Position numbers and translations under genes: made by a program | Origin: Spartobacteria bacterium AMD-G4 | Lineage (GTDB): Bacteria > Verrucomicrobiota > Verrucomicrobiia > Chthoniobacterales > Terrimicrobiaceae | DNA length: 42,578 bases | Assembly: GCA_002290555.1 (NCBI GenBank) | Contig: NEUK01000068.1 | Span: forward strand, 1-42,578 | Direction of reading: 5' to 3' | Part shown: positions 1 through 42,578 of the stretch, in pieces | Layout: each line of letters opens with the position of its first letter | How positions within the stretch are numbered: the stretch's first letter is position 1 | The notes under the pieces: model-generated | Seen by the model: the letters and a program-made list of their open reading frames with translations, nothing else | Told to the model about the DNA's origin: nothing | The model's database searches: none

Positions 1-129
1 AAAAAAGGCCGCCCATTCTCCGCCTACCTCAAACTCGAAGACGGCAAAGTCACTTTCGAATTCGAACCCCGGGAAAAGAAAGCCCCGGCCGCTAAAAAGA
101 CCGCCTCACGGAAGAAAGCAGCTACCTAA
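1..129 (+). CDS. Type IA DNA topoisomerase, C-terminal end (partial)
   Basis: The window opens inside this gene and shows its last 42 codons, ending TAA. The visible peptide reads GRPFSAYLKLEDGKVTFEFE and then a Lys/Ala-rich tail. The first part matches the small C-terminal repeat of type IA topoisomerases (Toprim_Crpt type: GKxFSAxLxLxxxGKVxFEF). The basic Lys/Ala tail is common at the end of these enzymes and probably binds DNA. Family membership rests on one short repeat, so TopA-like versus TopB-like cannot be decided. The catalytic domains lie outside the window. Confidence 0.6.
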   Translation, partial: KKGRPFSAYLKLEDGKVTFEFEPREKKAPAAKKTASRKKAAT

Positions 130-576
130 AAAATTCCGTAACTCAGCAACCGCCCCACGGGTTTCTTCATCCTCATCGAGTCCGGTGCGCTATAGACCGG
201 ACTCTCCGAGCATCAGGGTATGAAAAACGCAGCCGATGTGAGCAGGGAGATTCACTGCATGCATTTATCCCGGCTTGAGAAAAAGGTTTCTGCAAAGTCG
301 AGGAGGTTTTTTATAGAAAAAATGAAATAAAATGAACACTGACAACCAATTTCATTGCTGCCGATACCATCCCCAAACGCCCAAACCGATCCGAACCCCG
401 CGCAAAAAAACGTAGAGTCAAAAACTACCAACTCCTCACAAAAACCCGGAAATCCACAAGCCACCTCCCAAGAAGAAATCACCCTCCAAAAAACCAAGGA
501 AACAACCCAAACCCGCCTTAAGTTAGTGCCATTCAGCACTGACCCCCAGTTTCCAGTGTTGAAAGCGATTATTTAA
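130..576. other. Gene-poor intergenic stretch with an A/C-rich tract
   Basis: About 500 bases separate the topoisomerase stop from cydA. Short open frames exist on both strands (252-539 minus, 355-576 plus), but none has a convincing ribosome binding site or recognisable protein. From about 355 to 530 the plus strand is strongly A and C rich and poor in G and T, so its transcript would be largely unstructured. It could be a long untranslated leader or decayed sequence. A hairpin (178-204) and a candidate promoter (577-604) are listed separately. Confidence 0.5.
178..204 (+). terminator. Hairpin after the topoisomerase gene, possible terminator
   Basis: A perfect 9-bp inverted repeat (GAGTCCGGT / ACCGGACTC) with a 9-base loop lies about 50 bases after the topoisomerase stop. 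No T-run follows, so it is a weak intrinsic-terminator candidate; it could instead stabilise the mRNA 3' end. Confidence 0.3.
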
Positions 577-604
577 TTGCTGTATCGTCAAACAAGAATA
601 TTAT
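577..604 (+). promoter_or_regulatory. Candidate sigma-70-type promoter for cydAB
   Basis: TTGCTG (577-582) and TATTAT (599-604) are separated by 16 bases and end 22 bases before the cydA start codon. The -10 box is close to consensus and the -35 is moderate. The call rests on sequence and position only. Confidence 0.35.
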
Positions 605-626
605 CCTTCGCGTTTATTGAAAGTTT

Positions 627-2144
627 ATGACCACGGAAATTTTAGCGCGCGTCCAATTCGCTTTTACGATCATGTTTCACTACATCTACCCGCCGCTGAG
701 TATCGGCCTCGGGGTTGTATTGGTCATGATGGAGGCGTTGTGGCTTAAAACCGGCAATCCCAAATTCCACAACATGGCTCGCTTTTGGACTCGCATTTTT
801 GCGCTTACCTTTGCCATTGGCGTGGCCACGGGAATCGTTATGGAATTTGAGTTTGGCACGAACTGGGCGACCTACTCGCGTTTTGTTGGAGATATTTTTG
901 GAAGTGCGCTGGCTGCGGAGGGTATCTTTGCATTTTTTCTGGAGTCAGGGTTTCTTGCCATCCTGCTTTTTGGTTGGAACAAAGTAGGGCCGCGGCTCCA
1001 TTTTTTTGCCACATGCATGGTATGCTTGGGAGCTCATTTCAGCGCGATTTGGATCGTGGTTGCAAATTCCTGGATGCAGACCCCCGCCGGTTACCACCTG
1101 GAAAAACTTGTGGATGGTAAATCTGTTCGTCTGCCCGAGGGGCATGTGGTCGGCCCGGATGATCTGGGCACAGTGCGTGCGGTGATCGACGATTTTTGGG
1201 CGATGGTGTTCAATCCCTCTTCCGTTGAACGACTCACTCATGTGCTGTTGGGGTGCTGGATGGCCGGAGCATTTCTTGTTGTGAGCATTAGCGCGTATTA
1301 TTTGCTTCGCGGACGCCACCTTGAATTTGCGAAGTCCTCCATGAGGGTAGGTCTGGCCTTTGCGGCCGTTTCGACGATCCTTCAAGTCGGCTTCAGTGGT
1401 TCACAAACAGCGGAGGGTGTGGTCAAAAACCAACCTGTCAAGTTGGCTGCTATGGAGGGAGTTTTCGAGACGCAACAATACACACCCATGACGCTTTTTG
1501 GTTGGGTTGATGAGCAAAAGCGAGAGGTGAGCGGCCCCAAAGTTCCCGGTCTTTTGAGTTTCCTTGTTTATAAGAACTTCAAGACTCCAGTCGTCGGCTT
1601 GAACGATCTTCCGACCGATGATTTTTTGAAGAAGCGCTACCCGGATGCAATTCCCGAAGAACTGGCAAAAATCCGTCCTGGCTACTGGCCAAAAGTGAAC
1701 TTCACCTTTCAAGTCTACCATATCATGATCATTGTCGGCACAGCTCTCCTCGGATTGGTTGTCGTCGCTCTTTTCTTCTGGTGGCGAGGTTGGCTTTTTC
1801 GAATTGATTTCATCTGGACCCGCTGGCTTTTGGTGGCCTTGGTGCTTTCCGTTTTAGGACCCCAAATCGCCAATCAAGCCGGCTGGTTTACGGCTGAAAT
1901 CGGACGCCAACCTTGGATTGTTTACGAGATTTTAAAGACCTCCGAATCGCTCTCCAAAGCCGTAAGAGCCGAGGAAATTCTAGCTTCACTGATTCTTTTT
2001 GCCTTGGTTTATATCCTGCTGTTCAGCCTTTTTGTTTATACCCTCACTCGCAAAATCCAGCACGGCCCAGACGGAGAGGAGGACAGTGAGGAGATGCCCG
2101 AAAGCTGGAAATCCGTTATCCGCAAGCCTTCTCTTACAGATTAA
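627..2144 (+). CDS. cydA: Cytochrome bd ubiquinol oxidase subunit I
   Basis: Subunit I of the bd-type terminal oxidase, an inner-membrane enzyme that oxidises quinol and reduces oxygen to water. At 505 residues it has the usual length and is mostly hydrophobic helices. Visible markers: an N-terminal FHYIYPPLSIG segment with His18 at the position of the high-spin heme ligand, the quinol-loop signature QPVKLAAMEG near residue 269, and the GRQPW signature near residue 426. The loop between these looks like the short Q-loop form. cydB starts five bases after the stop, so the two are co-transcribed. High oxygen affinity is a family property and suggests microaerobic respiration. A start at 627 fits the family N-terminus and a GAAAG motif upstream. 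Confidence 0.97.
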   Translation: MTTEILARVQFAFTIMFHYIYPPLSIGLGVVLVMMEALWLKTGNPKFHNMARFWTRIFALTFAIGVATGIVMEFEFGTNWATYSRFVGDIFGSALAAEGIFAFFLESGFLAILLFGWNKVGPRLHFFATCMVCLGAHFSAIWIVVANSWMQTPAGYHLEKLVDGKSVRLPEGHVVGPDDLGTVRAVIDDFWAMVFNPSSVERLTHVLLGCWMAGAFLVVSISAYYLLRGRHLEFAKSSMRVGLAFAAVSTILQVGFSGSQTAEGVVKNQPVKLAAMEGVFETQQYTPMTLFGWVDEQKREVSGPKVPGLLSFLVYKNFKTPVVGLNDLPTDDFLKKRYPDAIPEELAKIRPGYWPKVNFTFQVYHIMIIVGTALLGLVVVALFFWWRGWLFRIDFIWTRWLLVALVLSVLGPQIANQAGWFTAEIGRQPWIVYEILKTSESLSKAVRAEEILASLILFALVYILLFSLFVYTLTRKIQHGPDGEEDSEEMPESWKSVIRKPSLTD

Positions 2145-2149
2145 AAATC

Positions 2150-3166
2150 ATGGATCTCAATATTGTTTGGTATATCTTGGTCGGTGTGCTCTTCACGGGT
2201 TACGCTGTGCTTGATGGCTTTGATCTCGGCGTGGGGGCACTGCATCTCTTTGTCAAAAAAGACGAACACCGACGCTTGATGCTGAACTCCATTGGTCCTG
2301 TCTGGGATGGAAATGAGGTATGGCTTGTAACCGGTGGTGGAGCACTTTTTGCAGCTTTCCCCGAAGCTTATGCGACGGTTTTTTCCGGATTTTATCTGGC
2401 ATTTATGTTGTTGCTGGTGTGCCTTATTTTTCGTGCAGTGGCTATTGAGTTCCGTAGCAAGGAGCCTTGGGTTTGGTGGAGGCGCACTTGGGATTTCGCC
2501 TTCAGCATTAGCAGTATTCTTTCTTCTTTTCTCATCGGCATTGCTATGGGGAATCTGGTCCGAGGCATCCCCTTGGGATCCGATCGCGAATACCAAGGAA
2601 CTTTTTTCGACTTGCTAAACCCTTACAGCCTTTTCTTTGGTTGCACCACAGTCCTGCTCTTTGCCATGCATGGAGCGATTTATGTTTCCATGAAAACGGA
2701 GGGTGATCTTCAAAATCTTGTCAGGGGATGGATTCCAAGGCTCATTGGCGTTTTTTTAGCATTTTACTTTTTGTTCAATCTTTACACTATTGTGGATGCG
2801 GAATGGGTTCTCTCCACGGTTAGAGCCAAGCCTTGGGTTTTTGCCGTTGTGGCAATGAATGTGCTTATCGTTCTCAATATACCGCGCGAAATCAGCAAAG
2901 GGCGCGAATTTTATGCGTTTCTTTCTTCATGTATTGGGATGTGCCTCATGATGATGACATTTGGCCTCACCTATTTCCCTTACATGGTTCGTTCGAATCC
3001 CATCTTGGAAAACAGCCTCACAATTTATAATGCCGCATCGAGTCAGAAGACCTTGGGGATCATGCTCATTATTGCTGTCATTGGTGTTCCGATCGTGCTG
3101 GCTTACACGGCCAGCATTTATTGGATTTTCCGGGGAAAAACAACACTCACAAAGCATAGTTATTGA
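2150..3166 (+). CDS. cydB: Cytochrome bd ubiquinol oxidase subunit II
   Basis: Subunit II of the bd oxidase, which pairs with CydA in the inner membrane. The 338-residue protein has several transmembrane helices and the typical opening in which a short hydrophobic helix leads into YAVLDGFDLGVG, followed by the conserved GPVWDGNEVWLV stretch. It begins five bases after cydA. The stop codon (3164-3166) lies one base before the left end of an IS1380-type element, so the original 3' flank is lost and any downstream partner (for example cydX or cydCD) has been separated. The reading frame looks intact and ends shortly after the last membrane helix, as expected. Confidence 0.96.
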   Translation: MDLNIVWYILVGVLFTGYAVLDGFDLGVGALHLFVKKDEHRRLMLNSIGPVWDGNEVWLVTGGGALFAAFPEAYATVFSGFYLAFMLLLVCLIFRAVAIEFRSKEPWVWWRRTWDFAFSISSILSSFLIGIAMGNLVRGIPLGSDREYQGTFFDLLNPYSLFFGCTTVLLFAMHGAIYVSMKTEGDLQNLVRGWIPRLIGVFLAFYFLFNLYTIVDAEWVLSTVRAKPWVFAVVAMNVLIVLNIPREISKGREFYAFLSSCIGMCLMMMTFGLTYFPYMVRSNPILENSLTIYNAASSQKTLGIMLIIAVIGVPIVLAYTASIYWIFRGKTTLTKHSY

Positions 3167-3167
3167 A

Positions 3168-3186
3168 CCCGAAACCGGCGATTGAA
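3168..3186 (+). repeat. Left terminal inverted repeat of the IS1380-type element
   Basis: CCCGAAACCGGCGATTGAA, matching the complement of the right end at 18 of 19 positions. It begins one base after the cydB stop codon. Confidence 0.8.
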
Positions 3187-3212
3187 AAAAGTCGTTTTGC
3201 GCGGGAAGGCTT

Positions 3213-4664
3213 ATGCACAGTGGTGGTGTGAACAAAACCGACACCGCCTCCGCCGCACAAAACGATACATTCAATTTCAACCCGCTTTTTGGTTCTGACG
3301 AGCTGAAATTGGAGACGACGCCGAAGGCGGTGACGCCGTTTGCCGGGATGGCTTCGTTTTTTGTGTGGCTGGGGGCGCTGGAGTTTCAAAAGCAGGTGGC
3401 GGCGGTGATGCCTTTTGAATACCGCTCACCCAATGCGATAGCGCCGGAGCAGACACTCATGGCCTTCATCAGCGCGGTGATCGTGGGGGCGAGCCGGTTT
3501 GCGCACGCAGGTTGGCTGCGGCACGACACAGCTTTCCATGCGCTCTTGGGAGTGAAGCGATTTCCTGGGGAGGACGCGATCCGGAGGTTTTTCCATCGGT
3601 TCACGCAACCGCACATTGAGGTCTTCTGGCGTCCCCTGTGGCGTTGGATGCTGGAGTTGATCGAGGCTCCGAAGGCGGGGTTTTCGTTGGACTTGGATTC
3701 AACGGTATTTTCGCGTGAGGGGTCACAGGAGGGGGCGGCGAAGGGTTATAATCCGAGGAGGCCAGGTCGCAAAAGTCATCACCCAATTCTGGCGGTGCTG
3801 GCGGAGATGCCTTTTGTTTTGCACGCATGGATGAGATCGGGAAACACGGGATCGAGTCGGGGTGTGGTGGAGTTTTTGAAGGAGGCCTTGGCGTTGTTGC
3901 CAAAGGGGATGGGCATTCGCTGCGTAAGGGCTGACAGTGGTTTTTTCGACCAGAAGCTTCTGAGTTTTTTGGAGGAGATCGGGATCTCCTATATCGTGGT
4001 GGCGAAATTGAGCAGGCAGATGAAACTCAAGTTGTGCGGGATCGGGGATTGGGTGGCGGTGGAGGGAGGAAATTACGAAGTGAGTTCGTTGCGGGTGAAG
4101 TTGGGGGGCTGGGATGTGGAGCGGAGGTTTGTGGTGTTGCGGGAAAGAATCCGGGAGGACAAGGAGGCGGTAGGACGCCGGTTGCTGGATGTGCCGGGAT
4201 ATACTTATCGGGTCTGGGTGACAAACCGCACGGAATCGGCTTTGGAAATTTGGAGGGACTACAACGGGCGTGCGACGGTGGAGCAACGGATCGAGGAGAT
4301 GAAGAACGATCTGAATGCGGATGGGTTTTGCACGAAGAAGTTTTTCGCAACGGAGGCGGCGTTCCTCGGGGTGGTGTTGAGTTTCAACCTGCTGTCGCTT
4401 TACCAAGCAGGGGTGACGAGGGAGAGCGGGTATCGCAAACCCTCGACATTGCGGACGGCGGTGTTTGTGGGTGGGGCGATTTTGGGCCGGAAGGGGCGAG
4501 ATGTGGTGTTGAGGTTTTCTGAAAGTTGGGGTGGTCTCAAAAAGCACATCCCGTTGATCAAAGAAGCATTGAATGCTGGAAATCCAATCGCGCCGCTTTT
4601 GCCCAAGCCACCGGGTGAGCGAGAGATTTTGGATGCTCTGGCATGCGGGGGGTGCGCAATTTAG
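3213..4664 (+). CDS. IS1380-family transposase (DDE, IS4-like fold)
   Basis: A 483-residue cut-and-paste transposase. The catalytic triad is visible: Asp in SLDLDSTVF, Asp in CVRADSGFFD and Glu in NGRATVEQRIEEMK, the last fitting the Y-(2)-R-(3)-E-(6)-K signature of IS4-like enzymes. The stretch GYNPRRPGRKSHHPILAVLA is characteristic of IS1380. The full frame is open with no internal stop. The start used is at 3213; an alternative a few codons downstream cannot be excluded. The gene lies wholly between the terminal repeats. Confidence 0.93.
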   Translation: MHSGGVNKTDTASAAQNDTFNFNPLFGSDELKLETTPKAVTPFAGMASFFVWLGALEFQKQVAAVMPFEYRSPNAIAPEQTLMAFISAVIVGASRFAHAGWLRHDTAFHALLGVKRFPGEDAIRRFFHRFTQPHIEVFWRPLWRWMLELIEAPKAGFSLDLDSTVFSREGSQEGAAKGYNPRRPGRKSHHPILAVLAEMPFVLHAWMRSGNTGSSRGVVEFLKEALALLPKGMGIRCVRADSGFFDQKLLSFLEEIGISYIVVAKLSRQMKLKLCGIGDWVAVEGGNYEVSSLRVKLGGWDVERRFVVLRERIREDKEAVGRRLLDVPGYTYRVWVTNRTESALEIWRDYNGRATVEQRIEEMKNDLNADGFCTKKFFATEAAFLGVVLSFNLLSLYQAGVTRESGYRKPSTLRTAVFVGGAILGRKGRDVVLRFSESWGGLKKHIPLIKEALNAGNPIAPLLPKPPGEREILDALACGGCAI

Positions 4665-4689
4665 GGGAGATTCAAGGCAGCAATTTCAG

Positions 4690-4708
4690 TTCAATCGCCG
4701 GATTCGGG
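4690..4708 (-). repeat. Right terminal inverted repeat of the IS1380-type element
   Basis: TTCAATCGCCGGATTCGGG, the complement of the left end except for one base. Confidence 0.8.
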
Positions 4709-4744
4709 CTTAACATGTTCTCGTGATTGCGCTTCCTTCGCGGC

Positions 4745-4831
4745 GTGCCAAGACAAGTTCGGATCGAGTATGCAGGGGCCTTTTATCATGTAATGGCGCG
4801 GGGTAATCGGGGAATTAAAAATCCATTATGA
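4745..4831 (+). pseudogene. N-terminal remnant of an IS200-like/RAYT transposase
   Basis: Reading from GTG at 4745, 28 codons give a peptide with RIEYAGAFYHVMARGNRG before a TGA stop. This matches the start of REP-associated tyrosine transposases (RIEYPGAxYHVxxRGNR). The remaining Y1 transposase domain, including the HxH and Tyr motifs, is missing. Bases up to about 4905 look like further decayed sequence, with a fragment resembling REMF in another frame. Both the RAYT scrap and the neighbouring secreted gene appear truncated, suggesting rearrangement here. Confidence 0.6.
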
Positions 4832-4906
4832 CGCCCCGGTGGAGCAGGGAGGGAGATGTTCTGCGGGCTTGGGATCGGGCTGGTTGCGTTGGGGAAACAG
4901 AGGCCT

Positions 4907-5572
4907 TCAGGGCGTAGGAGTCGGAGTCGGAGTCGGAGTCGGAGTCGGAGTCGGAGTCGGCGTGTAGCCGGGCACACCACGATTAGAGAGGATTTGGCCG
5001 ATGAGATCCAGCGCGCCGGCACTGTCTAGGCTGCTGTTGTTGGCTTGCTTGGTGAGACGGGAGTCGTAGGTGGCGGTTGCTTTGCTGAAGCCCGCATAGC
5101 CATACTCGAAGGAGGTGGCGGTGCTGTTGCTTGTGGTGGCATTTCCTTGGGCACCGCTGGCCAGGAAGTAACCACTTAATTTTTTGGCGAGATTTGAGCG
5201 CTGTTCTCCACCGATATTGCTGTTCGACTCGATGTTGCCGACGACTTGCAGCGAAGCATTGTCTGTTCCCGAGGACGCTCCATACAGCACGGCATGGTCG
5301 TAGCCGGAGTAGTCCAGAATCGTTTGGTAACTGCCGGCCACAAGCCCGGCGCTCTGGTAGTAGGTGAAGGTGTTCGGGTCCGTGAGAACGATCACCGATG
5401 AAAAGGTGGAGGCTGCCAGATCGACAACCAGATAGCCCTTGTCGAAGAAAGTGTAGTTCACACTGGGGCCTGTTTTATCCAAGGAGAGTTGGTAGATGAG
5501 AACCTGGGCTTTTGCGGAGCTGGCCAGTAAGACGATGCTCGCGAGAAGGGAGAAAAGAACACACTTTTTCAT
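4907..5572 (-). CDS. Secreted protein of unknown function with Thr-Pro repeat tail
   Basis: A 221-residue protein beginning MKKCVLFSLLASIVLLASS, a clear signal peptide probably cleaved after AKA. A TTG 36 bases upstream is in frame, but the ATG at 5572 gives the better signal peptide. The mature part is rich in Ser, Thr, Gly, Tyr and Asn and has no family I recognise. It ends in GVPGY followed by about eight Thr-Pro pairs, then stops at once. Thr-Pro tracts usually link two domains, so the protein may have lost a C-terminal domain. The tail is encoded by a hexanucleotide repeat that could change length by slippage. It is the last gene of the operon from 9494, 32 bases after the reductase gene. 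Confidence 0.6.
   Translation of the reverse strand: MKKCVLFSLLASIVLLASSAKAQVLIYQLSLDKTGPSVNYTFFDKGYLVVDLAASTFSSVIVLTDPNTFTYYQSAGLVAGSYQTILDYSGYDHAVLYGASSGTDNASLQVVGNIESNSNIGGEQRSNLAKKLSGYFLASGAQGNATTSNSTATSFEYGYAGFSKATATYDSRLTKQANNSSLDSAGALDLIGQILSNRGVPGYTPTPTPTPTPTPTPTPTP
4917..4960. repeat. Hexanucleotide microsatellite (TCGGAG)n
   Basis: About 7.3 uninterrupted copies of TCGGAG on the plus strand, read on the minus strand as alternating ACT and CCG codons (Thr-Pro). Because the unit is six bases, slippage would change tail length without shifting the frame. Confidence 0.9.
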
Positions 5573-5604
5573 ACCTTTTACGATAATCTTGGAGCAGGGG
5601 GCGG

Positions 5605-6297
5605 TCAATTCATTCGCCTACTGGTTTTTCTTTTGAAATGGAGAAGGCATTCACCGCCCAGAGGTTTTATTTCTACCAAACGGAACTCGAGTGGCCTCGG
5701 TAAAAAGTCTCCCGGGAGTCCGGTGAGCGTGGGTGCGGAGGCTCCGCCGAAGAGGACGGGGGCCAGAGTGAGGTGAAACTCGTCGAGGAACCCGGCGGCG
5801 GCGAGGGAGCGCAGGAGGGCGCCTCCGCCCTCGCAGACGAGAGACTTCACCCCATACTCGGCGCGCAGCATCGAGAGGGCGGCGGGGAGCGGGACGAATG
5901 CGGATTCGTAAAGGTGCAGTTCGCAGAGTGGGGCGAGGGTGGCGCGGAGTTTTTGCGGCATGCGTGTGGTGGAAAGAATGACGATCGGTGAGCCGGTGTG
6001 CTGGAAGATTTTCCAGAGAGGGTCGATTTTCCCAGCATTGCTGATGACCACGCGCAGGGGCTCGGGCGGGAGACCGCGCTGGACGCGGTCGGCGCGGAGT
6101 TTTTCACTCGAAATCCTCATCGACATAGTGTCGGCGGACACGGTGCCGCGTCCGGCGAGGATGGCATCGTGCCGGGCGCGGATTTCGCCGAGGCGGGCCT
6201 TGTCGGCCGGGGATGTGAATTGAGAGGGGGTGAGGTTTTTGGTGCTGATCTTGCCATCGGCTGTCATGGCAAAATGGGCGTGGATTTTCGGCCTCAT
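5605..6297 (-). CDS. RibD C-terminal-domain reductase (pyrimidine reductase-like)
   Basis: A 230-residue stand-alone reductase domain of the RibD C-terminal/dihydrofolate-reductase-like fold, which in riboflavin synthesis reduces 5-amino-6-ribosylamino-uracil phosphate with NADPH. The N-terminus MRPKIHAHFAMTADGKIST is the standard opening. LGEIRARHDAILAGRGTVSAD matches the AxRAxxDAIxxGxxTxxxD motif, and SLVCEGGGALLRSL is the NADPH-binding glycine region. No deaminase domain is attached. The start at 6297 forms an ATGA overlap with the upstream membrane-protein gene, implying coupled translation; a longer in-frame extension lies inside that gene and was rejected. With no other riboflavin genes nearby, the true substrate is uncertain. 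Confidence 0.85.
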   Translation of the reverse strand: MRPKIHAHFAMTADGKISTKNLTPSQFTSPADKARLGEIRARHDAILAGRGTVSADTMSMRISSEKLRADRVQRGLPPEPLRVVISNAGKIDPLWKIFQHTGSPIVILSTTRMPQKLRATLAPLCELHLYESAFVPLPAALSMLRAEYGVKSLVCEGGGALLRSLAAAGFLDEFHLTLAPVLFGGASAPTLTGLPGDFLPRPLEFRLVEIKPLGGECLLHFKRKTSRRMN

Positions 6298-7337
6298 GCC
6301 TCGGGTGGGCGTCCGGCTTCGATATTTTGCTCGACGCGTTTTTCGACTTCTTCGACGGATTGCTCCATCTCGGCGACGGAGGTGTGCTGGGTTGAGCGGT
6401 AGGCGAGATAAATAGCGCCGCCGAGGAGGCTCCAGAAGACCTGCATCATGAATCCGGAAAGAGAGACGAGGGTAGCGATGGGCTCTGGGGTGGCATAGAG
6501 CGAGCCGAGGATTTTGATAAAGAGGCCTTCGCGGAGCCCCGCCCCTCCCACGCTGATGGGCAATGCGGTGACAGTCGCCACGATGGGCATCACGCAATAA
6601 ATACTAAGCAGGCTGAGCCCGGCTGCAAAGGCCTTCGCCCCGAACCAGAATGTGGAGAACATGAGGAGGTGTGCGGGGATCGAGAGCAGGAATGCCATGC
6701 CCACGGATTTCCCGGCGCGCGCGTATTCCACGAAAGCGCCAGCGGCCTCGGCGATTTTGTCACGCGCGGGAAGCCAGTGGGGGAGCCTTGTCGCGAGGTC
6801 GAAGCGTCCGGTGAGCCAAGCCACAAGAATGAAGCCGATCGAGCCGCCCAGGATCACGGCGGCAGTGGCAATGCCGTAGCGGGTGACTTCATGTTTCATG
6901 AGATCATCCCAGCGGAGAAGGATGACTACGGTGGAAACGGCAGCCAGAGCCAGAACGCCGACCACCCGGTCGATAAAAACACTCAGGAGTGCGCCGGCTT
7001 TTTTGTCCGGAGCCTCGCGCATGATAAGAAAAATTTTGATAATGTCCCCGCCTGTGGAGCCGAGCAGGAAGAGGTTAAAAAACATTCCGATCAAAAGGAT
7101 GCGCAGGCTGCGCCAGTAGGAAATGACGATGCCTTGGACCTCCAGGAGAATGAGCCAGCGCTTGGCTTGGAGGAGGAGGCCGCCGCCGAGCGCGGCGAGC
7201 CCTGGCACGAGCCACCAGTTGTTGGCGGCTTCGAGTGCGGCGAGGAGTTTTTGGTTTTGATCGGGGTTTCGAAAAATCCACCAGAGGAGACCGATGGTAA
7301 TGACGACCTGAATGGCCGTGAGCAGGTGGCGTTTCAT
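6294..7337 (-). CDS. Flippase-like integral membrane protein (LPG_synthase_TM / UPF0104)
   Basis: A 347-residue protein with about eight transmembrane helices. It resembles the membrane domain of lysylphosphatidylglycerol synthases and the YbhN/AglD group, for which lipid or glycolipid transfer across the membrane is proposed. Visible family features are the NLFLLGSTGGDIIKIFLI segment, DRVVGVLAL, and the late ALPISVGGAGLREG loop. The soluble aminoacyl-transfer domain is absent. A charged tail of about 35 residues (EMEQSVEEVEKRVEQ) follows the last helix. It lies three bases after the TIM-barrel gene and overlaps the reductase gene by 4 bp, so it sits in the middle of a five-gene operon. The transported lipid is unknown. 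Confidence 0.8.
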   Translation of the reverse strand: MKRHLLTAIQVVITIGLLWWIFRNPDQNQKLLAALEAANNWWLVPGLAALGGGLLLQAKRWLILLEVQGIVISYWRSLRILLIGMFFNLFLLGSTGGDIIKIFLIMREAPDKKAGALLSVFIDRVVGVLALAAVSTVVILLRWDDLMKHEVTRYGIATAAVILGGSIGFILVAWLTGRFDLATRLPHWLPARDKIAEAAGAFVEYARAGKSVGMAFLLSIPAHLLMFSTFWFGAKAFAAGLSLLSIYCVMPIVATVTALPISVGGAGLREGLFIKILGSLYATPEPIATLVSLSGFMMQVFWSLLGGAIYLAYRSTQHTSVAEMEQSVEEVEKRVEQNIEAGRPPEA

Positions 7338-7340
7338 GGA

Positions 7341-8252
7341 TTACTTGAATTTTTTATTCCACTCCTGTGCGGCCTTCAGAATATCCGCCGCCTCGGTGCG
7401 CGGGGACATTTCCAAAATGGTGGCGCACTTTTGAGGAAGAAGAGGAACGAGTTTGTCGAAGGGCGTTTCGCCGGTGAAGGGTGGGCAGTGGTCGCGGAAG
7501 GGCGCGCGGGTATCATGGATATGGCAACCGATGAGGCGGGGGGCCATCCTCTCGAGGTGCTGGGCATGGTCGATGAGGCCCATGTTGTGCTTGATCTGGG
7601 CATGGCCGAAGTCGTGCCAGTAGCCGGAGTGCGCAGGATCGAGGCGTTGAAGAAACTCTGGAAAATCGCGCTCGGAGGGGACGGCTTCGTAATACTCGCG
7701 ATTCTCGATGCCGAGCTTCACTCCCCGCTTCCCCGCGCAGGAGACCGCTTCGTGAAGGAGTTCCAAAACGCGGGTATTGTGGAGCGCTGCGACTTTTTCG
7801 CGCGCTTGGACAGCGTCGAGTTTCCGGGAGATGAATTCGCGGGAGTAGATTTTTCCCTGCTCCACCATTTTGCGCAGGGGCGCCGTGAGGTTGAGGGAGC
7901 GGATGCGTCCGGTGTGGACGACAACAAAGGGGGCCCCGAGTTTTTCGGCCCACTCGATGGTGGAAAGTGTGAGCCTCAGCGCCCGGTCGCGGTCTTTCGA
8001 GCGGTGGGAGGTGAACTCGTAGCAATCTGGCGAGTCGGTGAGGACCTCCACCGGCATGGGAAGAAAATTATGAACGCTGGAGATGCTGAACTTATGGCGT
8101 TCGCGGGCTTGCAGCACGCCCTCGAGCTGCGAGGAGCGGATACCGTGACTCAGCTCGAGGGATTCAAAGCCGAGGGATAGGATTTCCTCCACCATGGCGC
8201 GACCGTCCTGGTGCCGCCAAGAGTTCCAACAGGTGGACAGCGAGAGTTTCAT
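7341..8252 (-). CDS. Sugar phosphate isomerase/epimerase-like TIM-barrel protein
   Basis: A 303-residue protein of the xylose-isomerase-like/AP endonuclease 2 TIM-barrel superfamily. Metal-site residues expected for this fold are visible in order: His in PFVVVHTG, Glu in LGIENREYY, Asp/His in WHDFGHAQIKH, His in IGCHIHDT, and Glu in ATILEMS. The opening MKLSLSTCWNS followed by SLGFESLELSHG is the usual first strand and helix. Members isomerise or epimerise sugars, inositols or hydroxypyruvate; the substrate cannot be read from sequence. It is sandwiched between the FAD oxidoreductase (6-base gap) and the flippase-like gene (3-base gap). Confidence 0.8.
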   Translation of the reverse strand: MKLSLSTCWNSWRHQDGRAMVEEILSLGFESLELSHGIRSSQLEGVLQARERHKFSISSVHNFLPMPVEVLTDSPDCYEFTSHRSKDRDRALRLTLSTIEWAEKLGAPFVVVHTGRIRSLNLTAPLRKMVEQGKIYSREFISRKLDAVQAREKVAALHNTRVLELLHEAVSCAGKRGVKLGIENREYYEAVPSERDFPEFLQRLDPAHSGYWHDFGHAQIKHNMGLIDHAQHLERMAPRLIGCHIHDTRAPFRDHCPPFTGETPFDKLVPLLPQKCATILEMSPRTEAADILKAAQEWNKKFK

Positions 8253-8258
8253 TTCAGA

Positions 8259-9494
8259 TCAAGCACAAAGAACGCGTTTTACTGTTTCGATACCGGAACC
8301 CAGGGCCGCTTCTATGCTGGCACCCCGTTCCCAGTCGCCGCAAGCATAGACATGTTGAGGAAGATCGGGGAAGGGATTCCTCGCGGCGAAGCCGGGTGGT
8401 TGATCGGGGACAGCGTAGGGAACATGGATGGTCTCAAGGTGCTCCAGGGAGCCCGCCGCGTGGGGAAAACACCCGCCGATCTCGTGCGCCGCCGCATCGG
8501 CAAGCTCTTTCCCAGAGAGGTTGCCGCCGTCCAGAATGGTGGCCGAAATCAGATGCCAACCCGTTGGAGCGAAGCCGGGTGCGATGTTTGTGATCTGAAC
8601 AAAATGGCGCACCCGGCGAGTTGCGCCTTCTGGCAGGACGATGCGCGGTTGCTTGTAAAGGGAAGTTTGAGTTTTGAAATAAACAACAGTCACACTCCGC
8701 GCCGACGATGGGGGAGGCAGGCGCAGGAGTCGGCAGAGGGAGGGATGGTCCAGCGCAAGGATGATTTTGTCCGCGCTCACCACCTCGCCATTTTCCAAAA
8801 CAAGCCCGCGGGGTTCGTGGGCAATGGCGGTCACGCGTCTGTTGAGGTGTATCGCGGAGGATGGCAAACGGGAGGCCAGCGATTCCGGAAGCGCCTGAAT
8901 GCCCGCGGCAGGAATCCAGGCGTGGCCGGTGATAAATTTTTTGAGGTAGTAGAGGAAAAGCCCGGCGCTGGTCGCAAGGTCATTGTCGAGCAACACCCCG
9001 CCGAAAAAGGGTTGGGCAAACCGGGTGAAAAATGACTTCGAGAAGCCGCGTTGACTCAGGAAGGCACGCGTCGAGCGATCGTCCGGCGATGCGCAACGAG
9101 CCAGAAGCTTCGTGCAGGGCGTGAGGAGCAGCTCCAAACCCAGCCACGCCAATCGGATTTTGTCACCGACGCAAAACGCAGGAGTGAGGAGCGCGGAAAA
9201 GGGATTTTCAAACGGGCTTCCGAGGCGCGTGAGGCGACGCCCGTCGTGCAGCAATGCTCCCGATTCAAACCTGCAGGGGCTCAGCAATGAAATATCGCAA
9301 ACAGAAGCAACCGTTTTGTAAGAGCTGAGTATGACTTGAAAGCCGTGATCCAGAGTGAACCCGTCTTTTTTTGAAGTGCGCTGACGACCGCCTAAGCAAG
9401 GACTCGCCTCGAAAAGAGCAAAAGTTTTACCCGCTCTTTGAAGCTCAACGGCACACGCAAGGCCCGACAGTCCGCCTCCTACAATGGCAATCAT
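8259..9494 (-). CDS. FAD-dependent amine oxidase/phytoene desaturase-like oxidoreductase
   Basis: A 411-residue flavoprotein. The N-terminal dinucleotide-binding motif is visible as VGGGLSGLACAVEL, followed about 20 residues later by FEASPCLGGRQRT, the second FAD contact typical of the NAD(P)-binding Rossmann-like amine oxidase/phytoene dehydrogenase group. The C-terminal FAD motif reads YACGDWERGASIEAALGSG. Members act on carotenoids, porphyrins or amines; the substrate here is not evident. It is the first gene of the minus-strand operon running to 4907. Its upstream side is insulated by a strong hairpin at 9509-9554, so it probably has its own promoter between the hairpin and 9494 or reads through from upstream. 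Confidence 0.8.
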   Translation of the reverse strand: MIAIVGGGLSGLACAVELQRAGKTFALFEASPCLGGRQRTSKKDGFTLDHGFQVILSSYKTVASVCDISLLSPCRFESGALLHDGRRLTRLGSPFENPFSALLTPAFCVGDKIRLAWLGLELLLTPCTKLLARCASPDDRSTRAFLSQRGFSKSFFTRFAQPFFGGVLLDNDLATSAGLFLYYLKKFITGHAWIPAAGIQALPESLASRLPSSAIHLNRRVTAIAHEPRGLVLENGEVVSADKIILALDHPSLCRLLRLPPPSSARSVTVVYFKTQTSLYKQPRIVLPEGATRRVRHFVQITNIAPGFAPTGWHLISATILDGGNLSGKELADAAAHEIGGCFPHAAGSLEHLETIHVPYAVPDQPPGFAARNPFPDLPQHVYACGDWERGASIEAALGSGIETVKRVLCA

Positions 9495-9508
9495 GCCGCG
9501 AGCCTAAT

Positions 9509-9554
9509 AGACCTGCCGCAAAAGAAAAAGCGATTCGCTCTTGCGGCAGGGTCT
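9509..9554 (-). terminator. Strong hairpin between RHH gene and FAD oxidoreductase operon
   Basis: Arms AGACCTGCCGCAA (9509-9521) and TTGCGGCAGGGTCT (9541-9554) pair over 13 bp with one bulged G, and a small inner AGCG/CGCT stem is possible. It lies just after the RHH gene stop on the minus strand. The loop, not the 3' side, holds the T-rich run, so termination efficiency is uncertain. Confidence 0.5.
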
Positions 9555-9564
9555 GCGTGGTTAT

Positions 9565-9867
9565 TTAAGCGAGCGTATTAGGCTGGCTGTATTGCGGAGC
9601 TGCTGCCCCATACTGTGGGTTCGCATGCGTCGCTGGCTGCTGAACGGGCGATGTGGGATTCTGGTATCCCGGCGTGAAGGGTGTGTGAGCAGGGTTGGCG
9701 GAAAAATTTGTGTATCCCCGATCGCGCAAAAAAACCAACAAGGCGCGTCTAATGAGGGTGCTTATTTTCCGATCGCCTTCAGCGATGGCCGCGCGCTCAG
9801 CTGCGTTCAGTTCGTCGTCTGTCAGCCGCACTGTGATGCGCTGATCCATTTTTTGGTCGTTTATCAT
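9565..9867 (-). CDS. Small ribbon-helix-helix protein with disordered tail
   Basis: A 100-residue protein. Residues 7-50 (MDQRITVRLTDDELNAAERA and the following helix with ISTLIRRAL) fit a CopG/MetJ-type ribbon-helix-helix DNA-binding domain: a short beta strand and two helices. The second half is low-complexity, rich in Pro, Gln, Asn, Ala and Tyr (for example GYQNPTSPVQQPATHANPQY) and probably unstructured. Such proteins usually act as dimeric repressors, often autoregulated or as antitoxins; no toxin gene is next to it. Its upstream region (9868-10127) is AT-rich and shared with divergent corA, so control of corA is possible but unproven. Confidence 0.6.
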   Translation of the reverse strand: MINDQKMDQRITVRLTDDELNAAERAAIAEGDRKISTLIRRALLVFLRDRGYTNFSANPAHTPFTPGYQNPTSPVQQPATHANPQYGAAAPQYSQPNTLA

Positions 9868-10127
9868 ATTAGTTGGCAGTTTTTATACTTGTAAGGAACT
9901 AAACCGAAAATTGATGACTGAAAGGCAGTCTCTAATGTCGGATTTCCAATATACTATTCCGACCATTCGGACTTGAACGCAAGCTTGTTTTGATAGGGTG
10001 ATGCACCCATGGGACCACGGTAGCGCCTGATCACAAGAAACGGCCCGCCTTACAGAAAAAAAAAGTTACTTTTTGTCACAAAAAAGAGCGTGCTTTAGGC
10101 AAGGGTTTTCATGTAGCGCGGCAGTTC

Positions 10128-11195
10128 GTGATTCGTTTTAGTTATAAACCATCGGGAACTCCACCGGGGACACTGAGTCCCCCGCCGGGCGCTTCGGGAC
10201 CTGCGAAACTGCGTTTGATCCAGTATGACGCCGACACATTGATGGACGAGGAGTTCGATGACTGGGACTCGCTGATCACAAAATATGATCCTGCAAAAGT
10301 GAACTGGATCGACATCGAGGGTTTGGGCGATGTGACGCTACTGGAGGGGGTGGCTGAGCGTTTCGGCCTGCACGCGCTTGCGGTGGAAGATGTCTTGAAC
10401 ACAATGCAGCGGCCCAAAATCGAGTCCTTCGAAAGCCACTTCTTCATCGTGAGCGAGATGATTTATTTTCAGGAGGGCGATGAATTGTGCTTCGAGCAGG
10501 TGAGCCTGTTTCTCGGAGGGTCATTTTTGATTACGATCCAAGAGGCGGCAGGACATGATGTTTTCGAGGCGGTGCGCAAACGCTTAAAATCCGGACGGGG
10601 ATATTTGCGCCGCATGAAGCCCGATTACCTTGCCTATGCACTGCTGGATGCGACCGTAGACCAGATTTTTCCCGTGCTCGAATCCGTGGGCGACAGTATC
10701 GAAGAAGTCGAGGAAGAGCTGCTGGAGAAGCCGGTGAGAAGTAGCTTGAGGAAGCTCTACGAGGCGAAGCGGCTTTTACTGGCACTGCGTCGGGCCGCTT
10801 GGCCTCACCGGGAGATTTTCAGCACCCTCATGCGCGACGACTCCGGTCTCGTGGCACGCCCGACGCAGGTGTATTTGAGGGATTGCTACGACCACATCAC
10901 GCAAATCATCGACATCATCGAAAGCTACCGTGACCTCAGCGCGGGATTGATGGATCTTTACTTGTCGAGCGTGGGATTTCGCACCAATGAAATCATCCGG
11001 GTGCTGACAATTGTTTCTGTTCTTTTCATTCCCCTGACCTTTATCGCCGGAGTTTACGGAATGAATTTCAAGACGGATTTTCCCGCCAACATGCCCGAGC
11101 TTTCTTGGCCCTTTGGCTACGTTTACTTCTGGGCATTGTGCACTTTGATCGTGGGTGGAATGCTGACCTACTTCAGGCGAAAGCGGTGGTTGTAA
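10128..11195 (+). CDS. corA: CorA-family divalent cation (Mg/Co) transporter
   Basis: A 355-residue CorA-type channel protein. A long cytoplasmic N-terminal domain (about residues 1-290) contains the usual WIDIEGLGD opening and the acidic helix EEVEEELLEKP. Two C-terminal membrane helices follow, with the pore signature YGMNF at the end of the first. It works as a homopentamer in the inner membrane. The start is GTG at 10128; no ATG lies upstream in frame, and a purine-rich stretch precedes it only weakly. Upstream are A/T tracts (about 10057-10090) and a divergent RHH gene. Its stop faces the stop of the next minus-strand gene only six bases away. Confidence 0.92.
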   Translation: MIRFSYKPSGTPPGTLSPPPGASGPAKLRLIQYDADTLMDEEFDDWDSLITKYDPAKVNWIDIEGLGDVTLLEGVAERFGLHALAVEDVLNTMQRPKIESFESHFFIVSEMIYFQEGDELCFEQVSLFLGGSFLITIQEAAGHDVFEAVRKRLKSGRGYLRRMKPDYLAYALLDATVDQIFPVLESVGDSIEEVEEELLEKPVRSSLRKLYEAKRLLLALRRAAWPHREIFSTLMRDDSGLVARPTQVYLRDCYDHITQIIDIIESYRDLSAGLMDLYLSSVGFRTNEIIRVLTIVSVLFIPLTFIAGVYGMNFKTDFPANMPELSWPFGYVYFWALCTLIVGGMLTYFRRKRWL

Positions 11196-11201
11196 GTGAG
11201 C

Positions 11202-11714
11202 TCAGCGCAATTGAGCGAGAATCACAAAGCAACTTACGGTTTCTTTGACTTCGGATGTTCCCTTGGTGACAGATTTTTTCTTTGCAACGGTGGTTCGCAC
11301 GGCAACAACGCGCGGCGCACCAAACGAAAGGGGCGCTGAGCCGCTGTAAGTGCGGCTTGAGAAACGGCGTAGACCGTCATCCACTCCCTCGGAGAGACCG
11401 ATTTCCAGCCGGAGCGAATGATTTTTAAATGTTCCCGCAATATCTACACGGGAGTTGCCAAGGCGTGTCGAGGAAGCGAGTTGATCCGTGGATGGCAATG
11501 ACTGAAAAAAGACAACCCTGCCGCCTTGAAGAGCAGGCACCTTTGTGACAGTGCGGTCAGCATTCGTGATTTCGGCGAGGTTCACGCCCTCGAGCGCGGC
11601 GTTGAGTTCGATAGCGGTTTTTACTTCTGGAAATTGAACAAGAGCGAGGTCAAGTTGACCTGCAGATGCGATAAGCGTGTGAAAAAAGACAAAAAGGGCG
11701 GTGAGGCGAAACAT
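11202..11714 (-). CDS. Secreted/periplasmic protein of unknown function
   Basis: A 170-residue protein opening MFRLTALFVFFHTLIASAGQ, a short signal peptide. I recognise no family. The mature part is mixed alpha/beta in composition with a Lys-rich patch (AKKKSVTKG) and ends near VSCFVILAQLR. The ATG at 11714 is preceded by GGGAG four bases upstream, which supports this start over the longer frame to 11837. Remarkably, its start codon shares two bases with the start codon of the divergent hydrolase gene (CATG at 11712-11715), so each gene's promoter must lie inside the other gene. It is convergent with corA. Confidence 0.55.
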   Translation of the reverse strand: MFRLTALFVFFHTLIASAGQLDLALVQFPEVKTAIELNAALEGVNLAEITNADRTVTKVPALQGGRVVFFQSLPSTDQLASSTRLGNSRVDIAGTFKNHSLRLEIGLSEGVDDGLRRFSSRTYSGSAPLSFGAPRVVAVRTTVAKKKSVTKGTSEVKETVSCFVILAQLR

Positions 11715-12612
11715 GACTCCCGATTTATTCCCGCCTGACAAATTGGCAATGAGATTTTCCTGGACCACACATGACAACGAGCCTCGTAGCGCCCATTCCT
11801 GGACGCAGGATGAGTGCCGCGCAGTGGTCGCCTGCATCCACGGAATGAACGGCTCGGGCGAGCAATTCCATCCCCTGCCGGCACGGATTCCCGGCTACGC
11901 ATTCCACGCGCTTGATCTCCGTGGGCAGGGCAGCGACCACATAGGCGCACGGCGCGGTGCGGCGCTGGAGTTTGAAATGCAGATGCGCGATATCGCGACT
12001 TTTGTTTCCGCTCTGCGGAAAACCTATACGGGTCTTCCGGTTTTTCTCATGGGTGAAAGCATGGGTTCGCTTCTTGCAGCGGGCTTTGTGGGGTGGGCGA
12101 GCAGAAGAGGCGAATCCCACCATGCCGTCGATGGGGTGGTTTTATCTGTGCCAGTGGTTGGCCTGAAGCGGCCAGTGCCGGGATTTTTGAGATGGATTTT
12201 ACGCCGTGCGGCAAGTGTCGCGCCAAGTATCAGGCTCACGCCAAGTCGATTTGTGAACGGAAAATCCATCGCTCCGCCACTGACAAGGGATCGCGCCTAC
12301 CAGGATGAGCTGAGTAAAAAACCGCATCACATCAAAGGCTTCAGTTTACGATTTTTGGTTGAGCTTGAAAAAATGATCCATGACAGCGCCTCATTGGCAG
12401 CGGGCATCAATGCGCCGACGCTGGTCCTCGCCGCCGGCAAGGACTGCTTTGTAAGGTCTTCGCAGATCGAGTCCTGGTTTGAAAAAATCCCAGCTGTGGA
12501 CAAAACACTGTGCCACTATCCAGAGGCCTACCATCTCCTCTGGCATGATTGGGATCGCAACCTTGTGGTGTCGGACATCGCAGCATGGCTCGAAAAACGG
12601 ACACCCGCCTGA
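11713..12612 (+). CDS. Alpha/beta hydrolase, monoacylglycerol lipase-like
   Basis: A 299-residue serine hydrolase of the alpha/beta-hydrolase fold (Hydrolase_4, lysophospholipase type). The oxyanion region is IHGMNGSGEQF, the nucleophile elbow is GESMG with Ser116, the acid is probably Asp in AGKDCFV, and the catalytic His is in EAYHLLWHD. Likely substrates are monoacylglycerols or lysophospholipids, by family analogy. The ATG at 11713 has GAGG seven bases upstream; an alternative ATG at 11749 gives a shorter N-terminus without a good ribosome binding site. A terminator-like hairpin surrounds the stop codon. Confidence 0.8.
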   Translation: MTPDLFPPDKLAMRFSWTTHDNEPRSAHSWTQDECRAVVACIHGMNGSGEQFHPLPARIPGYAFHALDLRGQGSDHIGARRGAALEFEMQMRDIATFVSALRKTYTGLPVFLMGESMGSLLAAGFVGWASRRGESHHAVDGVVLSVPVVGLKRPVPGFLRWILRRAASVAPSIRLTPSRFVNGKSIAPPLTRDRAYQDELSKKPHHIKGFSLRFLVELEKMIHDSASLAAGINAPTLVLAAGKDCFVRSSQIESWFEKIPAVDKTLCHYPEAYHLLWHDWDRNLVVSDIAAWLEKRTPA

Positions 12613-12626
12613 GGAAGTGTCCTTTT
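12599..12626 (+). terminator. Intrinsic terminator overlapping the hydrolase stop codon
   Basis: GGACAC (12599-12604) pairs with GTGTCC (12617-12622), directly followed by TTTT. The hydrolase TGA (12610-12612) lies in the loop, so the terminator starts inside the coding region. Confidence 0.5.
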
Positions 12627-12666
12627 GCCCTTGAACCCGCTCACATCTTCATCGAACGATCGGAGC

Positions 12667-13512
12667 ATGCTCATCGACACACACGCCCACTTGGATTACC
12701 CGGACTTTGAAAACAACCTGGAGGAAGTCATCATGGCCGCCCACAGCGCCGGTGTGGAGCGTATCATCACCATCGGAACATGCCTCGAGAGCAGCCGCCG
12801 GGCTGTTGCGCTCGCGGAGAGGTTCGATGGCGTTTATGCGGTTGTGGGACTCCACCCCACCTACGTCAACGAGGAATCGGAAGGCTGGCTGGAAGGCATC
12901 CGCGCACTTGCATCTCACCCGAAGGTCGCCGCCATCGGAGAGACCGGCATGGATTACCACCGGCTGCCCTCCGAGGCGCTCGCATCCAGTGCGGGCATCA
13001 GCGCTTTGCAGGCGGAAACAGCGGATGACACTCAAGCGGCGATTATGGATGGAGCCTACCAAGCCGCACAGGCGGAGGCCTTCGCGGCCCAACTCGACCT
13101 TGCGGTGGAATTCGGCCTCAACGTCGTCATCCACCAACGCGATGCGTGGAATGACACGGTGGACATTTTGAAGGCCTACACAGGCCGTCTTCGGGGTGTG
13201 TTCCATTGCTTCGGCAACACGCCGGATCAGGCTCGAGAGATTCTTGCGCTCGGCCACCTTGTTTCCTTCACCGGCATCGTCACATTCAAAAATGCGGCAC
13301 TTGTGCGGGATGTTGTCGCCGCAATTCCCATGAATGCCTTCATGGTCGAGACCGACTGCCCCTACCTCGCACCCGAGCCGCAACGGGGCAAGCGTTGTGA
13401 GCCTGCCCACACCCGGCTTGTCGCCGAGAAAATCGCTGCACTGCGTGGCGCAACACTCCAAGAAATTGCCGATGCCACCACACGAACTGCCGAAGCCTTT
13501 TTCAGGCTCTAA
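12667..13512 (+). CDS. tatD: TatD-family metal-dependent hydrolase (DNase)
   Basis: A 281-residue member of the TatD family, TIM-barrel metal hydrolases with 3'-5' DNase activity in characterised examples. The metal ligands are all visible: DTHAH at the N-terminus, Glu in AIGETGMDYH, His in VVIHQRDAWND, His in GVFHCFGN, and Asp in ETDCPYLAP. The start at 12667 gives the typical MLIDTHAHLD opening with GGAG just upstream; a TTG 42 bases earlier is less likely. An insertion of about 25-30 residues (Ala/Ser/Asp rich, around SSAGISALQAETADD) sits between the conserved Glu and the first His helix, longer than in common TatD proteins. Confidence 0.9.
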   Translation: MLIDTHAHLDYPDFENNLEEVIMAAHSAGVERIITIGTCLESSRRAVALAERFDGVYAVVGLHPTYVNEESEGWLEGIRALASHPKVAAIGETGMDYHRLPSEALASSAGISALQAETADDTQAAIMDGAYQAAQAEAFAAQLDLAVEFGLNVVIHQRDAWNDTVDILKAYTGRLRGVFHCFGNTPDQAREILALGHLVSFTGIVTFKNAALVRDVVAAIPMNAFMVETDCPYLAPEPQRGKRCEPAHTRLVAEKIAALRGATLQEIADATTRTAEAFFRL

Positions 13513-13585
13513 AATACGGCGGGAACCTTGATTTGCCGATTGCATTCGAGCAGGCGCTTTCACAGGATGGTCGCTCTTCCGATTT

Positions 13586-14548
13586 ATGAGCCAACCCAAC
13601 GCACTCGACCAACTCAAGCAATTCACCACTGTCGTCGCCGACACGGGCAATTTCGAAAGCATTCGCGCCTACGAACCGCAGGATGCCACCACCAATCCCA
13701 CACTCATTTTCAAGGCGGTCCAGCAGGCGGAATACAAGCCTCTTCTGGAAAAAGCCATCGCCGACAACCGCAACTCCGCGCTCAGTGGTTCCGCCTTGCA
13801 CCGCAAGGTTATCGACGACCTTCTCATCGCCTTCGGACGCGAAATCCTCTCGATTGTGCCAGGCCGCGTTTCCACCGAAGTAGATGCCCGGCTTTCTTTT
13901 GATGTCGAAGCGACGGTCGAGAAGGCCCGCTACCTCATCGGCCTCTATGAAAAACTTGGCACAAAACGCGAGCATGTCCTGATCAAGATCGCAGCGACAT
14001 GGGAAGGCGCGCAAGCCGCAGCCATCTGCCAAAAAGAAGGCATCAACTGCAACCTGACGCTTCTTTTCTCGCTTCCTCAGGCCATCGCCTGCGCCGAGGC
14101 CGGCGTGCGGCTCATCTCGCCATTCGTTGGCCGCATCTACGACTACTACAAGGCAAAAACTGGCAAGCAATATGTCGGTGCCGAAGACCCAGGCGTGGAA
14201 TCGGTGCAGAAAATTTTCACCTACTACAAGAAGTTCGGCTACACCACCCAAGTCATGGGTGCCAGCTTCCGGAACACCGGCCAGATTCGCGAGCTCGCCG
14301 GCTGCGATCTCCTCACGATCGCTCCCGATCTTCTCCAGGAACTCAAGGATTCCTCAGACCCTGTGACCCGCAAGCTGGACGCCTCCGCAGCGGCTGCGGC
14401 CGATGTTGAGAAGATCGCGATGGACGAAAAAACTTTCCGCTGGATGCTGAACGAGGATGACATGGCCACGGACAAGCTCGCGGAAGGCATCCGTAAATTC
14501 GCGGCTGACATCGTTCAACTTGAACAAATCATCGCGAAGAGTTTCTAA
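13586..14548 (+). CDS. tal: Transaldolase
   Basis: A 320-residue transaldolase of the long TalA/TalB class, moving a dihydroxyacetone unit between sugar phosphates in the pentose phosphate pathway. The opening ([19 protein letters not shown]), [12 protein letters not shown], the Schiff-base Lys134 in [12 protein letters not shown], and [12 protein letters not shown] are all family signatures. Length matches E. coli TalB. The gene stands 73 bases after tatD, and the next gene begins six bases after its stop. Confidence 0.96.
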
Positions 14549-14554
14549 CCCCAG

Positions 14555-15181
14555 ATGTTAAAAACAAAACTCCTTGCGCTCTTGGTTGTCGCCCTCACTG
14601 CCACGGCCCCTCTCCGCGCCACGACCCGTGCGACGGATTATCCTGGTTCCGTGACCATGCTCATGGAGTTGCCAAGCGTCCGGTCGGATCTCGGTCTTGG
14701 CCGTGACCAAGCCGCCAAGGTCAATGACCTCGGTCGTGAGCTGAAATCCCGCTCACAAAGCCTCCTCAAAGTGCGCTCCAGCGAAACAAGCGGTCTCACC
14801 ACCGACCAGAGACTTTTTGCGCTCATTGATGGCAATAACGCGCAAGCCTTGGCGCTCTTGAGCCCCGTGCAATTCGCACGCTTCAGTGAAATCCAAAACC
14901 AGATTCTTGGCTACAGCATGCTGGTTTCCCCGCAAATCCAGAAGCAACTCCGGTGCACGAACAGCCAATCTGCTTCCATCGAGGCTCTGCGCATTCGCGG
15001 GCTGGAATTCGTCTCCGAAATGAACCGCTCCTTTGGTTCCGGTGTCATATCGCACAAAAACCGCGTTGAAATCCTGCGCGACTACCGCAACCGGCAGGCA
15101 GAGGAGATGAAGCTTCTCCTTTCTCCCGCCCAGCGGAAGGCTTTTGCCGCGCTCTGTGGCAAGCCGCTCGCCAAGAGTTAA
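14555..15181 (+). CDS. Periplasmic helical protein of unknown function (Spy/CpxP-like style)
   Basis: A 208-residue protein with an N-terminal signal peptide (KTKLLALLVVALTATAPLRA). The rest is predicted mostly helical, with lengths between helices and two phrases, LGLGRDQAAKVNDLG and LLSPAQRKAFAAL, that recall the LTxxQ repeats of Spy/CpxP-type periplasmic proteins. This resemblance is loose. It begins six bases after the transaldolase stop and is probably co-transcribed, though no functional link is apparent. The 96 bases after it, to the convergent epimerase gene, contain only a weak 5-bp hairpin (TCCGC/GCGGA). Confidence 0.5.
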   Translation: MLKTKLLALLVVALTATAPLRATTRATDYPGSVTMLMELPSVRSDLGLGRDQAAKVNDLGRELKSRSQSLLKVRSSETSGLTTDQRLFALIDGNNAQALALLSPVQFARFSEIQNQILGYSMLVSPQIQKQLRCTNSQSASIEALRIRGLEFVSEMNRSFGSGVISHKNRVEILRDYRNRQAEEMKLLLSPAQRKAFAALCGKPLAKS

Positions 15182-15277
15182 AAGTCAGCGCGTCTCTCCA
15201 CCAGGCGGGCACGGCATGAGTAAGTTCCATGGCCTTCCATCCCGCAAATCCCAGCAAGTCCGCCTTTGCGGAATCTG

Positions 15278-16360
15278 TCAGCCTGTCACGAGATCGAGCC
15301 AAGCGGGGTTTTCTTCAGCGTGCGAGCGGATTTCGTCGAGGATTTGAGGCAGCGTGGTGCTGGGTTTCCATCCCCACGCTTCGCTGGCAAGGGCGGGGTC
15401 GAGGATGGCCCAAGGAATGTCGAAGGGGCGGCTGGATTGGTCGCTGGAAATGTGATTCGGGTCGTTGTCGGGGCTGGCGGGGCCAATTTTTTCGGCGCAC
15501 CATGCGGAGAGTTCGCGGAGAGACATGGAGTTTTCATGACCGCCGGCGAGGTTGATGGTGCGGGGTTTTTCCGTGCCACGGAAATCGATCTGCTCCAGGA
15601 GTAGCGGGGTGATATCTCTCGGATGCAGGCAGTCGCGGACTTGGAGTCCCGAGCCGCCGAAGCCGATGTATTTCAGGGGACGCGCGGCGCGCCAAGAGTG
15701 AATCCAAAAGGAAAAAATGCCCTGGTCGGCTTTGCCAAATTGTCCCGCGCCGGCAAGGACTCCGCAGCGATTGATCCAGACGGGAAACCCGTAGGCGTCG
15801 CCGTATTCGAGGGCGAGCCATTCGGAGCAGAGCTTCGTGCTGCCGTAGAGGCTTACCGGTGGCGCGGTGGAAAAACTTTCCGTGATTCCGCCGCGCGACC
15901 AGCCGGGGCCGGATGTGGAGGATGGCAACTCGAATCGAGTCGGGGTTTTTTCCATCGGCAGGCCTGCCAGCGCGGCGATCGAATAGACGCGGCTGGTTGA
16001 AAGCAGCGTAAACCCAGCTTTCCATGTTTTGCAGAGCTCCAAGAGATTCACGGTGCCGTAGAGATTTTGGTCCACCAGATCACGGCTCGAGGAACCATCC
16101 ACCCCAGCGAGCACACTGGGATTCGCGGCGCAGTCGATGACCCAGTCACACGCCGGGAGGCTTTCGAGCAGAGTCCGGTCGCGCACATCACCGATGCGGA
16201 TGTCGCAGCCCAGCGCGCGGAGCGGCTCGAGATTTGTCTCGCTGCCTTTGCGGGAGAGGTTGTCGAGGCCAAGGATTTCGAGGCCAGACCGATGCTCCAG
16301 AAGAGTGCGTGTGATCACGGATCCGGCGAAGCCGCAGATGCCGGTGAGGAGGATTTTCAT
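15278..16360 (-). CDS. NAD-dependent nucleotide-sugar epimerase/dehydratase (SDR)
   Basis: A 360-residue extended short-chain dehydrogenase. The NAD-binding motif is GICGFAG at the N-terminus, the Ser/Thr of the catalytic triad is in TLLSTSRVYS, and the Tyr-Lys pair is in SLYGSTKLCSEW. The stretch LDNLSRKGSETNLEPL is like CDP-paratose 2-epimerase and related enzymes. It shares this layout with the gene at 17068-18114, so both probably work on nucleotide-activated sugars for surface polysaccharide. The exact substrate is unresolved. The gene is separated from the other epimerase by an antitoxin gene and gene debris. Confidence 0.75.
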   Translation of the reverse strand: MKILLTGICGFAGSVITRTLLEHRSGLEILGLDNLSRKGSETNLEPLRALGCDIRIGDVRDRTLLESLPACDWVIDCAANPSVLAGVDGSSSRDLVDQNLYGTVNLLELCKTWKAGFTLLSTSRVYSIAALAGLPMEKTPTRFELPSSTSGPGWSRGGITESFSTAPPVSLYGSTKLCSEWLALEYGDAYGFPVWINRCGVLAGAGQFGKADQGIFSFWIHSWRAARPLKYIGFGGSGLQVRDCLHPRDITPLLLEQIDFRGTEKPRTINLAGGHENSMSLRELSAWCAEKIGPASPDNDPNHISSDQSSRPFDIPWAILDPALASEAWGWKPSTTLPQILDEIRSHAEENPAWLDLVTG

Positions 16361-16401
16361 GTGGTGATGGGGTTTTTAGCGGCTCGTGGAAGGGTGTCGC
16401 T

Positions 16402-16662
16402 TTAGCGGTTCTGCAAGCAGTCGTTCAAAACATCAAGCGGCATGAATTTCGTTTTTCCGGATTTGTAATCGCGTATCGCCTCCATGGCAGCAGGGTTCGA
16501 CATGATGTCCATCGTCTCCAGCATCGCCTCGAATCTTTCCGGAGAAAGAAGGTAGCCAACCGCCTTGCCCCGTTGGGTTATGACAACGGTCTGCTCCTCT
16601 GCTTCCCGCAGAATGCGTGGAAGGCTCGTCTGTGCTTCTTGAACGGAATATTGGGTTGTCAT
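16402..16662 (-). CDS. Type II antitoxin, Phd/YefM family (no toxin beside it)
   Basis: An 86-residue protein. The first 50 residues (MTTQYSVQEAQTSLPRILRE, then VVITQRGKAVGYLLSPERF) are the standard Phd/YefM dimerisation and operator-binding domain. The C-terminal half, which would wrap the toxin, ends KTKFMPLDVLNDCLQNR. A partner toxin (Doc, YoeB or RelE type) usually follows immediately, but only 41 bases separate this stop from the epimerase gene, and none is recognised upstream. It may be an orphan or act with a distant toxin. Confidence 0.75.
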   Translation of the reverse strand: MTTQYSVQEAQTSLPRILREAEEQTVVITQRGKAVGYLLSPERFEAMLETMDIMSNPAAMEAIRDYKSGKTKFMPLDVLNDCLQNR

Positions 16663-16668
16663 GAGAAA

Positions 16669-16833
16669 TTACAGAAGTCTTTCAGCACATGCGTATTGGG
16701 CCTGAAGATCGGCAGGCGCCAGGCTTTCTTTGAATTGTGAAAATTGCAATTCCAGCTCCCCAGCTTCGGAATTGCCTAAAACATCGAGCAAGTTTGGCGC
16801 GATCAATCCTGGCGTGGTAACGGGATTTTCCAT
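16669..16833 (-). CDS. Small hypothetical protein upstream of the Phd antitoxin
   Basis: A possible 54-codon gene starting MENPVTTPGLIAPNLLDVLG and ending CAERLL, six bases before the antitoxin start. The composition looks protein-like (amphipathic Leu/Glu/Gln helices), but there is no recognised family. The AAGGA motif touches the ATG with no spacing, so initiation there is doubtful. It may be the 3' part of a decayed gene whose 5' part is the frame at 16803-17018. Confidence 0.3.
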   Translation of the reverse strand: MENPVTTPGLIAPNLLDVLGNSEAGELELQFSQFKESLAPADLQAQYACAERLL

Positions 16834-17018
16834 TCCTTCATGGTTTCTTTGATGCGTTCGGAAATCCAGATGGCGTCGGCCACGCATTTCACGCCTCCGG
16901 GGAGCCAGGCTTCCGAGTTGTCTGGGATTTGTTTGCGGCCTTCGGCGATGGCCGTGTTGATCGGGGGCTTGCCTTGCCAGCGCCTCAGCAGGGCTTGCGA
17001 CTTCAGTAGGGAGTAAAG
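16803..17018 (-). pseudogene. Open fragment without start codon, probable gene remnant
   Basis: Seventy-one sense codons encode a peptide with INTAIAEGRKQIPDNSEAWL and VADAIWISERIKETMKEW, which reads like genuine protein. No usable start codon is present near the 5' end, and the frame begins right after a TGA. I cannot name the family. Position between two nucleotide-sugar epimerases suggests it came from a sugar-modification gene. It overlaps the small frame at 16669-16833 in another frame, consistent with a frameshifted relic. Confidence 0.35.
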
Positions 17019-17067
17019 TCACTTTTGCCTTTCCACATCGGGACGGTATTGGCGCACAGGGAGGTTT

Positions 17068-18114
17068 TTATCCGCGTGTCTTCCAGGCTTCGACGATTTG
17101 GCGGATGGTTTCGGTGAGGCTGATGGTGATGTCCCACGCCGGATAGTGGGATTTCATTTTCCGGAGGTCGCTGTAGTAGCAGATGTGGTCTCCGATGCGG
17201 TTTTGGTCCACATAGGTGAAGGCTTGTTTCTTTCCGGTGAAGGACTCGGCGATCTGGAAGGCTTCGAGGATCGAGCAGGAGTTTTGTTTTCCACCGCCGA
17301 GGTTGTAGACCTCCGCGATGCGCGGGGCTTTGCAGAATTCCCACATGAAGCGGGCCACATCCTCGCTGTGGATGTTATCGCGCACCTGCTTGCCTTTGTA
17401 GCCGAAAACCTTGTATTCGCGGCCTTCGAGATTGCATTTCACGAGGTAGCTGAGGAATCCGTGGAGTTCCACACCGGAGTGGTTCGGGCCGGTGAGGCAG
17501 CCACCGCGCAGGCAGCAGGTGGGCATGTCGAAATAGCGTCCGTATTCCTGCACCATCACATCAGCCGCGACCTTCGAGGCGCCGAAGAGGGAGTGCTTCG
17601 ATTGGTCGATTGAGAAGGATTCGGCGATGCCGTGTTCATAGGCGGGATCGTCATAATCCCAGCGCGTGTCGAGTTCGCGGAGCGGGATGGTATTTGGCCG
17701 ATCACCGTAAACTTTGTTCGTCGACATGTGGACGAACGGCGACTCGGGGCAGGCCTGGCGGGCGGCTTCGAGGAGGTTCAGCGTGCCGACGGCGTTGGTG
17801 TCGAAGTCATCAAAAGGAATCGCCGCCGCGCGGTCATGCGAGGGCTGCGCGGCGGTGTGGATGATGATGTCGGGTTTAACTTTTGCAACGAGGTCGAGAA
17901 CGCCCTGCCGGTCGCGAATGTCCAGTTCGTGGTGGGTGAAGCCTGGGATGAGGTCAGCGAGGCGTTTTTGGTTCCAACGCGTGTCGCCTTGGGGGCCAAA
18001 AAAGGCCGCGCGCTGGTTGTTGTCCACCCCGTGGATGGAACAGCCTTGGCGGGCGAAAAAGATCGATACTTCGGAACCAATGAGGCCGGAGGAGCCAGTG
18101 ACGAGGGTTTTCAT
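17068..18114 (-). CDS. CDP-paratose 2-epimerase-like SDR enzyme
   Basis: A 348-residue extended SDR protein. NAD motif GSSGLIGS at residues 7-14; the first acidic strand end is [11 protein letters not shown]; Ser region [10 protein letters not shown]; Tyr position replaced in the [15 protein letters not shown] stretch, where Phe stands where the catalytic Tyr of YxxxK is expected. The block [16 protein letters not shown] then [19 protein letters not shown] is diagnostic for the CDP-paratose 2-epimerase (RfbE/Tyv) group. The Phe for Tyr change may alter or remove epimerase chemistry, although some homologues share it. Likely role: making a nucleotide sugar for lipopolysaccharide or another glycan. 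The gene is the most upstream of the minus-strand group ending at 15278. Confidence 0.75.
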
Positions 18115-18299
18115 GCGATGGTGAGGAGCAAGCTATTTCAAGAGACACCAGAGTAAAATCAAAAGATAGCTAGGCCAGCGAGAGGAAGACGGGCTTCTCC
18201 GCAATTCGCTGCCGGAACTAATGGGCGGCGGAAAAGTCGTCAATCTCCCTCGCTGGAATTTGTGGTGTCCATCCCGGGCGGGTTGGCTAGTTTGCCCCG

Positions 18300-19982
18300 G
18301 TGCACCAAGAGTCCGCCATCACTTCCTCCCAACGCCACAAGCGCTGGGCGCTAGGCCTGCTGATGTTCCTGCTCGGCGGCTGCGGACTCGCCTACGAATA
18401 CACGCTGAGCAAGATCGCCTCCGACCTGCTCGGTAACTCAGTGCAGCAATGGGCGACGATGATCGCAACGATGCTCTTCGCAATGGGCCTCGGCGCGGAC
18501 GTGCAGAAACACACGCCCGCGAACGTGCTGGCCGACCGCTTGATCACCACTCAGGTGATGCTGGCCGTGCTCGGCGGATTCGGGCCGTTGATCATGATTC
18601 ACGGCTTCGCGCTGCTGCCCCAGCTTTACATCGTCATTCAGTACTCGCTCGCTTTCGGCGTGGGTATGCTCATCGGTTATGAAATCCCGCTGATGATGCG
18701 CATTAACGAGGAAGATGCGCCGGACATGCGCATCAACCTCGCGCAGGTGCTGAAAATGGATTACATCGGCGCATTGGTAGGTGCCCTGCTGTGGACTTTC
18801 CTGCTGGTGCGCTATCTGAGCATCGACCGGATCAGCTTCGTCGTCGGCCTGGCGACGATGGCCTCCGCGATCCTGTGCTGGTTTCTCTATCGAATGCGTC
18901 TCGCCCGTCCTCGCGCGCGGCTGCTGGAAATCCTCGGTGGCATGGTGCTGGTGACCGTCGGCCTGGTCATCGGCCGGAGCCTCACCATGAAAGCCGAGCA
19001 ATTTCTCTACCGCGATCCCATCATCACTTCGATCACCTCGCCCTTCCAACACATCATCCTCACCAAAAACCGCAGCGGTAACCTCCGCTGCTACATCAAC
19101 GGCCACCTGCAATTCAACGAGGCGGACGAGCACATTTATCATGAAAACCTCGTCCACCCGGCGATGCATCTCGCCGAGCGCCGCGAGAAAATCCTGATCC
19201 TCGGCGGCGGCGACGGACTCGCCCTGCGCGAGGTTTTGAAATACCCGGAAGTCCGCGCCGTCACGCTGGTGGATCTGGACCCGGTGATGACCAGCCTCGC
19301 CACCACCGACCCCGACCTCGTCCGTCTCAATGGCGGCAGCATGAACGACCCGCGCGTGGTCAAAAAAGCAGCCGCTGGAGTGACTGCCGGCGAGGCTTAC
19401 CAGAATGCCCAGCCCAGCCAGTATGAAAAATTCGCCCCCACGCTCCACGAGACCACCACACTCCATGTCATCAACCTCGACGCCGCGGAATTCGTAAAAT
19501 CCGTCACCGAGCGCTACGACGTCGTCATCATGGATTTTCCCGATCCGAACTCGCCCGACCTGGCCAAACTCTACGGCCGCCCGTTTTATGACCACTTGGA
19601 AAACGTGCTCACTCCGGGTGCCGTCATCGTCCAGCAATCCGGCTCGTGTTTCCAGGCGCGCGAGGCGTATCTCTGCATCGGCCGCACCTTGAAGGCCGCC
19701 GGCTTCGACGTGGTCCCTTACCATGAAAACGTCCCGTCGTTTGGCGAATGGGGCTGGTGGATCGCCAAGGCCGGGCAATCCGCCGCAAAGACCCGCGAAT
19801 CGCTTGCCGGCCTGAAGGCGCTCGAAGTCCCCACCTGCTACCTGACGCCGGAGCTGGTCGCCGCTTCCCTCGTCTTTGGAAAAAACCAGCTAATTTCGAG
19901 CCACCAAGATTTTACTTCACTTACGAAACCACGTGTCTATCACTATCACCTCCAAGGTTGGAATATCGAAGAAATCCCATGA
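18300..19982 (+). CDS. Membrane-embedded spermidine synthase-like aminopropyltransferase
   Basis: A 560-residue fusion. Residues 15-240 hold about seven transmembrane helices; residues 260-540 are a spermidine-synthase-like methyltransferase-fold domain with the GGGDG motif at 302-306, the acidic strand VTLVDLDPVM, and MDFPDPNSPDL with Asp412 and Asp415 at the catalytic DxxD position, then GRPFYDHL. Soluble SpeE lacks the membrane half. An extra stretch of about 40 residues follows the binding motif. The start is GTG at 18300. It is the first gene of a nine-gene unit that also encodes SpeD, the source of the aminopropyl donor, which supports a real aminopropyl-transfer role at the membrane. 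The acceptor is unknown; putrescine is the default guess. Confidence 0.85.
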   Translation: MHQESAITSSQRHKRWALGLLMFLLGGCGLAYEYTLSKIASDLLGNSVQQWATMIATMLFAMGLGADVQKHTPANVLADRLITTQVMLAVLGGFGPLIMIHGFALLPQLYIVIQYSLAFGVGMLIGYEIPLMMRINEEDAPDMRINLAQVLKMDYIGALVGALLWTFLLVRYLSIDRISFVVGLATMASAILCWFLYRMRLARPRARLLEILGGMVLVTVGLVIGRSLTMKAEQFLYRDPIITSITSPFQHIILTKNRSGNLRCYINGHLQFNEADEHIYHENLVHPAMHLAERREKILILGGGDGLALREVLKYPEVRAVTLVDLDPVMTSLATTDPDLVRLNGGSMNDPRVVKKAAAGVTAGEAYQNAQPSQYEKFAPTLHETTTLHVINLDAAEFVKSVTERYDVVIMDFPDPNSPDLAKLYGRPFYDHLENVLTPGAVIVQQSGSCFQAREAYLCIGRTLKAAGFDVVPYHENVPSFGEWGWWIAKAGQSAAKTRESLAGLKALEVPTCYLTPELVAASLVFGKNQLISSHQDFTSLTKPRVYHYHLQGWNIEEIP

Positions 19983-20848
19983 ATTCCCTTACGAAAATCG
20001 GAGTAGGAATGTTCGCGTTGTTCGTGGCATTTTCCATGGTCTCCCAGTGCGGCCGCAAGAGCACCCCCGCCCCGCCAGCGCCAACGGTTGAAAAGCAGGC
20101 GGAAGTCATCCTCAAGGAATACGCCAAAGGCCTTGACCTGGACGCCGTTACCGTGCTGGCGAAGAAGTCCAAGGACGCTGCCGACTTCGAGCGCTTGCTC
20201 AACAGCCAGGCGGAAGCCGTTAACAACATCGACCTCAACGACGACGGCAAGGTCGATTACATCAAGGTCACCGAGTATGGCAGTGGCGACCGCCGGGGCT
20301 TCTCGCTCACCACCGAAATTTCCCCCGGTAAAACCCAGGAAATCGCCACCATCGACTTCCAGAAAGAAGGCGACAAGACCGTCATGCAGACCACGGGAAA
20401 TTCCTCGCTCTACGGTCCCGGAAATTATCTCCACTCCAGTTTCAGCATGACCGACGCGCTGCTGATGGGCTGGCTATTCTCCAACCGTTCGTCCTACTCC
20501 TCGCCTTATGGCTATGGAAACTATCCGCCATCCTACGGCGGGGGCTGGAGTCGCCAACCGAATGACAGCTACACCGGAACCATGAGCTCGCGCACCGCGG
20601 GCTCATCCGTCAGCAAGTCGTCCAGCCCGGTCATTTCCCAACCTGCAGTCTCGCCGAATGCCGAAAAAACGGCCGCCAAGGCGAAGGCCCTTACCACCGC
20701 GACCCAGTCGCAGCGCTCGTTCGCCAGTTCTTCGAGCAGTTCCTCCACATCCACGTCCACCAGCAAACCCGGCTCCTTCGGCGGCTTCGGGCGATCCAGC
20801 AGTTCCGGCTCATCCCGCAGTGGTGGTTCCTCCGGCGGCGGCAAATAA
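19979..20848 (+). CDS. Lipoprotein with Ser/Gly-rich tail, YjfM/DUF1190-like architecture
   Basis: A 289-residue protein. Residues 1-24 form a lipoprotein-type signal with Cys24 after VSQ (a weak lipobox). Residues 85-93 (DLNDDGKVD) form an EF-hand or dockerin-like calcium loop. After about residue 155 comes a membrane-proximal-looking FSMTDALLMGWLFSN, then Tyr/Gly/Pro-rich and Ser/Thr-rich sequence ending in GGFGRSSSSGSSRSGG. This second half resembles in layout the DUF1190 proteins YgiB/YjfM of E. coli (short hydrophobic stretch, then Tyr/Gly and Ser/Arg repeats with GGFG). The family match is by architecture only. The ATG overlaps the previous stop by 4 bp. Confidence 0.55.
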   Translation: MNSLTKIGVGMFALFVAFSMVSQCGRKSTPAPPAPTVEKQAEVILKEYAKGLDLDAVTVLAKKSKDAADFERLLNSQAEAVNNIDLNDDGKVDYIKVTEYGSGDRRGFSLTTEISPGKTQEIATIDFQKEGDKTVMQTTGNSSLYGPGNYLHSSFSMTDALLMGWLFSNRSSYSSPYGYGNYPPSYGGGWSRQPNDSYTGTMSSRTAGSSVSKSSSPVISQPAVSPNAEKTAAKAKALTTATQSQRSFASSSSSSSTSTSTSKPGSFGGFGRSSSSGSSRSGGSSGGGK

Positions 20849-20869
20849 CCCCAATACACCCTTCCCATC

Positions 20870-21757
20870 GTGAACGAACACATCCAAGTCTGGCTCGACA
20901 CCACGCCCGTGGTGGAGATTTTCACCTCGTCGGCCATCCTCTACTTCTTGGCGGGCCTCGTGCTCGTCCTGCTGGCCAAGCCCATCAAGGGCCTCACCAC
21001 CCGTTACCACCTCAGCGACGAGCTCACCAAGCACGACAATAAGGCCGTCGCCGTGGCCACCGCCGGTTACATCTTCGGCGTCCTCACCATCATCCGCGGC
21101 GTGATGATCTCCGGCGGCACTCCTTATGCGACGATCTGGCGCGATTTGATTTCCGTCGCCACCTGGACCGTCATCTCGCTCGTCCTTCTTCTCCTGTCTG
21201 CATGGATCAACCGCAAATTCCTCCTCAACCGCTTTGAAATGCACAAGGAACTCATCACCGACCGCAACATCGGCACCGGCGTGGTTCTGGCAGGCACCTA
21301 CATCGGCACCGCCTTCATGATCTCCGCCTCCATCAGCGGCACCACTGGCGGCGGATACGCCATGGAGATCCTCGACACCCTGGTTTTCTTCGTGATCGGG
21401 CAACTCGGTTTCATCCTGCTCGGCGCGATCTATCAGCGGACCTGCGGCTATGACGTCCACGGTGAAATCGAGCGCGACAACGATGCCGCCGGCATCGCCT
21501 TCGCGGCCACCCTGGTGGCGCTCGCCATCCTCATCTCCGGCCAGATCCGCCGCGGCGACTCGCTGGTCGCGCTGGCCATCTGGATTCCCATTTCGCTTCT
21601 CGTCCTGCTAGGCAGCCGCTGGCTGGTGGACTTGGTCATCCTGCCGAACGCCCGTCTGCACGACGAAATCGCCCGCGATCGCAACTGGGGTGTCGCCCTC
21701 ATCGAAGGCGCGGCCGCCATCGGAACCGCCCTGCTGCTCGACGCCACTTTCTCCTGA
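20870..21757 (+). CDS. DUF350 membrane protein, two tandem repeats (YjfL-like)
   Basis: A 295-residue integral membrane protein with about eight helices, arranged as two copies of the four-helix DUF350 unit. Each copy has an Asp-Asn/Asp-rich helix start: HDNKAVAVATAGYIFGVL in the first and RDNDAAGIAFAATLVALAIL in the second. Further paired motifs are ITDRNIGTGVVLAGTYIGTA and IARDRNWGVALIEGAAAIGTA. E. coli YjfL is a single DUF350 unit, so this is a duplicated form. DUF350 genes commonly sit beside PspA homologues; a channel or transporter role is suspected but not shown. Start GTG at 20870. Confidence 0.85.
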   Translation: MNEHIQVWLDTTPVVEIFTSSAILYFLAGLVLVLLAKPIKGLTTRYHLSDELTKHDNKAVAVATAGYIFGVLTIIRGVMISGGTPYATIWRDLISVATWTVISLVLLLLSAWINRKFLLNRFEMHKELITDRNIGTGVVLAGTYIGTAFMISASISGTTGGGYAMEILDTLVFFVIGQLGFILLGAIYQRTCGYDVHGEIERDNDAAGIAFAATLVALAILISGQIRRGDSLVALAIWIPISLLVLLGSRWLVDLVILPNARLHDEIARDRNWGVALIEGAAAIGTALLLDATFS

Positions 21758-21762
21758 AGACC

Positions 21763-22590
21763 ATGCCTGAAGACATCGACGACGATCCATGGACGGTTTC
21801 CGACGAGCAGAAGCTCCGCTTCGCCGGGATCTTCCTGTTGGAATACATGATCAACCACCCGCGGATTTTCCAACTGTGGCTGGAGGATGAGGACTCGGAT
21901 CTGGAGCCGATTCTCGAATGGCTGCTGACGAAGGAGTGGATTCAGATCCGCGAGGCCAAGGACTACATCCCCACCGAGGAAGGGCGGAATGTCATCAAAC
22001 GCTTCATGGAGCGCTACGCCCGCTTCGTCTATTTCTTCGACGTTTTCTCCGGCGTCGATCTCGGATCTGGCGAGTTCGCCTTCGAGCGTTATTTCGAAAT
22101 TCTCGAGCCGGACGAATGGCAGGCCTATCTGCATCAGGAACGCTTCGAAGATGTGCGCATCGCCATCGCCGAGCACCTTGGCATCGACGCCGTGGAAATC
22201 GTCTTCATGAGCTTCATCCGCGAGGACCGCTTCGGGCGCGACGCCACGGGTTGGCAGTTTGATTTGTTGTTAGGAAGCGTGTGGGACGAGATTCTCGACG
22301 TCTGCAACAGCGCCACCGATGTCAGCGAGCTTGGCTATCAGGACGGCGACCGCTGGGTCGACGGCGCAACGGTCGCCGAGGACATCCTGCAACAAGGTGG
22401 TGCCCTGCTCGGCAAATTGCTGGCCCGCGCGGAGGTCGAGCTCAAGGGGACCAGCCCTTCCCACGGCGAAGGCAACGAGTCGGAGCGCGTCGTCGCCCCG
22501 GTCGAGTTTCCGCCCGCCTCGGATTTCAATTTCGCAAACTACATCGAACCCTCCAACCGTGACCGATTCTGGGATGACAACTGGAAATAA
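21763..22590 (+). CDS. Acidic cytoplasmic protein of unknown function in the PspA/polyamine unit
   Basis: A 275-residue soluble protein with no signal peptide or membrane helix. I do not recognise its family. It is rich in Asp, Glu, Trp and Phe. Residues 45-80 (LEPILEWLLTKEWIQIREAK then IPTEEGRNVIKRFMERY) have the spacing of a winged-helix module, with a helix followed by a beta-hairpin ending in TEEG. The middle part (about 100-205) is aromatic-rich, and the C-terminus ends NFANYIEPSNRDRFWDDNWK. It lies five bases from both neighbours, so it is translated with DUF350 and the channel and is probably a working part of the system, perhaps a regulator or adaptor. Confidence 0.6.
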   Translation: MPEDIDDDPWTVSDEQKLRFAGIFLLEYMINHPRIFQLWLEDEDSDLEPILEWLLTKEWIQIREAKDYIPTEEGRNVIKRFMERYARFVYFFDVFSGVDLGSGEFAFERYFEILEPDEWQAYLHQERFEDVRIAIAEHLGIDAVEIVFMSFIREDRFGRDATGWQFDLLLGSVWDEILDVCNSATDVSELGYQDGDRWVDGATVAEDILQQGGALLGKLLARAEVELKGTSPSHGEGNESERVVAPVEFPPASDFNFANYIEPSNRDRFWDDNWK

Positions 22591-22595
22591 GGCCG

Positions 22596-23705
22596 ATGAT
22601 CCTGCATTTCTTCCGCCGCTGGATTTCCCTGCACCACAAACCCGCGGTGCGGGTCGGCACGGCGCTGGCCATCGCGTTGTTGCTCAACCTCCTGTTTGGA
22701 GCCTCCTTCTATCTGGCGGAGTCGGCGAACCAGCCCGGCCTCAAATTCTGGGACTCTGTCTGGTGGTCGATGGTGACAATGACAACCGTCGGCTACGGCG
22801 ATTTCTATCCGAAAACCTTCGTCGGCCGCTTCCTCGTCGCCTATCCGTGCCTGGTGGTCGGCATCGGGCTCATCGGCTATTCGCTGGGCGTGATCGCCGA
22901 GTCGATGCTCGAAGGATTCAACCAACGCCATAAAGGAAAAGCCACTATGCGATTCGAAGAGCACCTCGTCATCTGCCAGTGCCCGTCCGTTTCGCGGGTC
23001 CTCCAGCTCGTCGCCCAGTTCCGCGCCGCCCACGGCGATCCGCATCGCCCGGCGGTGGTGGTGACCTCGAGGCTGGAGGAACTGCCCGTCGAGTTCCGGG
23101 AAAACTCGATCCATTTTGTCAAAGGCCTTCCCACTTCCGAGGACTCGCTCAACCGTGCTGGAGTCGCGCGAGCGGCGGGTGTCATCGTCCTTGCGCGTGA
23201 TCCTCACGATGAAGGCTCCGATTCTGAAAGTTTCACCGCCGGCACCTTGGTCAAGCTCATCGAGGAAGACAGCGGCCGCCCGATCTCGCTGGTCATCGAA
23301 CTCGCGGACCGCAAGAACCAGCGGATGATGGACCGCGTTGGCGCGAACGGCATCGTTCCGGTGGAAGGCATCACCGACATGCTGCTGATGCAGGAGGTTT
23401 TCAATCCCGGCCTGCGGAATCTTTTCGAGGACCTTGTCACTTATAAGAAGGGATGCGAGTTCTACATTGTGCCCCATCGTCTGGCCGGCCGGAATTTGCG
23501 CGAAATCCAGATCGCCGCGCTCGATCATCCCAGCAGTCTCCAAATCGTCGGCGCCATTCGCAACGGGGTCACCATCATGAATTCCGATCAAACATTCTCC
23601 CTCGAAGGTGCCGACAAACTCGTCTTGCTCGCCGAAAAGCGGGCGGACTACGAAGCCTTCGAATCCACCCATCTCCATTCGAATCTCCAACCTCAAATCG
23701 CATGA
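22596..23705 (+). CDS. Two-helix potassium channel with TrkA-N (RCK) regulatory domain
   Basis: A 369-residue ion channel subunit. Two transmembrane helices (about residues 20-40 and 80-105) flank a pore loop with selectivity filter TTVGYGD (residues 64-69 are TVGYGD), the potassium signature. Residues 120-260 form a Rossmann-like TrkA-N/RCK domain beginning EEHLVICQCPSVS, and residues 285-355 look like a TrkA-C-type subdomain (FYIVPHRLAGRNLREIQIAAL). Such channels assemble as tetramers gated by ligands. The usual glycine motif at the start of the RCK domain is altered, so nucleotide binding may be lost. It overlaps the next gene by 4 bp, placing ion flux control inside the PspA unit. Confidence 0.9.
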   Translation: MILHFFRRWISLHHKPAVRVGTALAIALLLNLLFGASFYLAESANQPGLKFWDSVWWSMVTMTTVGYGDFYPKTFVGRFLVAYPCLVVGIGLIGYSLGVIAESMLEGFNQRHKGKATMRFEEHLVICQCPSVSRVLQLVAQFRAAHGDPHRPAVVVTSRLEELPVEFRENSIHFVKGLPTSEDSLNRAGVARAAGVIVLARDPHDEGSDSESFTAGTLVKLIEEDSGRPISLVIELADRKNQRMMDRVGANGIVPVEGITDMLLMQEVFNPGLRNLFEDLVTYKKGCEFYIVPHRLAGRNLREIQIAALDHPSSLQIVGAIRNGVTIMNSDQTFSLEGADKLVLLAEKRADYEAFESTHLHSNLQPQIA

Positions 23706-24115
23706 AAAACATACTGATCAAACTCCAGCGCGACGAAGAGCTCGCGCGCTTCCTCGAATCCAACGGCTTCACTGTCGATGACCTCTCGACCAACGTCCTC
23801 CGCGTCCAGCGCGAGGACGAGTTGCCAGTCTTCCTCAAGGTCGATGACAAGCAAATCTACTTCGAAGTCGATCTCGGCAACATCGACTCGATCATCTCCC
23901 AGGACTTGCTCGTTTCCTTGCTGGCGCTCAACACGGAAATCCTGCCCGTGAGCATCGGCCTCGACACCAGCAATCCGGATGACCGGCGGCTCGTGCTGGT
24001 CGAGAGCCGCGAAACCGGCGATCTCTCCGACCAGGAGCTGCTCGCCGTGTTCGATGCCCTCGAACTCGCCGTGGACCGCGCCACCGAAACCCTCGCCCCT
24101 TCCTTCAATTCCTAA
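23702..24115 (+). CDS. DUF2170 family protein (YjfI-like)
   Basis: A 137-residue cytosolic protein of the DUF2170 family, whose E. coli member YjfI is encoded next to the PspA paralogue YjfJ. It begins MKNILIKLQRDEELARFLES; a strand-rich middle contains LPVFLKVDDKQIYFEVDLG, and SLLALNTEILPVSIGLDT is a conserved block. Its ATG overlaps the channel stop by 4 bp, and pspA follows 12 bases after its stop. No biochemical role is known; constant pairing with YjfJ/PspA suggests it helps or controls the PspA homologue. Confidence 0.85.
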   Translation: MKNILIKLQRDEELARFLESNGFTVDDLSTNVLRVQREDELPVFLKVDDKQIYFEVDLGNIDSIISQDLLVSLLALNTEILPVSIGLDTSNPDDRRLVLVESRETGDLSDQELLAVFDALELAVDRATETLAPSFNS

Positions 24116-24127
24116 CTTATTCCTACC

Positions 24128-24823
24128 ATGAGCATATTTTCACGTCTTTTCAAAATCGGCCAAGCCTCCGCCAATAAGGTGGTGGAGAAGTTCGAAAAAC
24201 CCGAGCTGATGCTCGAGCAAGCGATTGCGGACAAGGAGAAGCAGATTCGCGAGATGAAGCAATCCGTCCAACAGGTGATCGCCACCGAGCGTCAAACGAA
24301 GGCACAACTTGAAAAGGAAAAAGCCGAAAAATTCCAATGGGAACAAAAGGCGGAAGCTGCCATGCGCTCCGGCCGCGAAGATCTCGCGGTGAAGGCGCTG
24401 GAACGCGCCAGCGAACACGAAAGCCGCGCTGCCTCGCTGGAACCCAGCTGGCAGGGCCAACAAACGTCCGTCGTCGAACTCAAACAGGAAGTCGTCAAGA
24501 TGGAAGCCGAGGTCGCCGAATACCGGCGTAACAAGGATTTCATCATCGCCCAGAGCAAGGCCGCGCAGGTCAAAAAGGACATCTACGAGGCCAAGGCCAA
24601 GATGACCACCAACCGCAGCCCGGACGACCTGATGGCCCGCATGAAAGCCAAGGCGGAGCGCCAGGGCTACGAAGCGGATGCCGCTAAGGAAATGGCTGCC
24701 AACACCGGTGGCACCAACCTTGAGGACGAATTCAAAACCCTTACCACCGGTGCTGGAAGTCCGGGCGTTCAAGCCAAGCTCGACGCCCTCAAGGCCAAGC
24801 TCGGCACCACCAGCCCCGGCTAA
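24128..24823 (+). CDS. PspA/IM30 family protein (YjfJ-like)
   Basis: A 231-residue PspA/Vipp1-type protein of the ESCRT-III-like superfamily, peripheral membrane proteins that form helical polymers and seal or stabilise damaged membranes. It opens with an amphipathic helix (SIFSRLFKIGQASANKVVEK) and KPELMLEQAIADKEKQIREM, then a long coiled coil of charged residues to about 150, and a helical C-terminal part ending in a flexible Gly/Pro tail. No PspF or PspBC genes are nearby; partners are instead DUF350, DUF2170, a K+ channel and polyamine enzymes, as for YjfJ-type paralogues. speD begins nine bases after the stop. Confidence 0.93.
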   Translation: MSIFSRLFKIGQASANKVVEKFEKPELMLEQAIADKEKQIREMKQSVQQVIATERQTKAQLEKEKAEKFQWEQKAEAAMRSGREDLAVKALERASEHESRAASLEPSWQGQQTSVVELKQEVVKMEAEVAEYRRNKDFIIAQSKAAQVKKDIYEAKAKMTTNRSPDDLMARMKAKAERQGYEADAAKEMAANTGGTNLEDEFKTLTTGAGSPGVQAKLDALKAKLGTTSPG

Positions 24824-24832
24824 CGGATCGCG

Positions 24833-25231
24833 ATGTTCCAGACCACGCCGAGCGCACCGCCAGAGGGGAGGCATGTCCTCGCCGAGCTGACTGGCTGCTC
24901 GGCTGTGGTCTTGAACGATCCCGCCGGGTTGGAAAAATGCTTCCGCCGCTGCGCCGAAGAGGGCGGGGCCACACTGGTCTCGTCGCATTTCCATCACTTC
25001 TCACCGCAAGGGGTGAGCGGCGTGGTGGTCATCGCGGAAAGCCACGTCACCGTCCACACCTGGCCCGAGCATGGCTACGCGGCGGTGGACGTTTTTACCT
25101 GCGGTTGCCCGGAAACCGCCGAGGCGGTCATGGGACTGATCATCGCCTCCCTTCACGCAGAAACCGTCCACCGGACCTCGTTTGAGCGCGGGCCTTACTC
25201 CGTCCCGCAGAGAATTCCCGCATTCACATGA
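24833..25231 (+). CDS. speD: S-adenosylmethionine decarboxylase proenzyme (prokaryotic SpeD)
   Basis: A 132-residue SpeD of the short, single-domain class. The self-cleavage site is Glu69-Ser70 in AESHVTVHTWPEHGYA; Ser70 would become the pyruvoyl group after cleavage. HTWPE and the Cys in VFTCG are the other catalytic signatures. It makes decarboxylated AdoMet, the aminopropyl donor for spermidine-type synthases. The donor-making enzyme is in the same transcription unit as the membrane aminopropyltransferase (18300-19982), which argues for a dedicated polyamine step. Its stop overlaps the ATPase start by 4 bp. Confidence 0.95.
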   Translation: MFQTTPSAPPEGRHVLAELTGCSAVVLNDPAGLEKCFRRCAEEGGATLVSSHFHHFSPQGVSGVVVIAESHVTVHTWPEHGYAAVDVFTCGCPETAEAVMGLIIASLHAETVHRTSFERGPYSVPQRIPAFT

Positions 25232-26523
25232 TAGACAGTCTTGCCGATCGATCCTCCGCCAGTGTTCCCGCGCTCCGCAAATCCTTGGTCACCGAACACG
25301 GCTGCGAGGCTCTGGAGCTCGACTACGAACTCAAGCTCGTGCTTTTCCTCACCGCCCGCATCGACGGCGAGACGAACCACGCAGAAAAGGAATTCGGTGC
25401 AGCCGTGGCAAGCAAAATCGAGTGGTCCGCCGCACACGAGCGGTTGTTGGAAGCCCGCGTCTTCGCCCAGCCGAATTACGATTTGTCCGCGCTGCGGTTC
25501 GGCAAACAACATGCGGCGTGGGGAGAGCAATTGTTCCGCGTCGCTGCCGGCATGGTCTTGGCCGATGGTTCGATCCATTCCGACGAGCGCCTGTTTCTCA
25601 CCAATCTAACCTATCAACTTCTCAACGGCGACACCGCCCGCGCGGAGCAGATCCTCACCCGGCTGGAATCCGGGGAAGAGGAGCCAGTCAAACCGACGCC
25701 GGTGAAAATGCCAAAGGAGGACCTCGAAACCTGCATCGCCGAACTCACCAAGCTGGCCGGACTCGCCAACGTGAAGGCCGAGATTGAAAGCCTCGTCCGC
25801 TTTCTGGAAATCAACAAGGCCCGCCAACAGCACGACCTCAAGGGCGCGGCAATGTCGCTGCACATGGTATTTTCCGGCAATCCGGGCACCGGAAAAACCA
25901 CCGTCGCCCGCATCGTGTCCCGGATCTTTTCCGCGCTCGGTGTTTTGGAAAACGGCCACCTCGTCGAGACCGACCGACTCGGCCTCGTCGGCCAATACAT
26001 CGGCCACACCGCGAAAAAAACAGACGATCTGGTGAACCAGTCGCTCGACGGCGTGCTGTTTGTGGACGAGGCCTACGCGCTCGTCTCCGGCGGAGAAAAC
26101 GATTTCGGCCGCGAGGCCATCGACACGCTGGTGAAGCGCATGGAGGACTTCCGCGAGCGACTGATCGTGATCGTCGCTGGCTATCCGGACGACATGAAAC
26201 GCTTCATCGACACCAACCCCGGCTTGCAGTCGCGATTCACGATCCACCTGAATTTCGAGGACTACACCGCACCGGAGCTGGTCTCGATTTTCAAAGGCTT
26301 CTGCGAGAAAAACCAATACACGCTCGCTCCGGAGGCGGAAGCCGCGCTGGAAGCCCGCACCGCCGCCGAGCTCAAAGCCGCCGGCCGCGGATTCGGCAAC
26401 GGCCGCCACATGCGGAATCTTTTCGAAAAGGCCATCCGCAAGCACGCCGTCCGGCTTTGCATGCGCAAGCGCGAGTGGACCAAGGAGGAGCTCAGCCAGC
26501 TCAACACCGAGGATCTCAGCTAG
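25228..26523 (+). CDS. AAA+ ATPase (CbbX/SpoVK type) with TerB-like N-terminal domain
   Basis: A 431-residue protein. Residues 30-130 resemble a TerB-type helical domain, ending in VLADGSIHSDERLFLTNL (residues 110-127), the acidic TerB signature of tellurite-resistance systems. Residues 165-415 are a CbbX/SpoVK-like AAA+ module: Walker A GNPGTGKTT with Lys223, pore-loop-like GLVGQYIGHTAKKT, Walker B LFVDEAYAL with Asp280-Glu281, VIVAGYPDDM, sensor region NPGLQSRF, and the second-region Arg in GNGRHMRNLFEKAI. Such ATPases remodel protein complexes. The likely client in this context is PspA polymers or the channel, but that is inference. Its ATG overlaps the speD stop; it closes the nine-gene unit. 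Confidence 0.88.
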   Translation: MIDSLADRSSASVPALRKSLVTEHGCEALELDYELKLVLFLTARIDGETNHAEKEFGAAVASKIEWSAAHERLLEARVFAQPNYDLSALRFGKQHAAWGEQLFRVAAGMVLADGSIHSDERLFLTNLTYQLLNGDTARAEQILTRLESGEEEPVKPTPVKMPKEDLETCIAELTKLAGLANVKAEIESLVRFLEINKARQQHDLKGAAMSLHMVFSGNPGTGKTTVARIVSRIFSALGVLENGHLVETDRLGLVGQYIGHTAKKTDDLVNQSLDGVLFVDEAYALVSGGENDFGREAIDTLVKRMEDFRERLIVIVAGYPDDMKRFIDTNPGLQSRFTIHLNFEDYTAPELVSIFKGFCEKNQYTLAPEAEAALEARTAAELKAAGRGFGNGRHMRNLFEKAIRKHAVRLCMRKREWTKEELSQLNTEDLS

Positions 26524-26554
26524 GCTAACTGCCGCATGCGCCTGAGGTGCCTTG

Positions 26555-26629
26555 ATTGGATGGGCCCACGGGGATTGCGCCCCGCGAGCCTTCCATACCA
26601 CCGGACATGCGGTTTTCCGCATCCGGCGG
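26555..26629 (-). mobile_element. Group II intron 3' end (domains V and VI), truncated
   Basis: On the minus strand, 26629-26598 folds as domain V: CCGCCGGA pairs with TCCGGTGG, a two-base TG bulge, then TGCGG/CCGCA closed by an AAAA loop. The catalytic triad position reads CGC with a G-U wobble, as in group IIC introns. Next, 26595-26555 folds as a domain VI hairpin: an 11-bp stem with wobbles (GGCTCGCGGGG / CCCCGTGGGCC), a CA bulge, then TGGA/TCCA. The sequence ends AT with the bulged A seven bases from the end, fitting a branch point. No maturase gene or upstream domains are seen, so only the 3' end remains. Confidence 0.5.
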
Positions 26630-26732
26630 TTGAACCGGCAGTGGTCAGCATTTCTCTGCTTCCGCCTCCGCCAAGGTCCATGCCAGGATGAACCCATATT
26701 GATGAAGACGCTTGTTGGATAGGGCCTCCAGA

Positions 26733-26755
26733 CAAGGGGTCAGCCAAGGGGTCAG
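26733..26755. repeat. Tandem direct repeat CAAGGGGTCAG
   Basis: Two perfect 11-base copies (26733-26743 and 26745-26755) one base apart. The second contains the stop codon of the transposase remnant. Similar GGGGTCAG motifs often flank REP-associated transposase genes. Confidence 0.6.
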
Positions 26756-26973
26756 TCCCGCGTATTATCGCTTTTTACACGGGTTGCCCACACTGCCCTC
26801 CACAGAGTCTGAGGAAATTCCGCGTTCCATTCCCTCGCGATCCACGCCATCGTCATCGTTGTGCTCCGCCTCAGTTCTCCGGCCAGAAGCACCTTGTAGG
26901 GAGGCCATCGCGCCGACCGGACTTGCTCAACAAATCGACGGCATCGAGCATCTGAGCCTAAGCAGGCCCGTTG
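26752..26973 (-). pseudogene. C-terminal remnant of a transposase (RAYT-like), in frame after leuA
   Basis: Seventy-three open codons follow the leuA stop in the same frame and end TGA at 26752-26754. The peptide includes VLLAGELRRSTTMTMAWIAR, which resembles the C-terminal helix-turn-helix of RAYT-type transposases (LRRxTTMTLxWIAxRL), and ends VKSDNTRD. There is no start codon and no catalytic part. Since the stop lies within a GGGGTCAG repeat typical of RAYT flanks, I read it as the tail of a decayed element that landed directly after leuA. Confidence 0.45.
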
Positions 26974-28635
26974 TCAGGCTAGGGCCCGGTTCAGGGCGCT
27001 GATGATGGCGTGGATGGATGCGAGTTCGATGTTGGTGTCGCTGCCGACGCCGAAGAAGGTGCGGGCGGCGGCAGTTTTGATTTCGATGTAGCTCACGGCG
27101 CGGGCATCGGCTCCGGCGCCGAGCGAGTGTTCGGAATAGCTTTGGATTTCGAAAGGCGGGAGGTTTGTTTGGCTGAGGGCGTGGACGAAGGCAGCGATCG
27201 GGCCATTGCCGGAACCGCAGACTGTGACAGGTTGCCCTTGGAGGATGATGTCGGCTTCGATGGTGACCTGCTCGCTGCGCTCGATGGCCCGGAATTCGCG
27301 CAGGATCACGGCACCTTCACGCAGGACATATGTTTTCAGGAAAAGCCCGTGGATTTCTTCTGCTTCGAGTTCAGTGCCTTTTTCATCCGAGACAGCATTG
27401 ACGATGCGGCCGAGTTCTTTTTGGAGAGACTTGGGAAGCTGGTAGCCGAATTCCGTTTCGAGGACGTAAGCGACGCCGCCTTTGCCGGACTGGGAATTGA
27501 TGCGGATGATTGCTTTGTAGCTGCGGCCGATATCGGCGGGGTCGATCGGAATATAGAGGGTATCCCACGGCTTGCCCTCGGCTTGGCGCGCCCAGGATTT
27601 TTTAATGGCATCCTGATGCGAGCCGCTGAAGGCCGTGAAAGCGAGGTCGCCGGCGTAGGGATGGCGGGGATGAACCTCCATGCGGGTGCAACGCTCGTAA
27701 ACATCGCGGATCGCGTTGAGGCGGCTGAGGTCGAGATGGGGATGAATGCCGTGTGTGTAGAGATTCAGCGCGACCGTGACGATATCGAGGTTGCCGGTGC
27801 GCTCGCCGACTCCGAAGAGTGTGCCCTCCACGCGGTCGGCTCCTGCGAGGAGTCCCAACTCGGTGGCGGCGGTGCCGGTGCCGCGGTCGTTGTGCGTGTG
27901 GAGCGAAAGCGTGGTGAGATGGCGGCGGGTCAGGTGGCGGGACATCCACTCGATCTGGTCGGCGTGGATATTCGGCGTCGCGTATTCGACCGTGGCCGGG
28001 AGGTTGAGGATGATTTTGTTTTCCGGTGTCGGCTGCCAGACATCGGTCACGGCCTCGGAAATCTGGAGGGCGAAATCGAGTTCCGTGCTCGTGAAGCTTT
28101 CCGGCGAGTATTCGAGTCGGATGCGCGAGCCTTCGGCGACGAGCGGCTCCATTTTCTCCTTTAAAAACGAAACCGCATGCGTGGCGATGGAGACGATCTG
28201 CTCTCGGGTCGAGTTGAAGACATATTCGCGCTGCTTCGGCGAGGTCGAATTGTAGAGGTGGAAAATGATGTTCCGCGCTCCGCGCAGCGCCTCCAGCGAG
28301 CGAACGATGAGATCCTCACGGCACTGGCAGAGGATTTGAATCGAGACATCGTACGGGATCAGATTCTCCTCGATGAGACGGCGGCAAAAATCGAATTCGA
28401 TCTGCGAAGCGGATGGAAAGCCGATTTCGATCTCCTTGAAACCTATACCGACGAGCATTTCGAAATACTCGAGTTTTTCCTCCACGCTCATGGGTTGCGC
28501 GAGCGCCTGGTTACCGTCGCGAAGATCTACGCTGCACCAAACGGGAGCGGAGTTCAGAGTGCGGTTCGGCCACTGGCGGTCGGGAAGATCGACTGACGGA
28601 AAGGGCCGGTATTTGGTGACAGGCGGCTGTTGCAT
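26974..28635 (-). CDS. leuA: 2-isopropylmalate synthase (long LeuA type)
   Basis: A 553-residue enzyme condensing acetyl-CoA with 2-oxoisovalerate, the first committed step of leucine synthesis. The catalytic TIM barrel contains SVDLRDGNQAL, HLYNSTSP and LSLHTHNDRGTGTAATELG with the metal-binding HxH, and GNLDIVTVALNLY. The C-terminal regulatory domain (about residues 430-553) carries the allosteric leucine site region GSGNGPIAAFVHAL and SYSEHSLGAGADARAVSYIE. This is the long class found in actinobacteria and many environmental bacteria. The ATG at 28635 is preferred to an in-frame TTG 48 bases upstream. It is the last gene of the operon from deoC, 54 bases after the phosphatase gene. Confidence 0.95.
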   Translation of the reverse strand: MQQPPVTKYRPFPSVDLPDRQWPNRTLNSAPVWCSVDLRDGNQALAQPMSVEEKLEYFEMLVGIGFKEIEIGFPSASQIEFDFCRRLIEENLIPYDVSIQILCQCREDLIVRSLEALRGARNIIFHLYNSTSPKQREYVFNSTREQIVSIATHAVSFLKEKMEPLVAEGSRIRLEYSPESFTSTELDFALQISEAVTDVWQPTPENKIILNLPATVEYATPNIHADQIEWMSRHLTRRHLTTLSLHTHNDRGTGTAATELGLLAGADRVEGTLFGVGERTGNLDIVTVALNLYTHGIHPHLDLSRLNAIRDVYERCTRMEVHPRHPYAGDLAFTAFSGSHQDAIKKSWARQAEGKPWDTLYIPIDPADIGRSYKAIIRINSQSGKGGVAYVLETEFGYQLPKSLQKELGRIVNAVSDEKGTELEAEEIHGLFLKTYVLREGAVILREFRAIERSEQVTIEADIILQGQPVTVCGSGNGPIAAFVHALSQTNLPPFEIQSYSEHSLGAGADARAVSYIEIKTAAARTFFGVGSDTNIELASIHAIISALNRALA

Positions 28636-28689
28636 GGAGTGCGGCAGAGTAGCACCGCCAAAGCCGGTGCGCCAAGTTTTCAAAAGAAA

Positions 28690-29511
28690 CTACCCGGCAA
28701 TATCCACCACCATCGCAGTCGCATTGTCGCGACCGGAGGCTGCGATTGCCTCGCGAACGAGTGCCGGTGCGGCCTCGCGGGGGGTATTGCGCAGGATTTC
28801 TTCGATGCGACTATCGAAGAGTCCATCGGTCACACCATCCGTGCAGAGCAGGAAGCGGTCGCCTGGCTCGAGTCCCACGGCTCCGGCTTGGGGTTCGATC
28901 TGTTGCGGGTCCGCGCCGAGGACTTTTTGCAGGATATTTCGCCGGGGATGGTTTTTCGCCTCGCGCTCGTTGATTTGGCCATTTCGAAAAAGCCAGCCGA
29001 CATAGGTGTCATCGTCGGTGATCTGTTTCATGCCGCCTGCCGCCGGCAGGAAGTAAATGCGACTATCGCCAACATGGGCGAAATACATCCAGCCAGGTGT
29101 GAACCAACAAAGGCTCAGCGTGGCACCCATGCCCCGGCATTCGTCATAACAGGAACCGAGATAGAGAAGCGCTCCATGGATTTCGACAAAGACCTCCTGA
29201 AGCACATCGCGGAATCCGCTGGAAATGCCCGAAGCTCCTTGTGCGAAGACAGGAGGCAGGAGTTTCGTGATTTTTTCCACGGCGATCTTGCTCGCAAACT
29301 CGCCAGCCATTGCCCCGCCCATTCCATCGCTCACCGCGAACACAAAATCGGATTTAGCGACTTCCGCATCGCCGGTTTTTCCCAGCAACTGGACGCCCTG
29401 CGAATCAACGAGGAGCCCGAGGAACGAGTCCTCGTTATTTTTGCGAACTTTCCCGCAGTCGGTATGCCCCGACCATACGAGGCCTTTCATCGAGGGGACG
29501 CTTTCTCTCAT
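28690..29511 (-). CDS. PP2C-family serine/threonine phosphatase
   Basis: A 273-residue PPM/PP2C phosphatase, metal dependent and cytosolic. Conserved motifs in order: SGHTDCGKVRKNNEDSF, FAVSDGMGGAMAGEFAS, AHVGDSRIYFL, FLLCTDGVTDGLFDS, and GRDNATAMVV, supplying the metal-binding Asp residues. No transmembrane or sensor domain is attached. The start at 29511 makes an ATGA overlap with the kinase-like gene upstream, with GGAG in front; MKGLVW at 29490 is an alternative. A phosphatase translated with a kinase-like protein suggests an on/off signalling pair. Confidence 0.92.
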   Translation of the reverse strand: MRESVPSMKGLVWSGHTDCGKVRKNNEDSFLGLLVDSQGVQLLGKTGDAEVAKSDFVFAVSDGMGGAMAGEFASKIAVEKITKLLPPVFAQGASGISSGFRDVLQEVFVEIHGALLYLGSCYDECRGMGATLSLCWFTPGWMYFAHVGDSRIYFLPAAGGMKQITDDDTYVGWLFRNGQINEREAKNHPRRNILQKVLGADPQQIEPQAGAVGLEPGDRFLLCTDGVTDGLFDSRIEEILRNTPREAAPALVREAIAASGRDNATAMVVDIAG

Positions 29512-29891
29512 TCTCCAGGCTCCAGAATCGTCGCAAATTCAAAATCAATCAGGCAAAATCGTCCATCGACCTGACGGTAGGTGACATTCCGTATGTCGGC
29601 ATCGTCGTGACGCACGCCGTAGGGCTCGAGTTCGGCGAAGAGCTCGCGGCAGCGCGCCTCATCCAAATGGTCCACGCGTGTGCCGCAATTCGTCGTTACG
29701 ATTTTCAGCTCCTCGGCATCGCTCTCCACGAGCCTGGGAACGAATGGGCAGGCCTTCTTTTCGAGGTAGCGCAATACCTTCACCTCGTTTGCGAAGCGCT
29801 CCTCCGCTTTGGGGCCGCGAAATTGTTTATAGACCTTGCCGTCGTAGCCTATGCGCACGGTGGCGCGAAGAGTGTCTTTGACCTGTTGCAT
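29508..29891 (-). CDS. Minimal protein kinase-like protein
   Basis: Only 127 residues, about half of a kinase domain, yet key kinase positions appear in the right order: Lys22 in KVYKQF (ATP-binding lysine), Glu36 in FANEVKVL (helix-C glutamate), His95-Asp96-Asp97 and Asn102 in RHDDADIRN (the HRDxxxxN catalytic loop) and Asp116-Phe117-Glu118 (DFG-like). A glycine-rich loop is not obvious and the activation/substrate lobe is missing. It resembles tiny RIO/Kdo/aminoglycoside-kinase-like proteins. It overlaps the short aldehyde dehydrogenase gene by one base and the PP2C gene by four. Activity is plausible but unproven. Confidence 0.65.
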   Translation of the reverse strand: MQQVKDTLRATVRIGYDGKVYKQFRGPKAEERFANEVKVLRYLEKKACPFVPRLVESDAEELKIVTTNCGTRVDHLDEARCRELFAELEPYGVRHDDADIRNVTYRQVDGRFCLIDFEFATILEPGE

Positions 29892-30757
29892 CAGTTGCCG
29901 ATGGGGTGCCAGACGGTTTTGGATTCCACAAAGGAACGAATTTTATCGAGTCCTTGGGCGCTTTCAGAATGCCAGTCGATAGTTTTTTCCTCATCGAGAA
30001 AAACCGTCCGTTTCACACTTTCGGCGCAGCCTTTTTGAATTTCCGTCCGACCGGCCTTGCCAACGCACGCATAGACCGCACGGATGTGTTCGTGCGTGGC
30101 CATCGTGGGCAGAATGTCCGCACGCGCACCGGTGAGAATATTGACCACTCCTGCGGGAAGGTCGCTCACGGCAAGCATTTCTCCGAGCAGAATCGATGAA
30201 TACGGGCGCGCGTGAGAGGTAAGTGCGACGACCGCGTTGCCGCTTGTGATGGCAGGCAGGATCATCGAGAGGAGTCCGAGCAGCGAGGATTCTTCGGGAG
30301 CAATGATGCCAACAATTCCCATGGGCTCGGTGACTGTGAAATTGAAATGCGAACTCGCAACGGGATTCACGCTGCCGAGCAGGGGTCCGTATTTATCCGT
30401 CCATCCCGCATAGTGAACGATGCGGTCGATGGCTGTTTGAACCTCGCTCTCCGCGGCCGGGCGGTCGGGTTGCGTGGTCATGATGGCACGGACCAATTCC
30501 TCCGCGCGCGGCTCGATCATTTCGGCGAGCCTGTAGAGGATTTGCCCCCGATTATAGGCGCTGCGGGCGGACCAGGAGGAAAAAGCCTTCGCTGCGGCCT
30601 CGACCGCGTTGCGGAGATCCTTGCGCGTGCAGAGCGGGATGTTTGCAAAGAATTCACCGGATGAATCCTGAAGCGGATACACGCGCCCGCTCTCGGAACG
30701 GATGAATGCTCCGCCGACGAGGCATTTGGGAGTTTTTGTGATGGGAAGACGATTCAT
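29891..30757 (-). CDS. Short aldehyde dehydrogenase-like protein lacking the catalytic half
   Basis: A 288-residue relative of the aldehyde dehydrogenase N-terminal (NAD-binding) region. FSSWSARSAYNRGQILYRLA and TVTEPMGIVGIIAPEES align with a normal enzyme, but the usual PWNFP is changed to APEES. The protein ends before the catalytic Cys, and the usual LELGGK glutamate region is replaced (KRTVFLDEEKTIDW). The frame is intact and the ending tidy, so it looks like a maintained non-catalytic partner rather than a pseudogene. It follows the full-length enzyme by 18 bases. It may form a mixed oligomer or a regulatory subunit. Confidence 0.75.
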   Translation of the reverse strand: MNRLPITKTPKCLVGGAFIRSESGRVYPLQDSSGEFFANIPLCTRKDLRNAVEAAAKAFSSWSARSAYNRGQILYRLAEMIEPRAEELVRAIMTTQPDRPAAESEVQTAIDRIVHYAGWTDKYGPLLGSVNPVASSHFNFTVTEPMGIVGIIAPEESSLLGLLSMILPAITSGNAVVALTSHARPYSSILLGEMLAVSDLPAGVVNILTGARADILPTMATHEHIRAVYACVGKAGRTEIQKGCAESVKRTVFLDEEKTIDWHSESAQGLDKIRSFVESKTVWHPIGN

Positions 30758-30775
30758 GGAATTTTGTGAGGGGTG

Positions 30776-32254
30776 TCAGGCGAGTTTTGCGTAGTCCAGC
30801 AGGCCCTGTTTTCCCCCCTCGCGCCCGAAGCCGGACTCCTTGAACCCACCGAAGGGCGAGGCGGGGTCGAATTTGTTGTAGGTGTTGGCCCAAACGACGC
30901 CGGCCTTGAGTTCGGCCGACATCTTTAAAATCCGAGACCCCTTGTCGGTCCATACGCCCGCGCTGAGGCCATAGGGAGTATTGTTCGCTTTCTCGATCGC
31001 CTCCTCAGGCGTGCGAAAAGTGAGAATCGAAAGGACCGGCCCGAAGATTTCCTCCTGCGCGATGCGGTGGCTCGAGGAAACACCGGAAAAAAGGGTGGGC
31101 GCAAAGTAGAATCCTTTTTTCGGAAGGCGGCATTCCGTTTGAAAAATCTCAGCCCCTTGGCGGATACCACCCTGAACGAGGTCGCGGATTTTCTGGAGTT
31201 GGGCGAGCGAGTTGATGGCACCGATATCGGTGTTTTTGTCGAGGGGATCGCCAACGCGAAGGTGGCGCATGCGGAGCTTGAGCTTGTGCAGTATCTCGGA
31301 GGCGATGGATTCCTGGACAAGCAGGCGGGCCCCAGCACAGCAGACATGGCCTTGATTGAAGAAAATGCCATTCACGATGCCCTCGACGGCCTGGTCAATC
31401 GGAGCATCCTCAAAAACAATATTCGCTGCCTTGCCGCCGAGTTCCAGCGTGAGGCGTTTGTCTGAGCCGGCGAGTTCGCGCTGGATCCATTTGCCGACGG
31501 CCGTTGATCCAGTGAATGCAATCTTGGCCGCTGCGGGATGGCCCACGATGGCCGCGCCGGTCTCACGCGCACCTGTGACGATATTCACCACCCCCGGTGG
31601 CAGAGCGGCGTCCTGCAGGATGGATGCGAATTTCATGGCCGTCACGGAAGTCGTTTCCGCAGGCTTGATGACGACGGTATTTCCCGTGGCGAGCGCCGGG
31701 GCGATTTTCCACGCCATCATCAGGAGGGGAAAGTTCCAAGGAATGATCTGGCCCGCCACGCCGAGTGGTTCCAGGCGGCGGCCCGGCATGGCGCAGTCGA
31801 GCTTGTCCGCCCAGCCGGCATGGTAGAAGAAATGCGCGGCGGACATCGGCAAATCGAAGTCCCGCGACTCGCGGATCGGCTTGCCTCCATCGATCGTCTC
31901 CGCCACAGCAAACTCGCGCGCCCGGTCCTGAAGAAGGCGGGCTATGCGGTAGAGATATTTTCCCCGCTCCGCACCGGGAGTCTTGCTCCACTTGGGAAAT
32001 GCCGCCGTTGCGGCCTCGAAGGCGGCATTCACATCGGAGTCGCCGGCATGAGCGATCTCCGAAACTTTCGCCTCGTTTCGCGGGCTGATGCTGTCGAAAT
32101 ACTTTTTCGACTTTGGCGCGGTAAATTTCCCGTTGATGAAAAGCTGGTAGCGGGGCGCGATATTCGGGTCCGCTGTTTCCGGGGCCGGGTCGAATTCCCA
32201 GAGGTCGCCGAAGAGGAGCTCTCGGGCGGGATTGTTCGGTCGTTTGGCAGGCAT
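30776..32254 (-). CDS. Aldehyde dehydrogenase (NAD-dependent)
   Basis: A 492-residue full aldehyde dehydrogenase. NAD-binding PWNFPLLMMAWKIAPALATG, the FTGSTAVGK glycine motif, the general-base Glu in LELGGKAAN, the nucleophile Cys305 in FFNQGHVCCAG and the C-terminal SPFGGFKESGFGREGG are all present. It would oxidise an aldehyde to the acid with NAD. Immediately after deoC (3-base gap), it probably takes acetaldehyde or glyceraldehyde 3-phosphate derived from deoxyribose 5-phosphate cleavage. The substrate is inferred from context only. Confidence 0.9.
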   Translation of the reverse strand: MPAKRPNNPARELLFGDLWEFDPAPETADPNIAPRYQLFINGKFTAPKSKKYFDSISPRNEAKVSEIAHAGDSDVNAAFEAATAAFPKWSKTPGAERGKYLYRIARLLQDRAREFAVAETIDGGKPIRESRDFDLPMSAAHFFYHAGWADKLDCAMPGRRLEPLGVAGQIIPWNFPLLMMAWKIAPALATGNTVVIKPAETTSVTAMKFASILQDAALPPGVVNIVTGARETGAAIVGHPAAAKIAFTGSTAVGKWIQRELAGSDKRLTLELGGKAANIVFEDAPIDQAVEGIVNGIFFNQGHVCCAGARLLVQESIASEILHKLKLRMRHLRVGDPLDKNTDIGAINSLAQLQKIRDLVQGGIRQGAEIFQTECRLPKKGFYFAPTLFSGVSSSHRIAQEEIFGPVLSILTFRTPEEAIEKANNTPYGLSAGVWTDKGSRILKMSAELKAGVVWANTYNKFDPASPFGGFKESGFGREGGKQGLLDYAKLA

Positions 32255-32257
32255 GGT

Positions 32258-33193
32258 TTAGTAGCTTCCTGAGGCTTCGCTGAAAGTGTAGGGAGCCTGA
32301 TACCGGCCGGTTTTTTCCTTCATGAGCTGGCGCGCGAGGTCGTTGAGGAGCGCGGAGGCACCGAAGCGGTAGCGGGTGTTGTTGAGCCAGCGGTCTCCGA
32401 GAGTTTCCTTCACGGCTATCAGAAAAGTGACCGCCTGCTTGGCCGTGCGAATACCACCCGCAGGCTTCATGGCAATTTCCACGCCAGTGGCGAAATAATG
32501 GTCGCGGATCGCGTCGAGCATGATCTGGTTGTTTGCCAATGTGGCGTTGGCAGCCGTTTTGCCGGTGCTTGTTTTGATGAAATCCCCCTCGCGAAGGACT
32601 TGCATGGCCAGAAAGGAGGCGGCCCGGATGTTATCACCTGTCTCCAGTTCACTCGTCTCTAGGATTACTTTGAGCGCCGATTTTCCGCACGCCTCGCGAA
32701 CCGCGGAGATTTCGTCCTGCACGAGATTCAGCTCCCCGGCCAGGAACGCACCGCGATTGATCACCATGTCGATCTCATCGGCGCCATCGCCCACGGCCGC
32801 CCGCACCTCCGCGAGACGCGTTGCCAAGGGGGCCTGCCCAGAGGGGAAGGCCGTCGCAACGGAGGCGATTTTCACCTTTGTGCCCCGCAGGATCGGCTTC
32901 GCATGGCGAACCATCGAAGGATAAACGCAGACCGCCGCCGCGCAGGGAACGCTGGCTCCAGCGTGCGGATGCAGGGCTTTCAGACAGAGCGCGGCTACTT
33001 TGCCAGGCGTGTCCTTGCCCTCGAGAGTCGTGAGGTCAACCATCGAGGCGGCCAGTCGCAGGGCGAAGATTTTCGACTCTTTCTTTAGGCTGCGTGTCGA
33101 GTATTTCGCCACCCGCTCCCCGAGACCGACTTCATCCACCGAGCCAACTTTGCAGACAAGTTTTCTCAAAGATAGGGGGTTGCCTGATTTCAT
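32258..33193 (-). CDS. deoC: Deoxyribose-phosphate aldolase (DERA)
   Basis: A 311-residue DERA of the long class, splitting 2-deoxyribose 5-phosphate into acetaldehyde and glyceraldehyde 3-phosphate. VVDL/DLTTLEG opening, EIDMVINRGAFLAGE, LKVILETSEL, the Schiff-base Lys207 in DFIKTSTGKTA, and the proton-relay Lys in VEIAMKPAGGIRT are visible. ATG at 33193 is chosen; the open frame extends a further 223 codons upstream, but that part lies antisense to plsY and is not plausible protein. The downstream aldehyde dehydrogenases suggest a nucleoside/deoxyribose scavenging pathway. The gene is divergent from plsY. Confidence 0.92.
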   Translation of the reverse strand: MKSGNPLSLRKLVCKVGSVDEVGLGERVAKYSTRSLKKESKIFALRLAASMVDLTTLEGKDTPGKVAALCLKALHPHAGASVPCAAAVCVYPSMVRHAKPILRGTKVKIASVATAFPSGQAPLATRLAEVRAAVGDGADEIDMVINRGAFLAGELNLVQDEISAVREACGKSALKVILETSELETGDNIRAASFLAMQVLREGDFIKTSTGKTAANATLANNQIMLDAIRDHYFATGVEIAMKPAGGIRTAKQAVTFLIAVKETLGDRWLNNTRYRFGASALLNDLARQLMKEKTGRYQAPYTFSEASGSY

Positions 33194-33289
33194 CTTCCAA
33201 TCATGATTCAAACAGGCCTTCTGCCAAGAGCGAAAAGCAGCGCAGGATTTTTCTTGAGACGGAGCGCAGCAACAGGGATTTCTTCGCTC

Positions 33290-33934
33290 GTGACCCTTTA
33301 CCTGATTGCCGCACTCCAAGCCTACCTTCTCGGTTCGATTCCATGGGGCTTCCTCGCCGGACGCATTCAAGGGGTGGATTTGCGCAAGCAAGGCAGCGGC
33401 AGCACAGGCGCCACAAACGCCCTCCGCATCCTTGGAAAAAAGTGGGGCTACACGGTGTTTGCGCTCGATGCCTTCAAGGGCTGGCTTGCCGTGATGGTCG
33501 CTTTTATTATCGCCGAAAAAATCTATAGCGCCCCACAGGCCATTGTCATCAACGCTGGCGTTCTGGGAGCTATATTTGCCATGGTCGGCCACACTTATCC
33601 GGTCTGGCTGCGCTTCCAAGGTGGCAAAGGCATTGCCACGGCGGCGGGCATCATGCTCGCGCTGTTTCCACCGCCGGTTTTCGCCTTTGGCCTGCTCGTA
33701 TGGCTCACCCTCTTCTACTCGACCCGGTATGTCTCGGTGGCATCCCTCGGCGCTGCCGTGGCCTTGCCGACAGGTGCGGTCAGCATGTGGGTCCTTGGGC
33801 AGGGCGACCCGTTGCGCACTGGCATCGCAGGAGTCATGTGCCTGCTCGCCATCTGGCGCCATAAATCAAACATCGCCCGACTATTTGCCGGAACAGAAAA
33901 ACGCTTTGAAAAAAAAGCACGGCCCGCATCCTGA
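33290..33934 (+). CDS. plsY: Acyl-phosphate glycerol-3-phosphate acyltransferase
   Basis: A 214-residue integral membrane enzyme transferring an acyl group from acyl phosphate to glycerol 3-phosphate, the first step of phospholipid synthesis. PlsY motifs are clear: AYLLGSIPWGFLAG, GSGSTGATNALRILG, and the KVAKALP-type phosphate loop as GGKGIATAAG. The GTG at 33290 places the first membrane helix at the N-terminus as is usual; an ATG at 33203 would add 29 basic residues and is less likely. gpsA begins three bases after the stop, so the substrate-making and substrate-using enzymes are paired. Confidence 0.93.
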   Translation: MTLYLIAALQAYLLGSIPWGFLAGRIQGVDLRKQGSGSTGATNALRILGKKWGYTVFALDAFKGWLAVMVAFIIAEKIYSAPQAIVINAGVLGAIFAMVGHTYPVWLRFQGGKGIATAAGIMLALFPPPVFAFGLLVWLTLFYSTRYVSVASLGAAVALPTGAVSMWVLGQGDPLRTGIAGVMCLLAIWRHKSNIARLFAGTEKRFEKKARPAS

Positions 33935-33937
33935 GTT

Positions 33938-34954
33938 ATGTTCAAAAAAATCGGCATCATCGGCGGCGGGAGCTGGGGAACGGCACTCGCCCTCCTGACA
34001 TCCGAGCACGGCCTTCCCGTTACAATCTGGGCGCACAACCCCGCCGTGGCGCTGGATATCAATGCCCACCATACAAACTCGCAATACCTACCCGGAATCA
34101 ATCTCCCGAAAAATGTCCACGCCACGGCCAATTTAAAAGAAGCGGGCTCTGCCGACCTCATCGTGATGGTCGTCCCGTCCAAGGCGATGAGGGAAACTGC
34201 GAGGGCACTTGCAGCCTTGAAGCCCCCCGACGGCACGGTGGTTGTTTCCTGCACAAAGGGCATTGAATCCGGCACCGGCCTGCTCATGAGTCAGGTCCTC
34301 GCCGAATTCTTGCCGAGATGCCGCATGGCTGTTCTTTCCGGGCCGAACCTCGCTCTGGAAATCGCCCGCCACATTCCGGCCGCCAGTGTGATCGGTTCCG
34401 AGCACGCGGATTTGCTGGAACCTCTGCAGCGTATTTTTTCCTCCAAGGGATTCCGTGCCTACACGAGTGACGATGTGATCGGCATCCAGCTTGGCGGTGC
34501 CTTGAAAAACATTTATGCCATCGCTGCAGGCGTGTGCGACGGATTTGGCATGGGCGACAATGCCAAGGCGGCGCTTGTGACACGCTCGCTCGCGGAGATG
34601 ACCCGCCTCGGCATCGCCATGGGTGGTCGTCGCGAAACCTTCTTCGGCCTCAGCGGCGCGGGCGATCTTATGGTCACCTGCTTCAGCAAACAGAGCCGGA
34701 ACCGCCAATTCGGTGAACGCCTCGGGCGCGGCGAAAAACCAGCCGAGATCATCGCCTCGCTCAAAACCGTGGCCGAGGGTGTGCCGACGACCTTGAGCGC
34801 ATCCGAATGCGCGAAGCGGCTTGGCATCGACGCCCCCATCACGGCTGAAGTCTGCGCCGTCCTTCATGAAGGCAAACCCCCGCGTGAATCCATGTCCTGC
34901 CTTCTCGGCCGCCCTCCCAAGCCGGAGAGCGACCATCCAAGCGCGCGCGTCTGA
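33938..34954 (+). CDS. gpsA: NAD(P)-dependent glycerol-3-phosphate dehydrogenase
   Basis: A 338-residue cytosolic dehydrogenase that reduces dihydroxyacetone phosphate to glycerol 3-phosphate for phospholipid synthesis. Nucleotide motif GGGSWGTALA at residues 9-18, VSCTKGIE, SGPNLALEIA, the catalytic Lys region QLGGALKNIYAIAAG, and the substrate-binding GLSGAGDLMVTCFSKQSRNR are present. It follows plsY by three bases, and its stop overlaps the next ATG by one base. Confidence 0.96.
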   Translation: MFKKIGIIGGGSWGTALALLTSEHGLPVTIWAHNPAVALDINAHHTNSQYLPGINLPKNVHATANLKEAGSADLIVMVVPSKAMRETARALAALKPPDGTVVVSCTKGIESGTGLLMSQVLAEFLPRCRMAVLSGPNLALEIARHIPAASVIGSEHADLLEPLQRIFSSKGFRAYTSDDVIGIQLGGALKNIYAIAAGVCDGFGMGDNAKAALVTRSLAEMTRLGIAMGGRRETFFGLSGAGDLMVTCFSKQSRNRQFGERLGRGEKPAEIIASLKTVAEGVPTTLSASECAKRLGIDAPITAEVCAVLHEGKPPRESMSCLLGRPPKPESDHPSARV

Positions 34955-36039
34955 TGAAAATCGGCTTCGTCCGCCGCGGTCACTCGAGCACAGGAGGAGC
35001 GGAAGCCTATCTCATCCGCCTCGCCTCTTCTCTCCAAGGCTCGGGGCAGGACACAACCCTCATCACAACTTCCGACTGGCCCGCCGAGCGATGGCCCTAT
35101 GGCGAAATTCTCCGTCTGCCCGGCAAGTCGCCACGTGAGTTTGCCGCAGTTTTTCAATCAACCCGCACGGGATGCGATATCCACTTCAGCATGGAACGCG
35201 TTCCAGGTTGCGACATCTACCGGGCGGGAGATGGCGTGCACGCCGCATGGCTCGCCCGGCGCGATGCTTTTGAGCCCCTCTGGAAAAGGGCTACGCGCTG
35301 GATGAACCGCAAACATCCGGAGATTCTGGATTTGGAGCGTGCGGTTTTCGATCCAGCCAAGACGCGTCTTGTCATCGCGAACTCCAAGATGATCCGCGAC
35401 GAAATTCTCGCCCACTTTGATTTTCCAGGGGACCGCGTCCGCGTTGTCTACAACGGCATCTATCCGATCACCCAGCTCCCTTTGCGTGATGAGGCGCGCC
35501 AGCGCCTTGGTATTTCTCCCGACACATTTTGCGTGCTTTTCCTCGGCACCGGCTGGGAACGCAAGGGCCTTGCAATGGCCATCAAAGCCATGGAGATGGT
35601 GCATGACGCCACGCTGCTCGTTGCGGGACGCGGCCCGGCGGATCTCTACCCCGGCGGGAATGTCCGCTTCCTTGGACCAGTTTCGGATATCGCCGCCCTC
35701 TTTGCAGCAGCCGATGTCATGACTCTGCCAACATGGTATGACCCCTTCTCAAATGCCTGCCTCGAAGCCCTCGCGGCCGGACTGCCCGTTATTACCACAA
35801 ACGCCAACGGATTCTCCGAAATCATGATATCCGAAACCCATGGGAGCATCGTTCCGGTCGGGGACGCGCTCGCATTGGCCGAGGCGATCGAATCGTGGAG
35901 GGATCCCGACCGTCGAAACGAGGCCCGCCCTGCGTGTCTCAAACTCGCCGGAGAGTATTCCATGCAGCGCAACGCCGCCGAGACGCTGGCGCTCCTCGCG
36001 CAGTGCACCCGGAACGCCGACGTCCCCGTCGGCCCTTAG
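34954..36039 (+). CDS. Glycosyltransferase, GT4/WaaG-like
   Basis: A 361-residue GT-B glycosyltransferase. An N-terminal acceptor domain opens with VRRGHSSTGGAEAYLIRLA; the donor domain has VVYNGI, VLFLGTGWERKGL, a WYDPFSNACLEALAAGLPVI stretch and the second Glu of the EX7E motif in GFSEI. Similarity in style to WaaG suggests addition of a hexose to lipopolysaccharide core, but this is not proven. The last nine residues (RNADVPVGP) are encoded by the left arm of a 23-bp inverted repeat, so the natural C-terminus has been replaced or extended by a repeat element. The start overlaps the gpsA stop by one base. Confidence 0.88.
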   Translation: MKIGFVRRGHSSTGGAEAYLIRLASSLQGSGQDTTLITTSDWPAERWPYGEILRLPGKSPREFAAVFQSTRTGCDIHFSMERVPGCDIYRAGDGVHAAWLARRDAFEPLWKRATRWMNRKHPEILDLERAVFDPAKTRLVIANSKMIRDEILAHFDFPGDRVRVVYNGIYPITQLPLRDEARQRLGISPDTFCVLFLGTGWERKGLAMAIKAMEMVHDATLLVAGRGPADLYPGGNVRFLGPVSDIAALFAAADVMTLPTWYDPFSNACLEALAAGLPVITTNANGFSEIMISETHGSIVPVGDALALAEAIESWRDPDRRNEARPACLKLAGEYSMQRNAAETLALLAQCTRNADVPVGP

Positions 36040-36112
36040 CAAAGCTTCCATAAAAACACATGAAGCCAACGAAAATCCGGCGTGAAAATGCCGACGGGGA
36101 CGTCGGCGTTCC
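36011..36112. repeat. REP-like element: perfect 23-bp inverted repeat
   Basis: Arms at 36011-36033 and 36090-36112 are perfect reverse complements (arm start GGAACGCCGACGTCCCCGTC), with 56 bases between. Inside is a second, imperfect small stem (AGCTTCCAT / ATGAAGC). No transposase is near. The left arm forms the 3' end of the glycosyltransferase gene, and the right arm ends 50 bases before the symporter start. It looks like a dispersed palindromic (REP/BIME-type) repeat; it could also act as a terminator or mRNA stabiliser. Confidence 0.8.
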
Positions 36113-36162
36113 TCAGATAGGAGCGATTTGATTCCTTGCAGCATGGGACAGACGGGAATTTC

Positions 36163-37533
36163 ATGGCGCTCATGGAGACACTCAACAAACTCACGGAACA
36201 AGGAGCGTCATTGGTGTGGGGGCCGTGGCTCATCGCACTCCTCTTTGGAACCCACCTCTTCCTGACTGTCCGCACGGGATTCATGCAGCGCCATCTCGGA
36301 CGCGCCATCAAACTCTCCGTGAGTAAGGAGCCCGGCGCGCCGGGGGATATCAGCCAGTTTGGCGCGTTGGTGACGGCGCTTGCGGCAACCATTGGAACAG
36401 GAAACATCTACGGAGTGGCTGGCGCCGTCCTGCTGGGTGGGCCCGGAGCGGTTCTGTGGATGTGGCTTACCGGGGTCTTCGGCATTGCCACCAAGTATTC
36501 GGAGGCTCTCCTCTCCGTGAAATACCGCGTCACAAACGACCGTGGGCAGATGTCCGGTGGGCCCATGTATGTCTTGGAAAAAGGCCTCAACGCACGCTGG
36601 GCGGGTGTTTTATTTGCCATCTTCACAGCCATCGCCGCTTTCGGCATCGGAAACATGGTCCAATCAAATGCCATCGCGGACATGATTGTGGCCAAGAAAG
36701 AAATTCTCCCGTGGGCGGTTTCGGATGCGAATTTGAAAATCGGTGTCGGCATTATTCTCACCCTGATAACGGCAGCCGTCATCCTTGGAGGCATAAGTTC
36801 CATTTCCAAATTCTGCACCATCCTTGTTCCGTTCATGGCGGCATTTTACATTCTTGGCTGTCTGATCATGCTGGGCTTGAACTGGGACAAACTCGGCGGC
36901 GCCCTGGAACTCATCGTCACCAGCGCGTTCACCGGCCAAGCGGCGATTGGAGGATTTGTCGGCGCGGGCATCGCCGAAGCCATGCGGTATGGAATAGCAC
37001 GCGGGCTTTTCTCGAATGAATCCGGACTCGGCAGCGCGCCGATCGTCGCCGCCGCCGCGCGCACGAGCGACCCCGTGCGCCAAGCCCTCGTCTCCAGCAC
37101 CGGCACATTTTGGGATACAGTCGTCGTCTGCGCCCTCACCGGACTTGTTCTTGTTTCTTCAGGGGATTGGGAGGCCAGCGGTCTCACCAAGGCCGGCCTG
37201 TGCGATGCCGCGTTTCATAAAGTCGGAATCTTCGGCGACATCATTCTCATCGGAGGCCTGCTGACTTTTGTTTTCTCAACGATCCTCGGCTGGTCCTACT
37301 ACGGCGAGAAGGCTGTGGAATACCTGGCGGGCGTCAAAGCCATAACCCCCTACCGCTGGCTGTGGGTCGCCGCTGTATTCGTCGGCTGCGTCTGGAAGAG
37401 CGACGCGCTGTGGAATTTCTCGGATATGATGAACGGCCTCATGGCCATCCCGAACCTTGTTGCGCTCCTCCTGTTCAGCGGCGTTATTGCCGCGGAATCC
37501 AAACGCTACTTTTCCAACCACAAATCCGATTGA
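36163..37533 (+). CDS. Alanine:cation (Na+) symporter, AGCS family
   Basis: A 456-residue transporter with about eleven membrane helices that imports alanine or glycine with sodium. FGALVTALAATIGTGNIYGVA matches the AGCS signature, with GGPGAVLWMWL, then FSNESGLGSAPIVAAAA and the C-terminal TILGWSYYGEKA. The ATG at 36163 has GGGA upstream and lies 50 bases after the REP-like repeat; a start 27 bases earlier is possible. It overlaps the next gene by 4 bp. Confidence 0.92.
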   Translation: MALMETLNKLTEQGASLVWGPWLIALLFGTHLFLTVRTGFMQRHLGRAIKLSVSKEPGAPGDISQFGALVTALAATIGTGNIYGVAGAVLLGGPGAVLWMWLTGVFGIATKYSEALLSVKYRVTNDRGQMSGGPMYVLEKGLNARWAGVLFAIFTAIAAFGIGNMVQSNAIADMIVAKKEILPWAVSDANLKIGVGIILTLITAAVILGGISSISKFCTILVPFMAAFYILGCLIMLGLNWDKLGGALELIVTSAFTGQAAIGGFVGAGIAEAMRYGIARGLFSNESGLGSAPIVAAAARTSDPVRQALVSSTGTFWDTVVVCALTGLVLVSSGDWEASGLTKAGLCDAAFHKVGIFGDIILIGGLLTFVFSTILGWSYYGEKAVEYLAGVKAITPYRWLWVAAVFVGCVWKSDALWNFSDMMNGLMAIPNLVALLLFSGVIAAESKRYFSNHKSD

Positions 37534-39173
37534 AAACCGCTCGCAAATCCACGCCCACAAATCCCGCCGAGGCCAAAATCCGTGCCAACTTCGCATCGCT
37601 TGCAAAAAACTGGCTCGAGGAATCGTGCGAATTGTTTCCCGAACAGGCCAGCAAGCTTGGCTTTCATGAATATGATGCCCAACTAAGCCGAAACACCCCG
37701 GACACTCACCGGAAACACATTGCCCTTCTGGAGCGAACGCGGAATGCCGTGGAAGCCTTGCCGGAATCGGCTTTTCAAGGCGATGACTGGCTCGACCGCC
37801 GAGGCCTGCTCGCGCGACTCCGCACGGATCTGCTCTCCGAGCGCGATCTCCTGCGCTGGCGCACCAATCCCCAGGCACACTCCAATGCAGCCATCGACTC
37901 GATCTTTGAACTCGTGGTGAGAAATGCCGGGAAACTGGGCCAAGCGCTCCCTGCCATTGAATCCCGCCTGAAAAAAATCCCCTCCTACCTGCGCGCGGGC
38001 CTGGAATGCATCGAATCACCCGAACCCCTTTGGACCTCGCTGGGCGCGCAGTCCTGCGCCGGGGCTGTCGAATTTCTTCATGGCTTGGAGCACGAGCTTT
38101 GCAGTCTTTCCAGCAAACCCAAGCCCCTCGCCCTGACGCTGCAATCCGCCGCCAAGGCCTTCGAGGAATTCGCCGCCGTCATCGCCAATAAAAAGACAGG
38201 TCCCAAAGGTGGCTTCTCGATCGGGCGCGAACGCTTCGAATTCCTCATTCATGAGCAACTCGGCCTCGATATCTCCCTCCCCGAGGCCCGCGCGCTTGGC
38301 GAATACCAGATCGAGCGCCATGAATTCCTTCTGGAGCGTGCCGCCCGCCGGTATGGACGCAAGACATCGCGGGAATTGATAGATCGGGCTGCTGCCGGAT
38401 GGACTCCCGAGCTACCGCTGCTCGAGATTTACCGCGAGGCCACTTCGAATATCAAAGCCCGCTTGGCAAAGCTCGGGCTGGTGACGCTTCCCAAAGGCGA
38501 CACGCTCAAGGTTCTGCCCGTGCCGCCGTTTTTAAAGCACCAATTTCCCACGGCCGCCTACAGCGCGCCCGAGCCATTTGCCAAAGACCAAACCGGCATC
38601 TTCTGGGTGAACGATCTGAGTCTGGATCAAGAAAATCCAGATAAAAAACTTGCCGAAATCCGCCAACATCACGGCTTAGAACTCACGACCGTCCATGAAG
38701 CCTATCCCGGCCACCACCTGCAATTTGTGGTCCAATTTCAGCACGCCAGCCGCCTGCGCCGCCTTTTCGCGCACTCCATTTTCTACGAGGGCTGGACGAT
38801 GTGGTGCGAGAAGCTCTCTGTGGAACATGGTCTGGTGGAGATTCCAGGAGCGGAATTGATTCAACTTCACGATGCCCTTTGGCGCGCCCACCGCATCGTC
38901 ATTGACTGCGGGCTCCACGACGGCGCGCTGAACCATGCCACAGCGGCCAAGCGTCTTCAAAATGGAGTGGGATTCACCCGCGCACGCTCAGCGGCCGATG
39001 TGAATTGGTATACTTCAAGCCCCACGGTTCCGATGAGCTATCTCCTCGGCCGACTCGAAGTGGAAAAACTCCACCGCCAACTCGTGATTGGAGCGGGTTG
39101 GCCACTCAAGAAGTTCAACGACTGGATGCTCTCACACGGAGCCATCCCTTACAGCTGGATTCGCCGAGTCTGA
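37530..39173 (+). CDS. DUF885 family protein, putative zinc metallopeptidase
   Basis: A 547-residue DUF885 protein. The metal site is HEAYPGHH (His389, Glu390, His395, His396), followed by the FYEGWTMWCEKL helix with the probable third ligand Glu. The N-terminal half is helical and the C-terminal VNWYTSSPTVPMSYLLGRLE and GAIPYSWI are family features. No signal peptide, so it is cytosolic. The likely start is TTG at 37530, which overlaps the symporter stop by 4 bp (TTGA); the longer frame upstream lies inside the symporter gene. Its pairing with an alanine symporter hints at peptide or amino acid use. Confidence 0.85.
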   Translation: MKTARKSTPTNPAEAKIRANFASLAKNWLEESCELFPEQASKLGFHEYDAQLSRNTPDTHRKHIALLERTRNAVEALPESAFQGDDWLDRRGLLARLRTDLLSERDLLRWRTNPQAHSNAAIDSIFELVVRNAGKLGQALPAIESRLKKIPSYLRAGLECIESPEPLWTSLGAQSCAGAVEFLHGLEHELCSLSSKPKPLALTLQSAAKAFEEFAAVIANKKTGPKGGFSIGRERFEFLIHEQLGLDISLPEARALGEYQIERHEFLLERAARRYGRKTSRELIDRAAAGWTPELPLLEIYREATSNIKARLAKLGLVTLPKGDTLKVLPVPPFLKHQFPTAAYSAPEPFAKDQTGIFWVNDLSLDQENPDKKLAEIRQHHGLELTTVHEAYPGHHLQFVVQFQHASRLRRLFAHSIFYEGWTMWCEKLSVEHGLVEIPGAELIQLHDALWRAHRIVIDCGLHDGALNHATAAKRLQNGVGFTRARSAADVNWYTSSPTVPMSYLLGRLEVEKLHRQLVIGAGWPLKKFNDWMLSHGAIPYSWIRRV

Positions 39174-39824
39174 CAGCCTGGCATTGATTTTGCCCCAGAA
39201 TGGGCTGGTGAAAAAAGGAGCCCACACAAAATCGGAGTTCTTGCGATCAGTAAAGACTGTCCCAGGCTAAACGCAGTCATGCGCGGAGTGGTTCGCGCGG
39301 CCGCTGAGCGCGGGTGGAAGGTGATTGGATTCGCCGATGGCTACGAAGGCATGATCACGCCCATGCGCTACAGGAAACTCGACCCCAACGGCATCGATGA
39401 CATCATGCCCATGGATGGACGAATTCTTGGAACAACCAATCGCGGGCGCTCCGTAGCCGAAGTGGGTGAGGGAAACAGAGCCAAATGACGCTCTCAGGGC
39501 GAAGTGCGGCTTGGCGGCATCGGCGAGCACCTGGCCGAACAACTGGAGGCGCTAACTGGACAGGAAGCCCGCTCGGTCGCACTGGGTCACCTCCAACGAG
39601 GGGGAACGCCCAGCGCTCTTGACCGGATTTTAGCGACACGCTTCGGCGTGGGCGCCGTGCGCCTCATCGTGCAGCGGAAATTTGGCCAGATGGTAAGCTG
39701 CCAGCAATATCGCGTCGGCGGAGTGGCTATTGCCAAGGCCGTGGGCACCTTGCGCACCGTGGAGGAGGATTACGAAACCGTCGCATCGGCACGATCGGTC
39801 GGAATTTCTTTCGGAAACAAGTGA
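39174..39824 (+). pseudogene. Decayed 6-phosphofructokinase gene with large internal deletion
   Basis: One frame contains both ends of a phosphofructokinase separated by a TGA at 39486-39488. The first part reads KIGVLAISKDCPRLNAVMRG then GFADGYEGM and ILGTTNRGR, matching KIGVLTSGGDCPGLNAVIRG of active enzymes, but with the Gly-Gly of the phosphate site lost. The second part reads VALGHLQRGGTPSALDRILA then TRFGVGAV, the C-terminal substrate region. The middle, including the GGDGS and catalytic Asp motifs, is missing. There is no start codon at the front: the frame runs straight on from the DUF885 stop. Truly inactive as it stands. Confidence 0.85.
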
Positions 39825-39993
39825 TACCAATAGCCGTTTGCTTTGAGACTTCTGAAATGTAGCGCTGGCGTCTCGCTTTCCGAGTTGTAGGCTCCAAGCC
39901 AGAGGCCTGCGGGTGTATGTCGTTCTCTGTCAGGCGAGACGCCCGACCTACACAAATGCCTCTGAAAATCTGCAACCTAAAAGACATTGGTAT
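39824..39993. repeat. MITE-like 170-bp element with inverted ends
   Basis: Ends ATACCAAT (39824-39831) and ATTGGTAT (39986-39993) are perfect inverted repeats. Inside, GTAG-N4-GGCGTCTCGC and GCGAGACGCC-N4-CTAC form a second inverted pair, with GC-rich sequence in the centre. It has no coding capacity. It begins at the last base of the phosphofructokinase remnant and ends 20 bases before the HU gene stop. This is typical of a miniature inverted-repeat or REP-type element moved by a distant transposase. Confidence 0.65.
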
Positions 39994-40013
39994 GAGCCCG
40001 CAGCTCAGGTAAA

Positions 40014-40340
40014 TCAGGCGGCTTGAGCGCGGTCTTGGCTCAGCTCTTCAGTGCGTAGCAGCACACGCTGGCGCATGATTTTTCCAGAGGAGAATTTTAC
40101 GATGGCACGCGGAGGAATTTCCACTGTTTCTTGTGGCTTTTTAGGATTACGACCGACGCGCTTTTTGGTGAGACGGACTTCAAAAACCCCGAAGTTACGA
40201 AGTTCCACATTATTTCCCATGGCGAGACCCTCAGTGATTCCCTCGAGTGTCAATTGAACCACGCTAAAAACCTCTTGCTGGGTGAGACCGGTTTTATCGC
40301 TGATTGTCTTAACGAGATTGTTCTTTGTAAGATTTGGCAT
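40014..40340 (-). CDS. HU/IHF-family DNA-binding protein
   Basis: A 108-residue histone-like protein. NLTKNNLVKTISDKTGLTQQ is the N-terminal helical dimer part, GITEGLAMGNNVELRNFGVF the saddle, and RVGRNPKKPQETVEIPP the DNA-binding arm with the conserved RNPKT-like tip and Pro. A short tail (LSQDRAQAA) extends beyond the usual end. It bends DNA as a dimer in chromosome organisation. AGAGGG lies just before the ATG. Confidence 0.93.
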   Translation of the reverse strand: MPNLTKNNLVKTISDKTGLTQQEVFSVVQLTLEGITEGLAMGNNVELRNFGVFEVRLTKKRVGRNPKKPQETVEIPPRAIVKFSSGKIMRQRVLLRTEELSQDRAQAA

Positions 40341-40403
40341 AAGCCCTCTTTGATAGGTTCTTCAAACAATTTTAGCAAGAGCTTGATGAAAAAATTACCC
40401 ATC

Positions 40404-40420
40404 AACGAGCATCACTCGTT
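40404..40420 (-). terminator. Hairpin at the crcB stop, weak terminator candidate
   Basis: On the minus strand AACGAG-TGATG-CTCGTT forms a 6-bp stem over the crcB stop codon; a run of six T follows nine bases later. The gap makes it a weak intrinsic terminator. Confidence 0.3.
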
Positions 40421-40808
40421 AGCTGACAATACGGGCTATTGCAAAACCCAGAAGAACAGAACCAATGCCGCTAAGAGTCGAGGCAGCAAGGTAGAGCGCA
40501 AAAAACAAAAGCCGCCGGTCTCTGACAAATCGTTGCAGATCGACAGCCAGCGTTGAAAATGTGGTGAGCGAACCACAGAACCCCACACCTATTACTACGG
40601 AAGAGATATGTGGAATCATCTGCTCGGAAAAGAGCCCGGCTGTGAGACCGAGAATCAGCGAACCAACCGCATTGACAAAAAGCGTGCCGAAAGGAAATTC
40701 CGCCTCGGATGCCAATGCGCGGTTTGCGCTGGAATGAACATAGCCTCCGAGGTGATACCGCACGAGTGACCCGATGGATCCAAGCAAGGCTATGAGGAGA
40801 ATTTCCAT
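40419..40808 (-). CDS. crcB: Fluoride channel CrcB/Fluc, second of a tandem pair
   Basis: A 129-residue four-helix membrane protein exporting fluoride. GSIGSLVRYHLGGYV, FPFGTLFVNAVGSLILGL with the polar-track Asn, and GFCGSLTTFSTLAVD are the Fluc signatures. The ATG at 40808 shares one base with the stop of the other crcB gene, so the two are translated together, as in heterodimeric Fluc pairs of Firmicutes. An upstream in-frame extension lies in the other gene. Confidence 0.93.
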   Translation of the reverse strand: MEILLIALLGSIGSLVRYHLGGYVHSSANRALASEAEFPFGTLFVNAVGSLILGLTAGLFSEQMIPHISSVVIGVGFCGSLTTFSTLAVDLQRFVRDRRLLFFALYLAASTLSGIGSVLLGFAIARIVS

Positions 40809-41215
40809 TAACAAACTTTCCGAGGTTTTAAACCAAAGCCTGCGCCAATCCATGCCATGGCGATGCCGCAGACAAAGCTTGATACAAAGTAGACCGCTGC
40901 CAGGGCGAGTGAACCCGAGTCCGCCAGTTCAACCATCTCAAGATTCACACTCGAAAAAGTCGTGAACGCGCCACAGAAGCCGATTCCTGCAAACAGGCGC
41001 AGCCACTCGCCTCCGGATCCGCCAGTTGCGGCACGCGAGAGAATCCAACCGAGCAGGAAGGCACCAGCGAGGTTGACGCCAAAAGTGGCCCAAGGAAATC
41101 CTGCGCCCGAATGCAACAAGCGATCCGCACCGCATTCCACACCGTATCGACACAGCGCACCCAAGGCCCCACCCAGCGCAATCCAAAACGAGGGAAATCG
41201 AGAGGCGCTGTTCAC
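40808..41215 (-). CDS. crcB: Fluoride channel CrcB/Fluc, first of a tandem pair
   Basis: A 135-residue Fluc protein with four membrane helices. GGALGALCRYGVECG, FPWATFGVNLAGAFLLGW and GFCGAFTTFSSVNLEMVEL carry the pore Asn, Phe and Ser/Thr residues. Clearly diverged from its neighbour, consistent with two subunits of one antiparallel dimer. No fluoride riboswitch was recognised in the 72 bases upstream, only a 6-bp hairpin. Confidence 0.93.
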   Translation of the reverse strand: MNSASRFPSFWIALGGALGALCRYGVECGADRLLHSGAGFPWATFGVNLAGAFLLGWILSRAATGGSGGEWLRLFAGIGFCGAFTTFSSVNLEMVELADSGSLALAAVYFVSSFVCGIAMAWIGAGFGLKPRKVC

Positions 41216-41237
41216 CCTGAAATATTAAGCCGACATG

Positions 41238-41255
41238 TCCACCATTGTAGGTGGA
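41238..41255. other. Small perfect hairpin upstream of crcB
   Basis: TCCACC-ATTGTA-GGTGGA, a 6-bp stem in the gap between the flagellin-like gene and the crcB pair. No T-run follows on either strand. It could be a regulator site or a mild attenuator. Confidence 0.35.
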
Positions 41256-41287
41256 AGGCACGGAATGAGAGTTGCCGCATGGACTTC

Positions 41288-41983
41288 TCAGGAAAAGAGC
41301 CTCAAGACTGCTTCATGAGCCGAGTTGGCCTGCCCAGAGAGTGCCGTGGACGCGTCGGAAAGAACGCATCTCTGAGAGAGTTCTGTTGTTTCTCTCGCAG
41401 ACTCGCGGTCTAAAATTGTCATCGATGCCGCGTGCCCTTCGGAGTGGATTTTTGCCGAGGCGGAGATTTCGCGGAGTTGGGCTTGTTCTTTTTGATTTTC
41501 CTCGCGGGCGGCGACGATCGTGTCTTGGATGAACGACGCGCGGCTTCCCACGCTCACGATCGGTTGGCGGATGCAGACGGTCTCCGTGCTTTGCGGCGCC
41601 AGCAGATGGAGCGCTTGTTCCTCTCCTTCTGGAGTAAAGAGCTCCCGGCCATTGAACTTTTCGCCTCTGAGAGATTCAAAAATATCGAGAAATTCCTCAG
41701 GCTTCGAGCAGGTGGCAAACAACTCTTGAATTCGGGCAAGTGCGAAGTCTTGGGTTTGGAGAAAGGAAAGGTTTTCGCTAAGATCGGCTTGAAAAGCCGC
41801 TTCCTCGCGGATCGCTGTCGCCCCCGTGCCGAGATGCGTCAAATCGCAAGAATCGGCGAAGGCACCCTCCCGCCGCCCACAAAGACTCTTCTGGCGCGCC
41901 GTGTGCCGGTTCTGGGCGTGCCTTTCCTGAACCCCGCCCGTGGCAAAAGCGGAGTAAGCATTGGTTTTGATGATGAATGACAT
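41288..41983 (-). CDS. Flagellin-like protein (short, divergent)
   Basis: A 231-residue protein with the two ends of a flagellin. The N-terminus MSFIIKTNAYSAF recalls MSxxINTNxxAx; later LSENLSFLQTQDFALARIQE matches the flagellin N-terminal coiled coil. The C-terminus SARETTELSQRCVLSDASTA then GQANSAHEAVLRLFS matches the flagellin end (LxQANxxPxxVLxLL). The middle domain is short. Residues 14-50 are less typical and may be degraded. No other flagellar genes are in the window. AAAGGA directly precedes the ATG. It could be a minor filament or hook-associated protein, or unrelated coiled coil. Confidence 0.5.
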   Translation of the reverse strand: MSFIIKTNAYSAFATGGVQERHAQNRHTARQKSLCGRREGAFADSCDLTHLGTGATAIREEAAFQADLSENLSFLQTQDFALARIQELFATCSKPEEFLDIFESLRGEKFNGRELFTPEGEEQALHLLAPQSTETVCIRQPIVSVGSRASFIQDTIVAAREENQKEQAQLREISASAKIHSEGHAASMTILDRESARETTELSQRCVLSDASTALSGQANSAHEAVLRLFS

Positions 41984-42129
41984 TTCCTTTGTCCTATTAC
42001 GCGGATTCCGTTCCGCAGTCGGCCCGGCGCGTTGTTGCGCCCGACAAGGTATCTATCGTCAATCATGATCCCGAATTGAGGAGGATTTTTGGAATGTAAA
42101 GGGGGGGAGCGCTTTTTTTGGTGGGGGGG

Positions 42130-42578
42130 TTACCAAGTGTAGTGAACAGTGTAGGTGAGTTTGCGTTCTTCGCCGGGTTTTACAGGAATGGCGAATTGGA
42201 CTTCGGCGGAGTGAGTTTTTGTGAAGGCGTCCGAGTGGGTTGTGATTTTCCAGTTCGCGGAGCGGTAGAGGTGTTCGACGACGCGGATGGTGACGGGGTC
42301 CTTTTTGCGGTTGCGGAGGGTGATTTCGAAGGTTTCCGTGGCGGATTTGTTGGCGGTGTCCACGCGGAAGTCGGTGCGTTTTCTTTCGCCGACGAGGTCA
42401 AAGGCATTGCCGGTGGGGATTTTTACGAGTTCATCGGCGGGTGTGTGGTCGAGCTCGTTTTCTCCGGTGAATTCGAGGGTGTCGCCATCGGCGCGGTAGA
42501 AGCGGATGCGGCCTTTGGGGAGGGCAATGCCGAGGTTGTTTGGCTTGGTATTTTTGAACTCGCGGGTGATGGCGATTT
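42130..42578 (-). CDS. DUF4139 domain protein, C-terminal part (partial)
   Basis: The last 148 residues of a gene that runs off the window. REFKNTKPNNLGIALPKGRI then FYRADGDTLEFTGENELDHT, TGNAFDLVGERKRTDF and the final VKPGEERKLTYTVHYTW are the usual ends of DUF4139 beta-sandwich proteins, typically secreted or periplasmic. No active site is known for this region. The 146 bases between its stop and the flagellin-like gene contain only a short GGCGC/GCGCC hairpin. Confidence 0.8.
   Translation of the reverse strand, partial: IAITREFKNTKPNNLGIALPKGRIRFYRADGDTLEFTGENELDHTPADELVKIPTGNAFDLVGERKRTDFRVDTANKSATETFEITLRNRKKDPVTIRVVEHLYRSANWKITTHSDAFTKTHSAEVQFAIPVKPGEERKLTYTVHYTW

Follow-up and report, generated by a model that had tools for sequence, protein, structure and literature searches.

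Several described families share features with the protein analyzed here, a 127-residue kinase-like protein that we refer to as K. The tRNA U47 2'-kinase ArkI (COG2112, AQ578 family, structure 8yv5) has a small kinase fold with a reduced C-lobe and carries DFE in place of DFG; it retains a P-loop region as well as a helix at its C-terminus that bears an RNA-binding YKR motif, and its eraser is KptA (PMC9095486), whereas K, which on this feature is not an ArkI member, has only a short variable tail without the YKR helix and is partnered with a PP2C-type phosphatase and type II glutamine synthetase (GSII). The APH/choline kinase/Kdo kinase superfamily (PF01636, PF01633, PF06293) has the HxDxxxxN and DFE motifs in common with K, but K reaches only about half of the APH model's length, matches it best over residues 82–122 only, and lacks the substrate-binding C-lobe, the protein ending at residue 127 after DFE. 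The Bud32/PRPK and Rio atypical kinases resemble K in their compact fold and show high structural similarity to it; nevertheless, K scores far under the Bud32 model cut-off (TIGR03724, 17.6 bits versus 125), and no KEOPS context was seen. The glycine-rich loop of Hanks-type Ser/Thr kinases is replaced in K by a short hairpin, and the activation segment, the APE motif and helices F to I are missing; having no glycine loop, no activation segment and no helices F to I, K is therefore not a Hanks kinase. The phage 'kinase' family phrog_3297 (160 positions), the substrate of which is unknown, aligns to most of K (residues 9–121 to positions 4–113, E 5e-7); we know of no PP2C or GSII association for this family.

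The partner of K has the metal-binding residues of PphA- and Stp1-type PP2Cs, and among solved sequences it is nearest to the 5d2u/2j82 group, which is the Thermosynechococcus PphA homologue. It differs from Stp1 in falling below the Stp1/IreP NCBIfam equivalog cut-off (187 versus 230 bits) and in always accompanying K, to which it is sometimes fused. Among systems that control a glutamine synthetase (GS), the adenylyltransferase/adenylyl-removing enzyme GlnE is the one to which the proposed role of the pair may be compared, as it exerts reversible covalent control and is tied to one GS type across genomes, but it is an unrelated protein with a different chemistry, acts on type I glutamine synthetase (GSI), and has a distribution opposite to that of K. 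According to published reports, the GSII of Streptomyces is not adenylylated (PMC10704036) and that of Sinorhizobium is controlled mainly via transcription (PMC5127829). In plants, GSII enzymes are regulated through phosphorylation by kinases that a 2015 review could not yet name (PMC4515544). In the open-licence full texts searched, we found no prior description of a GSII-linked K-PP2C module. Our leading reading, to which we give somewhat less than an even chance, is that K and PP2C constitute a reversible phosphorylation switch dedicated to GSII or to its regulation; the phosphotransfer, its substrate and the direction of the control of GSII are what we infer here.

The window, i.e., the whole stretch of 42,578 nucleotides analyzed (Spartobacteria bacterium AMD-G4, contig NEUK01000068.1), carries K and PP2C on its minus strand in the order deoC-domain long ORF, full-length aldehyde dehydrogenase, half-length homologue of the latter, K, PP2C and leuA-type gene (Table 1). 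An initial annotation, made from the letters of the sequence, had recognized Lys22, Glu36, HDDADIRN (95-102) and DFE (116-118) in kinase order, as well as the 4-bp overlap of the two genes, and all of these are found in the 127-aa frame and at its end, at the residues given. The half-length aldehyde dehydrogenase homologue (29891-30757, minus strand, 288 aa, Pfam Aldedh positions 4–233 of 461) adjoins the full-length gene (30776-32254) and the deoC-domain ORF, and its stop codon has one base in common with the start codon of K.

Table 1. Features of the K-PP2C locus in the window
Feature	Position	Strand	Basis or remark
K (127-aa minimal kinase-like protein)	29508..29891	-	ATG start; motifs, residue conservation, model, dN/dS
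PP2C-type protein phosphatase, 273 aa	28690..29511	-	metal-binding residues kept: NED, DGMGG, GDSR, DG, DN
K stop/PP2C start overlap, 4 bp (ATGA)	29508..29511	-	ORF coordinates
Lys22 codon (strand 3, ATP-binding lysine position)	29826..29828	-	invariant in 71 homologues
Glu36 codon (helix C, salt-bridge glutamate position)	29784..29786	-	invariant in 71 homologues
HDDADIRN catalytic loop, residues 95-102	29586..29609	-	His95, Asp97, Asn102 invariant
DFE metal-binding motif, residues 116-118	29538..29546	-	Asp116, Phe117, Glu118 invariant
leuA-type gene, downstream of PP2C	26974..28683	-	outside conserved module

To characterize the fold of K, an AlphaFold2 model was built with 71 homologues (pLDDT 93.2, pTM 0.86). 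The model consists of a five-strand N-lobe with helix C, a single C-lobe helix (78–86), the catalytic loop and the metal loop, after which the chain ends (strands 2–6, 10–14, 20–24, 54–58, 63–66, 93–95, 103–106 and 111–114; helices 29–45 and 78–86; end at 127). This is a protein-kinase-like fold, with the N-lobe sheet, helix C and both loops in kinase order, and it holds the Lys/Glu pair (K22, E36), the catalytic Asp (D97) and the metal-binding Asn and Asp (N102, D116). The possibility that the modelled fold would prove unlike a kinase, which the initial annotation had named as grounds for giving up its reading, can thus be set aside, and the model bears out its remark that the glycine loop and most of the C-lobe are absent, showing neither a glycine loop nor any C-lobe past DFE.

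The best solved match in Foldseek was ArkI 8yv5 (E 4e-7, TM 0.69 by query), followed by PRPK/Bud32 and Rio2, and VIA-align gave Z scores of 12–13 for K against a range of kinases. Since many kinases tie in structural score, these matches show the fold of K and not its function. Pfam APH (PF01636) scored 25.1 bits on K, just above its gathering cut-off of 23.2, and matched all 71 family members at E up to 1, while the Kdo kinase profile remained just under its cut-off and a PDB sequence search with the K profile returned nothing credible. The most fitting place for K is within the broad APH/atypical kinase superfamily, as a minimal form not described before. A phage origin was rejected, as tblastn of K against phages gave no match and the single IMG/VR contig found with K is probably chromosomal. 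That contig (UViG_3300017658_000249), filed as viral, encodes a K-PP2C fusion and, in the same orientation, GSII, and is more likely a chromosomal fragment or the mis-filed flank of a provirus.

K homologues were found at 229 places in a genome collection and, at 58–97% identity, in 39 of 58 related genomes. Among cultured bacteria, Chthoniobacter flavus Ellin428 (L081) carries the module. Between close homologues dN was ~ 0.03–0.15, with dS of ~ 0.9–2 or saturated, and K is under strong purifying selection. Across 71 aligned homologues K22, E36, H95, D97, N102, D116, F117 and E118 are invariant, and so are K5, T7 and R9, located around the turn that replaces the glycine-rich loop. The conserved part stops near residue 124, ~ 6 residues past DFE, and is followed by a variable tail. 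The suspicion that K might be a truncated fragment of a longer kinase did not hold, because its homologues are of the same size and end alike, and the longer open frames are fusions of K with PP2C. Based on the invariant residues, the purifying selection and this shared end point, K is not a degraded or truncated kinase, and from its residues we predict that it is probably catalytically active.

The phosphatase of the window was identified by the PP2C_2 profile (E 1.8e-16), and its D28, D62, G63, D149, D225, D262 and N263, the metal-binding residues of the family, are near-invariant. The initial annotation had remarked that a kinase this small would be unusual as the partner of a phosphatase and had suggested a survey of their co-occurrence. 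PP2C lies directly downstream of K in 103 of 120 non-redundant loci and is fused to it in frame, through a linker of ~ 10–30 residues, in a further 14. Likewise, an orthologous PP2C (267 bits or more) is present in exactly the same 39 of the 58 related genomes as K, PP2C matches in the genomes lacking K reaching 82 bits at most. Conserved adjacency and fusion are what is expected of a cognate kinase-phosphatase pair. Of the remaining three loci, one is cut by a contig end (L086), one encodes a different protein (L140), and one is a true exception, L142 (genome G230), in which K has no PP2C within ~ 4 kb; this last locus counts against the switch. The protein of L140 (G258 C239, 4632-5999, plus strand) is a 456-aa open frame whose N-terminal part resembles a methyltransferase and whose C-terminal part is a mini-kinase of ~ 120 residues with HRDMNRKN and DFE, a second very-short-kinase design from another class of the phylum. 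At L071 (637-1464, plus strand) a PP2C homologue downstream of an intact K is split across two overlapping frames, the result of either a frameshift or a fault in the assembly.

A model of a natural K-PP2C fusion (L109) yielded two confident domains joined by a disordered linker (pTM 0.69), and a fixed interface between K and PP2C is not supported by it. This bears on the reading that K is a pseudokinase which binds a nucleotide or GSII and serves PP2C as an adaptor or allosteric regulator without transferring phosphate. The missing glycine loop and the end of the C-lobe at DFE would fit a pseudokinase, and the constant pairing and fusion would fit a regulatory subunit; however, the flexible linker with no confident interface speaks against it, and K22, E36, D97, N102 and D116 are invariant over deep divergence, whereas pseudokinases often lose such residues. 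We consider this reading unlikely. For the switch, the argument is that a kinase core with intact residues that is inherited together with a Ser/Thr phosphatase should write the phosphate that the phosphatase erases; the want of a fixed interface in the fusion model counts against the switch too.

When the neighbours at K loci were clustered, the GSII family (~ 345 aa) came far ahead, with no other neighbour nearly as conserved. At 77 loci the sequence reaches 2.5 kb or more upstream of K; GSII is divergently oriented 118–420 bp upstream of K in 48 of these and lies anywhere in the locus in 53. In two divergent families (L141 and L143), GSII is instead downstream of the pair on the same strand. 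The genetic link between K-PP2C and GSII is strong. The GSII of the window genome is on another contig, unlinked to the pair; this lineage has lost the linkage and its pair lies beside leuA and deoC, which explains why the initial annotation saw no obvious target. Its description of the leuA/deoC context stands, but that context is special to the lineage of the window, the leuA-type gene adjoining the pair in close relatives only, and the class-wide neighbour GSII provides a candidate target. Sites of the sigma54 type (TGGCAY-N5-TTGC) were found in 12 of 37 intergenic regions, all oriented to GSII, which fits a gene under nitrogen regulation; a sigma54 promoter for K-PP2C was rejected on the same orientation.

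In ~ nine loci the pair is flanked on its far side from GSII by genes for an ammonium transporter and PII. This neighbourhood speaks for the nitrogen link of the preferred reading, and also for the reading in which K phosphorylates Ser49 of the PII T-loop and PP2C erases the phosphate, as in some cyanobacteria. The solved sequences nearest to PP2C, 5d2u and 2j82, the Thermosynechococcus PphA homologue, also favour the PII reading, and the T-loop motif RGSEY is present in every verrucomicrobial PII copy read. In cyanobacteria, Ser49 of PII carries a phosphate that is removed by the PP2C PphA (PMC4285133). Against this, PII and its Ser49 occur with and without K, and nearly all of these genomes have the PII uridylyltransferase GlnD. 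PII present regardless of K leaves the distribution of K unexplained, whereas GSII explains it, and PII is thus the less favoured substrate and this reading quite unlikely. Ser49 was also discarded as a discriminator of K, the serine being found in K-containing and K-lacking genomes alike. All verrucomicrobial PII T-loops read, as on C56 and C17 of genome G000, have RGSEYTVDF, with the cyanobacterial phosphoserine kept although GlnD is also present.

The preferred reading, in which GSII or its regulation is the target, was compared with the distribution of genes across genomes. Of 240 genomes sampled across the phylum, 41 carry K, and precisely these 41 carry a GSII orthologue (490 bits or more); six others, from different classes, encode a GSII that is less closely related (55–60% identity) and have no K, which counts against the switch. 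Among 157 genomes of the order, K is present in 68 and GSII in 68, with concordance in 155, the discordant ones being G001 (86% complete), with K and no GSII, and G015 (99% complete), with GSII and no K, which also counts against the switch. Both genes change between presence and absence in step within families f4, f5, f6, f7, f15, f17 and f21 and within genera g10, g22 and g154. GlnE showed the opposite pattern, occurring in 3 of 68 K-containing versus 54 of 89 K-lacking order genomes, while PII and GlnD were near universal and did not discriminate the two sets. A role of K as a replacement of GlnD was rejected for that reason. The repeated concordant changes of K and GSII are a stronger argument than the Fisher tests on co-occurrence, which treat genomes as independent, though they are not.

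It could be argued that the tie to GSII is genomic linkage only, a cassette gained and lost together, and that the target of K-PP2C is unrelated to nitrogen. The pair and GSII are neighbours in most families, so one event could gain or lose them all, and transfer of a linked cassette could explain part of the co-occurrence. Nevertheless, 21 of 66 order genomes keep both K and GSII on different contigs, a figure inflated by draft assemblies, and the genes stay linked in two distinct arrangements, with no other neighbour nearly as conserved. Linkage alone is in our view an improbable explanation, and a functional tie of K to GSII or nitrogen assimilation very probably exists. That K is an ArkI-type kinase of tRNA or another RNA with PP2C as eraser is very improbable, despite the ArkI match and the DFE that ArkI also has (PMC9095486), as many other kinases tie with that match, KptA is absent from 56 of 58 relatives, which argues against an ArkI/KptA-type cycle, K ends ahead of the helix with the YKR motif, and the Ser/Thr phosphatase partner and the GSII linkage point to protein control.

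In the switch that we favour, K would be a stripped-down ATP-dependent kinase relying on Lys22 and Glu36 of the N-lobe, the catalytic Asp97 and the metal ligands Asn102 and Asp116. It would most likely phosphorylate either GSII or some protein on which GSII activity depends, and PP2C would take the phosphate off again, so that the pair would play the part for GSII that adenylylation by GlnE plays for GSI. The linkage and co-occurrence point to GSII or a GSII controller as the target, and GSII itself is a tentative candidate for the substrate. The absence from K of the C-lobe parts that hold substrates in known kinases counts against the switch. GSII sequences from genomes with and without K were compared for a phosphosite (loci L193-L200). 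At position 308 of GSII (numbered on L200, the GSII of the window genome), 79 of 80 sequences from K-containing genomes have Tyr, the exception, L124, having Trp, and all seven from K-lacking genomes have Trp, six of these seven belonging to one distant group; the Trp set includes G015, a congener that lost K. This position is a weak lead to a candidate contact or modification site.

Post-synthesis control of bacterial GSII is poorly known, and K-PP2C provides a concrete two-gene system, a pair that tracks GSII across a bacterial class and is sometimes fused. Its distribution suggests that it may be an on/off switch for nitrogen assimilation. It is possible, though doubtful enough to be put forward with reserve, that K ranks with the smallest protein kinases that are active, having ~ 124 conserved residues and neither a glycine loop nor any C-lobe past DFE, and that together with PP2C it exerts a dedicated covalent control of GSII in Verrucomicrobiia, occupying a place like that of GlnE, possibly with GSII as the missing substrate platform. 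If K is active, it would show how small a part of the kinase fold is enough to transfer phosphate.
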